This document shows positions 1 through 37,481 of a stretch of 37,481 bases of DNA, in pieces. Below the pieces are notes generated by a model. That model searched no databases. It was given only the letters and a program-made list of their open reading frames with translations, and was not told the DNA's origin. The position numbers and the translations under genes are program-made. Each line of letters begins with the position of its first letter. Position 1 is the stretch's first letter. This stretch comes from Bacteroidota bacterium (lineage in GTDB: Bacteria; Bacteroidota; Bacteroidia; AKYH767-A; OLB10): contig JANXSD010000158.1 of assembly GCA_025352785.1 (NCBI GenBank), positions 1 through 37,481 of the forward strand, read 5' to 3'.

Positions 1-972
1 AAAATTGGATACTTAAGTTCTAATCGAGCGAATAGAGGCTTTGATGATGATCTTTACACATTCAAGAAGAAATCAATTCGTATTCGTGGAATTGTAGTAA
101 ACAAAGAAAATGGTCAGCCGATAAAGAATGCAAAAGTTGAATTGAAATCTGACAATAATACTCTGTCATTTACTACAATGGAAAATGGACGTTTTGATTT
201 TCCAGGTGAGTTCGATAAAAATTATACGATAAAAGGACAAGCAGAAGGGTTAGGTGATACCACTTTACAATTTGCTACATCATCAATAACTCCCATTGAT
301 CCATTCGTGCGTATTGAACTCGGGAAGCCTTCGGCATTTGCAATTAGCATTACTGTTATTGATGCAGATACAAAATTGCCGATTCCTGGTGCCATTATTA
401 AAGATGAGATTACTGGACGTGAAATTGGAAGCACTGATTTACAAGGCCAATATAAACAAGCGTTAGTTCCAGAAAAAGACGAGCAATTAATTATTTCTAC
501 GGCAGGATATCGCCCTAAAATTATTATGTTAAAAGGACAACTTGGACAAACACCGAAAGACCTTAACTACAAAGTAGAGTTAACTCCTGCAAAAGATGTT
601 TATCCGTATGAAAATTGGTATAAGATTGTTTATTATGATCTTGACAAATACAATATTCGTGAAGATGCAACTAAAACAATGATTGAAGTATTAGCTTTCT
701 TAAAGGAACATTCAGATGTTAAGATTAGTATTAATTCGCATACGGATAGTCGTGCGACGAAAGAATATAACGAAAAACTTTCTGAGAACAGATCGAAATC
801 TATTAAACAATATTTAATTGATAAAGGTATCAGCAATAAACAAATTGGAAAAGTTACCTGGAGTGGTGAATCTGTAATGGTAAACAACTGCGGTGATGGC
901 GAACCTTGCACCGAAGAGATGCATCAACTAAATAGAAGAACGGAAATAACAGTGAATGGAATTATTCATTAG
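1..972 (+). CDS. OmpA family protein, 5' end outside window
   Basis: Open from base 1 to TAG at 970-972, giving 323 visible residues; the start lies upstream. The first residues (GYLSSNRANRGFDDDLYTF) look like the last blade of a PD40/WD40-like propeller. Two carboxypeptidase-regulatory-like beta-sandwich segments follow, at about residues 27-95 and 105-190. The last ~120 residues form an OmpA C-terminal peptidoglycan-binding domain with the motif HTDSRATKEYN followed by LSENRSKSIKQYL. The PD40, regulatory-domain, OmpA order is common in Bacteroidota outer-membrane or periplasmic proteins, including the PorE type of the T9SS. The role is probably to anchor an envelope complex to peptidoglycan. 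I cannot say whether this is PorE or one of its many paralogues, because the N-terminus is missing. Confidence 0.88.
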   Translation, partial: KIGYLSSNRANRGFDDDLYTFKKKSIRIRGIVVNKENGQPIKNAKVELKSDNNTLSFTTMENGRFDFPGEFDKNYTIKGQAEGLGDTTLQFATSSITPIDPFVRIELGKPSAFAISITVIDADTKLPIPGAIIKDEITGREIGSTDLQGQYKQALVPEKDEQLIISTAGYRPKIIMLKGQLGQTPKDLNYKVELTPAKDVYPYENWYKIVYYDLDKYNIREDATKTMIEVLAFLKEHSDVKISINSHTDSRATKEYNEKLSENRSKSIKQYLIDKGISNKQIGKVTWSGESVMVNNCGDGEPCTEEMHQLNRRTEITVNGIIH

Positions 973-990
973 GAATAATTTTATTCCTAA
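969..990 (+). terminator. Hairpin overlapping the stop codon of the OmpA-family gene
   Basis: Two perfect 10-base arms, TTAGGAATAA and TTATTCCTAA, are separated by two bases and include the TAG stop. The stem is AT-rich and no clear T-run follows, so intrinsic terminator function is uncertain. The hairpin itself is plain in the sequence. Confidence 0.4.
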
Positions 991-1576
991 ACAAACGTGT
1001 TATTACGTTAAAAACATTTTTCATATTCACGAATAAACTTTGATTCATAAATTATTTTTTCATCGTTACTTTACCCCTTTTCATTAATCGATATTAAAAA
1101 TGACAAACACATAAGTTAAAAAACTATCAATTTACTTTGATAAATAATTTATTGAACTAACTCAAAACTAATATTTGATTTAAGAGAAATACCCTTTGTT
1201 ACATTAGATGCATGAATTCCATTACATTTCTGCACACTTAAAAATAATTCATTTTTGCAAGTTTTCGTCGAATAAATAAGAAATGGAATTACGTCTATAT
1301 TATTCAAATACCGAAGTGCTTTTAATTCTATCTTCAATAAAAAAATTTGATTCTTGTAGGCAAGATTTTAAATTTCCACATGAATTCATTTGACTTTTTC
1401 ATCTTCTATCACTGCACTTGGCTCGTAACCTTGGCACACTTTATTAGTCATAAAACTTGCAATTAAATCACAAGTATTAATTATATAAAAAAATTATAAA
1501 ATTATATAACGCTTATTCTTTAATAAGTTTTGAATTTTACATCGTAATTACTATATAATAACTTAAAAAAATCAAA
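973..1576. other. 604-bp AT-rich intergenic region, no convincing gene
   Basis: Apart from the hairpin at its left edge and a promoter-like sequence at its right edge, this stretch holds no convincing gene. A 62-codon minus-strand frame at 1149-1337 starts with TTG and stays open a little further upstream (starting from about 1380). It could be a decayed gene remnant, but I see no motif strong enough to name it. The rest is A/T runs. Confidence 0.5.
1529..1559 (+). promoter_or_regulatory. Putative Bacteroidota-type promoter for the 1577 gene
   Basis: TTTG at 1529-1532 is followed by 19 bases and then TATATAAT at 1552-1559. The spacing and -33 box match the Bacteroidota sigma-ABfr pattern. 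The -7 box keeps the TA start but not the TTTG end. The start codon is 17 bases downstream. Confidence 0.35.
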
Positions 1577-1909
1577 ATGTCAGAAAACCAAAAAGACCAA
1601 CGCAACCAGCAATCTGGTAGCTCGTCAAATCAAAAAACACCGGATGGTAAAAATAAAACAACCGATCCGAACAAATCAACGACAAACCTAGGAACTCATC
1701 AAGGTTCTCAAGGTGGAAACCAGTCTGGAAATCAACAACGTCAAGCTTCTACTTTTAGTGAAGGCAAATCTAAATCTGATTTAAAAGAATCTAAAGATCA
1801 AGATGAAAACTCCAAGGATAAAGTAACAGGTAGTGAATGGCGACCTAAAGATTCGGATTCAGAAGGCGAAGAACACGGAAATCAAAATCCTAAAAGAAGA
1901 GATTTGTAA
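1577..1909 (+). CDS. Low-complexity hydrophilic protein, probably disordered
   Basis: This 110-residue protein is almost entirely Gln, Asn, Ser, Gly, Lys, Asp and Glu, with no hydrophobic core, no signal peptide and no membrane segment. It is rich in short Gln/Asn/Gly/Ser strings early and Lys/Asp/Glu-rich later, ending KRRDL. That composition resembles hydrophilin-like or stress-associated disordered proteins, but I recognise no family. It has an upstream promoter-like sequence and a strong terminator just downstream, so it is probably transcribed alone. Its place beside a general-stress protein and manganese catalase makes a stress role plausible, which is inference only. Confidence 0.7.
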   Translation: MSENQKDQRNQQSGSSSNQKTPDGKNKTTDPNKSTTNLGTHQGSQGGNQSGNQQRQASTFSEGKSKSDLKESKDQDENSKDKVTGSEWRPKDSDSEGEEHGNQNPKRRDL

Positions 1910-1922
1910 AAAAGATTTATAC

Positions 1923-1957
1923 AAACCTCTCCAATAGCGAGAGGTTTGCTTTTCTTA
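1923..1957 (+). terminator. Rho-independent terminator after the 1577 gene
   Basis: A perfect 9-bp stem (AAACCTCTC at 1923-1931, GAGAGGTTT at 1939-1947) with a 7-base loop is followed by a T-rich tract (GCTTTTCTT). It lies 13 bases past the stop codon. Confidence 0.85.
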
Positions 1958-1985
1958 TAATCAATTATTCTTTATATCAATATTT

Positions 1986-2153
1986 ATGAAAAAGTATTTG
2001 GCTTTCAATGTCTATATTGTACTTGTACTTTTATTAAGCTCTTGCAGTGCAATAGCAGGAATTTTCAAAGCAGGCATGGGATTCGGAATCTTTATAGTGG
2101 TTTTAGTGATAGTTGTCATTGCAGTGTTAGTCATGCGGAGCAATAAAAAATAA
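1986..2153 (+). CDS. Small lipoprotein with a second membrane segment (55 aa)
   Basis: ATG at 1986 to TAA at 2151-2153. The first ~20 residues form a lipoprotein signal ending LLLSSC, so Cys20 is the probable lipid site. A short Gly/Lys segment follows (AGIFKAGMGFG), then a strongly hydrophobic stretch of about 18 residues and a basic tail (MRSNKK). Very similar short proteins (lipobox, GIFKAG, one hydrophobic helix, basic end) are common in Bacteroidota. As I recall, some databases label them phosphatidate cytidylyltransferase, which a 55-residue protein cannot be. It sits in the stress-gene cluster, 20 bases before the next gene. Function unknown. Confidence 0.7.
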   Translation: MKKYLAFNVYIVLVLLLSSCSAIAGIFKAGMGFGIFIVVLVIVVIAVLVMRSNKK

Positions 2154-2173
2154 ATAATATTAATAAAAAAAAC

Positions 2174-2632
2174 ATGAAAAATATATTAGTGGTAATTGTC
2201 ACTTTGCTAATCAGCTTTAACGCATATTCACAAAAAGATTCCTTGAATTACAAGACGAATGCAGATTCCTTGCCCAACTCCGACGAAGATTTTAAAATTA
2301 AGAGGGATCCAAATGGCTCTATGCACAATCAAGATAATAATCCAAACAAGAAAAATGATTTTCAGATGCAAGATGATATGCAGAATAAAGACAAATTGCA
2401 CGAATCGAAAATGATACAACATCAATATAATCTGAGGGATAGTTCGAAGACACGTACTGTTAAGTATAAAAATTACAAAACTACTATTAAGCACCAAAAA
2501 ACTACCCAATCAAAATATTCGACGATAAAATCTGCATCTCCATCAAAAAACACTGTGCCTAAAAAAAATAAAACCGATAAGAATAAAATGTATTTGGTGC
2601 CAGATAATACTTACAAAAAAAATATTAAATAA
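2174..2632 (+). CDS. Exported highly charged protein of unknown function
   Basis: This 152-residue protein begins with a signal peptide (MKNILVVIVTLLISFNAYSQ, cleavage likely after YS). The mature part is hydrophilic, first Asp/Asn-rich (about residues 25-75), then very Lys/Thr/Ser-rich and basic to the end. No fold or motif is recognisable and much of it is likely disordered. It lies 20 bases after the small lipoprotein and 54 bases before the general-stress gene, so these may share a transcript. The contrast between a neutral-to-acidic first half and a strongly basic second half suggests binding to an acidic polymer, but that is a guess. Confidence 0.65.
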   Translation: MKNILVVIVTLLISFNAYSQKDSLNYKTNADSLPNSDEDFKIKRDPNGSMHNQDNNPNKKNDFQMQDDMQNKDKLHESKMIQHQYNLRDSSKTRTVKYKNYKTTIKHQKTTQSKYSTIKSASPSKNTVPKKNKTDKNKMYLVPDNTYKKNIK

Positions 2633-2686
2633 GTAGTAAAATGCAGCACTGATTTTTAATTCACAAATTAAATATAAATAAACAAA

Positions 2687-3253
2687 ATGGAAAAAGAACA
2701 AATTCAAATGCAGGAGAAAACGACCACAGGCAGTGGGTCAATGTTAACTGGAATGTTTCGAGACAGAGAAAGCACAGAAAATGCATATAAAACTTTGCAT
2801 GAAAGAGGTTATACAAAGGATGATATAAATTTGGTGATGTCGGATGAGACACGAAAAAAACATTTCTCAGGAGACGTAAAAGAAACCGAACTCGGCACTA
2901 AAGCCGCTGAAGGTGCTGGAAAAGGTTCAGCCATTGGAGGAGCGGTAGGTGCTATTGCTGGAGTAATTGCAGCAGTGGGTACAAGTTTGCTCATACCTGG
3001 TCTTGGACTAATTGTAGCTGGCCCCATTGCAGCAGGTCTTGCAGGTGCAGGTGCAGGAGGTATTACAGGTGGAATTATTGGGGCGTTAGTAGGATCGGGT
3101 ATACCTGAAGAACGTGCTAAGCTTTATGATTCTGGTGTTAAAAATGGAAATATTGTTATGGGTGTAAAACCACGCAATGAAGATGATGCGAAATATTTGG
3201 AAGAAAGCTGGCGCGCAAACCGTGGCGAAGAAATTTATTCCGGTAAAAGTTAA
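2687..3253 (+). CDS. General stress protein, YflT/GSP17M-like with glycine zipper
   Basis: The 188-residue protein has an N-terminal module at about residues 19-60, MLTGMFRDRESTENAYKTL then HERGYTKDDINLVMS. This is the pattern of the heat-induced stress protein YflT domain (general stress protein 17M). Residues 74-138 are a glycine-zipper-like hydrophobic block with repeated GA/GG pairs, likely membrane-inserting. The C-terminal third repeats the fold idea (EERAKLYDSGVKNGNIVMGV). Such proteins are typically induced by general stress, and their biochemical role is not established. It ends 41 bases before manganese catalase, suggesting co-expression. Confidence 0.8.
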   Translation: MEKEQIQMQEKTTTGSGSMLTGMFRDRESTENAYKTLHERGYTKDDINLVMSDETRKKHFSGDVKETELGTKAAEGAGKGSAIGGAVGAIAGVIAAVGTSLLIPGLGLIVAGPIAAGLAGAGAGGITGGIIGALVGSGIPEERAKLYDSGVKNGNIVMGVKPRNEDDAKYLEESWRANRGEEIYSGKS

Positions 3254-3294
3254 ATTAATCACAAATTACAATAACCAAATAAAGCTCCATATTT

Positions 3295-4230
3295 ATGTTT
3301 CATCACGTAAAAGAATTACAGTTTAATGCACGAGTGTCCAAACCAGATCCTCGATTTGCAAGATTATTGCTCGAACAATTCGGTGGTCCTAATGGTGAAC
3401 TTAAAGCTGCAATGCAGTATTTCGTTCAAGCATTTGGATGCCGCAAACCTTATCCTGATAAGTATGATATGCTTATGGATATTGCAACAGAAGAATTCAG
3501 CCATTTGGAAATCGTTGGAGCAACCATCCAAATGCTTCTTACAGGAGTAAATGGTGAACTAAAAAATGCTGCTGATGAATCTGACCTCACCAAATTATTA
3601 GATGGCAAAGGTGCTAAAGAAGGTTACATTCATGAAGCTTTGGTAAATCCTCATTTCTTTTTAGTTAGTGGAGGAACGCCGTCGCTAACTGACAGCAATG
3701 GAAATCCATGGTCAGCAACTTACATTATGGGCATGGGAGATATAACTGTAGATATGCGGCTTAACATGGCAGCTGAATCAACAGCAAAATTGGTTTACGA
3801 AAACCTTATGAAATTTACTGATGATGTTTTAGTAAAAGAAACACTCCGATTTTTAATGACGCGTGAGGTAACCCATTTCCAGATGTTCCAAGCTGCCCTA
3901 GATAGTGTTCAACCTAACTTCCCACCAGGCATCTTACAAGGTGACCCCAAATACAGTAACAAATATTTCAACATGTCACAAGGAGAAGATTTTTCTGGCC
4001 CTTGGAATGAAGGAAAAACTTCTGAAATGGGTGAGGATTGGCAATACATCGAAGACCCATATCAACATGTGCTGGATACTAACGGCTTATTAGAAGAAAA
4101 AGCAGAAGGCACCAAACGAAATGAAAAATCTGTTCAGGCAAAGAATAAAGCATTAAGTGCTCAGAGAAAAACTCAAATCGATAAGGCAACTCTTCCATCG
4201 AACGGCGAAATAAGGTGGTCAATTTATTAA
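3295..4230 (+). CDS. Manganese catalase (non-haem)
   Basis: This 311-residue protein converts hydrogen peroxide to water and oxygen with a dinuclear Mn centre. All five ligand positions of the family can be placed: Glu35, Glu67 and His70 (EEFSH), Glu161, and Glu191/His194 (REVTHF). The 33-residue spacing between Glu161 and His194 equals the Glu148-His181 spacing reported for the Lactobacillus plantarum enzyme. Length is slightly above the usual ~270-300 because of a Lys/Glu-rich C-terminal tail (about residues 265-300). It is cytoplasmic with no signal peptide. The neighbouring general-stress protein upstream and Ku/glycosylase genes downstream fit a peroxide and DNA-damage protection cluster. 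Confidence 0.93.
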   Translation: MFHHVKELQFNARVSKPDPRFARLLLEQFGGPNGELKAAMQYFVQAFGCRKPYPDKYDMLMDIATEEFSHLEIVGATIQMLLTGVNGELKNAADESDLTKLLDGKGAKEGYIHEALVNPHFFLVSGGTPSLTDSNGNPWSATYIMGMGDITVDMRLNMAAESTAKLVYENLMKFTDDVLVKETLRFLMTREVTHFQMFQAALDSVQPNFPPGILQGDPKYSNKYFNMSQGEDFSGPWNEGKTSEMGEDWQYIEDPYQHVLDTNGLLEEKAEGTKRNEKSVQAKNKALSAQRKTQIDKATLPSNGEIRWSIY

Positions 4231-4505
4231 CCATCAAATCAATTTGAAGAAATGGAGGAAACATCAACTTCAAAAGGAAAACCACAAAGCACTAAAAAAA
4301 TATTAATGATTTAAGATAGTTTTATGGTGGAGATTTATTTACAAATTAGTGTGCTTCTTTTCTGACTTGGTGAAAAAATTCCCACACCACACAGATTATA
4401 ATTATCTATAAAATACATTGTGCATTATTTGTATTAATGCTCGTACGAAAAAAACGGAGACAGTATTTTTTAATTTAATATTATAATGTTTTAAAATAAA
4501 ATATC

Positions 4506-5060
4506 ATGCGTTCAATTTGGACAGGTTCAATCAGTTTTGGATTAATTAATATTCCAGTAAAATTATTTTCGGCGGTACAGGAAAGCACACTCGATTTAGA
4601 TATGCTTGACATCAAAGACCATTCAAACATTAAATTTAAGCGTGTTAATGAAGCAAGAGGAAAGGAAGTTGCTTATGAAAATATTGTTAAAGGTTATAAG
4701 ATGGATAGTGGTTATGTAATTTTAGAAGAAGAAGATTTTGAAGCTGCAGATGCTATAAAAACAAAGACTATTGAAATTGTAAATTTTGTTAAAGAACAGG
4801 AAATTGATAGCCTCTATTATGAACAACCCTACTACCTTGAACCCGAAAAATCTGCGATGAAGGCTTATGCCTTGTTACGTGACGCTTTAGAATCTTCGGG
4901 TAAAGTAGGGGTTACCACATTTGTTTTGAGAAATAAAGAAGGGTTGGCAATTCTCAAGCCATATAAAAACGTAATAGTTTTAAATCGTATTCGATTTGCT
5001 CAGGAAATTAGAGAAACTTCTAAATTAATATTACCACCGATTTCTAAGACTAAAACATAA
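4506..5060 (+). CDS. ku: Ku protein, N-terminal part (ended by in-frame TAA)
   Basis: The 184 residues match the beta-barrel core of bacterial Ku, which binds DNA ends and recruits LigD in non-homologous end joining: [20 protein letters not shown] at the N-terminus, then the IKFKRVNE and [10 protein letters not shown] motifs and [12 protein letters not shown]. Bacterial Ku is usually about 250-290 residues. Here translation stops at TAA 5058-5060, but the same frame continues at once into the missing helical arm. The expected text at this point is a Lys-rich linker, so one base change from AAA to TAA would explain it. As read, the product lacks the C-terminal arm and tail. No LigD gene lies in the window. 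Confidence 0.85.
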
Positions 5061-5063
5061 GAA

Positions 5064-5285
5064 ATGGATATGGCGAATAAATTAGTTGAGCAACTTACAG
5101 AAAAATTCAATATTACTAAATACAAAGATTCCTATACTTCTAAACTATTAAAAATTATTAAAGAAAAATCTAAAGGGAAAAAAATATCAATTCCGAAAAT
5201 GAAAGTGGTACATAAACAAAATGACAATTTAATGGATATGTTAAAAGCAAGTTTAAGTACGAAAAAAATTAAATCAGCTAAATAA
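5064..5285 (+). CDS. ku: Ku protein, C-terminal arm, same frame after the stop
   Basis: Seventy-three residues in the same frame as the Ku N-terminal part, beginning at an ATG just 3 bases after the TAA. The text ([43 protein letters not shown]) is the usual C-terminal arm of bacterial Ku with its short basic tail. The sequence is well conserved, so the interruption is recent, artefactual or tolerated. Reinitiation at ATG 5064 or 5070 could make a two-piece Ku. The glycosylase start codon follows 1 base after this stop, so the cluster still reads as a coupled operon. Confidence 0.75.
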
Positions 5286-5286
5286 A

Positions 5287-5931
5287 ATGCCCGAAGGTCC
5301 GTCAATTGTTCTTTTAAAAGAAGAAGTAATGCAATTCACAGGTAAAAAAATTCTTGCTATTTGTGGTAATAGCAATATAGACCAGGCACATTTGCTAAAC
5401 CAAAAAGTACTTGCTTTTAAAAGTTGGGGTAAACATTTTCTTATATGCTTTAAAGATTTTACACTTCGAATTCATTTTTTAATGTTTGGCAGTTATCGAG
5501 TCAATGAAAAAAAAACTGATAAACCAATACGTTTAAATTTTACTTTCAAAAAAGGTGAAATAAATTTCTATTCGTGCTCCATTAAATATTTAAAAGGCGA
5601 CCTAAATACACATTATGATTGGAGTGCAGATGTAATGAATGAAGATTGGAATCCTAAAAGTGCTAAAGCCAAAATTAAACAACTACCCGAAGCACTTGTT
5701 TGTGATGCACTTTTAGATCAAGATATTTTTGCAGGAGTTGGAAACATAATTAAAAATGAGGTTTTATATCATATTCGCGTACATCCCGAATCGCTCATAA
5801 ATAAATTGCCTTCATACAAACTCAAAAAACTGATTGGTGAAGCAAGTATCTATAGCTTTCAATTTTTAGAATGGAAACGGCAATTTGAATTAAAACAACA
5901 CTGGTTGGCCCACACAAAAAAAAATGTTTAA
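5287..5931 (+). CDS. Endonuclease VIII/Fpg-family DNA glycosylase, zinc finger lost by frameshift
   Basis: This 214-residue product starts MPEGPSIVLL: the mature N-terminus is Pro2, the catalytic nucleophile, followed by Glu3, as in the Fpg/Nei base-excision glycosylases. KSWGKHFLICF supplies the conserved lysine, and the H2TH region reads CDALLDQDIFAGVGNIIKNE. The enzyme would remove oxidised bases and nick the strand. The frame ends at TAA 5929-5931 right after AHTKKNV, where the C-terminal zinc finger should begin. The zinc finger is intact in the -1 frame (see 5932-6020). The break falls in a run of nine A at 5916-5924. The start codon is 1 base after the Ku C-terminal fragment. Confidence 0.85.
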   Translation: MPEGPSIVLLKEEVMQFTGKKILAICGNSNIDQAHLLNQKVLAFKSWGKHFLICFKDFTLRIHFLMFGSYRVNEKKTDKPIRLNFTFKKGEINFYSCSIKYLKGDLNTHYDWSADVMNEDWNPKSAKAKIKQLPEALVCDALLDQDIFAGVGNIIKNEVLYHIRVHPESLINKLPSYKLKKLIGEASIYSFQFLEWKRQFELKQHWLAHTKKNV

Positions 5932-6020
5932 GATGTAATTTACCTATTGTTAAAAAATATACCGGAACTAAAAATCGAAGAAGTTTTTTTTGTCTCCATT
6001 GTCAGATTTTATATTGTTAG
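5932..6020 (+). pseudogene. Out-of-frame zinc-finger tail of the glycosylase
   Basis: Read in the -1 frame after the A-run, the sequence gives KCLRCNLPIVKKYTGTKN then RRSFFCLHCQILYC and a TAG at 6018-6020. That is a complete Cys4 zinc finger (CLRC and CLHC) with the conserved RRSFFC segment expected at the end of this family. One extra A in the run, or a -1 ribosomal slip, would join it to the upstream frame and restore a protein of about 243 residues. Confidence 0.8.
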
Positions 6021-6335
6021 TTTTGATTTTGTAGTGTGCTTATCAACTTTTAATGATTTTGTAATTTTCTCATTCTAAGATAACATGCAATTAGAATAAT
6101 TAATAAAGAAAAACCAAATACTATTGCAGTGATGAAATAACTTTGATTAACAATGTGATGTAACATTACTCCAATGCATTAATCAAATACACATTAAAGC
6201 AGCAAGATTATTCACAAAATGCTGAATAACATTCTTTAAGTAAGGTCAAAATAATTGTGATATACATCTAATTGAGGGCACTACCTGAGACTGTAAACAA
6301 CAAATCACTATCTTTAGGTTTCTATAAATCATTTT
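6021..6335. other. 315-bp gap, AT-rich, one possible tiny gene
   Basis: Between the glycosylase tail and cytidine deaminase I see no full-size gene or clear terminator. The only coding candidate is a 38-codon minus-strand frame, listed separately. Confidence 0.5.
6050..6166 (-). CDS. Possible 38-aa single-span membrane protein
   Basis: An ATG-started frame of 38 codons encodes a short N-terminus (MLHHIVNQS), one hydrophobic helix of about 20 residues, and a basic C-terminus (RMRKLQNH). The layout, outside-short/helix/Arg-Lys tail, follows the positive-inside rule and resembles small accessory membrane proteins such as CcmD in shape only. GGAG lies two bases before the ATG, closer than usual for a ribosome binding site. 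In AT-rich DNA a frame of this size can occur by chance. Confidence 0.3.
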   Translation of the reverse strand: MLHHIVNQSYFITAIVFGFSLLIILIACYLRMRKLQNH

Positions 6336-6830
6336 ATGCGTCATATTACACTAGATAGTACCTTTGAAGAATACCAATCCTTTAGCGAACTTCCACAAGT
6401 TGATCAAGCGTTGATTAATGAAGCTAAAAAAGCCGCTCTTGATGCGTATGCACCTTATTCACATTTTCATGTTGGTGCTGCTGTTGAGCTTGAAAACGGC
6501 AAAATCATTAGAGGAAATAATCAAGAAAATGCTGCTTATCCATCTGGACTTTGCGCAGAACGTGTTGCACTTTTTGCTGCAGGAGCACAACATCCAGGTG
6601 AGAAGATAAAATCAATCGCGATCACTGCATATCCTGAAAGCACTGATAATGCATCGGTTCCAGTAAGTCCTTGTGGTGATTGCCGACAAGTAATGGCAGA
6701 ATATGAGCAACGTTATGGTCAGAAAATTAGATTAATTATGGAATCTGGAGAGGGGAAATTTATTGTTGCTCCAAGTGTTAAGCAGCTTTTGCCATTCCTT
6801 TTTAATGCAGAAAGTATGGCAGCAAAATAG
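6336..6830 (+). CDS. cdd: Cytidine deaminase
   Basis: This 164-residue zinc enzyme deaminates cytidine and deoxycytidine to uridine and deoxyuridine for pyrimidine salvage. The zinc site is explicit: Cys73-Ala-Glu75 (CAERVALF), where Glu is the proton shuttle, and Pro112-Cys113-Gly-Asp-Cys116 (PCGDCRQ). The segment YSHFHVGAAVELENGKI before it is the usual substrate-binding region. Three cysteine ligands mark the small homotetrameric class. The protein is about 30 residues longer than the ~130-residue minimal enzymes, with extra N-terminal residues. It is cytoplasmic. It lies 83 bases before pdhA on the same strand, and any functional link is not obvious. Confidence 0.93.
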   Translation: MRHITLDSTFEEYQSFSELPQVDQALINEAKKAALDAYAPYSHFHVGAAVELENGKIIRGNNQENAAYPSGLCAERVALFAAGAQHPGEKIKSIAITAYPESTDNASVPVSPCGDCRQVMAEYEQRYGQKIRLIMESGEGKFIVAPSVKQLLPFLFNAESMAAK

Positions 6831-6913
6831 TGATTTTATCTATTTTCTTAAGCTGATAGTTTCAATGCTATTTTTAATGAAAACTAATGTGATTTAGCCT
6901 ATTTTTGCCTTTA

Positions 6914-7936
6914 ATGGAAACTAGCACTAGCAAAGTCAAAAAGAATAAGCTGAAATTCAGCCGTGAGACTTACCTGAAATGGTATGAAGATATGTTACTG
7001 ATGCGTCGCTTCGAAGAACGTGCAGGGCAGCTTTATGGCATGCAGAAAATAAAAGGCTTTTGTCATTTATATATTGGACAGGAAGCAGTTGTTGCCGGAG
7101 CCATGAGTGTACTGAAACCTTCGGATGCTATGATAACTGCCTATCGTGATCATGCGCATGCACTAGCAAAAGGCATTTCTGCTCGCGAAGTAATGGCAGA
7201 ACTTTTTGCAAAAGCTACTGGTTGTTCTAAGGGAAAAGGAGGTTCGATGCACATGTTTTCGAAAGAGAAACGTTTTTTTGGTGGGCATGGTATTGTAGGT
7301 GGTCAAATTCCATTGGGCGCTGGTATCGCTTTCGCAGAAAAATATAATAATACAGGAAATATTTGTGTTTGTTATATGGGTGATGGTGCTGTTCGTCAAG
7401 GTGCATTACACGAAGCATTTAATATGTCGATGTTATGGAAACTTCCTGTAGTATTTGTTGTTGAAAATAACGCGTATGCGATGGGGACATCGGTAGAAAG
7501 AACTAGTAACGTTACAGAATTATATAAAATTGGATCTGGATACGACATGCCATCTTATCCAGTTGATGGAATGAATGTAGAAGCTGTTCATGATGCGATG
7601 GAGATGGCTTGCGAGCATGCACGTTCAGGAAAAGGTCCTGTATTTTTAGAGATGCAAACCTATCGTTATCGAGGTCATTCAATGAGTGATCCTGCGAAAT
7701 ACAGAACTAAGGAAGAAGTAGAAAGTTATAAAGCAAAAGATCCTGTTGAAATTGCAAGAGAAACTTTACTTACCAATAATCTTGCAACCGAAGAGGAAGT
7801 GGAAGCTATCAACAAAAAAGTAGCCGATATTGTTGATGATAGTGTAAAGTTTGCTGAAGAATCGCCGTATCCTGATGCATCCGAACTCTTTAAGGATGTT
7901 TATATGCAGGAAGATTATCCGTACATTATAGAGTAA
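6914..7936 (+). CDS. pdhA: Pyruvate dehydrogenase E1 component, alpha subunit
   Basis: From the ATG at 6914 (a TTG three codons earlier is less likely) this gives 340 residues, the usual size. E1-alpha pairs with E1-beta to decarboxylate pyruvate using thiamine diphosphate. The cofactor motif runs from GDGAVRQGALHEAFNM (Gly-Asp-Gly at about 156-158) to ENN about 30 residues on. The loop YRYRGHSMSDPAKYR is the conserved E1-alpha segment near the active site. KGGSMHMF and GGHGIVGGQIPLGAG are family signatures. E2 follows 176 bases later. The E1-beta gene is not between them and is not elsewhere in the window, so it must be encoded elsewhere. Confidence 0.94.
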   Translation: METSTSKVKKNKLKFSRETYLKWYEDMLLMRRFEERAGQLYGMQKIKGFCHLYIGQEAVVAGAMSVLKPSDAMITAYRDHAHALAKGISAREVMAELFAKATGCSKGKGGSMHMFSKEKRFFGGHGIVGGQIPLGAGIAFAEKYNNTGNICVCYMGDGAVRQGALHEAFNMSMLWKLPVVFVVENNAYAMGTSVERTSNVTELYKIGSGYDMPSYPVDGMNVEAVHDAMEMACEHARSGKGPVFLEMQTYRYRGHSMSDPAKYRTKEEVESYKAKDPVEIARETLLTNNLATEEEVEAINKKVADIVDDSVKFAEESPYPDASELFKDVYMQEDYPYIIE

Positions 7937-7938
7937 AT

Positions 7939-7976
7939 TAAGAATTACGTCTCGGTAGCTATCGGGATAAGAATTA
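7939..7976. repeat. Palindrome flanked by 9-bp direct repeats
   Basis: TCTCGGTAGCTATCGGGA at 7950-7967 is an inverted repeat whose two imperfections become G-U pairs in RNA. It is flanked by identical 9-base copies of TAAGAATTA at 7939-7947 and 7968-7976. Palindromes of the type CGATAGCTATCG recur between genes in some Bacteroidota, as I recall. It could be a short repeat element or a processing or termination hairpin between pdhA and E2. Confidence 0.5.
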
Positions 7977-8112
7977 AGAAAAATTTCGAAATTATTTTTT
8001 ACTTGAACAAAATTCTATTACCAATTAGATTGATGCGATGTTAAATACTAGAATGTTGTTAGATTCATCTTATCAAACAATTTATAATCCTAAATTTTAA
8101 ATAAATTTTACC

Positions 8113-9411
8113 ATGGCCGAGATAGTACGCATGCCTAAGATGAGTGATACCATGACAGAAGGAGTTTTGGTAAAGTGGCATAAAAAAGTAGGTGATAAAG
8201 TGAAGATTGGAGAACTCATGGCTGAAATCGAAACGGATAAAGCAACGATGGAGTTTGAATCTTATTTTGACGGCGTATTGCTTAATATTGGTATTGAAGA
8301 AGGCAAAGCTGCACCTGTTGATAGTATCCTTGCAGTAATCGGAAAAGAAGGAGAAGATTTTAAAGCACAATTAGCTGCGGAACAAGCAAAAGCTGTTGCT
8401 CCCATCGCCGAAGTTGCTGCTGCTGTTCCTACTCCTGCACCTATCGCTTCAAAAGTAGCTGCTGAACCAATTTCAACAACTGTTGCGGTTCCAGTAAAAT
8501 CAGAACCACGTGTTGCAGATGTAACAACACCAGTGAACACAGATGATCGTGTAAAAGTATCTCCACTTGCAAAAAAAATTGCGCAAGAAAAAGGTGTTGA
8601 TCTCGGAATGTTAAAAGGCAGCGGTGATCATGGAAGAATTGTTAAACGTGACATCGACTGGTTCAAACAAGGAGCATTTGTTCAACCAGCGACCTTAGCA
8701 ACTGGAGCTATTACTTCTGAAAGTTTTGAGGAAGTTGGTGTTTCACAAATGCGCAAAACAATTGCGAAACGTCTTTCAGAAAGTATGTTTACAGCGCCAC
8801 ATTTTTATCTCACCATGGATATTGACATGGATGATGTGATACATGCACGTGAAAGTATTAATCAAATTAACTCTGTAAAAATATCGTTTAATGATTTTGT
8901 TGTAAAAGCTGTTGCTTCTTCTTTACGTCAGCATCCTGCGGTTAATTCATCATGGCTTGGAGATAGAATTCGTACTAATCATCATATTAATATTGGAATT
9001 GCTGTTGCTGTTGAAGATGGATTATTAGTTCCTGTGGTACGCTATGCAGATACTAAAACATTATCGCAAATAGCAACTGAAGTTAAAGCATACGCGCAAA
9101 AAGCAAAAGACAAAAAACTACAACCGCAAGATTGGGAAGGGAACACGTTTACCATCTCTAACTTAGGCATGTTTAACATTGAAGAGTTTACTGCGATCAT
9201 CAATACACCCGATGCATGTATTTTAGCCGTTGGCGCAATTAAACAAATTCCTGTTGTGAAAAACGGAATGGTGCAACCTGGTAATGTGATGAAAGTTACA
9301 CTAAGTTGTGATCATCGTGTTGTAGATGGTGTTGTAGGAGCAAAATTCTTGAATACGTTTAAAGCACTTTTAGAAAATCCAATTGTTTTACTAGGTCAAG
9401 GAAATATTTAA
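8113..9411 (+). CDS. pdhC: Pyruvate dehydrogenase E2, dihydrolipoyllysine acetyltransferase
   Basis: The 432-residue protein has the standard order. A lipoyl domain occupies residues 1-80, with the lipoylated Lys43 in ETDKATMEF. An Ala/Pro/Val-rich hinge spans about 88-140. A peripheral-subunit-binding domain lies at about 145-182 (SPLAKKIAQEKGVDL then GSGDHGRIVKRDI). A CoA-dependent acyltransferase domain fills the rest, with His401-x3-Asp405 (DHRVVDG) as the catalytic motif. It passes the acetyl group from E1 to CoA in the PDH complex core. Only one lipoyl domain is present. The partner pdhA is directly upstream, which supports pyruvate rather than branched-chain specificity. Confidence 0.94.
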   Translation: MAEIVRMPKMSDTMTEGVLVKWHKKVGDKVKIGELMAEIETDKATMEFESYFDGVLLNIGIEEGKAAPVDSILAVIGKEGEDFKAQLAAEQAKAVAPIAEVAAAVPTPAPIASKVAAEPISTTVAVPVKSEPRVADVTTPVNTDDRVKVSPLAKKIAQEKGVDLGMLKGSGDHGRIVKRDIDWFKQGAFVQPATLATGAITSESFEEVGVSQMRKTIAKRLSESMFTAPHFYLTMDIDMDDVIHARESINQINSVKISFNDFVVKAVASSLRQHPAVNSSWLGDRIRTNHHINIGIAVAVEDGLLVPVVRYADTKTLSQIATEVKAYAQKAKDKKLQPQDWEGNTFTISNLGMFNIEEFTAIINTPDACILAVGAIKQIPVVKNGMVQPGNVMKVTLSCDHRVVDGVVGAKFLNTFKALLENPIVLLGQGNI

Positions 9412-9415
9412 AAAC

Positions 9416-10009
9416 ATGAACCGATTATACAACTTAAATTTTATTTATGTTGTAGTTTTTCTTGTAATTGGTTTTGTTTTTAACTCTTGTAAAAAAGAAG
9501 AGGATTCTGTTGCTACCACAGTTATTCCATTTGAAGGAAGTTTTAGAATTAACCAAATAAGTGTTCCTTTAGATTCTGCTATTGCCACTCTCGATACTTC
9601 TACAAACTTTAGCAATGGTTATTATGAACGCAGTCTCCTCATTTATCTTTTCAGCGGAAACAATCGATTACGTTTGATTGCTAATAATTGGTCATGGCAC
9701 AATCCTCCTCTTAATGGGATAACTAATAAAAATTTTATGACCTGTTCTTATGATAGCTCCTGTAACAGTTGTATCTGGAAAGCAGTTGATCATATATGTG
9801 ATGGAACAGTTATTGATTGGCTGACCACCCCTTACTCTTACACGACAGTCGGAACAAAAACAGGGTATATGAAAGTCCTTTCAAATGACAACATCAACAA
9901 GACTGTAAATTGTATTTTTAGAGCGCAAGCACTAAACGTAAACGGACAACCTGATTCTATTTTAGCAGATGGAATAATAAAGAATTTGAAGTATACTGTA
10001 AAAACCTAA
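9416..10009 (+). CDS. Lipoprotein of unknown function
   Basis: The start codon is 4 bases after the E2 stop. The 197-residue product has a hydrophobic signal of ~24 residues ending VFNSC, so Cys25 is the probable lipid anchor, followed by KKEED, as in many Bacteroidota lipoproteins. The mature part looks beta-rich and includes a segment with three closely spaced cysteines (YDSSCNSCIW, then DHICDG) that could form disulfides. I recognise no domain. Its position after pdhC may be incidental, since the spacing suggests translation on the same message but no functional link is evident. It converges on the acyl-CoA synthetase gene with 28 bases between stops. Confidence 0.75.
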   Translation: MNRLYNLNFIYVVVFLVIGFVFNSCKKEEDSVATTVIPFEGSFRINQISVPLDSAIATLDTSTNFSNGYYERSLLIYLFSGNNRLRLIANNWSWHNPPLNGITNKNFMTCSYDSSCNSCIWKAVDHICDGTVIDWLTTPYSYTTVGTKTGYMKVLSNDNINKTVNCIFRAQALNVNGQPDSILADGIIKNLKYTVKT

Positions 10010-10037
10010 AAGAATGCACTTGATTTAAATAGTTACA

Positions 10038-11810
10038 TCACTCTATATAAATTCTTTCCAGCAACTTATTATTTTCTTCTAAAATCACTCTGCGTTTGAG
10101 GCTTAATTTTGGAGTAAGTTCTCCTCTATCAATGGTCCATTCATGAGGAAGTAATTCTATTTTTTTAATCGCTTCATAATGTGAAAGAGATTTGTTTACT
10201 TCTTCTACTTCTTCCATCATGCGTACTTTCACTTGACCATTTGCAATTAATTTATCGTTTGTATCGGGCACTTCTATTCCTTTGCGAATACACCATTCTT
10301 TTAAGAAAGCAAATGCAGGAACAACGAAAGCCGCTGGAAATTTTTGATTCTCCCCTACAACCATTACTTGTTCAATAAATCGTGATTCTTTTAATTTATT
10401 TTCGATGTGTTGCGGAACAATATATTTTCCTCCAGATGTTTTAAAAATTTCTTTTTTTCGATCGGTAATTTTCAGATAAACACCATCTTCAAACATGCCA
10501 ATATCACCTGTATGAAACCAACCATCGGAATCAATTACTTCAGCCGTTAAATCAGGTCGCTTATAATATCCCAACATCAAATTCGGACCTTTACAAAGTA
10601 TCTCACCATCGTCTGCAATCTTAACCGTTACATTATTTAATAATTTGCCTACAGTTCCAAATTTTAAACCGCCAGGATCTAGTGTATTCACTGCAACAAC
10701 AGGACTAGTTTCTGTTAATCCGTAACCTTCAAGAATAGGAATTTCTGCTGCCCAAAAAACGCGCGCTAATCGTTGTTGTAATGCTGCCCCTCCCGAAATT
10801 GCGGCTTTCACATTTCCACCTAGTGCTTCTTGCCATTTGTTGAAAATTAATTTCCGTGCAATTTTCAATTTGAAGCCATACCATGCACCGTTCGCTCCAT
10901 TTGTTTCATACTTCAATCCGAGCTCTAAAGCCCAGAAAAATAATTTCTTTTTAATACCGGTAAGTTCCCCTCCTTTAGCAATTATTCGATCATATACTTT
11001 TTCGAATAATCGAGGAACGCATCCAAAGATTTCTGGCTTTACTTCTTTTAAATTATCAGCAACCTTGTCAATACTTTCTGCATAATAAATTGACACCCCT
11101 TTCGACATATACAAATAGGAAAGTGTTCGTTCATAAACATGATTCAAGGGTAGGAAACTTAATGCACGACTATGTTCATTCACTGGAGCTAAATGTGTTG
11201 CCGCGATTATTTGGCTAATAATATTGTTATGAGATAACATAACACCTTTTGGAACGCCAGTAGTACCACTAGTGTACAAAATAGTAGCCATATCATTTGC
11301 TCCAATACTAGCTCTAATACTTGCAACTTTTTCGGGTGCCGGATTTTGTTTTCCCTTCTCTAAAATCTCCGACCAGTTTGCCATTCCAGGCAATATATCA
11401 AAAGAGAAAACGCCTTTAACGCTTGGCAAATCTTTTATAACAGCAGAAACTTTATCCCATAAAATCTGATCAGAAACGAAAATATATTTTACTTCAGCAT
11501 CTTGTAGAATAAATTTCAAATCAGCTTCCGCGATGGTAGGATATATTGGTACATGAATACCACCAACTTGCATCATTCCGAGATCAAGGAAATTCCATTC
11601 AGGGCGGTTATTACTTAACGTTGCGATAGTTTGTCCCTTTTCAAGACCCATTGTTAAAAGACCGTAACTTACTAGTGCTGTTTGCTCCAGAAAATATTTA
11701 GCTGAATACTTTTTCCATTCTCCATTAATTTTATTGGCGAGTGCATCTGTTTTATCAGGATAATTTTCTCGGTAATGATCTAGTAGATCGAACAATCGGG
11801 TAACGTTCAT
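10038..11810 (-). CDS. Long-chain fatty-acid CoA ligase (AMP-dependent synthetase)
   Basis: This 590-residue protein of the ANL superfamily activates fatty acids with ATP and CoA. The phosphate-binding motif is YTSGTTGVPKG at about 179-189. Downstream are EGYGLTETSP (A5), GWFHTGDIG (A7), the hinge DRKKEIFKTSGGKYI (A8), and a C-terminal catalytic lysine in TPKLSLKRR (A10). The pattern fits the FAA1/FadD15-like long-chain class common in Bacteroidota. No membrane segment is evident. It is divergent from the nitronate monooxygenase gene, and a TATATTTG box lies upstream of its start. Substrate chain length cannot be read from sequence. Confidence 0.92.
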   Translation of the reverse strand: MNVTRLFDLLDHYRENYPDKTDALANKINGEWKKYSAKYFLEQTALVSYGLLTMGLEKGQTIATLSNNRPEWNFLDLGMMQVGGIHVPIYPTIAEADLKFILQDAEVKYIFVSDQILWDKVSAVIKDLPSVKGVFSFDILPGMANWSEILEKGKQNPAPEKVASIRASIGANDMATILYTSGTTGVPKGVMLSHNNIISQIIAATHLAPVNEHSRALSFLPLNHVYERTLSYLYMSKGVSIYYAESIDKVADNLKEVKPEIFGCVPRLFEKVYDRIIAKGGELTGIKKKLFFWALELGLKYETNGANGAWYGFKLKIARKLIFNKWQEALGGNVKAAISGGAALQQRLARVFWAAEIPILEGYGLTETSPVVAVNTLDPGGLKFGTVGKLLNNVTVKIADDGEILCKGPNLMLGYYKRPDLTAEVIDSDGWFHTGDIGMFEDGVYLKITDRKKEIFKTSGGKYIVPQHIENKLKESRFIEQVMVVGENQKFPAAFVVPAFAFLKEWCIRKGIEVPDTNDKLIANGQVKVRMMEEVEEVNKSLSHYEAIKKIELLPHEWTIDRGELTPKLSLKRRVILEENNKLLERIYIE

Positions 11811-11836
11811 CGTAAATGAATTGCTTAGCTTTATGT

Positions 11837-11844
11837 CAAATATA
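11837..11844 (-). promoter_or_regulatory. -7-type promoter box for the acyl-CoA synthetase gene
   Basis: On the minus strand this reads TATATTTG, an exact TAnnTTTG match, 26 bases before the start codon at 11810. I see no good -33 TTTG at 19-21 bases upstream, so the assignment rests on one box. Confidence 0.35.
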
Positions 11845-11940
11845 ATACATGTATTTAGATTGGCTCTTATTCAACACAATTCTACTTTTTAGTGTTGATA
11901 TGAACTAAATCATTTAATTAGCAGAAAATAAGAGAAAAAT

Positions 11941-12942
11941 ATGCAAACAGCGTTAACCGAAATGTTTAAGTTAAAGTTGCCCATTATTATGGCTCCAATG
12001 TTTTTAGTGTCGAATGAAGCGATGATTCAAGCTGCAATGCGGAATGGGATTATGGGGACTTTTCCCTCGTTAAACTACCGTAAAGAAGGGGAATTAGAAG
12101 CCATTTTGAATCAACTAAACAATTATCGAAACACTCAAAAGTGTATTGGTAATTTCGGAGTAAACTTAATTGTACAACAAACAAATCCACTTTATAAAAA
12201 ACATTTGGAAACTTGTATAAAAGCGAAAGTGCCTCTATTTATTACGAGTTTAGGAAATCCCAAAGAGGTGATTGCTCAAGCGCATGCATATGGCGGAAAA
12301 GTTTTCTGTGACGTTACGAATCTTGAACATGCGGAAAAATGTGCGTCATTAGGGTGTGATGGTTTTATCGCTGTTGGCTTAGGCGCTGGTGGGCACGCTG
12401 GCCCGTATCCAAATATGATTTTAGTGCCAGCATTACGAAAAAAATTTTCCGGTATTCCTGTAATTGCTGCAGGTGGAGTTGCAACTGGAGAAGGAATTCT
12501 ATCAATGCTGGCACTCAATTCCGCAGGTGTAAGTATAGGAACACGATTTATTGCCTCAACAGAAGCCCAAGTATCACAGGAATATAAACAGGCAGTATTA
12601 GATTCTGGCATGGAAGACATCGTACTAACTGAGCGACTTTCTGGAACTCCTTGCACCATTATCAATACACCTTATGCAAAAAAAATTGGCACCCAACAAA
12701 ATTGGTTGGAGAAATGGATGAGTAGAAATAGTACAACAAAAAAATATTTTAAAATGCTCATTCAAATACGAGGAATAAAAAAATTAGAAGAGGCTGTGAA
12801 TCCAGGGAATTATAACAACTTATGGTGTGCTGGACAAACGGTTGAACTCATTCATGATATACTTCCCTGCGAAACAATTATAGCAAATCTTGAAGAAGAA
12901 TTAAATCAAGCTTGGAAAGTATTGTCAAACAACATCAACTAA
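11941..12942 (+). CDS. Nitronate monooxygenase family protein (2-nitropropane dioxygenase-like)
   Basis: The 333-residue FMN-dependent TIM-barrel protein has the family's N-terminal LPIIMAPMFLVSN, the Gly-rich GLGAGGHAGPYP with His152 as the probable catalytic base, the phosphate-binding IAAGGVATGEGI, and GVSIGTRFIAS. Family members oxidise nitronates, and some act as enoyl reductases or other flavoenzymes, so the substrate is not certain. It is cytoplasmic. The hotdog-fold gene follows 8 bases later and the acyl-CoA synthetase gene is divergent, so a lipid-linked role is possible by context only. Confidence 0.88.
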   Translation: MQTALTEMFKLKLPIIMAPMFLVSNEAMIQAAMRNGIMGTFPSLNYRKEGELEAILNQLNNYRNTQKCIGNFGVNLIVQQTNPLYKKHLETCIKAKVPLFITSLGNPKEVIAQAHAYGGKVFCDVTNLEHAEKCASLGCDGFIAVGLGAGGHAGPYPNMILVPALRKKFSGIPVIAAGGVATGEGILSMLALNSAGVSIGTRFIASTEAQVSQEYKQAVLDSGMEDIVLTERLSGTPCTIINTPYAKKIGTQQNWLEKWMSRNSTTKKYFKMLIQIRGIKKLEEAVNPGNYNNLWCAGQTVELIHDILPCETIIANLEEELNQAWKVLSNNIN

Positions 12943-12950
12943 TCACAATT

Positions 12951-13454
12951 ATGGAGCTTGGAAATATTTTAAATAAATCGCAGTCGTCAGGGATTTATCG
13001 TAGGTTAATGAATTTCGGTTTATGGAGATTAATACCTTTTAATAGTCCGCATAAGTTCAAGATTATTGGGATAACAAATACATCCTTAAAAATTACAGTT
13101 CCTTTCATTCGAAAAAATAGAAATCATGTAAATGGAATTCATGCTTGTGCATTAGCAACAGTTTGCGAATACATTAGTGGTTTAAGTTTAGCGAGAGAAT
13201 TATCGTCGAAAGAATTTCGGATTATTTTAAAAGAAATTCAAATGACATATCATTACCAAGCAAAAATGAATGCATGTACAACTTTCAGTTTACCGACAAA
13301 TGAAGCTATTATAATTCGAGAAGAGTTAAAAAATAACGATGCTACATTTCGTCGTTATGCAGTTGAAGTTTACGACGAAAAACAGAATCATATCTGTACA
13401 GGAAATATTTATTGGCAGATAAAACCTTGGAATAAAACTAAGACTACAAATTAA
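12951..13454 (+). CDS. DUF4442 / hotdog-fold protein, possible thioesterase
   Basis: I chose ATG 12951 (167 residues) over a TTG 39 bases upstream, because the latter overlaps the previous gene. The pattern RRLMNFGLWRLIPFNSPHKFKI at the start, the NHVNGIHACALATVCEYISGL stretch in the middle, and a final beta-rich half (YAVEVYDEK, HICTGNIYWQIK) fits the DUF4442/YiiD-C hotdog family, related to acyl-CoA thioesterases (the central stretch is described here in two parts: NHVNGIHACAL, ATVCEYISGL). Substrate unknown. The last 11 bases overlap the convergent cupin gene. Confidence 0.75.
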   Translation: MELGNILNKSQSSGIYRRLMNFGLWRLIPFNSPHKFKIIGITNTSLKITVPFIRKNRNHVNGIHACALATVCEYISGLSLARELSSKEFRIILKEIQMTYHYQAKMNACTTFSLPTNEAIIIREELKNNDATFRRYAVEVYDEKQNHICTGNIYWQIKPWNKTKTTN

Positions 13455-14340
13455 TATTCAATGCTTCTGTCATTGACAATATTGCGCCAACAACTTTTAA
13501 ATATGTTTTGGCAACTTTGGCTTTCAATGGCTTTTGCCGGCTCATCATAATATCTACTTCGCCAATAAAATTTTTCCAATTAGAATCATTTAAACAATCT
13601 GATGCGACTGAAATAGTTGGTGTTACAGAATGTGCTGTATGCCACCAACCGCAAGGAATAAACAATGTTTCGCCAGGGCCAACAATAAATTTTACTGGTG
13701 TTGCTTTAGCCCAAAGCGGAAATTTTTTCAAATCAGGATTTATCTGATCATCAATCATTGAGACCCAAGGATTTTCGGAATTAGGATACACATATTCGGT
13801 TTGACTTGGTGGAATTACTGTAAATTCTTTTTGTCCATAAACCTGTGTGATGAATGCATGTAAACACATATAATCATAATGCAAGTATGGAAATTGTCCT
13901 CCTGGACTTCCAAAGAAAATTTCAAGCATATCGGCACCTCCTAAAAATTGTGAAGGAAGTAATTTACTATAAGCGCGATCAGGAGTTGCATATTTCAAGC
14001 GAGGACTTACATCTTTCACTAATTCGGGATAATCGCGATTAATTTGCAATTTGTATGGATAAGGGGCAGGATTTTCTTCAGTACCTGTAAGCATTAAGTC
14101 GATATATTCACTGAGCTTATACCATTTGCCTTGTACCTTTACATCACGATGACCATAATTTTCTCTGAAGAATTCGGGAGTAAATTTATCTTTTGCAGAC
14201 CAATTTTGACAAGCATCACCAATCACAACAGGGTAATTCGCAAACAAATGATCTTTAGCAAATTCATCATAAGAAAGACCATATTTTTTTTCTACAACAA
14301 TGTTACCCGAACGGGCTAATTCTACTGATTTCGTTGACAT
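13444..14340 (-). CDS. Cupin-like JmjC-domain protein, putative Fe(II)/2-oxoglutarate oxygenase
   Basis: Start taken at the ATG of MSTKSVELAR (298 residues), since the 16 codons upstream look non-coding. The metal facial triad is visible: His154-Tyr-Asp156 (YLHYDYM) and a distal His at 234 (CGWWHTAHS), the spacing typical of cupin_8/JmjC hydroxylases related to FIH-1. VIGDACQNW near residue 40-47 is the usual N-terminal signature. Such enzymes hydroxylate proteins or small molecules using Fe(II), O2 and 2-oxoglutarate. The substrate here is unknown. No signal peptide. It overlaps the convergent DUF4442 gene by 11 bases. Confidence 0.88.
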   Translation of the reverse strand: MSTKSVELARSGNIVVEKKYGLSYDEFAKDHLFANYPVVIGDACQNWSAKDKFTPEFFRENYGHRDVKVQGKWYKLSEYIDLMLTGTEENPAPYPYKLQINRDYPELVKDVSPRLKYATPDRAYSKLLPSQFLGGADMLEIFFGSPGGQFPYLHYDYMCLHAFITQVYGQKEFTVIPPSQTEYVYPNSENPWVSMIDDQINPDLKKFPLWAKATPVKFIVGPGETLFIPCGWWHTAHSVTPTISVASDCLNDSNWKNFIGEVDIMMSRQKPLKAKVAKTYLKVVGAILSMTEALNINL

Positions 14341-14466
14341 GATAAAAACGCATAATTTTAGACCTTCGAAAAAACTGAAAAAGTACAATTTTAAATGAAG
14401 ACTTGATTATTTTTGACCTCGATTGATAACCAATACAAATTGCGAACTTATTAAACTACTTAACTT

Positions 14467-14898
14467 ATGAAGAAAATACTATTACTTGTATTGATGTGTT
14501 GTTCTATTTCGATAACTCATGCCCAAACGATCGCTCCAACTACCGACGAAGAATATACGATGGGATTAGTAGGATATAAAATGTTTTTACAGATGGGCGT
14601 TGAACTCAAGCAAGGTTATAAAGTCAACCCTCTCGCGGAGTATGAATATGCAGATCGCAAAGCTTCTTTCAAAGGATTATTTCGTCCAGGTGAGCAGAAA
14701 CCATGTGCAATAATTATGATTTATACTAAGCTTCGTGGTGCACCTGAATATTATTGTATTCCAACTATAGATGCTCCTGAATTTTTTTGGGATCGATTTA
14801 GAACCAGTCTTGCAGGTGAAACGGATAATCAACAGGAACAATTACAGTTTTTCTGTTTCTCACTTGCGAAAGCATTAACACTTTACATTGGCAAATGA
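14467..14898 (+). CDS. Exported protein of unknown function (143 aa)
   Basis: A signal peptide (MKKILLLVLMCCSISITHAQ, cleavage likely after HA) precedes a mature domain of about 123 residues with alternating charged and aromatic stretches, such as YEYADRKASFKGLFRPGEQK and CAIIMIYTKLRGAPEYYCIP. I do not recognise a family. The TGA stop overlaps the ATG of the next gene in an ATGA arrangement, so the two products are probably made in coupled fashion and may work together in the periplasm. Confidence 0.75.
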   Translation: MKKILLLVLMCCSISITHAQTIAPTTDEEYTMGLVGYKMFLQMGVELKQGYKVNPLAEYEYADRKASFKGLFRPGEQKPCAIIMIYTKLRGAPEYYCIPTIDAPEFFWDRFRTSLAGETDNQQEQLQFFCFSLAKALTLYIGK

Positions 14899-15515
14899 AA
14901 TTAATTAGCCTCACGCTATTTTTTCTGATATTTTTGGGGTATTCGAAAGCAAATTGTCAGAGTAGTATTAAAGGATTTACTGCGTTAAGTTGTCCAGAAA
15001 AACAGTGGGTGATATGTCATTTATTTGTTGCCAAGCGTGCATTCCGAATTACGAAAGAAGTAAAAGCCTCTACTAACAAAATGCTTCACGATAGCCTTTT
15101 AGATCAATTTCCTGCTGGCGGAAAAGTAGATGCCTTTCGTCATTTATATTGGATGGCACGACTTACAGATGGAATCGGCGAAAAAAAGGCGCGGAGTTTA
15201 GGCAAAGCACATGAAATGGGAAATTATAATTCATTTTTAAGAGCTAAAGTTGAAGATGGTGAAATACCTGATTCTCTATCAGGGGTTATGGATTTAAGCA
15301 ATAATGAAGTTGGAATTTGTATTGGCAACTTACTTTACGGAAGTGAAAATAAATTTACAGAAACTGCAGTTATTGATGCGATAAATCGTGGTGAAGCAGT
15401 AATTTTGAAACGAAATAAAGCAGGACAATTAACTACTTGCAACGATGAAATTGTGGTTTATAAAATCAAGTGGTCATTACCTTATTGTCTTGTAAAATCA
15501 AATGAAGTACCGTGA
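14895..15515 (+). CDS. Exported DUF6973-like protein
   Basis: The 206-residue protein has a signal peptide (cleavage near KANCQS) and a helical domain with the pattern DAFRHLYWMARLTDGIG followed by KARSLGKAHEMGNYN and DLSNNEVGICIGNLL. The DxFRH...W, AHE and D..NN.xG spacing resembles the DUF6973 family, which carries conserved His/Asp/Glu residues suggestive of a metal-dependent hydrolase, although no activity is known to me. It overlaps the upstream exported protein by four bases. The thioredoxin-fold gene follows 64 bases later. Confidence 0.7.
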   Translation: MKLISLTLFFLIFLGYSKANCQSSIKGFTALSCPEKQWVICHLFVAKRAFRITKEVKASTNKMLHDSLLDQFPAGGKVDAFRHLYWMARLTDGIGEKKARSLGKAHEMGNYNSFLRAKVEDGEIPDSLSGVMDLSNNEVGICIGNLLYGSENKFTETAVIDAINRGEAVILKRNKAGQLTTCNDEIVVYKIKWSLPYCLVKSNEVP

Positions 15516-15579
15516 TTCATAACCAATTCATGAAAATTATTTATCATTTTTTTACTTTTACCTTCCATTAAAACAATCT

Positions 15580-16773
15580 ATGAAAAAAATAATTCTTCTA
15601 CCTTTACTACTCGTATTTAGCATTTTGAATGCACAAGCGCAATCAGAAAAAAATCAGGGAATTAATTTTCGTGAACTTACATTTGATCAGGCAATAGCGC
15701 AATCGAAAGTGGAGCATTTACCAGTATTTGTACATGGTTTTGCTTCGTGGTGTCACTTTTGTGAATTTATGAAAGATAGTATTTATACTGATAAAGAAGT
15801 TGGAGAATTTTACAACAAAAATTTTATCTCTATAAAAATTGATTTAGAAAAAGAAGGTAAAGATTTAAACAAAAAGTTGCGAGCTTCCAGTTTTCCACAA
15901 ATACTATTCTTTGATGCTGATGGGGAGATTTTACATCGTGTAGCTGGTCAGAAGCAGAAATATTCTTTTCTGCAAGTTGGAAAAGATGCGTTGGATCCTT
16001 TGAAAAGATTTCAATCGTATGAAATAAAATATAAAACAGGGAAATTAAGTGATGATGAGGCTCCCATTTATTTTCGATTATTATCTGGAGCTGCGATAGA
16101 ATATCAACCAACAGTTAATAATTACTTAATGCGAATTCCAGACTCCTTATTTACGAGTGTAAATACATGGAGGATCATCAATGAGTTTTTACGCGAAGTA
16201 GATATGCCATCCATGACACGATTTATGCAACGAAGAAGGGATTTTGCAATGAAATATACCCCCGACAGTGTAGATAACAGAATTCTTGCGAACTATAATG
16301 CTTCATTGATGATGCTAGTTCAAAAACTTGACACCATGACGTATAATTCGATGTTAGGAAAGCTTGAAATATCTAAATTAGATTTGGCACCGAAAATTAT
16401 TGCGTATGCAACGTTAAATAAATATAAACTGAAATCGGAGTGGGAAGAATATCAAAAATTTGCGCCAACATTTGTTGAGACCTATTGCCAAACCGATCAT
16501 CGTAGAATGAATGAAGTGGTGTTTATACTTTATGAAAGAGGACAAGGAACTGCGATACTCGAACAGGCTGAAGGATGGTCGAAGAAATGTGTTGCCATGG
16601 TAGATAATTTCAAATACAACAGTACTTATGCGAGCATCCTTTACAAATTAGGAAAGAAGGAAGAAGCACTTAAAACAATTAATCATGCATTGGAGTTAGG
16701 AACTAAAGCAGGTGCAGATATAAAACAAGCTTCATTACTTAGAGAAAAAATTCAAGAGATGCCAACTAATTAA
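15580..16773 (+). CDS. Periplasmic thioredoxin-fold protein with C-terminal helical region
   Basis: The 397-residue protein has a signal peptide (cleavage after NAQA, about residue 20) and an N-terminal thioredoxin domain. Its redox motif is Cys58-His-Phe-Cys61 (WCHFCEFM), and the cis-proline segment is SSFPQILFFD. Residues ~150-390 are helical, and the final part (YASILYKLGKKEEALKTINH) looks like a TPR-type repeat. It probably acts as a thiol-disulfide oxidoreductase or chaperone in the periplasm. CHFC with His and Phe is close to the thioredoxin-like DUF255/thioredoxin_7 type. It converges on the amidohydrolase gene with only 6 bases between stops. Confidence 0.85.
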   Translation: MKKIILLPLLLVFSILNAQAQSEKNQGINFRELTFDQAIAQSKVEHLPVFVHGFASWCHFCEFMKDSIYTDKEVGEFYNKNFISIKIDLEKEGKDLNKKLRASSFPQILFFDADGEILHRVAGQKQKYSFLQVGKDALDPLKRFQSYEIKYKTGKLSDDEAPIYFRLLSGAAIEYQPTVNNYLMRIPDSLFTSVNTWRIINEFLREVDMPSMTRFMQRRRDFAMKYTPDSVDNRILANYNASLMMLVQKLDTMTYNSMLGKLEISKLDLAPKIIAYATLNKYKLKSEWEEYQKFAPTFVETYCQTDHRRMNEVVFILYERGQGTAILEQAEGWSKKCVAMVDNFKYNSTYASILYKLGKKEEALKTINHALELGTKAGADIKQASLLREKIQEMPTN

Positions 16774-16779
16774 TTTTTA

Positions 16780-18435
16780 TTAATGCACTCTTTCACCTGC
16801 AACATACGTTTGAAGTACTTTGATGGAATACAAATCTTTTTCGTTGGCTTGCATTAAATCCTTTTCAAGAATAACAAAATCGGCGAACTTTCCTTTTTCA
16901 ATACTTCCCTTTTCCTGCTCTTCAAAATTACTATAAGCTGCCCATATTGTCATGGCTCGTAGCGCTTGTTCACGACTAAGTGCATTCTCTTTTTGAAAAC
17001 CCAATGTAGGATATTGCTTTTGATCTTTACGAGAAACGGCAGCATAAAATCCATAAAGTGGATTTATATCTTCAACAGGAAAATCACTACCATCAGCGAG
17101 CATTCCATTTTGTTTTAACAATGACTGGTATTGATAAGCATTTTTTATGCGAGATAACCCGAGTCGATCTTCTGCCCAATACATATCGCTAGTAGCATGC
17201 GTAGGTTGCACTGAAGGAATGATAGAATAGTCGCCAAACAAATGCATATCAGAATCATCAACTACTTGAGCATGTTCGATTCGCCATCGTAAATTATTTT
17301 TTCCTTTTAATTGCTCGGCATAAATATTTAACATCAATCGATTTGCAGAATCACCAATACAATGTGTGTTGAATTGAAAGCCGATTTGATATGCATTGGC
17401 AGCAGCAATTTTTAATGAATCATTTGCTTTTAACAAAAAACCATAATGTTCTGGCATATCTTTATATGGTTGCAACAAACAAGCACCACGTGAACCTAAA
17501 GCACCATCCGCATACAATTTAAATGAACGTACATTTAAAAAATCAGTTTTGAATTTACCTGCCTTGTGATAATATTTATAATTAGTAGAATCATATAAAA
17601 CCATGGCGTAAATTCTCATCTTCAAGTGACCCATTTTTTGTAGAGAATCAATTCGGTGTATCTCCATATAATTTAAACCTGCATCATCCACAGTAGTTAA
17701 TCCCACAGCAAAACAATTTCGTTGTGCATCCATTAGAGAGGTAGCTTCATTCGCTAAAGTGGGTTCTGGGATTTTATTTTTTACGAGATCAACTGCATTA
17801 TCGATGAGCAATCCTGTTAATTTGTTTTGTGATTGAAGAATTTCTCCGCCGCTTATTTTTGTATTGATGGAAATTCCTGCTAAATCGAGTGCTTTTTGAT
17901 TACATAAAGCGGCGTGTCCGTCAATACGCATCAAAAAAACTGGAACATTTGGAAATAGGCTATCTAGTTTTTCTTTAGTTGGAAATTGTTTTATACTCCA
18001 ATCATTTTGATCCCATCCTCGTCCGAAGATCCAGCCCATAAAACGACGATCTTTGTATTTAACAAGCGTATCAACAATTTCATTGAACGACTTTGTTCCT
18101 ATGAGCCAGGTTTTTTGTAGATCAATAGCATATCCATAAAAATGACAATGAGCGTCGATGAAACCTGGATAAACAAATTTTTGTTTTAGATCAACTTTAG
18201 ATTTATAATTTAATTTTAGTAACGTTTCATTAGATCCTGTTGCGATAATTTTTCCGTCTTTTACAGCGAATGCTTGCGCAATGAAGAAAACACTATCAAC
18301 AGTATACACGTTCCCATTAAAATAAACCACATCGGCATCGGGTGTTGAATTACAGGAGTTGAATACTAAAAAAAAGATACAAAGAGAACTCAGAACAACT
18401 TTAAGATCTCTGAATAAATGTAAATGATTTTGCAT
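16780..18435 (-). CDS. Amidohydrolase family lipoprotein, YtcJ-like
   Basis: This 551-residue protein of the amidohydrolase_3 group begins with a lipoprotein signal ending VFNSC (Cys28), so it is probably membrane-anchored outside the cytoplasm. Metal-binding motifs are His96-Cys-His98 (DAHCHFYG), a later His in THCIGDSANR, RIEHAQVV, and GSDFPVE near the C-terminus. AVKDGKIIATG is the typical composite-sheet start of the family. Members hydrolyse amide or related bonds in diverse substrates, and none can be assigned here. It is the last gene of a probable five-gene minus-strand run, 18 bases after the SDR gene. Confidence 0.88.
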   Translation of the reverse strand: MQNHLHLFRDLKVVLSSLCIFFLVFNSCNSTPDADVVYFNGNVYTVDSVFFIAQAFAVKDGKIIATGSNETLLKLNYKSKVDLKQKFVYPGFIDAHCHFYGYAIDLQKTWLIGTKSFNEIVDTLVKYKDRRFMGWIFGRGWDQNDWSIKQFPTKEKLDSLFPNVPVFLMRIDGHAALCNQKALDLAGISINTKISGGEILQSQNKLTGLLIDNAVDLVKNKIPEPTLANEATSLMDAQRNCFAVGLTTVDDAGLNYMEIHRIDSLQKMGHLKMRIYAMVLYDSTNYKYYHKAGKFKTDFLNVRSFKLYADGALGSRGACLLQPYKDMPEHYGFLLKANDSLKIAAANAYQIGFQFNTHCIGDSANRLMLNIYAEQLKGKNNLRWRIEHAQVVDDSDMHLFGDYSIIPSVQPTHATSDMYWAEDRLGLSRIKNAYQYQSLLKQNGMLADGSDFPVEDINPLYGFYAAVSRKDQKQYPTLGFQKENALSREQALRAMTIWAAYSNFEEQEKGSIEKGKFADFVILEKDLMQANEKDLYSIKVLQTYVAGERVH

Positions 18436-18453
18436 AAAATTAATTTGAAAACC

Positions 18454-19215
18454 TTAACTAATTTCTTTGTAAAAATATGCTGGCGAAGCTTGAGCGATTG
18501 GAGTAATGGTAATATCATTTAACACAACATGTGGTGGTCGGCTTGCTGCAAAATAAACTACCTCTGCAATATCTTCGGCAACCAATGGTTTGAATCCTTT
18601 ATACGTTTGTGCTGCACGTTCTGCATCGCCTTTGAATCTTACTAAAGAGAATTCTGTTTCTGCTGCACCTGGATTAATTGCTGTAACGCGAATTCCGTGT
18701 GGTAACATATCGATACGCATTGATTTAGAAATTGCATCAACAGCATGTTTTGTTGCACAATACACATTTCCTTTCGAGTATGCTTCCTTTCCAGCAATAG
18801 AACTCATATTAATTACATGACCTTTTCCTTGTTGAATTAGCCATGGCAATACAATCCTACTAACGTATAATAATCCTTTTACATTTGTATCAATCATTAC
18901 ATCCCAATCTTCGATATTTCCTTCTTGAATGGTAGAAAATCCTTGTGCTAATCCAGCATTATTTACTAACACATCAATTAGTTTCCAATCATGAGGGAGT
19001 GCATTTAATTCTGTAGCCACTGCTTCGGAATCTCGTACGTCAAATAGGACAGAGTATACACGCGTTTCATACGTATTACGAATAATTTCTTCTAATTCAT
19101 TAAGTCGTTCTTTTCGTCTTCCGGTGATGATTAGATCATAACCATGTTCAGCAAATTTAAGTGCGATAGCTCGCCCGAATCCTGAACTGGCACCTGTAAT
19201 TAAAGCAATAGGCAT
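18454..19215 (-). CDS. Short-chain dehydrogenase/reductase, YdfG-like
   Basis: The 253-residue classical SDR has the nucleotide motif TGASSGFG (residues 7-14), NNAG (85-88), and the catalytic Ser139 with Tyr152-x3-Lys156 (YCATKHA). TGRRKERL after the second strand has an Arg pair that favours NADPH. The closest named type is YdfG, an NADP-dependent 3-hydroxy acid (serine, malonic semialdehyde) dehydrogenase, but the substrate is not fixed by sequence alone. It lies 11 bases after the permease gene and 18 before the amidohydrolase, so the three probably share a transcript. Confidence 0.88.
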   Translation of the reverse strand: MPIALITGASSGFGRAIALKFAEHGYDLIITGRRKERLNELEEIIRNTYETRVYSVLFDVRDSEAVATELNALPHDWKLIDVLVNNAGLAQGFSTIQEGNIEDWDVMIDTNVKGLLYVSRIVLPWLIQQGKGHVINMSSIAGKEAYSKGNVYCATKHAVDAISKSMRIDMLPHGIRVTAINPGAAETEFSLVRFKGDAERAAQTYKGFKPLVAEDIAEVVYFAASRPPHVVLNDITITPIAQASPAYFYKEIS

Positions 19216-19226
19216 TTTTTAAAATA

Positions 19227-20936
19227 TTATTTAATTGATGAGTGATTTAATTTACTGTTTTTGTATCCAAAAGAAAAATAAATAACTAACCCAACTAATA
19301 GCCAAATGGTAAATCCAATCCAATTATGAACACGAATTTGAGCCATGAGATATAAGCAAGTTAATATTCCGAATACAGGAATTACTGAAAGATTTCGTTT
19401 CCAACTAAACCATGATAAAACGCCATACACGATAAAGAATATAAACATGGGCACTCCATCTAATTTAGTAAATGGATTTACATTTTCATAAGCCCATGTT
19501 TTCTGATAAAATCCAACATACGCTAGGATGAAAAGAAAACTTAATGGCACAATGAACTTACCATTGAGGTAAGGAACTTTAAATTTACGAGGAAGATCGG
19601 TTTGATTTTGCAACATTAGAACACCACCACAAACTAATATAAACGCGAATAAAGTTCCGATAGAGCAAAGATCGACAACAGTATCCATATCAATAAAGAA
19701 AATAGGAATTCCCACTAATAATCCTGTAACTATTGTTGCGAAACTTGGTGTTCCGAATTTTGGATGCACGCGTGAAAATGCCTTAGGTAATAATCCATCA
19801 CGACTCATGCTCATCCAGATTCGTGGTTGACCAAGTTGGAATACGAGTAATACACTTGCCATTGCGACAACGGCACTTACGGAGATTACACCACTAATCC
19901 ATGTTAATCCAATTCGTGAAAACACAAACGCAAGAGGGTCATCAACGCGTAATTCTTTATAATTAACCATCCCTGTTAGAACAAGCGCAATTAAAATATA
20001 CAATACAGTGCAGATGATGATAGAATACATCATTCCTCGAGGCAGATCGCGTTGAGGATTATGACATTCTTCTGCAGTTGTAGAGATTGCGTCGAAACCA
20101 ATATAGGCAAAGAACACAGCAGAAACACCAGCCAGAACACCACCAATTCCTTCGGGCATAAATGGAGCCCAGTTAACAGGATTCACGTAAAAGAAACCAA
20201 GTATAATTACTAAAACGACTACTACCATTTTAATTGCAACCATAATATTACTCGCATTGCGCGTTTCTTTGATTCCGCGATAAACAAGCCAAGTGATCAG
20301 CACATTGATTACTAATGCAGGAATGTCCATTATCATTTTTACACCTGCAACTACTGGGGCTGTTATCCACGCTTGATATGCTTCACTAACTAGAATTTTT
20401 GAATTTGCACCCACTTGTTGAGAAGCAATGAATGCCCTTTTCGCAGAGAAATAATCAATGCCTGACCATGCTGGAAGATCAATTCCATTTGGGAGACCTA
20501 ATGCTGGTATTCGAATATGAGTAAGAAGTGTTGAGAAATAACCTGACCAAGAAATTGCCACAACAATATTTCCGATTGCATATTCCATTATTAAAGCCCA
20601 ACCGATAATCCATGCGAAGAGCTCACCGAAGGCCACATACGAATAGGTATATGCAGAACCTGAAACTGGTACTAAGCTTGAAAATTCAGCATAACAGAAG
20701 GCAGCAAATCCGCACGCAATAGCAGTGAAAAGAAAGAGGAAAACCACTCCAGGTCCACCATCAGCACTCGCCTGACCGATAGTACTAAAAATACCAGCAC
20801 CAATAATGGCAGCAATACCAAATGCAGTTAAATCACGAACACCTAAATGTTTTTTTAAAGCACCCTGTTCACCGTTATTTCTATCAGCAATTTGCTTTAA
20901 TATTTGGTGAACGCTTTTCTTTCTAAATAGATTCAT
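19227..20936 (-). CDS. APC-family amino-acid permease, CAT-like
   Basis: I start at MNLFRKKSVHQ (569 residues), since the 13 codons before it lie outside the conserved region. The first helix carries the APC substrate-binding break GAGIFSTIG (about 46-54), and the next helices include FCYAEFSSLVPVSGSAYTYS, a hallmark of cationic amino acid transporter-type permeases. FAYIGFDAISTTAEE is the conserved helix 6-8 region. There are about 12-14 hydrophobic spans. It imports amino acids across the inner membrane, but the exact substrate is uncertain. It sits between two unknown polytopic proteins and an SDR in the minus-strand run. Confidence 0.9.
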   Translation of the reverse strand: MNLFRKKSVHQILKQIADRNNGEQGALKKHLGVRDLTAFGIAAIIGAGIFSTIGQASADGGPGVVFLFLFTAIACGFAAFCYAEFSSLVPVSGSAYTYSYVAFGELFAWIIGWALIMEYAIGNIVVAISWSGYFSTLLTHIRIPALGLPNGIDLPAWSGIDYFSAKRAFIASQQVGANSKILVSEAYQAWITAPVVAGVKMIMDIPALVINVLITWLVYRGIKETRNASNIMVAIKMVVVVLVIILGFFYVNPVNWAPFMPEGIGGVLAGVSAVFFAYIGFDAISTTAEECHNPQRDLPRGMMYSIIICTVLYILIALVLTGMVNYKELRVDDPLAFVFSRIGLTWISGVISVSAVVAMASVLLVFQLGQPRIWMSMSRDGLLPKAFSRVHPKFGTPSFATIVTGLLVGIPIFFIDMDTVVDLCSIGTLFAFILVCGGVLMLQNQTDLPRKFKVPYLNGKFIVPLSFLFILAYVGFYQKTWAYENVNPFTKLDGVPMFIFFIVYGVLSWFSWKRNLSVIPVFGILTCLYLMAQIRVHNWIGFTIWLLVGLVIYFSFGYKNSKLNHSSIK

Positions 20937-21006
20937 AGAAAGGCTAATGTAGTAAAAGGAATTATATGTGGGCAAATCTCCCTATTTTTATTTAAAATGG
21001 CTTCCA

Positions 21007-22287
21007 TTACTTTTTGAAAAAACTTAATTTATTCCATTTGAAACTACTCACTGATAACGCCAACATCAGCATGGCAGGCATTTTAAATCGGACAATATTT
21101 CCAATAACTGGAATTGTAAATCCTATCATCATCAGCAATACCATAGACGAAAAAAATAATAGCAAAGAGAATGGAGAGAATAGAATTTGAAATTTTTTTC
21201 TATTAAAAATTAAATACACAATTAAGATTGTTACCATAATGGAATCTAAACTTATTGGGATCATCCACCACAGTTCGATTTCAGTGGGAAATGGCCTTGT
21301 AAATGCGAAAATTATGGCTTGTGGCACATGACGCAGGAACGATAGTGCTTCAGGTGCAAATGATACAGGATTAATTAAACTATGAGAAGCACTCATAATT
21401 GCATTCCGCATTAAATTTAATCGTTGTCCGAAAAGATAGGATGGAAGGTCAAATTGTGGAAAGAATTTTCCTAGCAAAAGTAATTCGAGCAATCCTCCAC
21501 AGTAAATTGAAATGAAAATTAACTTAACATTTACCGCTGACATTTTTTTGTGAAAAAACAAAGCAAGAATTCCTGGAAGAAGAATTAGCAACAAGTATGG
21601 TTTAATTAATAACAAGATAATTAATGAAATTATGAAATACAAATAATTTTTGTTGCTTGAGAAACTAAAAGCCAGTTGTGTTCTTCGAACAAATAAACCA
21701 AAAGCAAAAAGCAATAGCGATTCCTTGAGTAAGGCTGATCCAAAAATCAAAACACTAGGCAACACGAAAGGAATAAATCTCAAAAATTTAATTTCATTGC
21801 GATTTGTTTGTTTCGTTTCATCTGAAAATAAATCTTCATTAAAACATTTATATAAGCATAACAAACCGATGTAGGATGCGAAATTTATCCAAACGATTTG
21901 TGCATATACATTTCCAAATGACAGCAATCGAATCAACAAATTGAAGATTAAAAAGCTCCTATTATCATTGAAGAACGGATTATACGTAGCTGCATTCCAA
22001 TGCTCAATATTTTTTAGTAGGCCTAAGTGGTCTATTCCAAATATCGCTTTTAAAAATTCAACTGGTGATTGTTTAAAAAGCTGAATCATGATTTCCGTTT
22101 CTTTCACATAACCAAGCATATCGCCATTTTTAAAGTAATCACGATATAAAATCCAGACACCAATTCCGCATAAGCATTTCAAAATAAAATAAGCTATTGG
22201 AATAAAAACGGAGACTGTATCCAGATGTAACTTTCTGAATCTATAAATCAGTAAGCAAATCACAAGCAGGTACATTGATGCCATCAT
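21007..22287 (-). CDS. Polytopic membrane protein, paralogue of the upstream gene
   Basis: The 426-residue protein has about ten hydrophobic spans. It is clearly homologous to the gene just upstream (22293-23609), sharing IFN/FFND-x-R, LSFGN, LPSxLxxxSxxxKE, IKxY, RPF/RPY and PVIGNIVRFKMPA in the same order. Asp56 in NGDMLGY, in the first extracytoplasmic loop, aligns with Asp63 of the paralogue, as in many GT-C glycosyltransferases where such an acidic residue is catalytic. I do not recognise a named family. A glycan or lipid-sugar transferase or polymerase is a reasonable guess. It is 5 bases from its paralogue. Confidence 0.75.
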   Translation of the reverse strand: MMASMYLLVICLLIYRFRKLHLDTVSVFIPIAYFILKCLCGIGVWILYRDYFKNGDMLGYVKETEIMIQLFKQSPVEFLKAIFGIDHLGLLKNIEHWNAATYNPFFNDNRSFLIFNLLIRLLSFGNVYAQIVWINFASYIGLLCLYKCFNEDLFSDETKQTNRNEIKFLRFIPFVLPSVLIFGSALLKESLLLFAFGLFVRRTQLAFSFSSNKNYLYFIISLIILLLIKPYLLLILLPGILALFFHKKMSAVNVKLIFISIYCGGLLELLLLGKFFPQFDLPSYLFGQRLNLMRNAIMSASHSLINPVSFAPEALSFLRHVPQAIIFAFTRPFPTEIELWWMIPISLDSIMVTILIVYLIFNRKKFQILFSPFSLLLFFSSMVLLMMIGFTIPVIGNIVRFKMPAMLMLALSVSSFKWNKLSFFKK

Positions 22288-22292
22288 ACGTA

Positions 22293-23609
22293 TTAAAAGA
22301 ATAAAGCTCCTTTAAGTTTTCCAGGACAATAATACACCCATTTACTTTTCGTGAGACAGAAAAATGCAAAAAGCATGAAGGGCAGTGCTGGAACTTTATA
22401 TCTAACGATTGCTCCCAAAATAGGAGTGACTAATCCAATTAACACAAAAATGATGATGCTGAAATACAAAGACAAATAAAATATTGATGGCATATTAAAA
22501 TTCCAATTTTTTCGTAATCCACTTATGCACATAATTAAAAATAATAGGATTAAAGCATTCTCAAAAGCAGCAATGAGTATCAAAGGATTTTTTGATTCAC
22601 CTAGATAGGGTCGAAATAAAGTAACAGCATACGCTTCTGGAATATTTTTTATTAACGAATTTGTTTTACCATCTAATTGATTTAATTGGATCATACTTTT
22701 TGCTTGTTCTTTTATTGCTACGAGATAAAATTCATTCTGTTTCGCACTTAACGATATAGGTACAGAATGATGTGTAAAAATAAATGCCACATTAAATAAT
22801 ATCAACAAATAACTTCCATGCACTATTAAAGCAGTAGCGGCCCTTTTCACATTCCATTTTTCGCAAATAATCCATGTTGCAATTCCAGGTATCATTGCAA
22901 ATAAAACATACGATTTTATGCACAACAAACAGAATCCAAAAAAGAATGTCCCTGCTATTCTAATTGCATTTAATTTTCTATCTGTTAAATAAATATGGAT
23001 ACAATAAATTAGCATTCCAATTGAAAAAATCAGGAAGGCTTCTTTAATCATTCCTGAACTCCACAATAAGGTAGAAGGCAAAAGGTAAACTAGAATTGTC
23101 ATTACAAATTCTCGACCTGGTAAAACAGCAATGAAAACTTTAAAAATTCCTGTGAGTCCCATCATTGCGAGAAAACTCATGATGATGGCATGTGGAAAAT
23201 AATTTCCGAAGGAGATAAATCGCAACAATGTATTCAATCGAATCATCGTACGGCTATCATTAAAAATCATCTCACTGTTAAACCAATTGTGCATCTCATC
23301 ATAATAATGCCATAAATCGCGTGAATTCGCTGTAACACCCGTGAACATGCGAATGAAATCTAACGGATGGGTAAATACTGCATTGAACATGATAGCAGAA
23401 TCATCGTAATATTTGAAGATATCGGCGTGTTCGCGGTCTGGATAAAGGCGGGTATAAATCAGATAAAGGAGCATTGTAGCGGCTATCTTTATCAGAAAAA
23501 GCAGCTGGAATGTTTTAATACTCACCTTTTCTGTCTTAAAAAAAGGCATTTTCCCTATGATTATCAGGAAAATAAGGATATAAATAATTGACAATAAAAT
23601 TTCCGACAT
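22293..23609 (-). CDS. Polytopic membrane protein, first of a tandem paralogous pair
   Basis: This 438-residue protein has about ten hydrophobic spans and the same ordered motifs as the next gene: FNDSR (near 120), RFISFGN, LPSTLLWSSGMIKEAFL, CIKSYVLF, FRPYLGE, and TPILGAIVRYKVPA. A segment with several acidic residues (HADIFKYYDDS, 61-71) lies in the first large loop. Like its paralogue it has a GT-C-like layout, many helices and an early acidic loop residue, but no family can be named. It heads the minus-strand run. A TACCTTTG box lies only a few bases before its ATG, too close to be confident about a promoter. Confidence 0.75.
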   Translation of the reverse strand: MSEILLSIIYILIFLIIIGKMPFFKTEKVSIKTFQLLFLIKIAATMLLYLIYTRLYPDREHADIFKYYDDSAIMFNAVFTHPLDFIRMFTGVTANSRDLWHYYDEMHNWFNSEMIFNDSRTMIRLNTLLRFISFGNYFPHAIIMSFLAMMGLTGIFKVFIAVLPGREFVMTILVYLLPSTLLWSSGMIKEAFLIFSIGMLIYCIHIYLTDRKLNAIRIAGTFFFGFCLLCIKSYVLFAMIPGIATWIICEKWNVKRAATALIVHGSYLLILFNVAFIFTHHSVPISLSAKQNEFYLVAIKEQAKSMIQLNQLDGKTNSLIKNIPEAYAVTLFRPYLGESKNPLILIAAFENALILLFLIMCISGLRKNWNFNMPSIFYLSLYFSIIIFVLIGLVTPILGAIVRYKVPALPFMLFAFFCLTKSKWVYYCPGKLKGALFF

Positions 23610-23688
23610 TTTGCCAAAGGTATAAAAAGACGTGAGTTAAGAATCTTTAACTTCGCAGCAATCTACAACTCCTCAAAAAACTATTTCC

Positions 23689-25923
23689 ATGTCAACTGCT
23701 ACGGAAGAGCAAATCACGATTGAAACTGCACGTAAACTCGGATTATTGCCAGAAGAATTTGAAAAAATTATAACCATACTTGGCCGGACACCAAATTTCA
23801 CTGAACTAAGTATTTTTTCAGTGATGTGGTCGGAGCACTGCTCTTATAAAAATTCGATTACCTGGTTGAAGACACTTCCGAAAGATGGTCCTCACATGCT
23901 CGCGAAAGCTGGTGAAGAAAATGCTGGCTTAGTTGCTATTGGTGATGGGTTAGCTTGTGCATTTAAAATTGAGTCGCATAATCATCCATCGGCTATTGAA
24001 CCGTATCAAGGTGCCGCAACAGGTGTTGGTGGAATTAACCGTGATATTTTTACGATGGGAGCTCGACCGATTGCACAATTAAATTCATTACGTTTTGGAA
24101 ACCCTGCACTCGAAAAAACAAAATGGTTAATGCGTGGTGTTGTAAAAGGTATTGGAGATTATGGTAATGCATTTGGAATTCCAACTGTTGGTGGTGAAAT
24201 ATTTTTTGATGATTGTTATAACGTAAATATTTTGGTGAATGCCATGTCGGTTGGCATTGTGAAAATTGGAGAAACAGTTTCTGCGACATCTTATGGTGAA
24301 GGAAATACAGTATTTATTGTTGGTTCATCAACAGGAAAAGATGGAATTCACGGAGCTACTTTTGCTTCTGGCGATTTGCATGAAGATTCCCACGAAGATT
24401 TACCATCTGTTCAAGTGGGTGATCCTTTTATGGAAAAATTATTACTCGAAGCAACACTTGAAGTTATAAAAACTGGAGCTGTTATCGGGATGCAAGATAT
24501 GGGTGCTGCTGGAATTATTTGTTCAACAAGCGAAATGTCGGCGAAAGGTAAACATGGAATGCGCATACATTTAGATAAGGTCCCAACGCGTCAAGCGAAT
24601 ATGAAAGGTTGGGAAATTTTATTGAGTGAATCACAAGAGCGTATGCTTGTAGTGGTGAAGAAAGGGGAAGAAGATTTAGTGAGAAGAGTATTCGAGAAAT
24701 GGGATTTGAATTGTACAGAAATTGGAGTAGTAACCGATGGTGATCGACTACATTTTTATATGAATAATGAATTATTAGCCGATATTCCTGCTGATGATTT
24801 AGTGCTTGGTGGTGGTGCTCCAATCTATCAACGTGAATATACGGAGCCATCTTACATAGCAAAAAATAAAGCGTTTAATATCGATACAATTGTTGTTCCT
24901 GAAGATTTAAAAAAAGTGATGGTGCATCTTGCATCACATCCTAACATCGCTTCTAAACGTTGGATCACTTCCCAATATGATTCAATGGTTGGAACGATTA
25001 ATTTAACAACAAATCGACCATCGGATGCAGCTGTAGTTGAAGTTCGAGGAACAAAAAAAGCATTAGCACTTACAACGGATTGTAATCCTAGATATGTGTA
25101 TGCTGATCCTGAAACAGGTTGTGCAATTGCTGTTGCAGAAGCAGCTAGAAATATTATTTGCGCTGGAGGAAATCCATCAGCCGTTACCAATTGTTTGAAC
25201 TTTGGAAATCCTTACAACCCAGAAGTGTATTGGCAGTTTGTTCATGCAATAAAAGGAATGAGTAGCGCATGTTTAACTTTTGAAACACCTGTAACAGGTG
25301 GTAATGTGAGTTTCTACAATCAATCAAAAAACGAAAAAGGTGAAGTACCTGTATTCCCAACTCCAACAATAGGAATGATAGGTATTATTGCAGACAAGAA
25401 AAAAATAATGACGCTTGACTTCAAACAAGAAGGTGATACTTTATTTTTATTAGGAACTGCAAGAAATGATATCAACTCCTCTGAATATTTATATTCTTAT
25501 TGCAATGTAAAAAATTCTCCAGCACCTTTTCTCGACTTAAAAGAGGAATTTAATGTTCAACAATTAGTGAAGAATTTAATTGCGAAAGGATTAGTGGAAA
25601 GTGCTCACGATGTATCTGATGGTGGATTGTTCATCACGCTTTTAGAATCTGCTCTTCCAAATGGACTAGGATTTAAAATTGAAACGGATGAAGATCTTCG
25701 TAAGGATGCATTTTTATTCGGTGAATCACAAAGTAGAATTTTAGTTAGTGTTCACGCCGAAAAATTAGATGCATTTGTTGAACTTGTTGCTGATAGTGAA
25801 TTAGATTTTATCAATCTTGGTGAAGTAACGAGTGATCAAGTTATGATTGATGAAACCAACTATGGAACTGTTGCAGAGTTTAAAGAGTTGTATGAAAATG
25901 CAATCGGGAAACTAATGTGCTAA
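23689..25923 (+). CDS. purL: Phosphoribosylformylglycinamidine synthase subunit PurL
   Basis: The 744-residue protein is the small (PurLQS-type) PurL that makes FGAM from FGAR, ATP and ammonia in de novo purine synthesis. The active-site region WSEHCSYKNS has His50. ESHNHPSAIEPYQGAATGVGG is the conserved ATP-site motif (the two halves are ESHNHPSAIEP and YQGAATGVGG). The second AIRS-type half includes TDCNPRYVYADPETG and SAHDVSDGGL. The large single-chain PurL would be about 1,300 residues with a glutaminase domain, which is absent, so separate PurQ and PurS partners are expected. Neither is in the window. Cytoplasmic. No purine riboswitch is visible upstream. Confidence 0.95.
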   Translation: MSTATEEQITIETARKLGLLPEEFEKIITILGRTPNFTELSIFSVMWSEHCSYKNSITWLKTLPKDGPHMLAKAGEENAGLVAIGDGLACAFKIESHNHPSAIEPYQGAATGVGGINRDIFTMGARPIAQLNSLRFGNPALEKTKWLMRGVVKGIGDYGNAFGIPTVGGEIFFDDCYNVNILVNAMSVGIVKIGETVSATSYGEGNTVFIVGSSTGKDGIHGATFASGDLHEDSHEDLPSVQVGDPFMEKLLLEATLEVIKTGAVIGMQDMGAAGIICSTSEMSAKGKHGMRIHLDKVPTRQANMKGWEILLSESQERMLVVVKKGEEDLVRRVFEKWDLNCTEIGVVTDGDRLHFYMNNELLADIPADDLVLGGGAPIYQREYTEPSYIAKNKAFNIDTIVVPEDLKKVMVHLASHPNIASKRWITSQYDSMVGTINLTTNRPSDAAVVEVRGTKKALALTTDCNPRYVYADPETGCAIAVAEAARNIICAGGNPSAVTNCLNFGNPYNPEVYWQFVHAIKGMSSACLTFETPVTGGNVSFYNQSKNEKGEVPVFPTPTIGMIGIIADKKKIMTLDFKQEGDTLFLLGTARNDINSSEYLYSYCNVKNSPAPFLDLKEEFNVQQLVKNLIAKGLVESAHDVSDGGLFITLLESALPNGLGFKIETDEDLRKDAFLFGESQSRILVSVHAEKLDAFVELVADSELDFINLGEVTSDQVMIDETNYGTVAEFKELYENAIGKLMC

Positions 25924-25949
25924 TATGCCAATGTGCTAATATGCCAATG
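25914..25949 (+). repeat. 16-bp tandem repeat across the purL stop codon
   Basis: AATGTGCTAATATGCC occurs twice head to tail (25914-25929, 25930-25945), followed by a third partial AATG. The purL stop TAA (25921-25923) lies inside the first copy, so copy-number change would not alter the protein. Similar 'aatgtgctaatatgccaat' repeats are, as I recall, scattered in intergenic DNA of many Bacteroidota. Confidence 0.8.
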
Positions 25950-26007
25950 CCCCCAGAATCCCCCATTAAAATAATTTACAAATGAATAAAATTCAATTTT
26001 CTTTTCC

Positions 26008-26694
26008 ATGATGAAAAAAATTCTTCGGATTGGTGGATTGTGTATTTTATGGTTTGTGATTATTAGTTTCGCTACTACATTGTTCTTTCGATTTGTCCCT
26101 ATTCCTTTTACGCCGTTGATGCTGGTTCGATTGATTGAACAAAAATCAAACGGACAAGATTTTAAGCTGGATAAAAATTGGGAATCATTAGAACATATTT
26201 CTCCAAATCTTCCACTTGCTGTCGTTACATCGGAAGATCAAAAGTTCGAAGATCATTTTGGTTTTGATATTGCAGCGATTGAAAAAGCTACTAAGTACAA
26301 TGAAAAGCATAAAGGTAAAAAAGTAAAAGGTGCGTCTACCATCTCTCAACAGACCGCTAAAAATGTTTTTTTGTGGCCATCGCGCAGTTGGATACGGAAA
26401 GGATTCGAAGTGTATTTCACTTTCGTGATTGAAATATGTTGGAGTAAAGAACGGATTATGGAAGTTTACCTCAACATTATTGAAATGGGACCTGGAGTTT
26501 ATGGTGCTGAAGCTGCGTCCAATTATTATTTCAAGAAACCTGCAATTAATCTTACTCGAGATGAAGCTGCTGCGCTTGCTGCAATTTTACCGAATCCACT
26601 AAAATGGTCGGCCTCACATCCAACCGCATATATTTCAAGAAAAAAATCTTGGATACTTCGTCACATGAACGAAATTGATTTAAAAGATTTTTAG
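26008..26694 (+). CDS. mtgA: Monofunctional biosynthetic peptidoglycan transglycosylase
   Basis: The 228-residue GT51 protein polymerises lipid II into glycan strands at the outer face of the inner membrane. One N-terminal helix (about 8-28) anchors it. The catalytic Glu76 sits in TSEDQKFEDHFGFD. The donor-site motif KGASTISQQTAKNVFLWP follows, then RIMEVYLNIIEMG and the PNPLKWS segment typical of MtgA. There is no transpeptidase domain, so it is not a class A PBP. It converges on the outer-membrane-protein gene with 3 bases between stops. Confidence 0.93.
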   Translation: MMKKILRIGGLCILWFVIISFATTLFFRFVPIPFTPLMLVRLIEQKSNGQDFKLDKNWESLEHISPNLPLAVVTSEDQKFEDHFGFDIAAIEKATKYNEKHKGKKVKGASTISQQTAKNVFLWPSRSWIRKGFEVYFTFVIEICWSKERIMEVYLNIIEMGPGVYGAEAASNYYFKKPAINLTRDEAAALAAILPNPLKWSASHPTAYISRKKSWILRHMNEIDLKDF

Positions 26695-26697
26695 TGT

Positions 26698-27267
26698 TTA
26701 CAACCCGATATTAAATCCAATACGAATAATCGGATTTTGATAATACGAGTAACGATCTTGAATCACATCGAAAAGTACCATCAAATTAATAGAAGCATTT
26801 CCTCCGGCTGATTGCGAGTATCCCCCTCCTATTAAAAGACTTTCAATGTTTGCTCTTTTCTGTCGGTAAGTTATATCATCTAATACATCGGAATTGATAA
26901 GTGAATATTCAGCGTAAGCTATGGCCGAAGGAATTACTTGATACTGACCAAATACACGACCACCATAATCGCTAGATGTATAGGATCCAGTTCCAAACTG
27001 ATTTCTATTGTCTTTAAGATAACTATACGATGGCCCTCCGCCCATTGAAAATTTTTCAGTTACTTTATAACCTAATATCGGTGCTAAATAAACATACGTA
27101 ATTGTACCAAATTGCAATCCAATATCTCCCCCAGCAAATAAACGATCTTTGAGAGGTGGTTTTTGCTCGCGTTGTGGGTCTTCTGGTCGATGTACAATCG
27201 TATCTTGACCATACGTAAAAAACGATAGTAAGCAAATTGAAATGATGATTGTGAAGGCTTTTTTCAT
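26698..27267 (-). CDS. Putative outer-membrane beta-barrel protein
   Basis: Start at ATG 27267 gives 189 residues with a signal peptide (MKKAFTIIISICLLSFFTYGQ). Residues 27-40 are Pro/Arg/Lys-rich (HRPEDPQREQKPPLKDR). The rest alternates short aromatic and glycine strands (AGGDIGLQFGTITYVYLAP, FSMGGGPSYSYL, RIGFNIGL at the very end), as expected for an eight-strand-type beta-barrel. Function unknown. A TATCTTTG promoter box lies about 18 bases upstream in the 45-bp gap to the divergent SDR gene. Confidence 0.75.
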   Translation of the reverse strand: MKKAFTIIISICLLSFFTYGQDTIVHRPEDPQREQKPPLKDRLFAGGDIGLQFGTITYVYLAPILGYKVTEKFSMGGGPSYSYLKDNRNQFGTGSYTSSDYGGRVFGQYQVIPSAIAYAEYSLINSDVLDDITYRQKRANIESLLIGGGYSQSAGGNASINLMVLFDVIQDRYSYYQNPIIRIGFNIGL

Positions 27268-27284
27268 AGAAACAATTGTACTTT

Positions 27285-27313
27285 CAAAGATAAAGAATTT
27301 CTTTGCATTCAAA
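27285..27313 (-). promoter_or_regulatory. Bacteroidota-type promoter for the beta-barrel protein gene
   Basis: On the minus strand TTTG (27313-27310) is followed after 17 bases by TATCTTTG (27292-27285), a full TAnnTTTG match. Spacing is slightly short of the usual 19-21. The ATG is 18 bases beyond the -7 box. The -33 box touches the start codon of the divergent SDR gene. Confidence 0.45.
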
Positions 27314-28023
27314 TGAACGAAAAAAATACATGGTTTGTTGTAACAGGTGCTTCCAATGGCATTGGTTATGAAACGGCACTGCAACTATCCAAGCAGCCTG
27401 GAATACAAGTACTAGCAATTGCGCGTACGAAAGATAAACTTGACCTCTTAAAACAGGAAGCGGGATCATCATTGCAAACAATGGTTTTCGATCTTGAAAA
27501 ACAAGATGCGAATAAGGTTCTTAAATGGTTTCAATCTCATGATATTGACGAAGTACTAGGCATCGTCCATAACGCAGGATTTCTCATTAACAAACCCTTT
27601 GCAACCATCACGAAAGAGGATCTTGAAAAAAGTTACCGTGTAAATGTTTTTGCTCCTTTTCTTTTGACACAATGCTTACTTCCATTATTGAAAAAATCGA
27701 ATAAAGCACATGTGATTCATATTAGTAGCATGGGCGGGGTTCAAGGAAGTTCAAAATTTGCTGGACTTAGTGCTTATAGTTCTAGTAAAGGTGCCTTAAG
27801 TATTTTAACAGAATGCTTAGCTCTTGAATTTGGTGATGACAAAATTAGTGTGAATTGTTTAGCCATAGGGGCTGTACAAACTGAAATGTTAGCGCATGCT
27901 TTTCCAGGATATGAAGCTCCACTAAAACCAGCTGAAATGGGAGAATTTGTTTCATGGTTTGCATTAAATGGAAGTCGATTTTTTAATGGAAAAATTCTTC
28001 CTGTTGCATTATCAACACCATAA
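27313..28023 (+). CDS. Short-chain dehydrogenase/reductase
   Basis: The 236-residue classical SDR has TGASNGIG (11-18), HNAG (87-90, with His replacing the first Asn of the usual NNAG), Ser138/139 and Tyr155-x3-Lys159 (YSSSKGA). IARTKDKLDLL after the second strand is compatible with NADPH. The substrate is unknown, and sepiapterin-reductase-like or 3-oxoacyl-ACP reductase-like roles are both possible. The plsC start is 4 bases past its stop, so the two are almost certainly translated from one message, hinting at a lipid-related role. Confidence 0.86.
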   Translation: MNEKNTWFVVTGASNGIGYETALQLSKQPGIQVLAIARTKDKLDLLKQEAGSSLQTMVFDLEKQDANKVLKWFQSHDIDEVLGIVHNAGFLINKPFATITKEDLEKSYRVNVFAPFLLTQCLLPLLKKSNKAHVIHISSMGGVQGSSKFAGLSAYSSSKGALSILTECLALEFGDDKISVNCLAIGAVQTEMLAHAFPGYEAPLKPAEMGEFVSWFALNGSRFFNGKILPVALSTP

Positions 28024-28027
28024 ATTG

Positions 28028-28768
28028 ATGATGGATCTTATTTCAAGAATATTCCGAATTATCTTCAGTATTTATTGTGCAATCTTTTTTTTAATTTCCT
28101 TTCCGATTGTAATTCCATTGTACTTTTTAGTATTTAATTTATTTTCGAAAGATAAGTCGCCACATATTGCGCATGCTATTTCCAGAGTTTGGGCGAGATA
28201 TTTACTTGTGATTTTTATGATTCATTTAAAAGTGGAGAACAAAAATTATATCGACAGCAATCAAACATATATTTTCGTAGCAAATCATCTTTCCATGCTT
28301 GACATTCCAATTTACGCTTTGGCATGTACGAATACTTTTCGATTTTTATCCAAGGCTGAGCTGGGTAAAGTTCCATTGTTAGGATATGTAATTCGCAAAT
28401 TGTATATTACTGTAAACAGAAAAGATAAACATGATCGAAGTAAAAGCATTGAGAAAATGTTAGCTTCGTTAAAGGAAGGCATCTCTGTTTTTTTAGCTCC
28501 TGAAGGAACGCGAAATGCATCATCAGAAAAACTTTTACCATTTAAAGAAGGTGCATTCCGATTAGCTATTTCTGCGCAGTTGCCCATTGCAGTTTTAACA
28601 ATTCGTAACTCACAAAAATTATTAGCACCAGCACGACCGTTTGAAATGTGTCCCGGCAAAATTGTTGGCCGATGGAGCCTACCTATCAGCACCATCGGCA
28701 TGACCGAAAAAGATCTTCCTCTGCTTATCGAACTCGTTCGTAATGCAATGATGAAAGATCTTGATTAG
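28028..28768 (+). CDS. plsC: 1-acyl-sn-glycerol-3-phosphate acyltransferase
   Basis: I start at ATG 28028 (246 residues), because an upstream frame overlaps the SDR gene. PlsC converts lysophosphatidic acid to phosphatidic acid in phospholipid synthesis. Catalytic motif I is NHLSMLD with His87-x4-Asp92, motif III is PEGTRN (158-163), and the Phe/Leu-Ser-Lys-Ala-Glu-Leu segment (FLSKAELGKVP) between them is the acceptor-binding block. Two hydrophobic segments at about 8-38 and 55-65 associate it with the inner membrane. It is coupled to the upstream SDR. Confidence 0.92.
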   Translation: MMDLISRIFRIIFSIYCAIFFLISFPIVIPLYFLVFNLFSKDKSPHIAHAISRVWARYLLVIFMIHLKVENKNYIDSNQTYIFVANHLSMLDIPIYALACTNTFRFLSKAELGKVPLLGYVIRKLYITVNRKDKHDRSKSIEKMLASLKEGISVFLAPEGTRNASSEKLLPFKEGAFRLAISAQLPIAVLTIRNSQKLLAPARPFEMCPGKIVGRWSLPISTIGMTEKDLPLLIELVRNAMMKDLD

Positions 28769-28787
28769 TTTTTTTGCAAGGCTATTC

Positions 28788-28954
28788 TTAAACCAACTGC
28801 CAATATGTTTTAGTGTGATCTACTTGTCCTTTATCACCAATACTTCTTAAAAAAAAGTTCCGTAGGCAAAGGCTATGCAACGATTTTTTTAAATCGTCTT
28901 GATAAAAAATTACATCGCAACTCTGGACTAAAACATATTGGTAATTGGTATTAA
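28788..28954. repeat. Long imperfect palindrome between convergent genes
   Basis: A 23-base arm at 28792-28814 is matched in inverse by 28927-28949 with 21 of 23 identities; both arms continue to a TTAA (28788-28791 and 28951-28954). Inside, further partial symmetry (TTTATCA...AAAAAAA on each side) extends the pairing, and a smaller perfect hairpin (ACGATTT/AAATCGT, 28880-28897) sits in the right half. It fills nearly the whole gap between plsC and the convergent 28958 gene. It may be a bidirectional terminator, a MITE-like element or a structured RNA. Confidence 0.65.
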
Positions 28955-28957
28955 CCA

Positions 28958-29335
28958 TCATTTAGGTAGTTTACCATCTATAATTTCGTACATGTTTAGA
29001 CCGTTTATTTCTGTAACAGGAATTTGACTATTCAGAAAACAAATGGCAGTTAGAATAATGTCGGGATCAATAATTTTCTTTGGATCGTATTTTAGCAGGA
29101 TACAGTTTTCGTTTTTTACATATCCGCTAAAATGTAGATCAGCAAAGCACGCCAGCTGACGATTGATCCTCCTAACACCTTGCTCATCCAAGGCAGGCAC
29201 TTTCAGGATCATGTCTTTCCATTTTGTCTGATCTTGAGCAGCTGTTTTCAAAGCTACACATAAACCAAGATGAAAGATTATTTGCCTTAAGACCACGTCA
29301 CAATATAGTCTCCGATGAAAATTAGAATGGAGCAT
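28958..29335 (-). CDS. Small, probably exported protein, HMA-like second half
   Basis: The 125-residue frame starts at ATG 29335. The N-terminus (HRRLYCDVV then LRQIIFHLGLCVALKTAAQ) looks like a signal peptide with cleavage near TAA-QDQ. The remainder (ILKVPALDEQGVRRINRQL, HFSGYVKNENCILLKYDPKKI, DIILTAICFLNSQIPV) has the beta-alpha-beta rhythm of a ferredoxin-like heavy-metal-associated fold, but the Cys-x-x-Cys metal motif is missing. No family is certain. It is convergent with plsC and divergent from acetyl-CoA synthetase. Confidence 0.6.
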   Translation of the reverse strand: MLHSNFHRRLYCDVVLRQIIFHLGLCVALKTAAQDQTKWKDMILKVPALDEQGVRRINRQLACFADLHFSGYVKNENCILLKYDPKKIIDPDIILTAICFLNSQIPVTEINGLNMYEIIDGKLPK

Positions 29336-29385
29336 TTTCTGAATTCTCTTGCATTTTAAAATATTATTTTTTCAATTTGAAAATG

Positions 29386-29417
29386 ATTGTTCCGTACCAA
29401 ATCAATTGTTAATTTTG
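29386..29417 (+). promoter_or_regulatory. Bacteroidota-type promoter for acetyl-CoA synthetase
   Basis: ATTG (29386-29389), 20 bases, then TAATTTTG (29410-29417), a full TAnnTTTG match with good spacing. The start codon at 29443 leaves a leader of about 20 bases. Confidence 0.55.
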
Positions 29418-29442
29418 AAAAATACCTCCAGACACCCTCTCT

Positions 29443-30975
29443 ATGAATCATCGTATCCATACTATGACCGATTATAAAACGGCATATCAAAACAGCGTAG
29501 CACAACCAGAAAAATTCTGGGCGGATATTGCGGAGAATTTTACGTGGATAAAACCTTGGGATGAAATATTAAAATGGGACTTCGATAATTTTAATGTAGA
29601 GTGGTTCAAAGGTGCTAAGTTGAATATCACTGAGAATTGTTTAGATCGACATCTTGAAACACGCGGAGATGAGGTTGCAATAATCTGGGAAGCGAATAAT
29701 CCTGATACGCCTTCTCGACATATTACTTACCGACAATTACATGCTGAAGTTTGTAAGGCTGCTAACATGTTAAAATCGATTGGTGTTATGAAAGGTGATC
29801 GTATTTGTATTTATTTACCGATGGTACCGGAGGCTGCTATTTCGATGCTTGCATGTGCACGTATTGGTGCGATACATTCAATTGTATTTGCAGGATTTTC
29901 TGCGCAGTCACTTTCGGATAGAATCAATGATTCCAATTGCGAATATGTAATCACTGCAGATGGTTCGTATCGTGGTGCAAAAGCGCTTGTGCTTAAAGAT
30001 ATTGTTGACGAAGCATTAACATCATGTGCATCTGTAAAGAATGTAATTGTTTTACGTCATACAATTTCTGAAATAAAATTTCAAACAGGAAGAGATTTAT
30101 GGTGGCATGAATTAATAAAAGATCAATCGGAAAATTGCGCACCCGAAATGATGGATGCAGAAGATATGTTATTCATACTTTATACTTCTGGATCAACAGG
30201 AAAACCAAAAGGTGTTGTGCATACTACTGCTGGTTACATGGTTTGGGCATGGTATACTTTTATAAATGTTTTTCAATATGAACATAAAGATATTTATTGG
30301 TGTACTGCTGATGTAGGTTGGATTACTGGACACTCTTACATTGTTTACGGACCATTACTCGCAGGAGGAACAACATTAATGTTCGAGGGGATCCCTACTT
30401 ATCCTGATGCAGGAAGATTCTGGCAAGTGATCGATAAACATAAAGTAAATATTTTTTACACAGCACCAACTGCCATTCGTTCTTTAATGGCTCATGGTGA
30501 TGCATTTGTTTATCCTTATTCATTAGCAACATTAAAAACGATCGGATCTGTTGGCGAACCTATCAACGAAGAAGCTTGGCAATGGTATTATGATAACATC
30601 GGAAAAGGAAATTGTTCGCTTATCGATACGTGGTGGCAAACCGAAACTGGTGGTGTAATGATTTCGCCTCTCGCGCATATTACTCCTGTGAAACCAACTT
30701 ATGCTACATTACCATTACCAGGAGTGCAAACAATTTTAGTTGATGCAAATGGTGTAGAATTAATTGGTGATAATGTTGAAGGAAATCTTTGCATTAAATT
30801 TCCATGGCCAGGAATGTTGCGCACTACTTACGGAGATCATGAACGTTGTCGCTTAAATTATTTTGCAACCTACAAAGGACTTTATTTTACTGGTGATGGA
30901 TGCCGTCGTGACAATGATGGTAATTATCGAATCATTGGTCGTGTTGATGATGTGATTAATGTTTCCGGATACTGA
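29443..30975 (+). CDS. acs: Acetyl-CoA synthetase, N-terminal domain (ended by in-frame TGA)
   Basis: The 510 residues match the large domain of Acs, which activates acetate to acetyl-CoA. The ATP motif YTSGSTGKPKG is intact. WCTADVGWITGHSYIVYGPL and DTWWQTETGG are Acs signatures, and W in DTWWQTE restricts the pocket to acetate. The hinge GRVDDVINVSGY is followed directly by TGA (30973-30975) where the family has an arginine (GHRLGT is usual), so CGA to TGA would explain it. Residues after the stop continue in frame. As read, the protein lacks the mobile C-terminal domain and catalytic lysine. An alternative start is ATG 29464. Confidence 0.88.
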   Translation: MNHRIHTMTDYKTAYQNSVAQPEKFWADIAENFTWIKPWDEILKWDFDNFNVEWFKGAKLNITENCLDRHLETRGDEVAIIWEANNPDTPSRHITYRQLHAEVCKAANMLKSIGVMKGDRICIYLPMVPEAAISMLACARIGAIHSIVFAGFSAQSLSDRINDSNCEYVITADGSYRGAKALVLKDIVDEALTSCASVKNVIVLRHTISEIKFQTGRDLWWHELIKDQSENCAPEMMDAEDMLFILYTSGSTGKPKGVVHTTAGYMVWAWYTFINVFQYEHKDIYWCTADVGWITGHSYIVYGPLLAGGTTLMFEGIPTYPDAGRFWQVIDKHKVNIFYTAPTAIRSLMAHGDAFVYPYSLATLKTIGSVGEPINEEAWQWYYDNIGKGNCSLIDTWWQTETGGVMISPLAHITPVKPTYATLPLPGVQTILVDANGVELIGDNVEGNLCIKFPWPGMLRTTYGDHERCRLNYFATYKGLYFTGDGCRRDNDGNYRIIGRVDDVINVSGY

Positions 30976-31338
30976 TTAGGAACAGTAGAAGTTGAAAATG
31001 CAATTAACGAACATCCGCATGTTATTGAATCGGCAGTGGTAGGTTATCCTCATGCAATTAAAGGTCAAGGAATTTATGCTTTTGTGATTTGTGATCACTT
31101 ACCTGAAAATGCGAATGGCTCGCGACAAGAAATTTTAGCTGTTGTAAGCAAAGCCATAGGACCTATTGCGAAGCCTGATAAAATTCAATTTGTGATTGGA
31201 CTTCCTAAAACACGATCGGGGAAAATCATGCGACGAATACTTCGTAAAATTGCAGAAGGTGAGATGTCGAATTTAGGTGATACCTCCACGCTATTAGATC
31301 CTGCTATTGTGGAAAGTATTAAAGAAGGGGCGTTGTAA
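30976..31338 (+). pseudogene. acs: Acetyl-CoA synthetase, C-terminal domain after the stop
   Basis: The same frame continues [36 protein letters not shown], then [17 protein letters not shown], the Acs C-terminal domain with the A10 lysine (Lys594 in read-through numbering), the residue usually regulated by acetylation. Read-through would give 631 residues, a normal Acs length. No ATG sits at the beginning; a GTG at 31036 is the first candidate for separate initiation and would omit part of the domain. Confidence 0.85.
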
Positions 31339-31360
31339 GAGGAAAGATAATTTTTTGTCT

Positions 31361-31394
31361 TTTGATGAAATTAAAACAAAAAATACTATATTTG
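31361..31394 (+). promoter_or_regulatory. Possible promoter for the SprB-repeat gene
   Basis: TTTG (31361-31364) and TATATTTG (31387-31394) are separated by 22 bases, slightly long. The -7 box is an exact TAnnTTTG. It lies before the hairpin at 31417, so that hairpin would fall in its leader. Confidence 0.3.
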
Positions 31395-31416
31395 ATCAAG
31401 AAATACTGTTATTAGT

Positions 31417-31455
31417 TAGAGTTTTGAGCTTTCAAAACTCTATTTAGATTGTTTT
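31417..31455 (+). terminator. Hairpin, probable terminator of acetyl-CoA synthetase
   Basis: A perfect 11-bp stem (TAGAGTTTTGA, loop GCTT, TCAAAACTCTA, 31417-31442) is followed by a T-rich tract (TTTAGATTGTTTTT). It starts 79 bases past the acs stop. If the promoter-like sequence upstream is used, it could instead be a leader hairpin. Confidence 0.6.
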
Positions 31456-31567
31456 TATGTGATGCAGAAAAAGTAGCATATTGATATTTTTATTGTTTTT
31501 GTAAATTGATATTTAATTCAAATTTTAGTCATATAATTAATATTGAACATCTAAAATAAATCTATTT

Positions 31568-33560
31568 ATGAAAGCAATTTTAACTAAGTACAAATTTGTT
31601 GGAGCATTAATTTTATTTTTTGCCCCCCCCCGCATTTGCACAAGTAGGTGTGGTAGTTAACCTTTCACATTTCGAAGGAGGTTATAACGTGAGTTGCAAC
31701 GGGGCTTACGATGGAACAATTGAAGCAATAGCAATAGGATCTAATGGGCCGTTTTTTTATGCTTGGAGTAATGGTGCAACTACCTCTTCAATACAAAATA
31801 TACCAGCAGGAGTTTATACGGTAACAGTCACTGATTTTAGCAATGCTACACATGCCAAAACTGTAGAATTATTTCAACCCGATGGTATGGCTGTTCATTT
31901 ATATGCGCATGAATTTGATGGAGGGACTAATATTTCAAAACAAGGAGAAAATGATGGCATAATCGAAGCTTCCGTTTTAGGTGGAACACCTCCATACAGT
32001 TATGTTTGGAGTAATGGACAAAACGATCCTCATATTGAAGGATTAGTTCAAGGAACATATTCATTATCAGTAACAGATGCAACCAACTGCACTGCAATTG
32101 CTAATGTTACGCTTATCGAACCCTCGCAATTGCATATTACAAGTATAACAAGCCAAACACACATTGGATACAATCTTACTTGTTTCAATTCACATAATGG
32201 CAATATTGATTTAAGTGTTTCCGGTGGAATACCGCCTTACAGATATCAATGGAATAATGGCAGTTTTGATGAGGACCAGACAAGTCTTGAAGCTGGTCAT
32301 TACATGGTTCGTGTGTTTGACAGAAATAATGCTGAGGTAGATGGGCAAATAACCTTAACACAACCTAACGAATTAATTCTAAGCTTTACAAAATCACAAT
32401 TTCAAGGAAACTATAATATAAGTTGTTATGGTTGTGCGAATGGAACCATCCAAGCAAATGTAATCGGCGGGGTAACTCCATACACTTATAATTGGGGCAC
32501 TTCGCAAACAACTCAAACTATTTCGAATTTAACTATAGGTTCGTATGGGATACATTTAATAGATGCAAATGGATGTATTGTAAGTAATGAAACACCAATG
32601 CTACAACCCGATCGTGAAGATTGGACCATGAGTGGAAATGCTAATACGAATTCTACAACACAATTTATTGGAACGAGTGATTCTACTGATTTGGTTTTTA
32701 AAACGAATAACATTGAATCTTTTCGAATAAAAAGTAATGGCGAACTAAAAGCTACTCATTTATCAGGAACTGGTGAATCTTTATTAGTAGTTGATAGTCT
32801 TGGCACCTTTTCAAGAAAGGGAATAATTGTAGTCAACCCTCCCAATGGCTGTACTAGCATAAATGTTTTGCCATGGTATCAAGCTCAATCAAATACTAAT
32901 GATGTTTGGAGTTGCAATCGACGATTTGGGTTAGGAACAAATGCTCCTACTGAAAAATTACACGTAGCAGGAAATTCGATTTTTACACTTGACCTTACAT
33001 CGTTGCAATTTATTCCAGTTCTAGTTAGCGCCCCTATGATAAAAGGAGTTAATTCTTATTCAACAAAAGCCAATCCTGATTACACATGGTATCAAGATAA
33101 CACTACGGGTATTTTTCACCCAAGCAATCATACTCTAGGATTTTCAGTTGATGGATCAGAAGCAATGCGTCTAATAAAAAACACAACTGGAGAAACAACT
33201 GTTTTAGTAGGATTTAGCGCTGCAAACCTTTCTTATTCTCTTGCATCTACGCCTTATAAAATGTTGGTAGATGGAAAATTTGGAGCTAATGAAATCTATT
33301 GCTCCATGGGAACACCAAGTTGGCCAGATTATGTTTTTAATAAAGAACATAAGCTGCTAAGCTTTGTAGAACTCAAGAATTTCTTAAAGGAAAATAAACA
33401 CTTACCTGGCATTCCAGCGGCTAATGAAATTGCAGAAACGGGAATGAACCTTGGCAAATTAGTTCCTGCATCTTACGAAAAAATTGAAGAACTTTACTTG
33501 TATGTTATTCAGTTAGAAGAGAGGATTAAAGAACTGGAACGGTATATTGAAAAAAAATAA
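31568..33560 (+). CDS. SprB-repeat secreted protein, out of frame at a poly-C tract
   Basis: ATG 31568 opens a signal peptide (MKAILTKYKFVGALILFF) that runs into nine C at 31623-31631. As read, this frame stops at TAA 31658-31660 after 30 residues. With one C fewer the frame reads APPAFAQVGVV, an ideal signal-peptidase site (AFA before Q), and continues for about 640 residues to 33560. The mature part has four ~79-residue SprB repeats (YNVSCNGAYDGTIEA type, ending YxVxVTD...P). A tail-fibre-like region follows, then a C-terminal block with LKENKHLPGIP and a coiled coil (EKIEELYLYVIQLEERIKEL). SprB repeats occur in adhesins secreted by Bacteroidota. No classical T9SS sorting domain is seen. 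Confidence 0.85.
31623..31631 (+). repeat. Poly-C tract (nine C) in a signal peptide
   Basis: Nine consecutive C in otherwise AT-rich coding DNA, located at codons 19-22 just before the predicted signal-peptidase site. Length 8 or 11 would put the gene in frame. Nine puts it out of frame. This is the form of a slipped-strand phase-variation tract. Confidence 0.85.
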
Positions 33561-33580
33561 TATTTAATTAATTTATAAAA

Positions 33581-35218
33581 ATGGAATTTAATTTTCAAAA
33601 GAGAAGTAAATTTTTGCTTTTTATTTTACTAATTATTATCGATTTATTTGCAAATGTAAATCTTATAAATGCACAACAATATGTGCAAAGAGAATTAGAT
33701 TTCAATGGTAGGGATACATATGCAAATGCTGTACTTCGTAATTCAGATTCAACTTATTATATTTTAGCTGCTACTTATGACACTTTGCCAAATCAAAAAC
33801 TTATTTTAATAAAGACAGATTCTTTATTAAATGTGAATTGGGCAAAAGGGTTTAATAAAGATTCAGCAAAATTAAATTCCGATAATATAATAAAAGCATC
33901 TGATACAACTTTGCTCATATTTGGAAGTTCGTATTCATCATCCGATCATACATCTTACATTATTAAAACTGACTTAAGCGGAGATACTTTATGGACAAGG
34001 GAAATTATGCTAAATGGTTACAGTGTTCATTTAAATTATCTCGATATAATAAGTGACACTTTGTTACTATATGGAAATTATAATGTTACTTTTAATGATT
34101 ACACTGCTAAATCCATTCTAGTTAAACTTAATATAAACAATGGTCAACTTATTGAAGCTACTTCATACAATTTGAGTTCACATATTACTACTTACTTTAG
34201 CAAAGCAGTAAGGTATTCGTCAATTAATTCAAAAGGATATTTTATAATGGGATTAGGCATTCGTGATACGTTATCTTATGTTACAGATTTAATATTAATC
34301 AAACTTAATAATGATTTATCCTTTAACAAGGCAATAGTTATTCCTTCAGATTCTAGACCGTCTTTATTTGATGAGTTAGCGATAAATGAAAATAGTAATA
34401 AAATACTTTGCGGATTTACTTATGCTGATACAATTGGGCAAATAGGTAAATATTGCTACGTTGAATTCGATAGCTTACTAAATATCAACTGGTCTATGAA
34501 ATATCACTTTACAAATGGCTACGCTGGATTGTCAGGTGTTAAATACGTTCCCAAGAATAATACAATAGTTTGCGCTGACAATTCTACGGTATATGAATTA
34601 GACAGTACAGGAAATATTCTTGGATTTAATAGAACTTATTCGGATCCATTATATCCTTTGATTTTAGGTAATTATTATGCTAGTGATTATCGTGATAATA
34701 AAATTAGTTGGATTGGCGAAGTTTCTAACAATCTTGCAGTTTTAAAGCATAAAATTCTAATTTCTGTAACTGACTTACATGGCATAGGGTGTAGTAATCA
34801 GACTACACAATCTCTGATTACTGACCCTTTAATCGTCTTTCCATATAATGATACTAGTTTAATCGCAACTTCTTTTATATTGGAAAGTGCAGAGATAATT
34901 CATGTATCAAACATTAGTCTTAACTCAAATCTAATTTGTAATACAGCTACTTCGATTAATTCAATTTTTGATAATTTAAATAATATAAATTTTTATCCTG
35001 ATCCATGTTTGGATGTACTGCAATTTAAAATTGATAATTCAATTCTTGGAAATAGTAGTATAAATATATTTTCATCCTTTGGCAATCTGATTTATGAAGG
35101 ACAAATTAGCGGAAATTCAGGCCAGATTGATATGTCTAGATTTCGATCAGGTGTTTATTTCATAAAAATTTCTAGTGCGTTATATTCAGGAAAATTTATT
35201 AAAATAATAAAATTATGA
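33581..35218 (+). CDS. T9SS-secreted protein with propeller-like repeats
   Basis: The 545-residue protein has a signal peptide (LLFILLIIIDLFANVNLINAQ) preceded by a basic start. The body shows repeated strands of the type YIIKTDLSGDTLWTR and LILIKTDSLLNVNWAKGFN, as in beta-propeller or delta-60-like repeat proteins. The last ~75 residues are a type A T9SS sorting domain: YPDPCLDVLQF, then INIFSSFGNLIYEGQ and RFRSGVYFIKI. It would be exported and attached to the surface or released. It starts 20 bases after the SprB-repeat gene, and its stop overlaps the next start (ATGA). Confidence 0.83.
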   Translation: MEFNFQKRSKFLLFILLIIIDLFANVNLINAQQYVQRELDFNGRDTYANAVLRNSDSTYYILAATYDTLPNQKLILIKTDSLLNVNWAKGFNKDSAKLNSDNIIKASDTTLLIFGSSYSSSDHTSYIIKTDLSGDTLWTREIMLNGYSVHLNYLDIISDTLLLYGNYNVTFNDYTAKSILVKLNINNGQLIEATSYNLSSHITTYFSKAVRYSSINSKGYFIMGLGIRDTLSYVTDLILIKLNNDLSFNKAIVIPSDSRPSLFDELAINENSNKILCGFTYADTIGQIGKYCYVEFDSLLNINWSMKYHFTNGYAGLSGVKYVPKNNTIVCADNSTVYELDSTGNILGFNRTYSDPLYPLILGNYYASDYRDNKISWIGEVSNNLAVLKHKILISVTDLHGIGCSNQTTQSLITDPLIVFPYNDTSLIATSFILESAEIIHVSNISLNSNLICNTATSINSIFDNLNNINFYPDPCLDVLQFKIDNSILGNSSINIFSSFGNLIYEGQISGNSGQIDMSRFRSGVYFIKISSALYSGKFIKIIKL

Positions 35219-37332
35219 TTAACAAATTAAAGTTCATTATGATTTTATTTTTGCAACTTTCTCTGGTGGTAGAAACGTATTCGCAAAACGTTATAAATCC
35301 ATATCAAAATATAATAGGAACTAGTATTCCTATATCGGATTGGGATGCTTATTTGCAATCTTGGTCAAATACTTATAATCCATTTCCATCTATTGGTCAT
35401 GCTCCTCCTTTTAGTGGAGAATACCAGATATTATTAGATAACAATTTTCCATGGATGCAATTTATTAATAATGGTAGTATAACTGTAACTTATCAGATGG
35501 AGGTTGTTTCCTTTCCATTTACAGTTCCATGTGCTACCACTGCTTCTGGTTGCTCATACAATCCTGTGAATCCTCCAATTCAAAGAGATTTATTCTTACC
35601 AACCGACCCCTATGATCCTAACAATAGACAATGGGGACAAATATCTAATATGCTTCCTGATTTTCTTCCATTAGATTGGTCAAATGTTGGTTCAAATAGA
35701 CAAACACTTATTTCAGACGCTTTTGTGAATAACCATCCGTATATCAGCACTACAAATGCAAAATTACTACCTCATACTATAATTAAACATACAATTAATG
35801 CGTATTGTTCTGGAACTTTATCTCCTTTTTCAACACTTTTATCCACTGTTTCTTGGTATTATGACAATACTAGAGGAAGAATGCGCAATTACCCTTTTTG
35901 CACTAGCAATTGTACTAATTCTTCAGCAGCATGGGATATTTGCTTTCTTCCATCAATTATTACTGATCATAATAATTTTAACCCGTATAGTTATAATTTA
36001 AATAATCAATTATTTGTTGATGGTATAATTAATTATTTCCTTTATTCAGAAATTCCTAACCCAAGCAATTGCACTAATGTAGGAACTGCTCTCCCAGCTC
36101 CTATTGATAACTTTAGAAGTACACAATCAACTTTTAATTTTATTTATCCTCCACCATACTCATTACTATCAGCACCAGCACTAAATTCAACAGGAACTGG
36201 GCTGGCTGGATATGAAACTTCATTTAATGCAACAACGAATTCATTAAATGGTTATCAGCAACATTACTACATCGATACTGATTTTGAATTAACGGATATA
36301 AATCCAATTGATAGAGTAATTTTCAACCCTAGCGATGTAACAATTACCGCATCTGATTTACATTTTCCTTCAGGCTATACTTTTAAAACTATTAGAGGAG
36401 TATATCCTTCAGTTGCTGAAGTTACGCGTGATGATACTCCGGAAAATGGTGGGCCGTTTATTGATCCGCGACAAGTTCCAGTTATAACTGATTTGCGTTG
36501 TGAAGATCCATTATTCCCGCACGATCCTGCTGTTCTTGATGATGCAAAATATAGTTCGTTATATCGTTTGGCAAGTGGCAGTAAATTAACCATTGATCCA
36601 TGCGTTACTGTTTATGATGCAGCTTTTATTTTAAATGCTGGAAGTACATTAGATTTCTCCAATTACAATTCATTTAGAGGAATGCCTCGTATTGCAATTG
36701 ATAGAAATGGTGGTCGTTTGATAAGGCGATTTGTTCCCAACAATGCAACTCAAACATTGTATTTGCAAAATGAAACCAGACCAGTGAATGAACCAAATGG
36801 GTATTTTATTGAAGGTAAAATTGAAGCAGGAAAAAATGTTGATGCGACTCAACCACCGGGAAATTACATTGTAGATGCTAATGCAGGATTGGAATTAGTG
36901 GCAAGTGAATATATTGCTTTTAAAGAAGGTTTTTCCTCTAAAGCAAATTCAAATCTAGTAGCACGAATTGATAATAATATTAGCATTCCACAATGTCGTA
37001 TCGCAAATTCAGGAAGTGGCAATCGAATGTCGTTAAATTCTAATTCAAGTCAACAACAGAATTTAAGCACTCAAGAGAAAAATAAATGTGATATTTTAAT
37101 TTATCCAAGCATTTTTAACTCGAATATTACAATAGATTTCCCGACAAGCACTGGGATAAAAAAGTTAGTGATTTTTGATGCACTTGGAAAAATCGTTTAT
37201 CATTTGAGTTCAGAAGATTTTTCTGCGCCAATTGAATTATCACAACTTAATGAGGGTATTTATTTCGTAAAAATCGATAGTGAAAGCTGTAATTCATTTT
37301 CTAAAACAATTGTAAAAAATGAAAGGAAGTAA
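35215..37332 (+). CDS. T9SS-secreted protein of unknown function
   Basis: The 705-residue protein has a signal peptide (cleavage near ETYSQ). The N-terminal ~350 residues are Asn/Ser/Pro-rich with several cysteines (TVPCATTASGCSYNP, CTSNCTNSSAAWDICF) and resemble no family I know. The middle part (about 400-600) has beta-rich text such as LNAGSTLDFSNYNSFRG and DANAGLELVASEYIAFKEGF, as in surface proteins with stacked beta strands. The C-terminus is a type A T9SS sorting domain (IYPSIFNSNITIDFP, LVIFDALGKIVYHL, LNEGIYFVKI). It overlaps the upstream gene by four bases, so translation is coupled. Confidence 0.82.
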   Translation: MINKLKFIMILFLQLSLVVETYSQNVINPYQNIIGTSIPISDWDAYLQSWSNTYNPFPSIGHAPPFSGEYQILLDNNFPWMQFINNGSITVTYQMEVVSFPFTVPCATTASGCSYNPVNPPIQRDLFLPTDPYDPNNRQWGQISNMLPDFLPLDWSNVGSNRQTLISDAFVNNHPYISTTNAKLLPHTIIKHTINAYCSGTLSPFSTLLSTVSWYYDNTRGRMRNYPFCTSNCTNSSAAWDICFLPSIITDHNNFNPYSYNLNNQLFVDGIINYFLYSEIPNPSNCTNVGTALPAPIDNFRSTQSTFNFIYPPPYSLLSAPALNSTGTGLAGYETSFNATTNSLNGYQQHYYIDTDFELTDINPIDRVIFNPSDVTITASDLHFPSGYTFKTIRGVYPSVAEVTRDDTPENGGPFIDPRQVPVITDLRCEDPLFPHDPAVLDDAKYSSLYRLASGSKLTIDPCVTVYDAAFILNAGSTLDFSNYNSFRGMPRIAIDRNGGRLIRRFVPNNATQTLYLQNETRPVNEPNGYFIEGKIEAGKNVDATQPPGNYIVDANAGLELVASEYIAFKEGFSSKANSNLVARIDNNISIPQCRIANSGSGNRMSLNSNSSQQQNLSTQEKNKCDILIYPSIFNSNITIDFPTSTGIKKLVIFDALGKIVYHLSSEDFSAPIELSQLNEGIYFVKIDSESCNSFSKTIVKNERK

Positions 37333-37380
37333 AAAAGTGATAAGTTAATTTAAAGTTAGTTAACATCTAAAAAGCAAATC

Positions 37381-37481
37381 ATGAAAAAAATAATACTTTT
37401 TATTTGGGTTTTATCTTTTTGCAGATCGGCGGCGCAGATTCCTTTAAATTTTAATGTGCCTGATGTAATGATTGAATCCTC
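37381..37481 (+). CDS. Exported protein, 3' end outside window
   Basis: ATG 37381 begins a signal peptide (MKKIILFIWVLSFCRSAAQ, cleavage likely after SAA or SAAQ) and 14 further residues (IPLNFNVPDV...) before the window ends. It lies 48 bases after the T9SS gene on the same strand, so it may be a further member of the secreted-protein operon. Nothing can be said of function. Confidence 0.6.
   Translation, partial: MKKIILFIWVLSFCRSAAQIPLNFNVPDVMIES

Follow-up and report, generated by a model that had tools for sequence, protein, structure and literature searches.

Does a run of nine cytosines near the start of a surface-protein gene mark a gene broken by a frameshift, or a tract whose length turns the gene on and off? 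One locus of a Bacteroidota bacterium raises this question. It lies in the window, the whole stretch of 37,481 nucleotides of contig JANXSD010000158.1 that was analysed.

The poly-C tract and its reading frames

The run of nine C (C9) occupies positions 31623-31631 of the plus strand, at about codons 19-21 of the frame that begins with the ATG at 31568. The features of the switch region are the following.

31568..31640, plus strand: signal-peptide segment MKAILTKYKFVGALILFFAPP-AFA when the tract is read in frame, with the cleavage site AFA-Q placed by inspection
31568..31660, plus strand: frame of the OFF state from the ATG, 30 codons and a stop
31623..31631, plus strand: poly-C tract (C9), the proposed slipped-strand switch and the sole C or G run longer than 5 in the window
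31632..33560, plus strand: remainder of the surface-protein gene 3' of the tract, open for 642 codons

Tract lengths of 7, 8, 9, 10 and 11 C give 25, 663, 30, 26 and 664 codons from the ATG at 31568. A change of length toggles the product between 30 and 663 amino acids. With 8 or 11 C, the N-terminus reads MKAILTKYKFVGALILFFAPPAFA-Q. It is a normal-looking signal peptide, and the tract falls in its C-terminal part. The first-pass annotation had placed nine C just before a signal-peptidase site and had found the frame dead after 30 residues; both statements are correct. It had also proposed that eight C would lead into a long repeat adhesin. The frame of 663 amino acids, with SprB repeats and a signal peptide, agrees with this, while the word adhesin reflects the domains only. 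A TTG at 31620 is also in frame with the gene body, and its product would have no signal peptide.

The same picture could come from a miscount in sequencing or assembly, the real tract being fixed in frame and the gene simply ON. Runs such as C9 are known to be prone to one-base errors. Poly-G artefacts also occur in the compared assemblies, as in G011, where a contig begins with more than 60 C, but the present tract lies 5.8 kb from a contig end. On the other hand, elsewhere in the window the A8-A9 runs inside genes keep the frame, as does the A8 at 8571 in an intact ORF of 432 amino acids. The other two damaged genes of the window, acs and Ku, carry nonsense substitutions instead of indels. 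A general homopolymer error of this assembly was therefore rejected. Moreover, independent assemblies repeatedly show differing tract lengths as well as each of the two OFF phases. Even a C8 fixed in frame would be prone to slippage in DNA this AT-rich, so an off-by-one count would leave the switch reading standing. We consider a miscount unlikely.

Long C and G runs in the window and in the genome

The window has a G+C content of about 34%. Its next-longest C run has 5 bases and its longest G run 4. The expected number of C-runs of at least 9 in the window is 0.004 under a first-order Markov model, a value that bears out the earlier remark that such a run is striking in AT-rich DNA. A homopolymer longer than base composition predicts is a mark of phase-variable genes mediated by simple sequence repeats (SSR), and C9 is such a homopolymer.

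Pattern searches over the 3.46-Mb genome counted 55 exact C/G runs of length 6, 4 of length 7, 7 of length 8, 2 of length 9 and 2 of length 10. The tail of run lengths rises instead of decaying, from 55 to 4 and then to 11 at length 8 or more. Extrapolating the drop from 6 to 7 predicts about 0.3 runs in that last class. The Markov model, which predicts too many short runs, expects about 1.3 runs of at least 9 in the genome, and the 4 observed are only modestly above chance. Therefore, the shape of the distribution and the placement of the runs outweigh their number as an argument.

Secreted-protein genes, the switch gene included, carry three of the four C/G runs of at least 9 at their 5' ends. 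The second is a C10 at codon 8 of a DUF7948/SBBP protein of 914 amino acids (C83:4009). The third is a G10 in a leader (MGGG) 5' of the signal peptide, in a protein of 586 amino acids with a weak T9SS sorting domain (C151:1967). All three genes are out of frame by one base. None of the seven C8 runs of this genome is at a 5' end, and most are intergenic or internal. The informative runs are those of length 9-10, not C8.

When the relatives are added, 14 of 31 runs of at least 9 lie at the 5' ends of genes whose products have a hydrophobic N-terminus, versus 2 of 30 C6 runs (Fisher p 0.001). The C151 gene was added to this count by hand, since an upstream frame is open there. The placement that the earlier reading called typical of switches is thus enriched among the long runs. 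One further run, a G8 about 45 codons into a secreted-protein gene (L139, C94:28352), was not counted as a switch. The start codon of this gene is also lost (ATA), and it looks like a true pseudogene adjoining an SSR.

Homologues and their tracts across the order

A search of 42 genomes of the order with the window protein's C-terminal half gave matches in 26, and 39 gene regions were read among these homologues. Most of the compared assemblies look like drafts or metagenome-assembled genomes. An ortholog search in the genus, which is represented by one genome, matched only the genome itself, and a named GTDB scan gave distant relatives only.

In SprB-repeat homologues across the order, a C/G tract often lies within the signal peptide or shortly before it. 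The comparison with related genomes had been proposed as a check. It found tracts at this same place in several families, with lengths of 6-11 (one of 22) and mixed phases. Genome G002 has C6 and C9 in two SprB paralogues. Genome G021 has C7, C10 and C11 in three, which conserve the leader around the start codon but not the length of the tract. Likewise, there is a C8 in G037, a C10 in G028 and a G10 in each of three G030 paralogues. The SprB gene of G033 (L191, G033:C19) is preceded by C22 and long T runs. A tract of this length is exceptional and may be an assembly artefact.

No tract was seen in the homologues without SprB repeats among the 39 regions, nor in some SprB homologues (L188-L190, L193, L196-L198, L223 and L224). 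A fixed non-repetitive sequence in all the relatives had been named as the outcome that would speak against a switch. Instead, homologues carry variable C/G runs. Differences in length between close homologues with conserved flanks were looked for in the relatives of the window gene and in another gene of its own genome. They are present in both: the 7, 10 and 11 C of G021, and the G10 of the C151 gene versus the G7 of its 69%-identical paralogue in C117.

Unrelated secreted families show the same arrangement. Five G003 paralogues have G10 or an equivalent, two G010 genes have C12 and C9, and a G002 gene has C10. In the class as a whole, 43 of 395 genomes contain the pattern ATGAAA-N3..30-C9, versus 18 with a reversed control pattern. 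In the order itself, it occurs in 8 of 16 sampled genomes, versus 2 with the reversed pattern. Many of the matches encode MK..(F/I)TPP followed by a signal peptide.

Two loci are described here on their own account. In G003 (L119, G003:C54:166000-177038), at least three secreted-protein paralogues form a tandem array with a spacing of about 3.5 kb. Each has G10 (or equivalent) in the leader, all are out of frame with the same offset, and two more copies lie on other contigs. In G011 (L135, G011:C3, ~86987), a response-regulator-like gene has nine G right after the start codon. It is possibly a phase-variable regulator.

Phase of the tracts and selection on the OFF frames

We tallied the phase of 30 tracts by hand, counting once any group of paralogues that shares one tract state. 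The loci had been picked by the tract and an open downstream frame, not by phase. Their lengths range from 6 to 14, once 22. Six tracts are ON, 15 are in the +1 phase and 9 in the -1 phase, a distribution not different from uniform (p 0.12). Such mixed phases fit random slippage, with some surplus of OFF, and argue against a fixed programmed frameshift.

That alternative would make the tract a site of programmed frameshifting or transcriptional slippage, where the apparently OFF gene always makes some full-length protein. Two observations suit it: 24 of the 30 assembled tracts put their gene out of frame, and one offset is common to all the G003 paralogues. However, a programmed site requires a constant offset. 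Both offsets and in-frame genes are found here, even among paralogues (L214, L216 and L204), and the tract length is far from constant. The mixed offsets among homologues rule it out as the main reading, and we regard it as highly improbable for the window gene.

Selection on the frames that are OFF in the assemblies was estimated in relatives, since the homologues of the window gene are too distant. Comparisons among paralogues that share the OFF state give dN/dS of 0.12-0.22 in G003, 0.20-0.34 in G021 and 0.19 in G002, with dS of 0.5-1.7. Purifying selection at this divergence means that these frames are used at times and are not permanently out of frame. It is the selection on OFF frames that is expected in SSR phase variation.

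These values also bear on the reading that a recent frameshift killed the gene for good. The in-frame stops of acs (30973) and Ku (~5058), also in the window, point to some gene decay or strain mixture, which would suit a pseudogene. Nevertheless, 642 codons are still open 3' of the tract, and the lesion falls exactly within a recurrent repeat tract. Furthermore, out-of-frame relatives keep their low dN/dS up to a dS of about 1 and more. A permanently dead gene is very unlikely, and slippage in the tract is still the preferred reading.

The SprB-repeat protein

The ON frame encodes the following domains.

31647..32609, plus strand: four SprB-repeat beta-sandwich (Ig-like) domains, from four stretches of Pfam PF13573 and the AlphaFold model
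33363..33554, plus strand: C-terminal helices, a predicted coiled coil, from a model of moderate confidence

The four SprB repeats match PF13573 with E 4.6e-34 and 116.2 bits, versus a curated cut-off of 28. The AlphaFold model, built on 11 homologues, gives a confident chain of beta-sandwich domains at residues 10-330 (pLDDT mostly 80-93). Its middle part is poor, and the C-terminal coiled coil has moderate confidence. A conserved WPDYVF...LPG motif lies just 5' of this predicted coiled coil.

The top four structure matches in the PDB are fragments of GhpA, the grappling-hook protein of Aureispira. This match is at the level of the domain fold only, with TM up to 0.41 and 12-17% identity, and a PDB sequence search with the product of the switch gene gave no match. 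T9SS sorting domains of type A, B or C were sought at the C-terminus of the protein and none was found. A weak Por_Secre_tail match at residues 51-81 lies within an SprB domain. From its domains, the protein would have a role at the surface or in adhesion.

Neighbouring genes

Three further features surround the switch gene.

31417..31442, plus strand: terminator-like hairpin after acs, a consensus match only
33581..35218, plus strand: downstream secreted protein with a T9SS sorting domain (PF18962), which starts 20 bp past the stop of the switch gene
35215..37332, plus strand: second downstream secreted protein with a T9SS sorting domain, with a 4-bp overlap with the preceding gene

By its consensus, the hairpin may separate the switch gene from upstream transcription. 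A search for terminators within the switch gene and the two downstream genes found none. The gene at 33581..35218 is likely on the transcript of the switch gene.

The two interrupted genes of the window are observations apart. The acs gene (acetyl-CoA synthetase, 29443-31338) is interrupted by a TGA in frame (30973-30975) at the expected site of the motif VSGY(R). No second copy turned up in this genome, and 21 other genomes of the family have open frames of 601-707 amino acids. A Ku-type DNA repair gene (4506-5283) has an in-frame TAA at ~5058, after which the Ku sequence resumes in the same frame. It is odd to meet two nonsense changes among the conserved genes of a single window; strain mixture, gene decay or consensus error may be the cause.

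A proposed contingency locus

Taken together, the tracts in homologues and in secreted-protein genes of the same genome, the mixed phases and the dN/dS of relatives support the candidate phase-variation switch of the first-pass annotation. The C9 run is probably a contingency locus that switches the SprB-repeat protein ON and OFF by slippage. Slipped-strand mispairing in replication would alter the number of C in the tract. Translation that starts at the ATG at 31568 would then either continue through the whole SprB-repeat surface protein, the ON state, or end some 30 codons on, the OFF state. It is the OFF state that the assembled genome shows.

Since the tract lies inside the signal peptide, the OFF frame would leave no exported fragment. 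The internal TTG is weak, and its product would not carry the signal peptide. The two following secreted-protein genes, in the same apparent transcription unit, could feel polarity from the switch gene. We infer from these sequences that the switching may be reversible in living cells.

The arrangement may also be wider than one gene. We slightly favour the reading that environmental Bacteroidota of this order have a 'phasome', a set of poly-C/poly-G switches at the very 5' start of genes from several unrelated secreted families. The leader of its candidate members is often MK..(F/I)TPP, encoded by ATT-ACC-CCC-CCC.

Comparison with known systems

Translational phase variation by homopolymers, or simple sequence repeats, is a classic mechanism. 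Poly-G/C switch tracts are found in hmbR and hpuA of Neisseria and in surface genes of Campylobacter and Helicobacter. Homopolymer phase variation has mostly been described in host-adapted pathogens. Like those SSR loci, the present ones have a homopolymer of C or G early in the coding sequence and are ON at every third length only. The products are at the surface, there are several loci per genome, and OFF is common. In contrast, the host is an environmental Bacteroidota whose tracts would affect secreted proteins, those with SprB repeats among them. Many tracts occupy codons 4-10 (MK..TPP) or part of the signal peptide, and the system is so far known from sequences.

The same phylum has another way of random control. 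A review attributes phase variation in Bacteroides to invertases that act by promoter inversion (PMC11868660). Surface structures are turned ON and OFF at random in that case, as proposed here; however, the present switch would change the frame by repeat length, without any recombinase. A survey of homopolymer tracts mentions neither Bacteroides nor Flavobacteria (PMC2831843).

Regarding the product, the four SprB repeats and the predicted Ig-like chain resemble the gliding adhesin SprB, related giant adhesins and GhpA. Unlike these, the protein has only about 660 residues, and a predicted coiled coil with the WPDYVF/LPG motif replaces the T9SS C-terminal domain. We found no description of homopolymer switching of SprB-type proteins in the literature searched, whose coverage left out most subscription journals. 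The mechanism is textbook; its application to secreted proteins of the SprB type, in an environmental order of Bacteroidota, looks new.

This use suggests that random switching of the surface pays outside hosts too, for example against phage or predators, or in attachment. In environmental, probably uncultured Bacteroidota, such switching would explain many 'broken' surface genes of their genomes. If the phasome is real, the set of surface proteins would vary at random from cell to cell; in this phylum, phase variation has been ascribed to DNA inversion.
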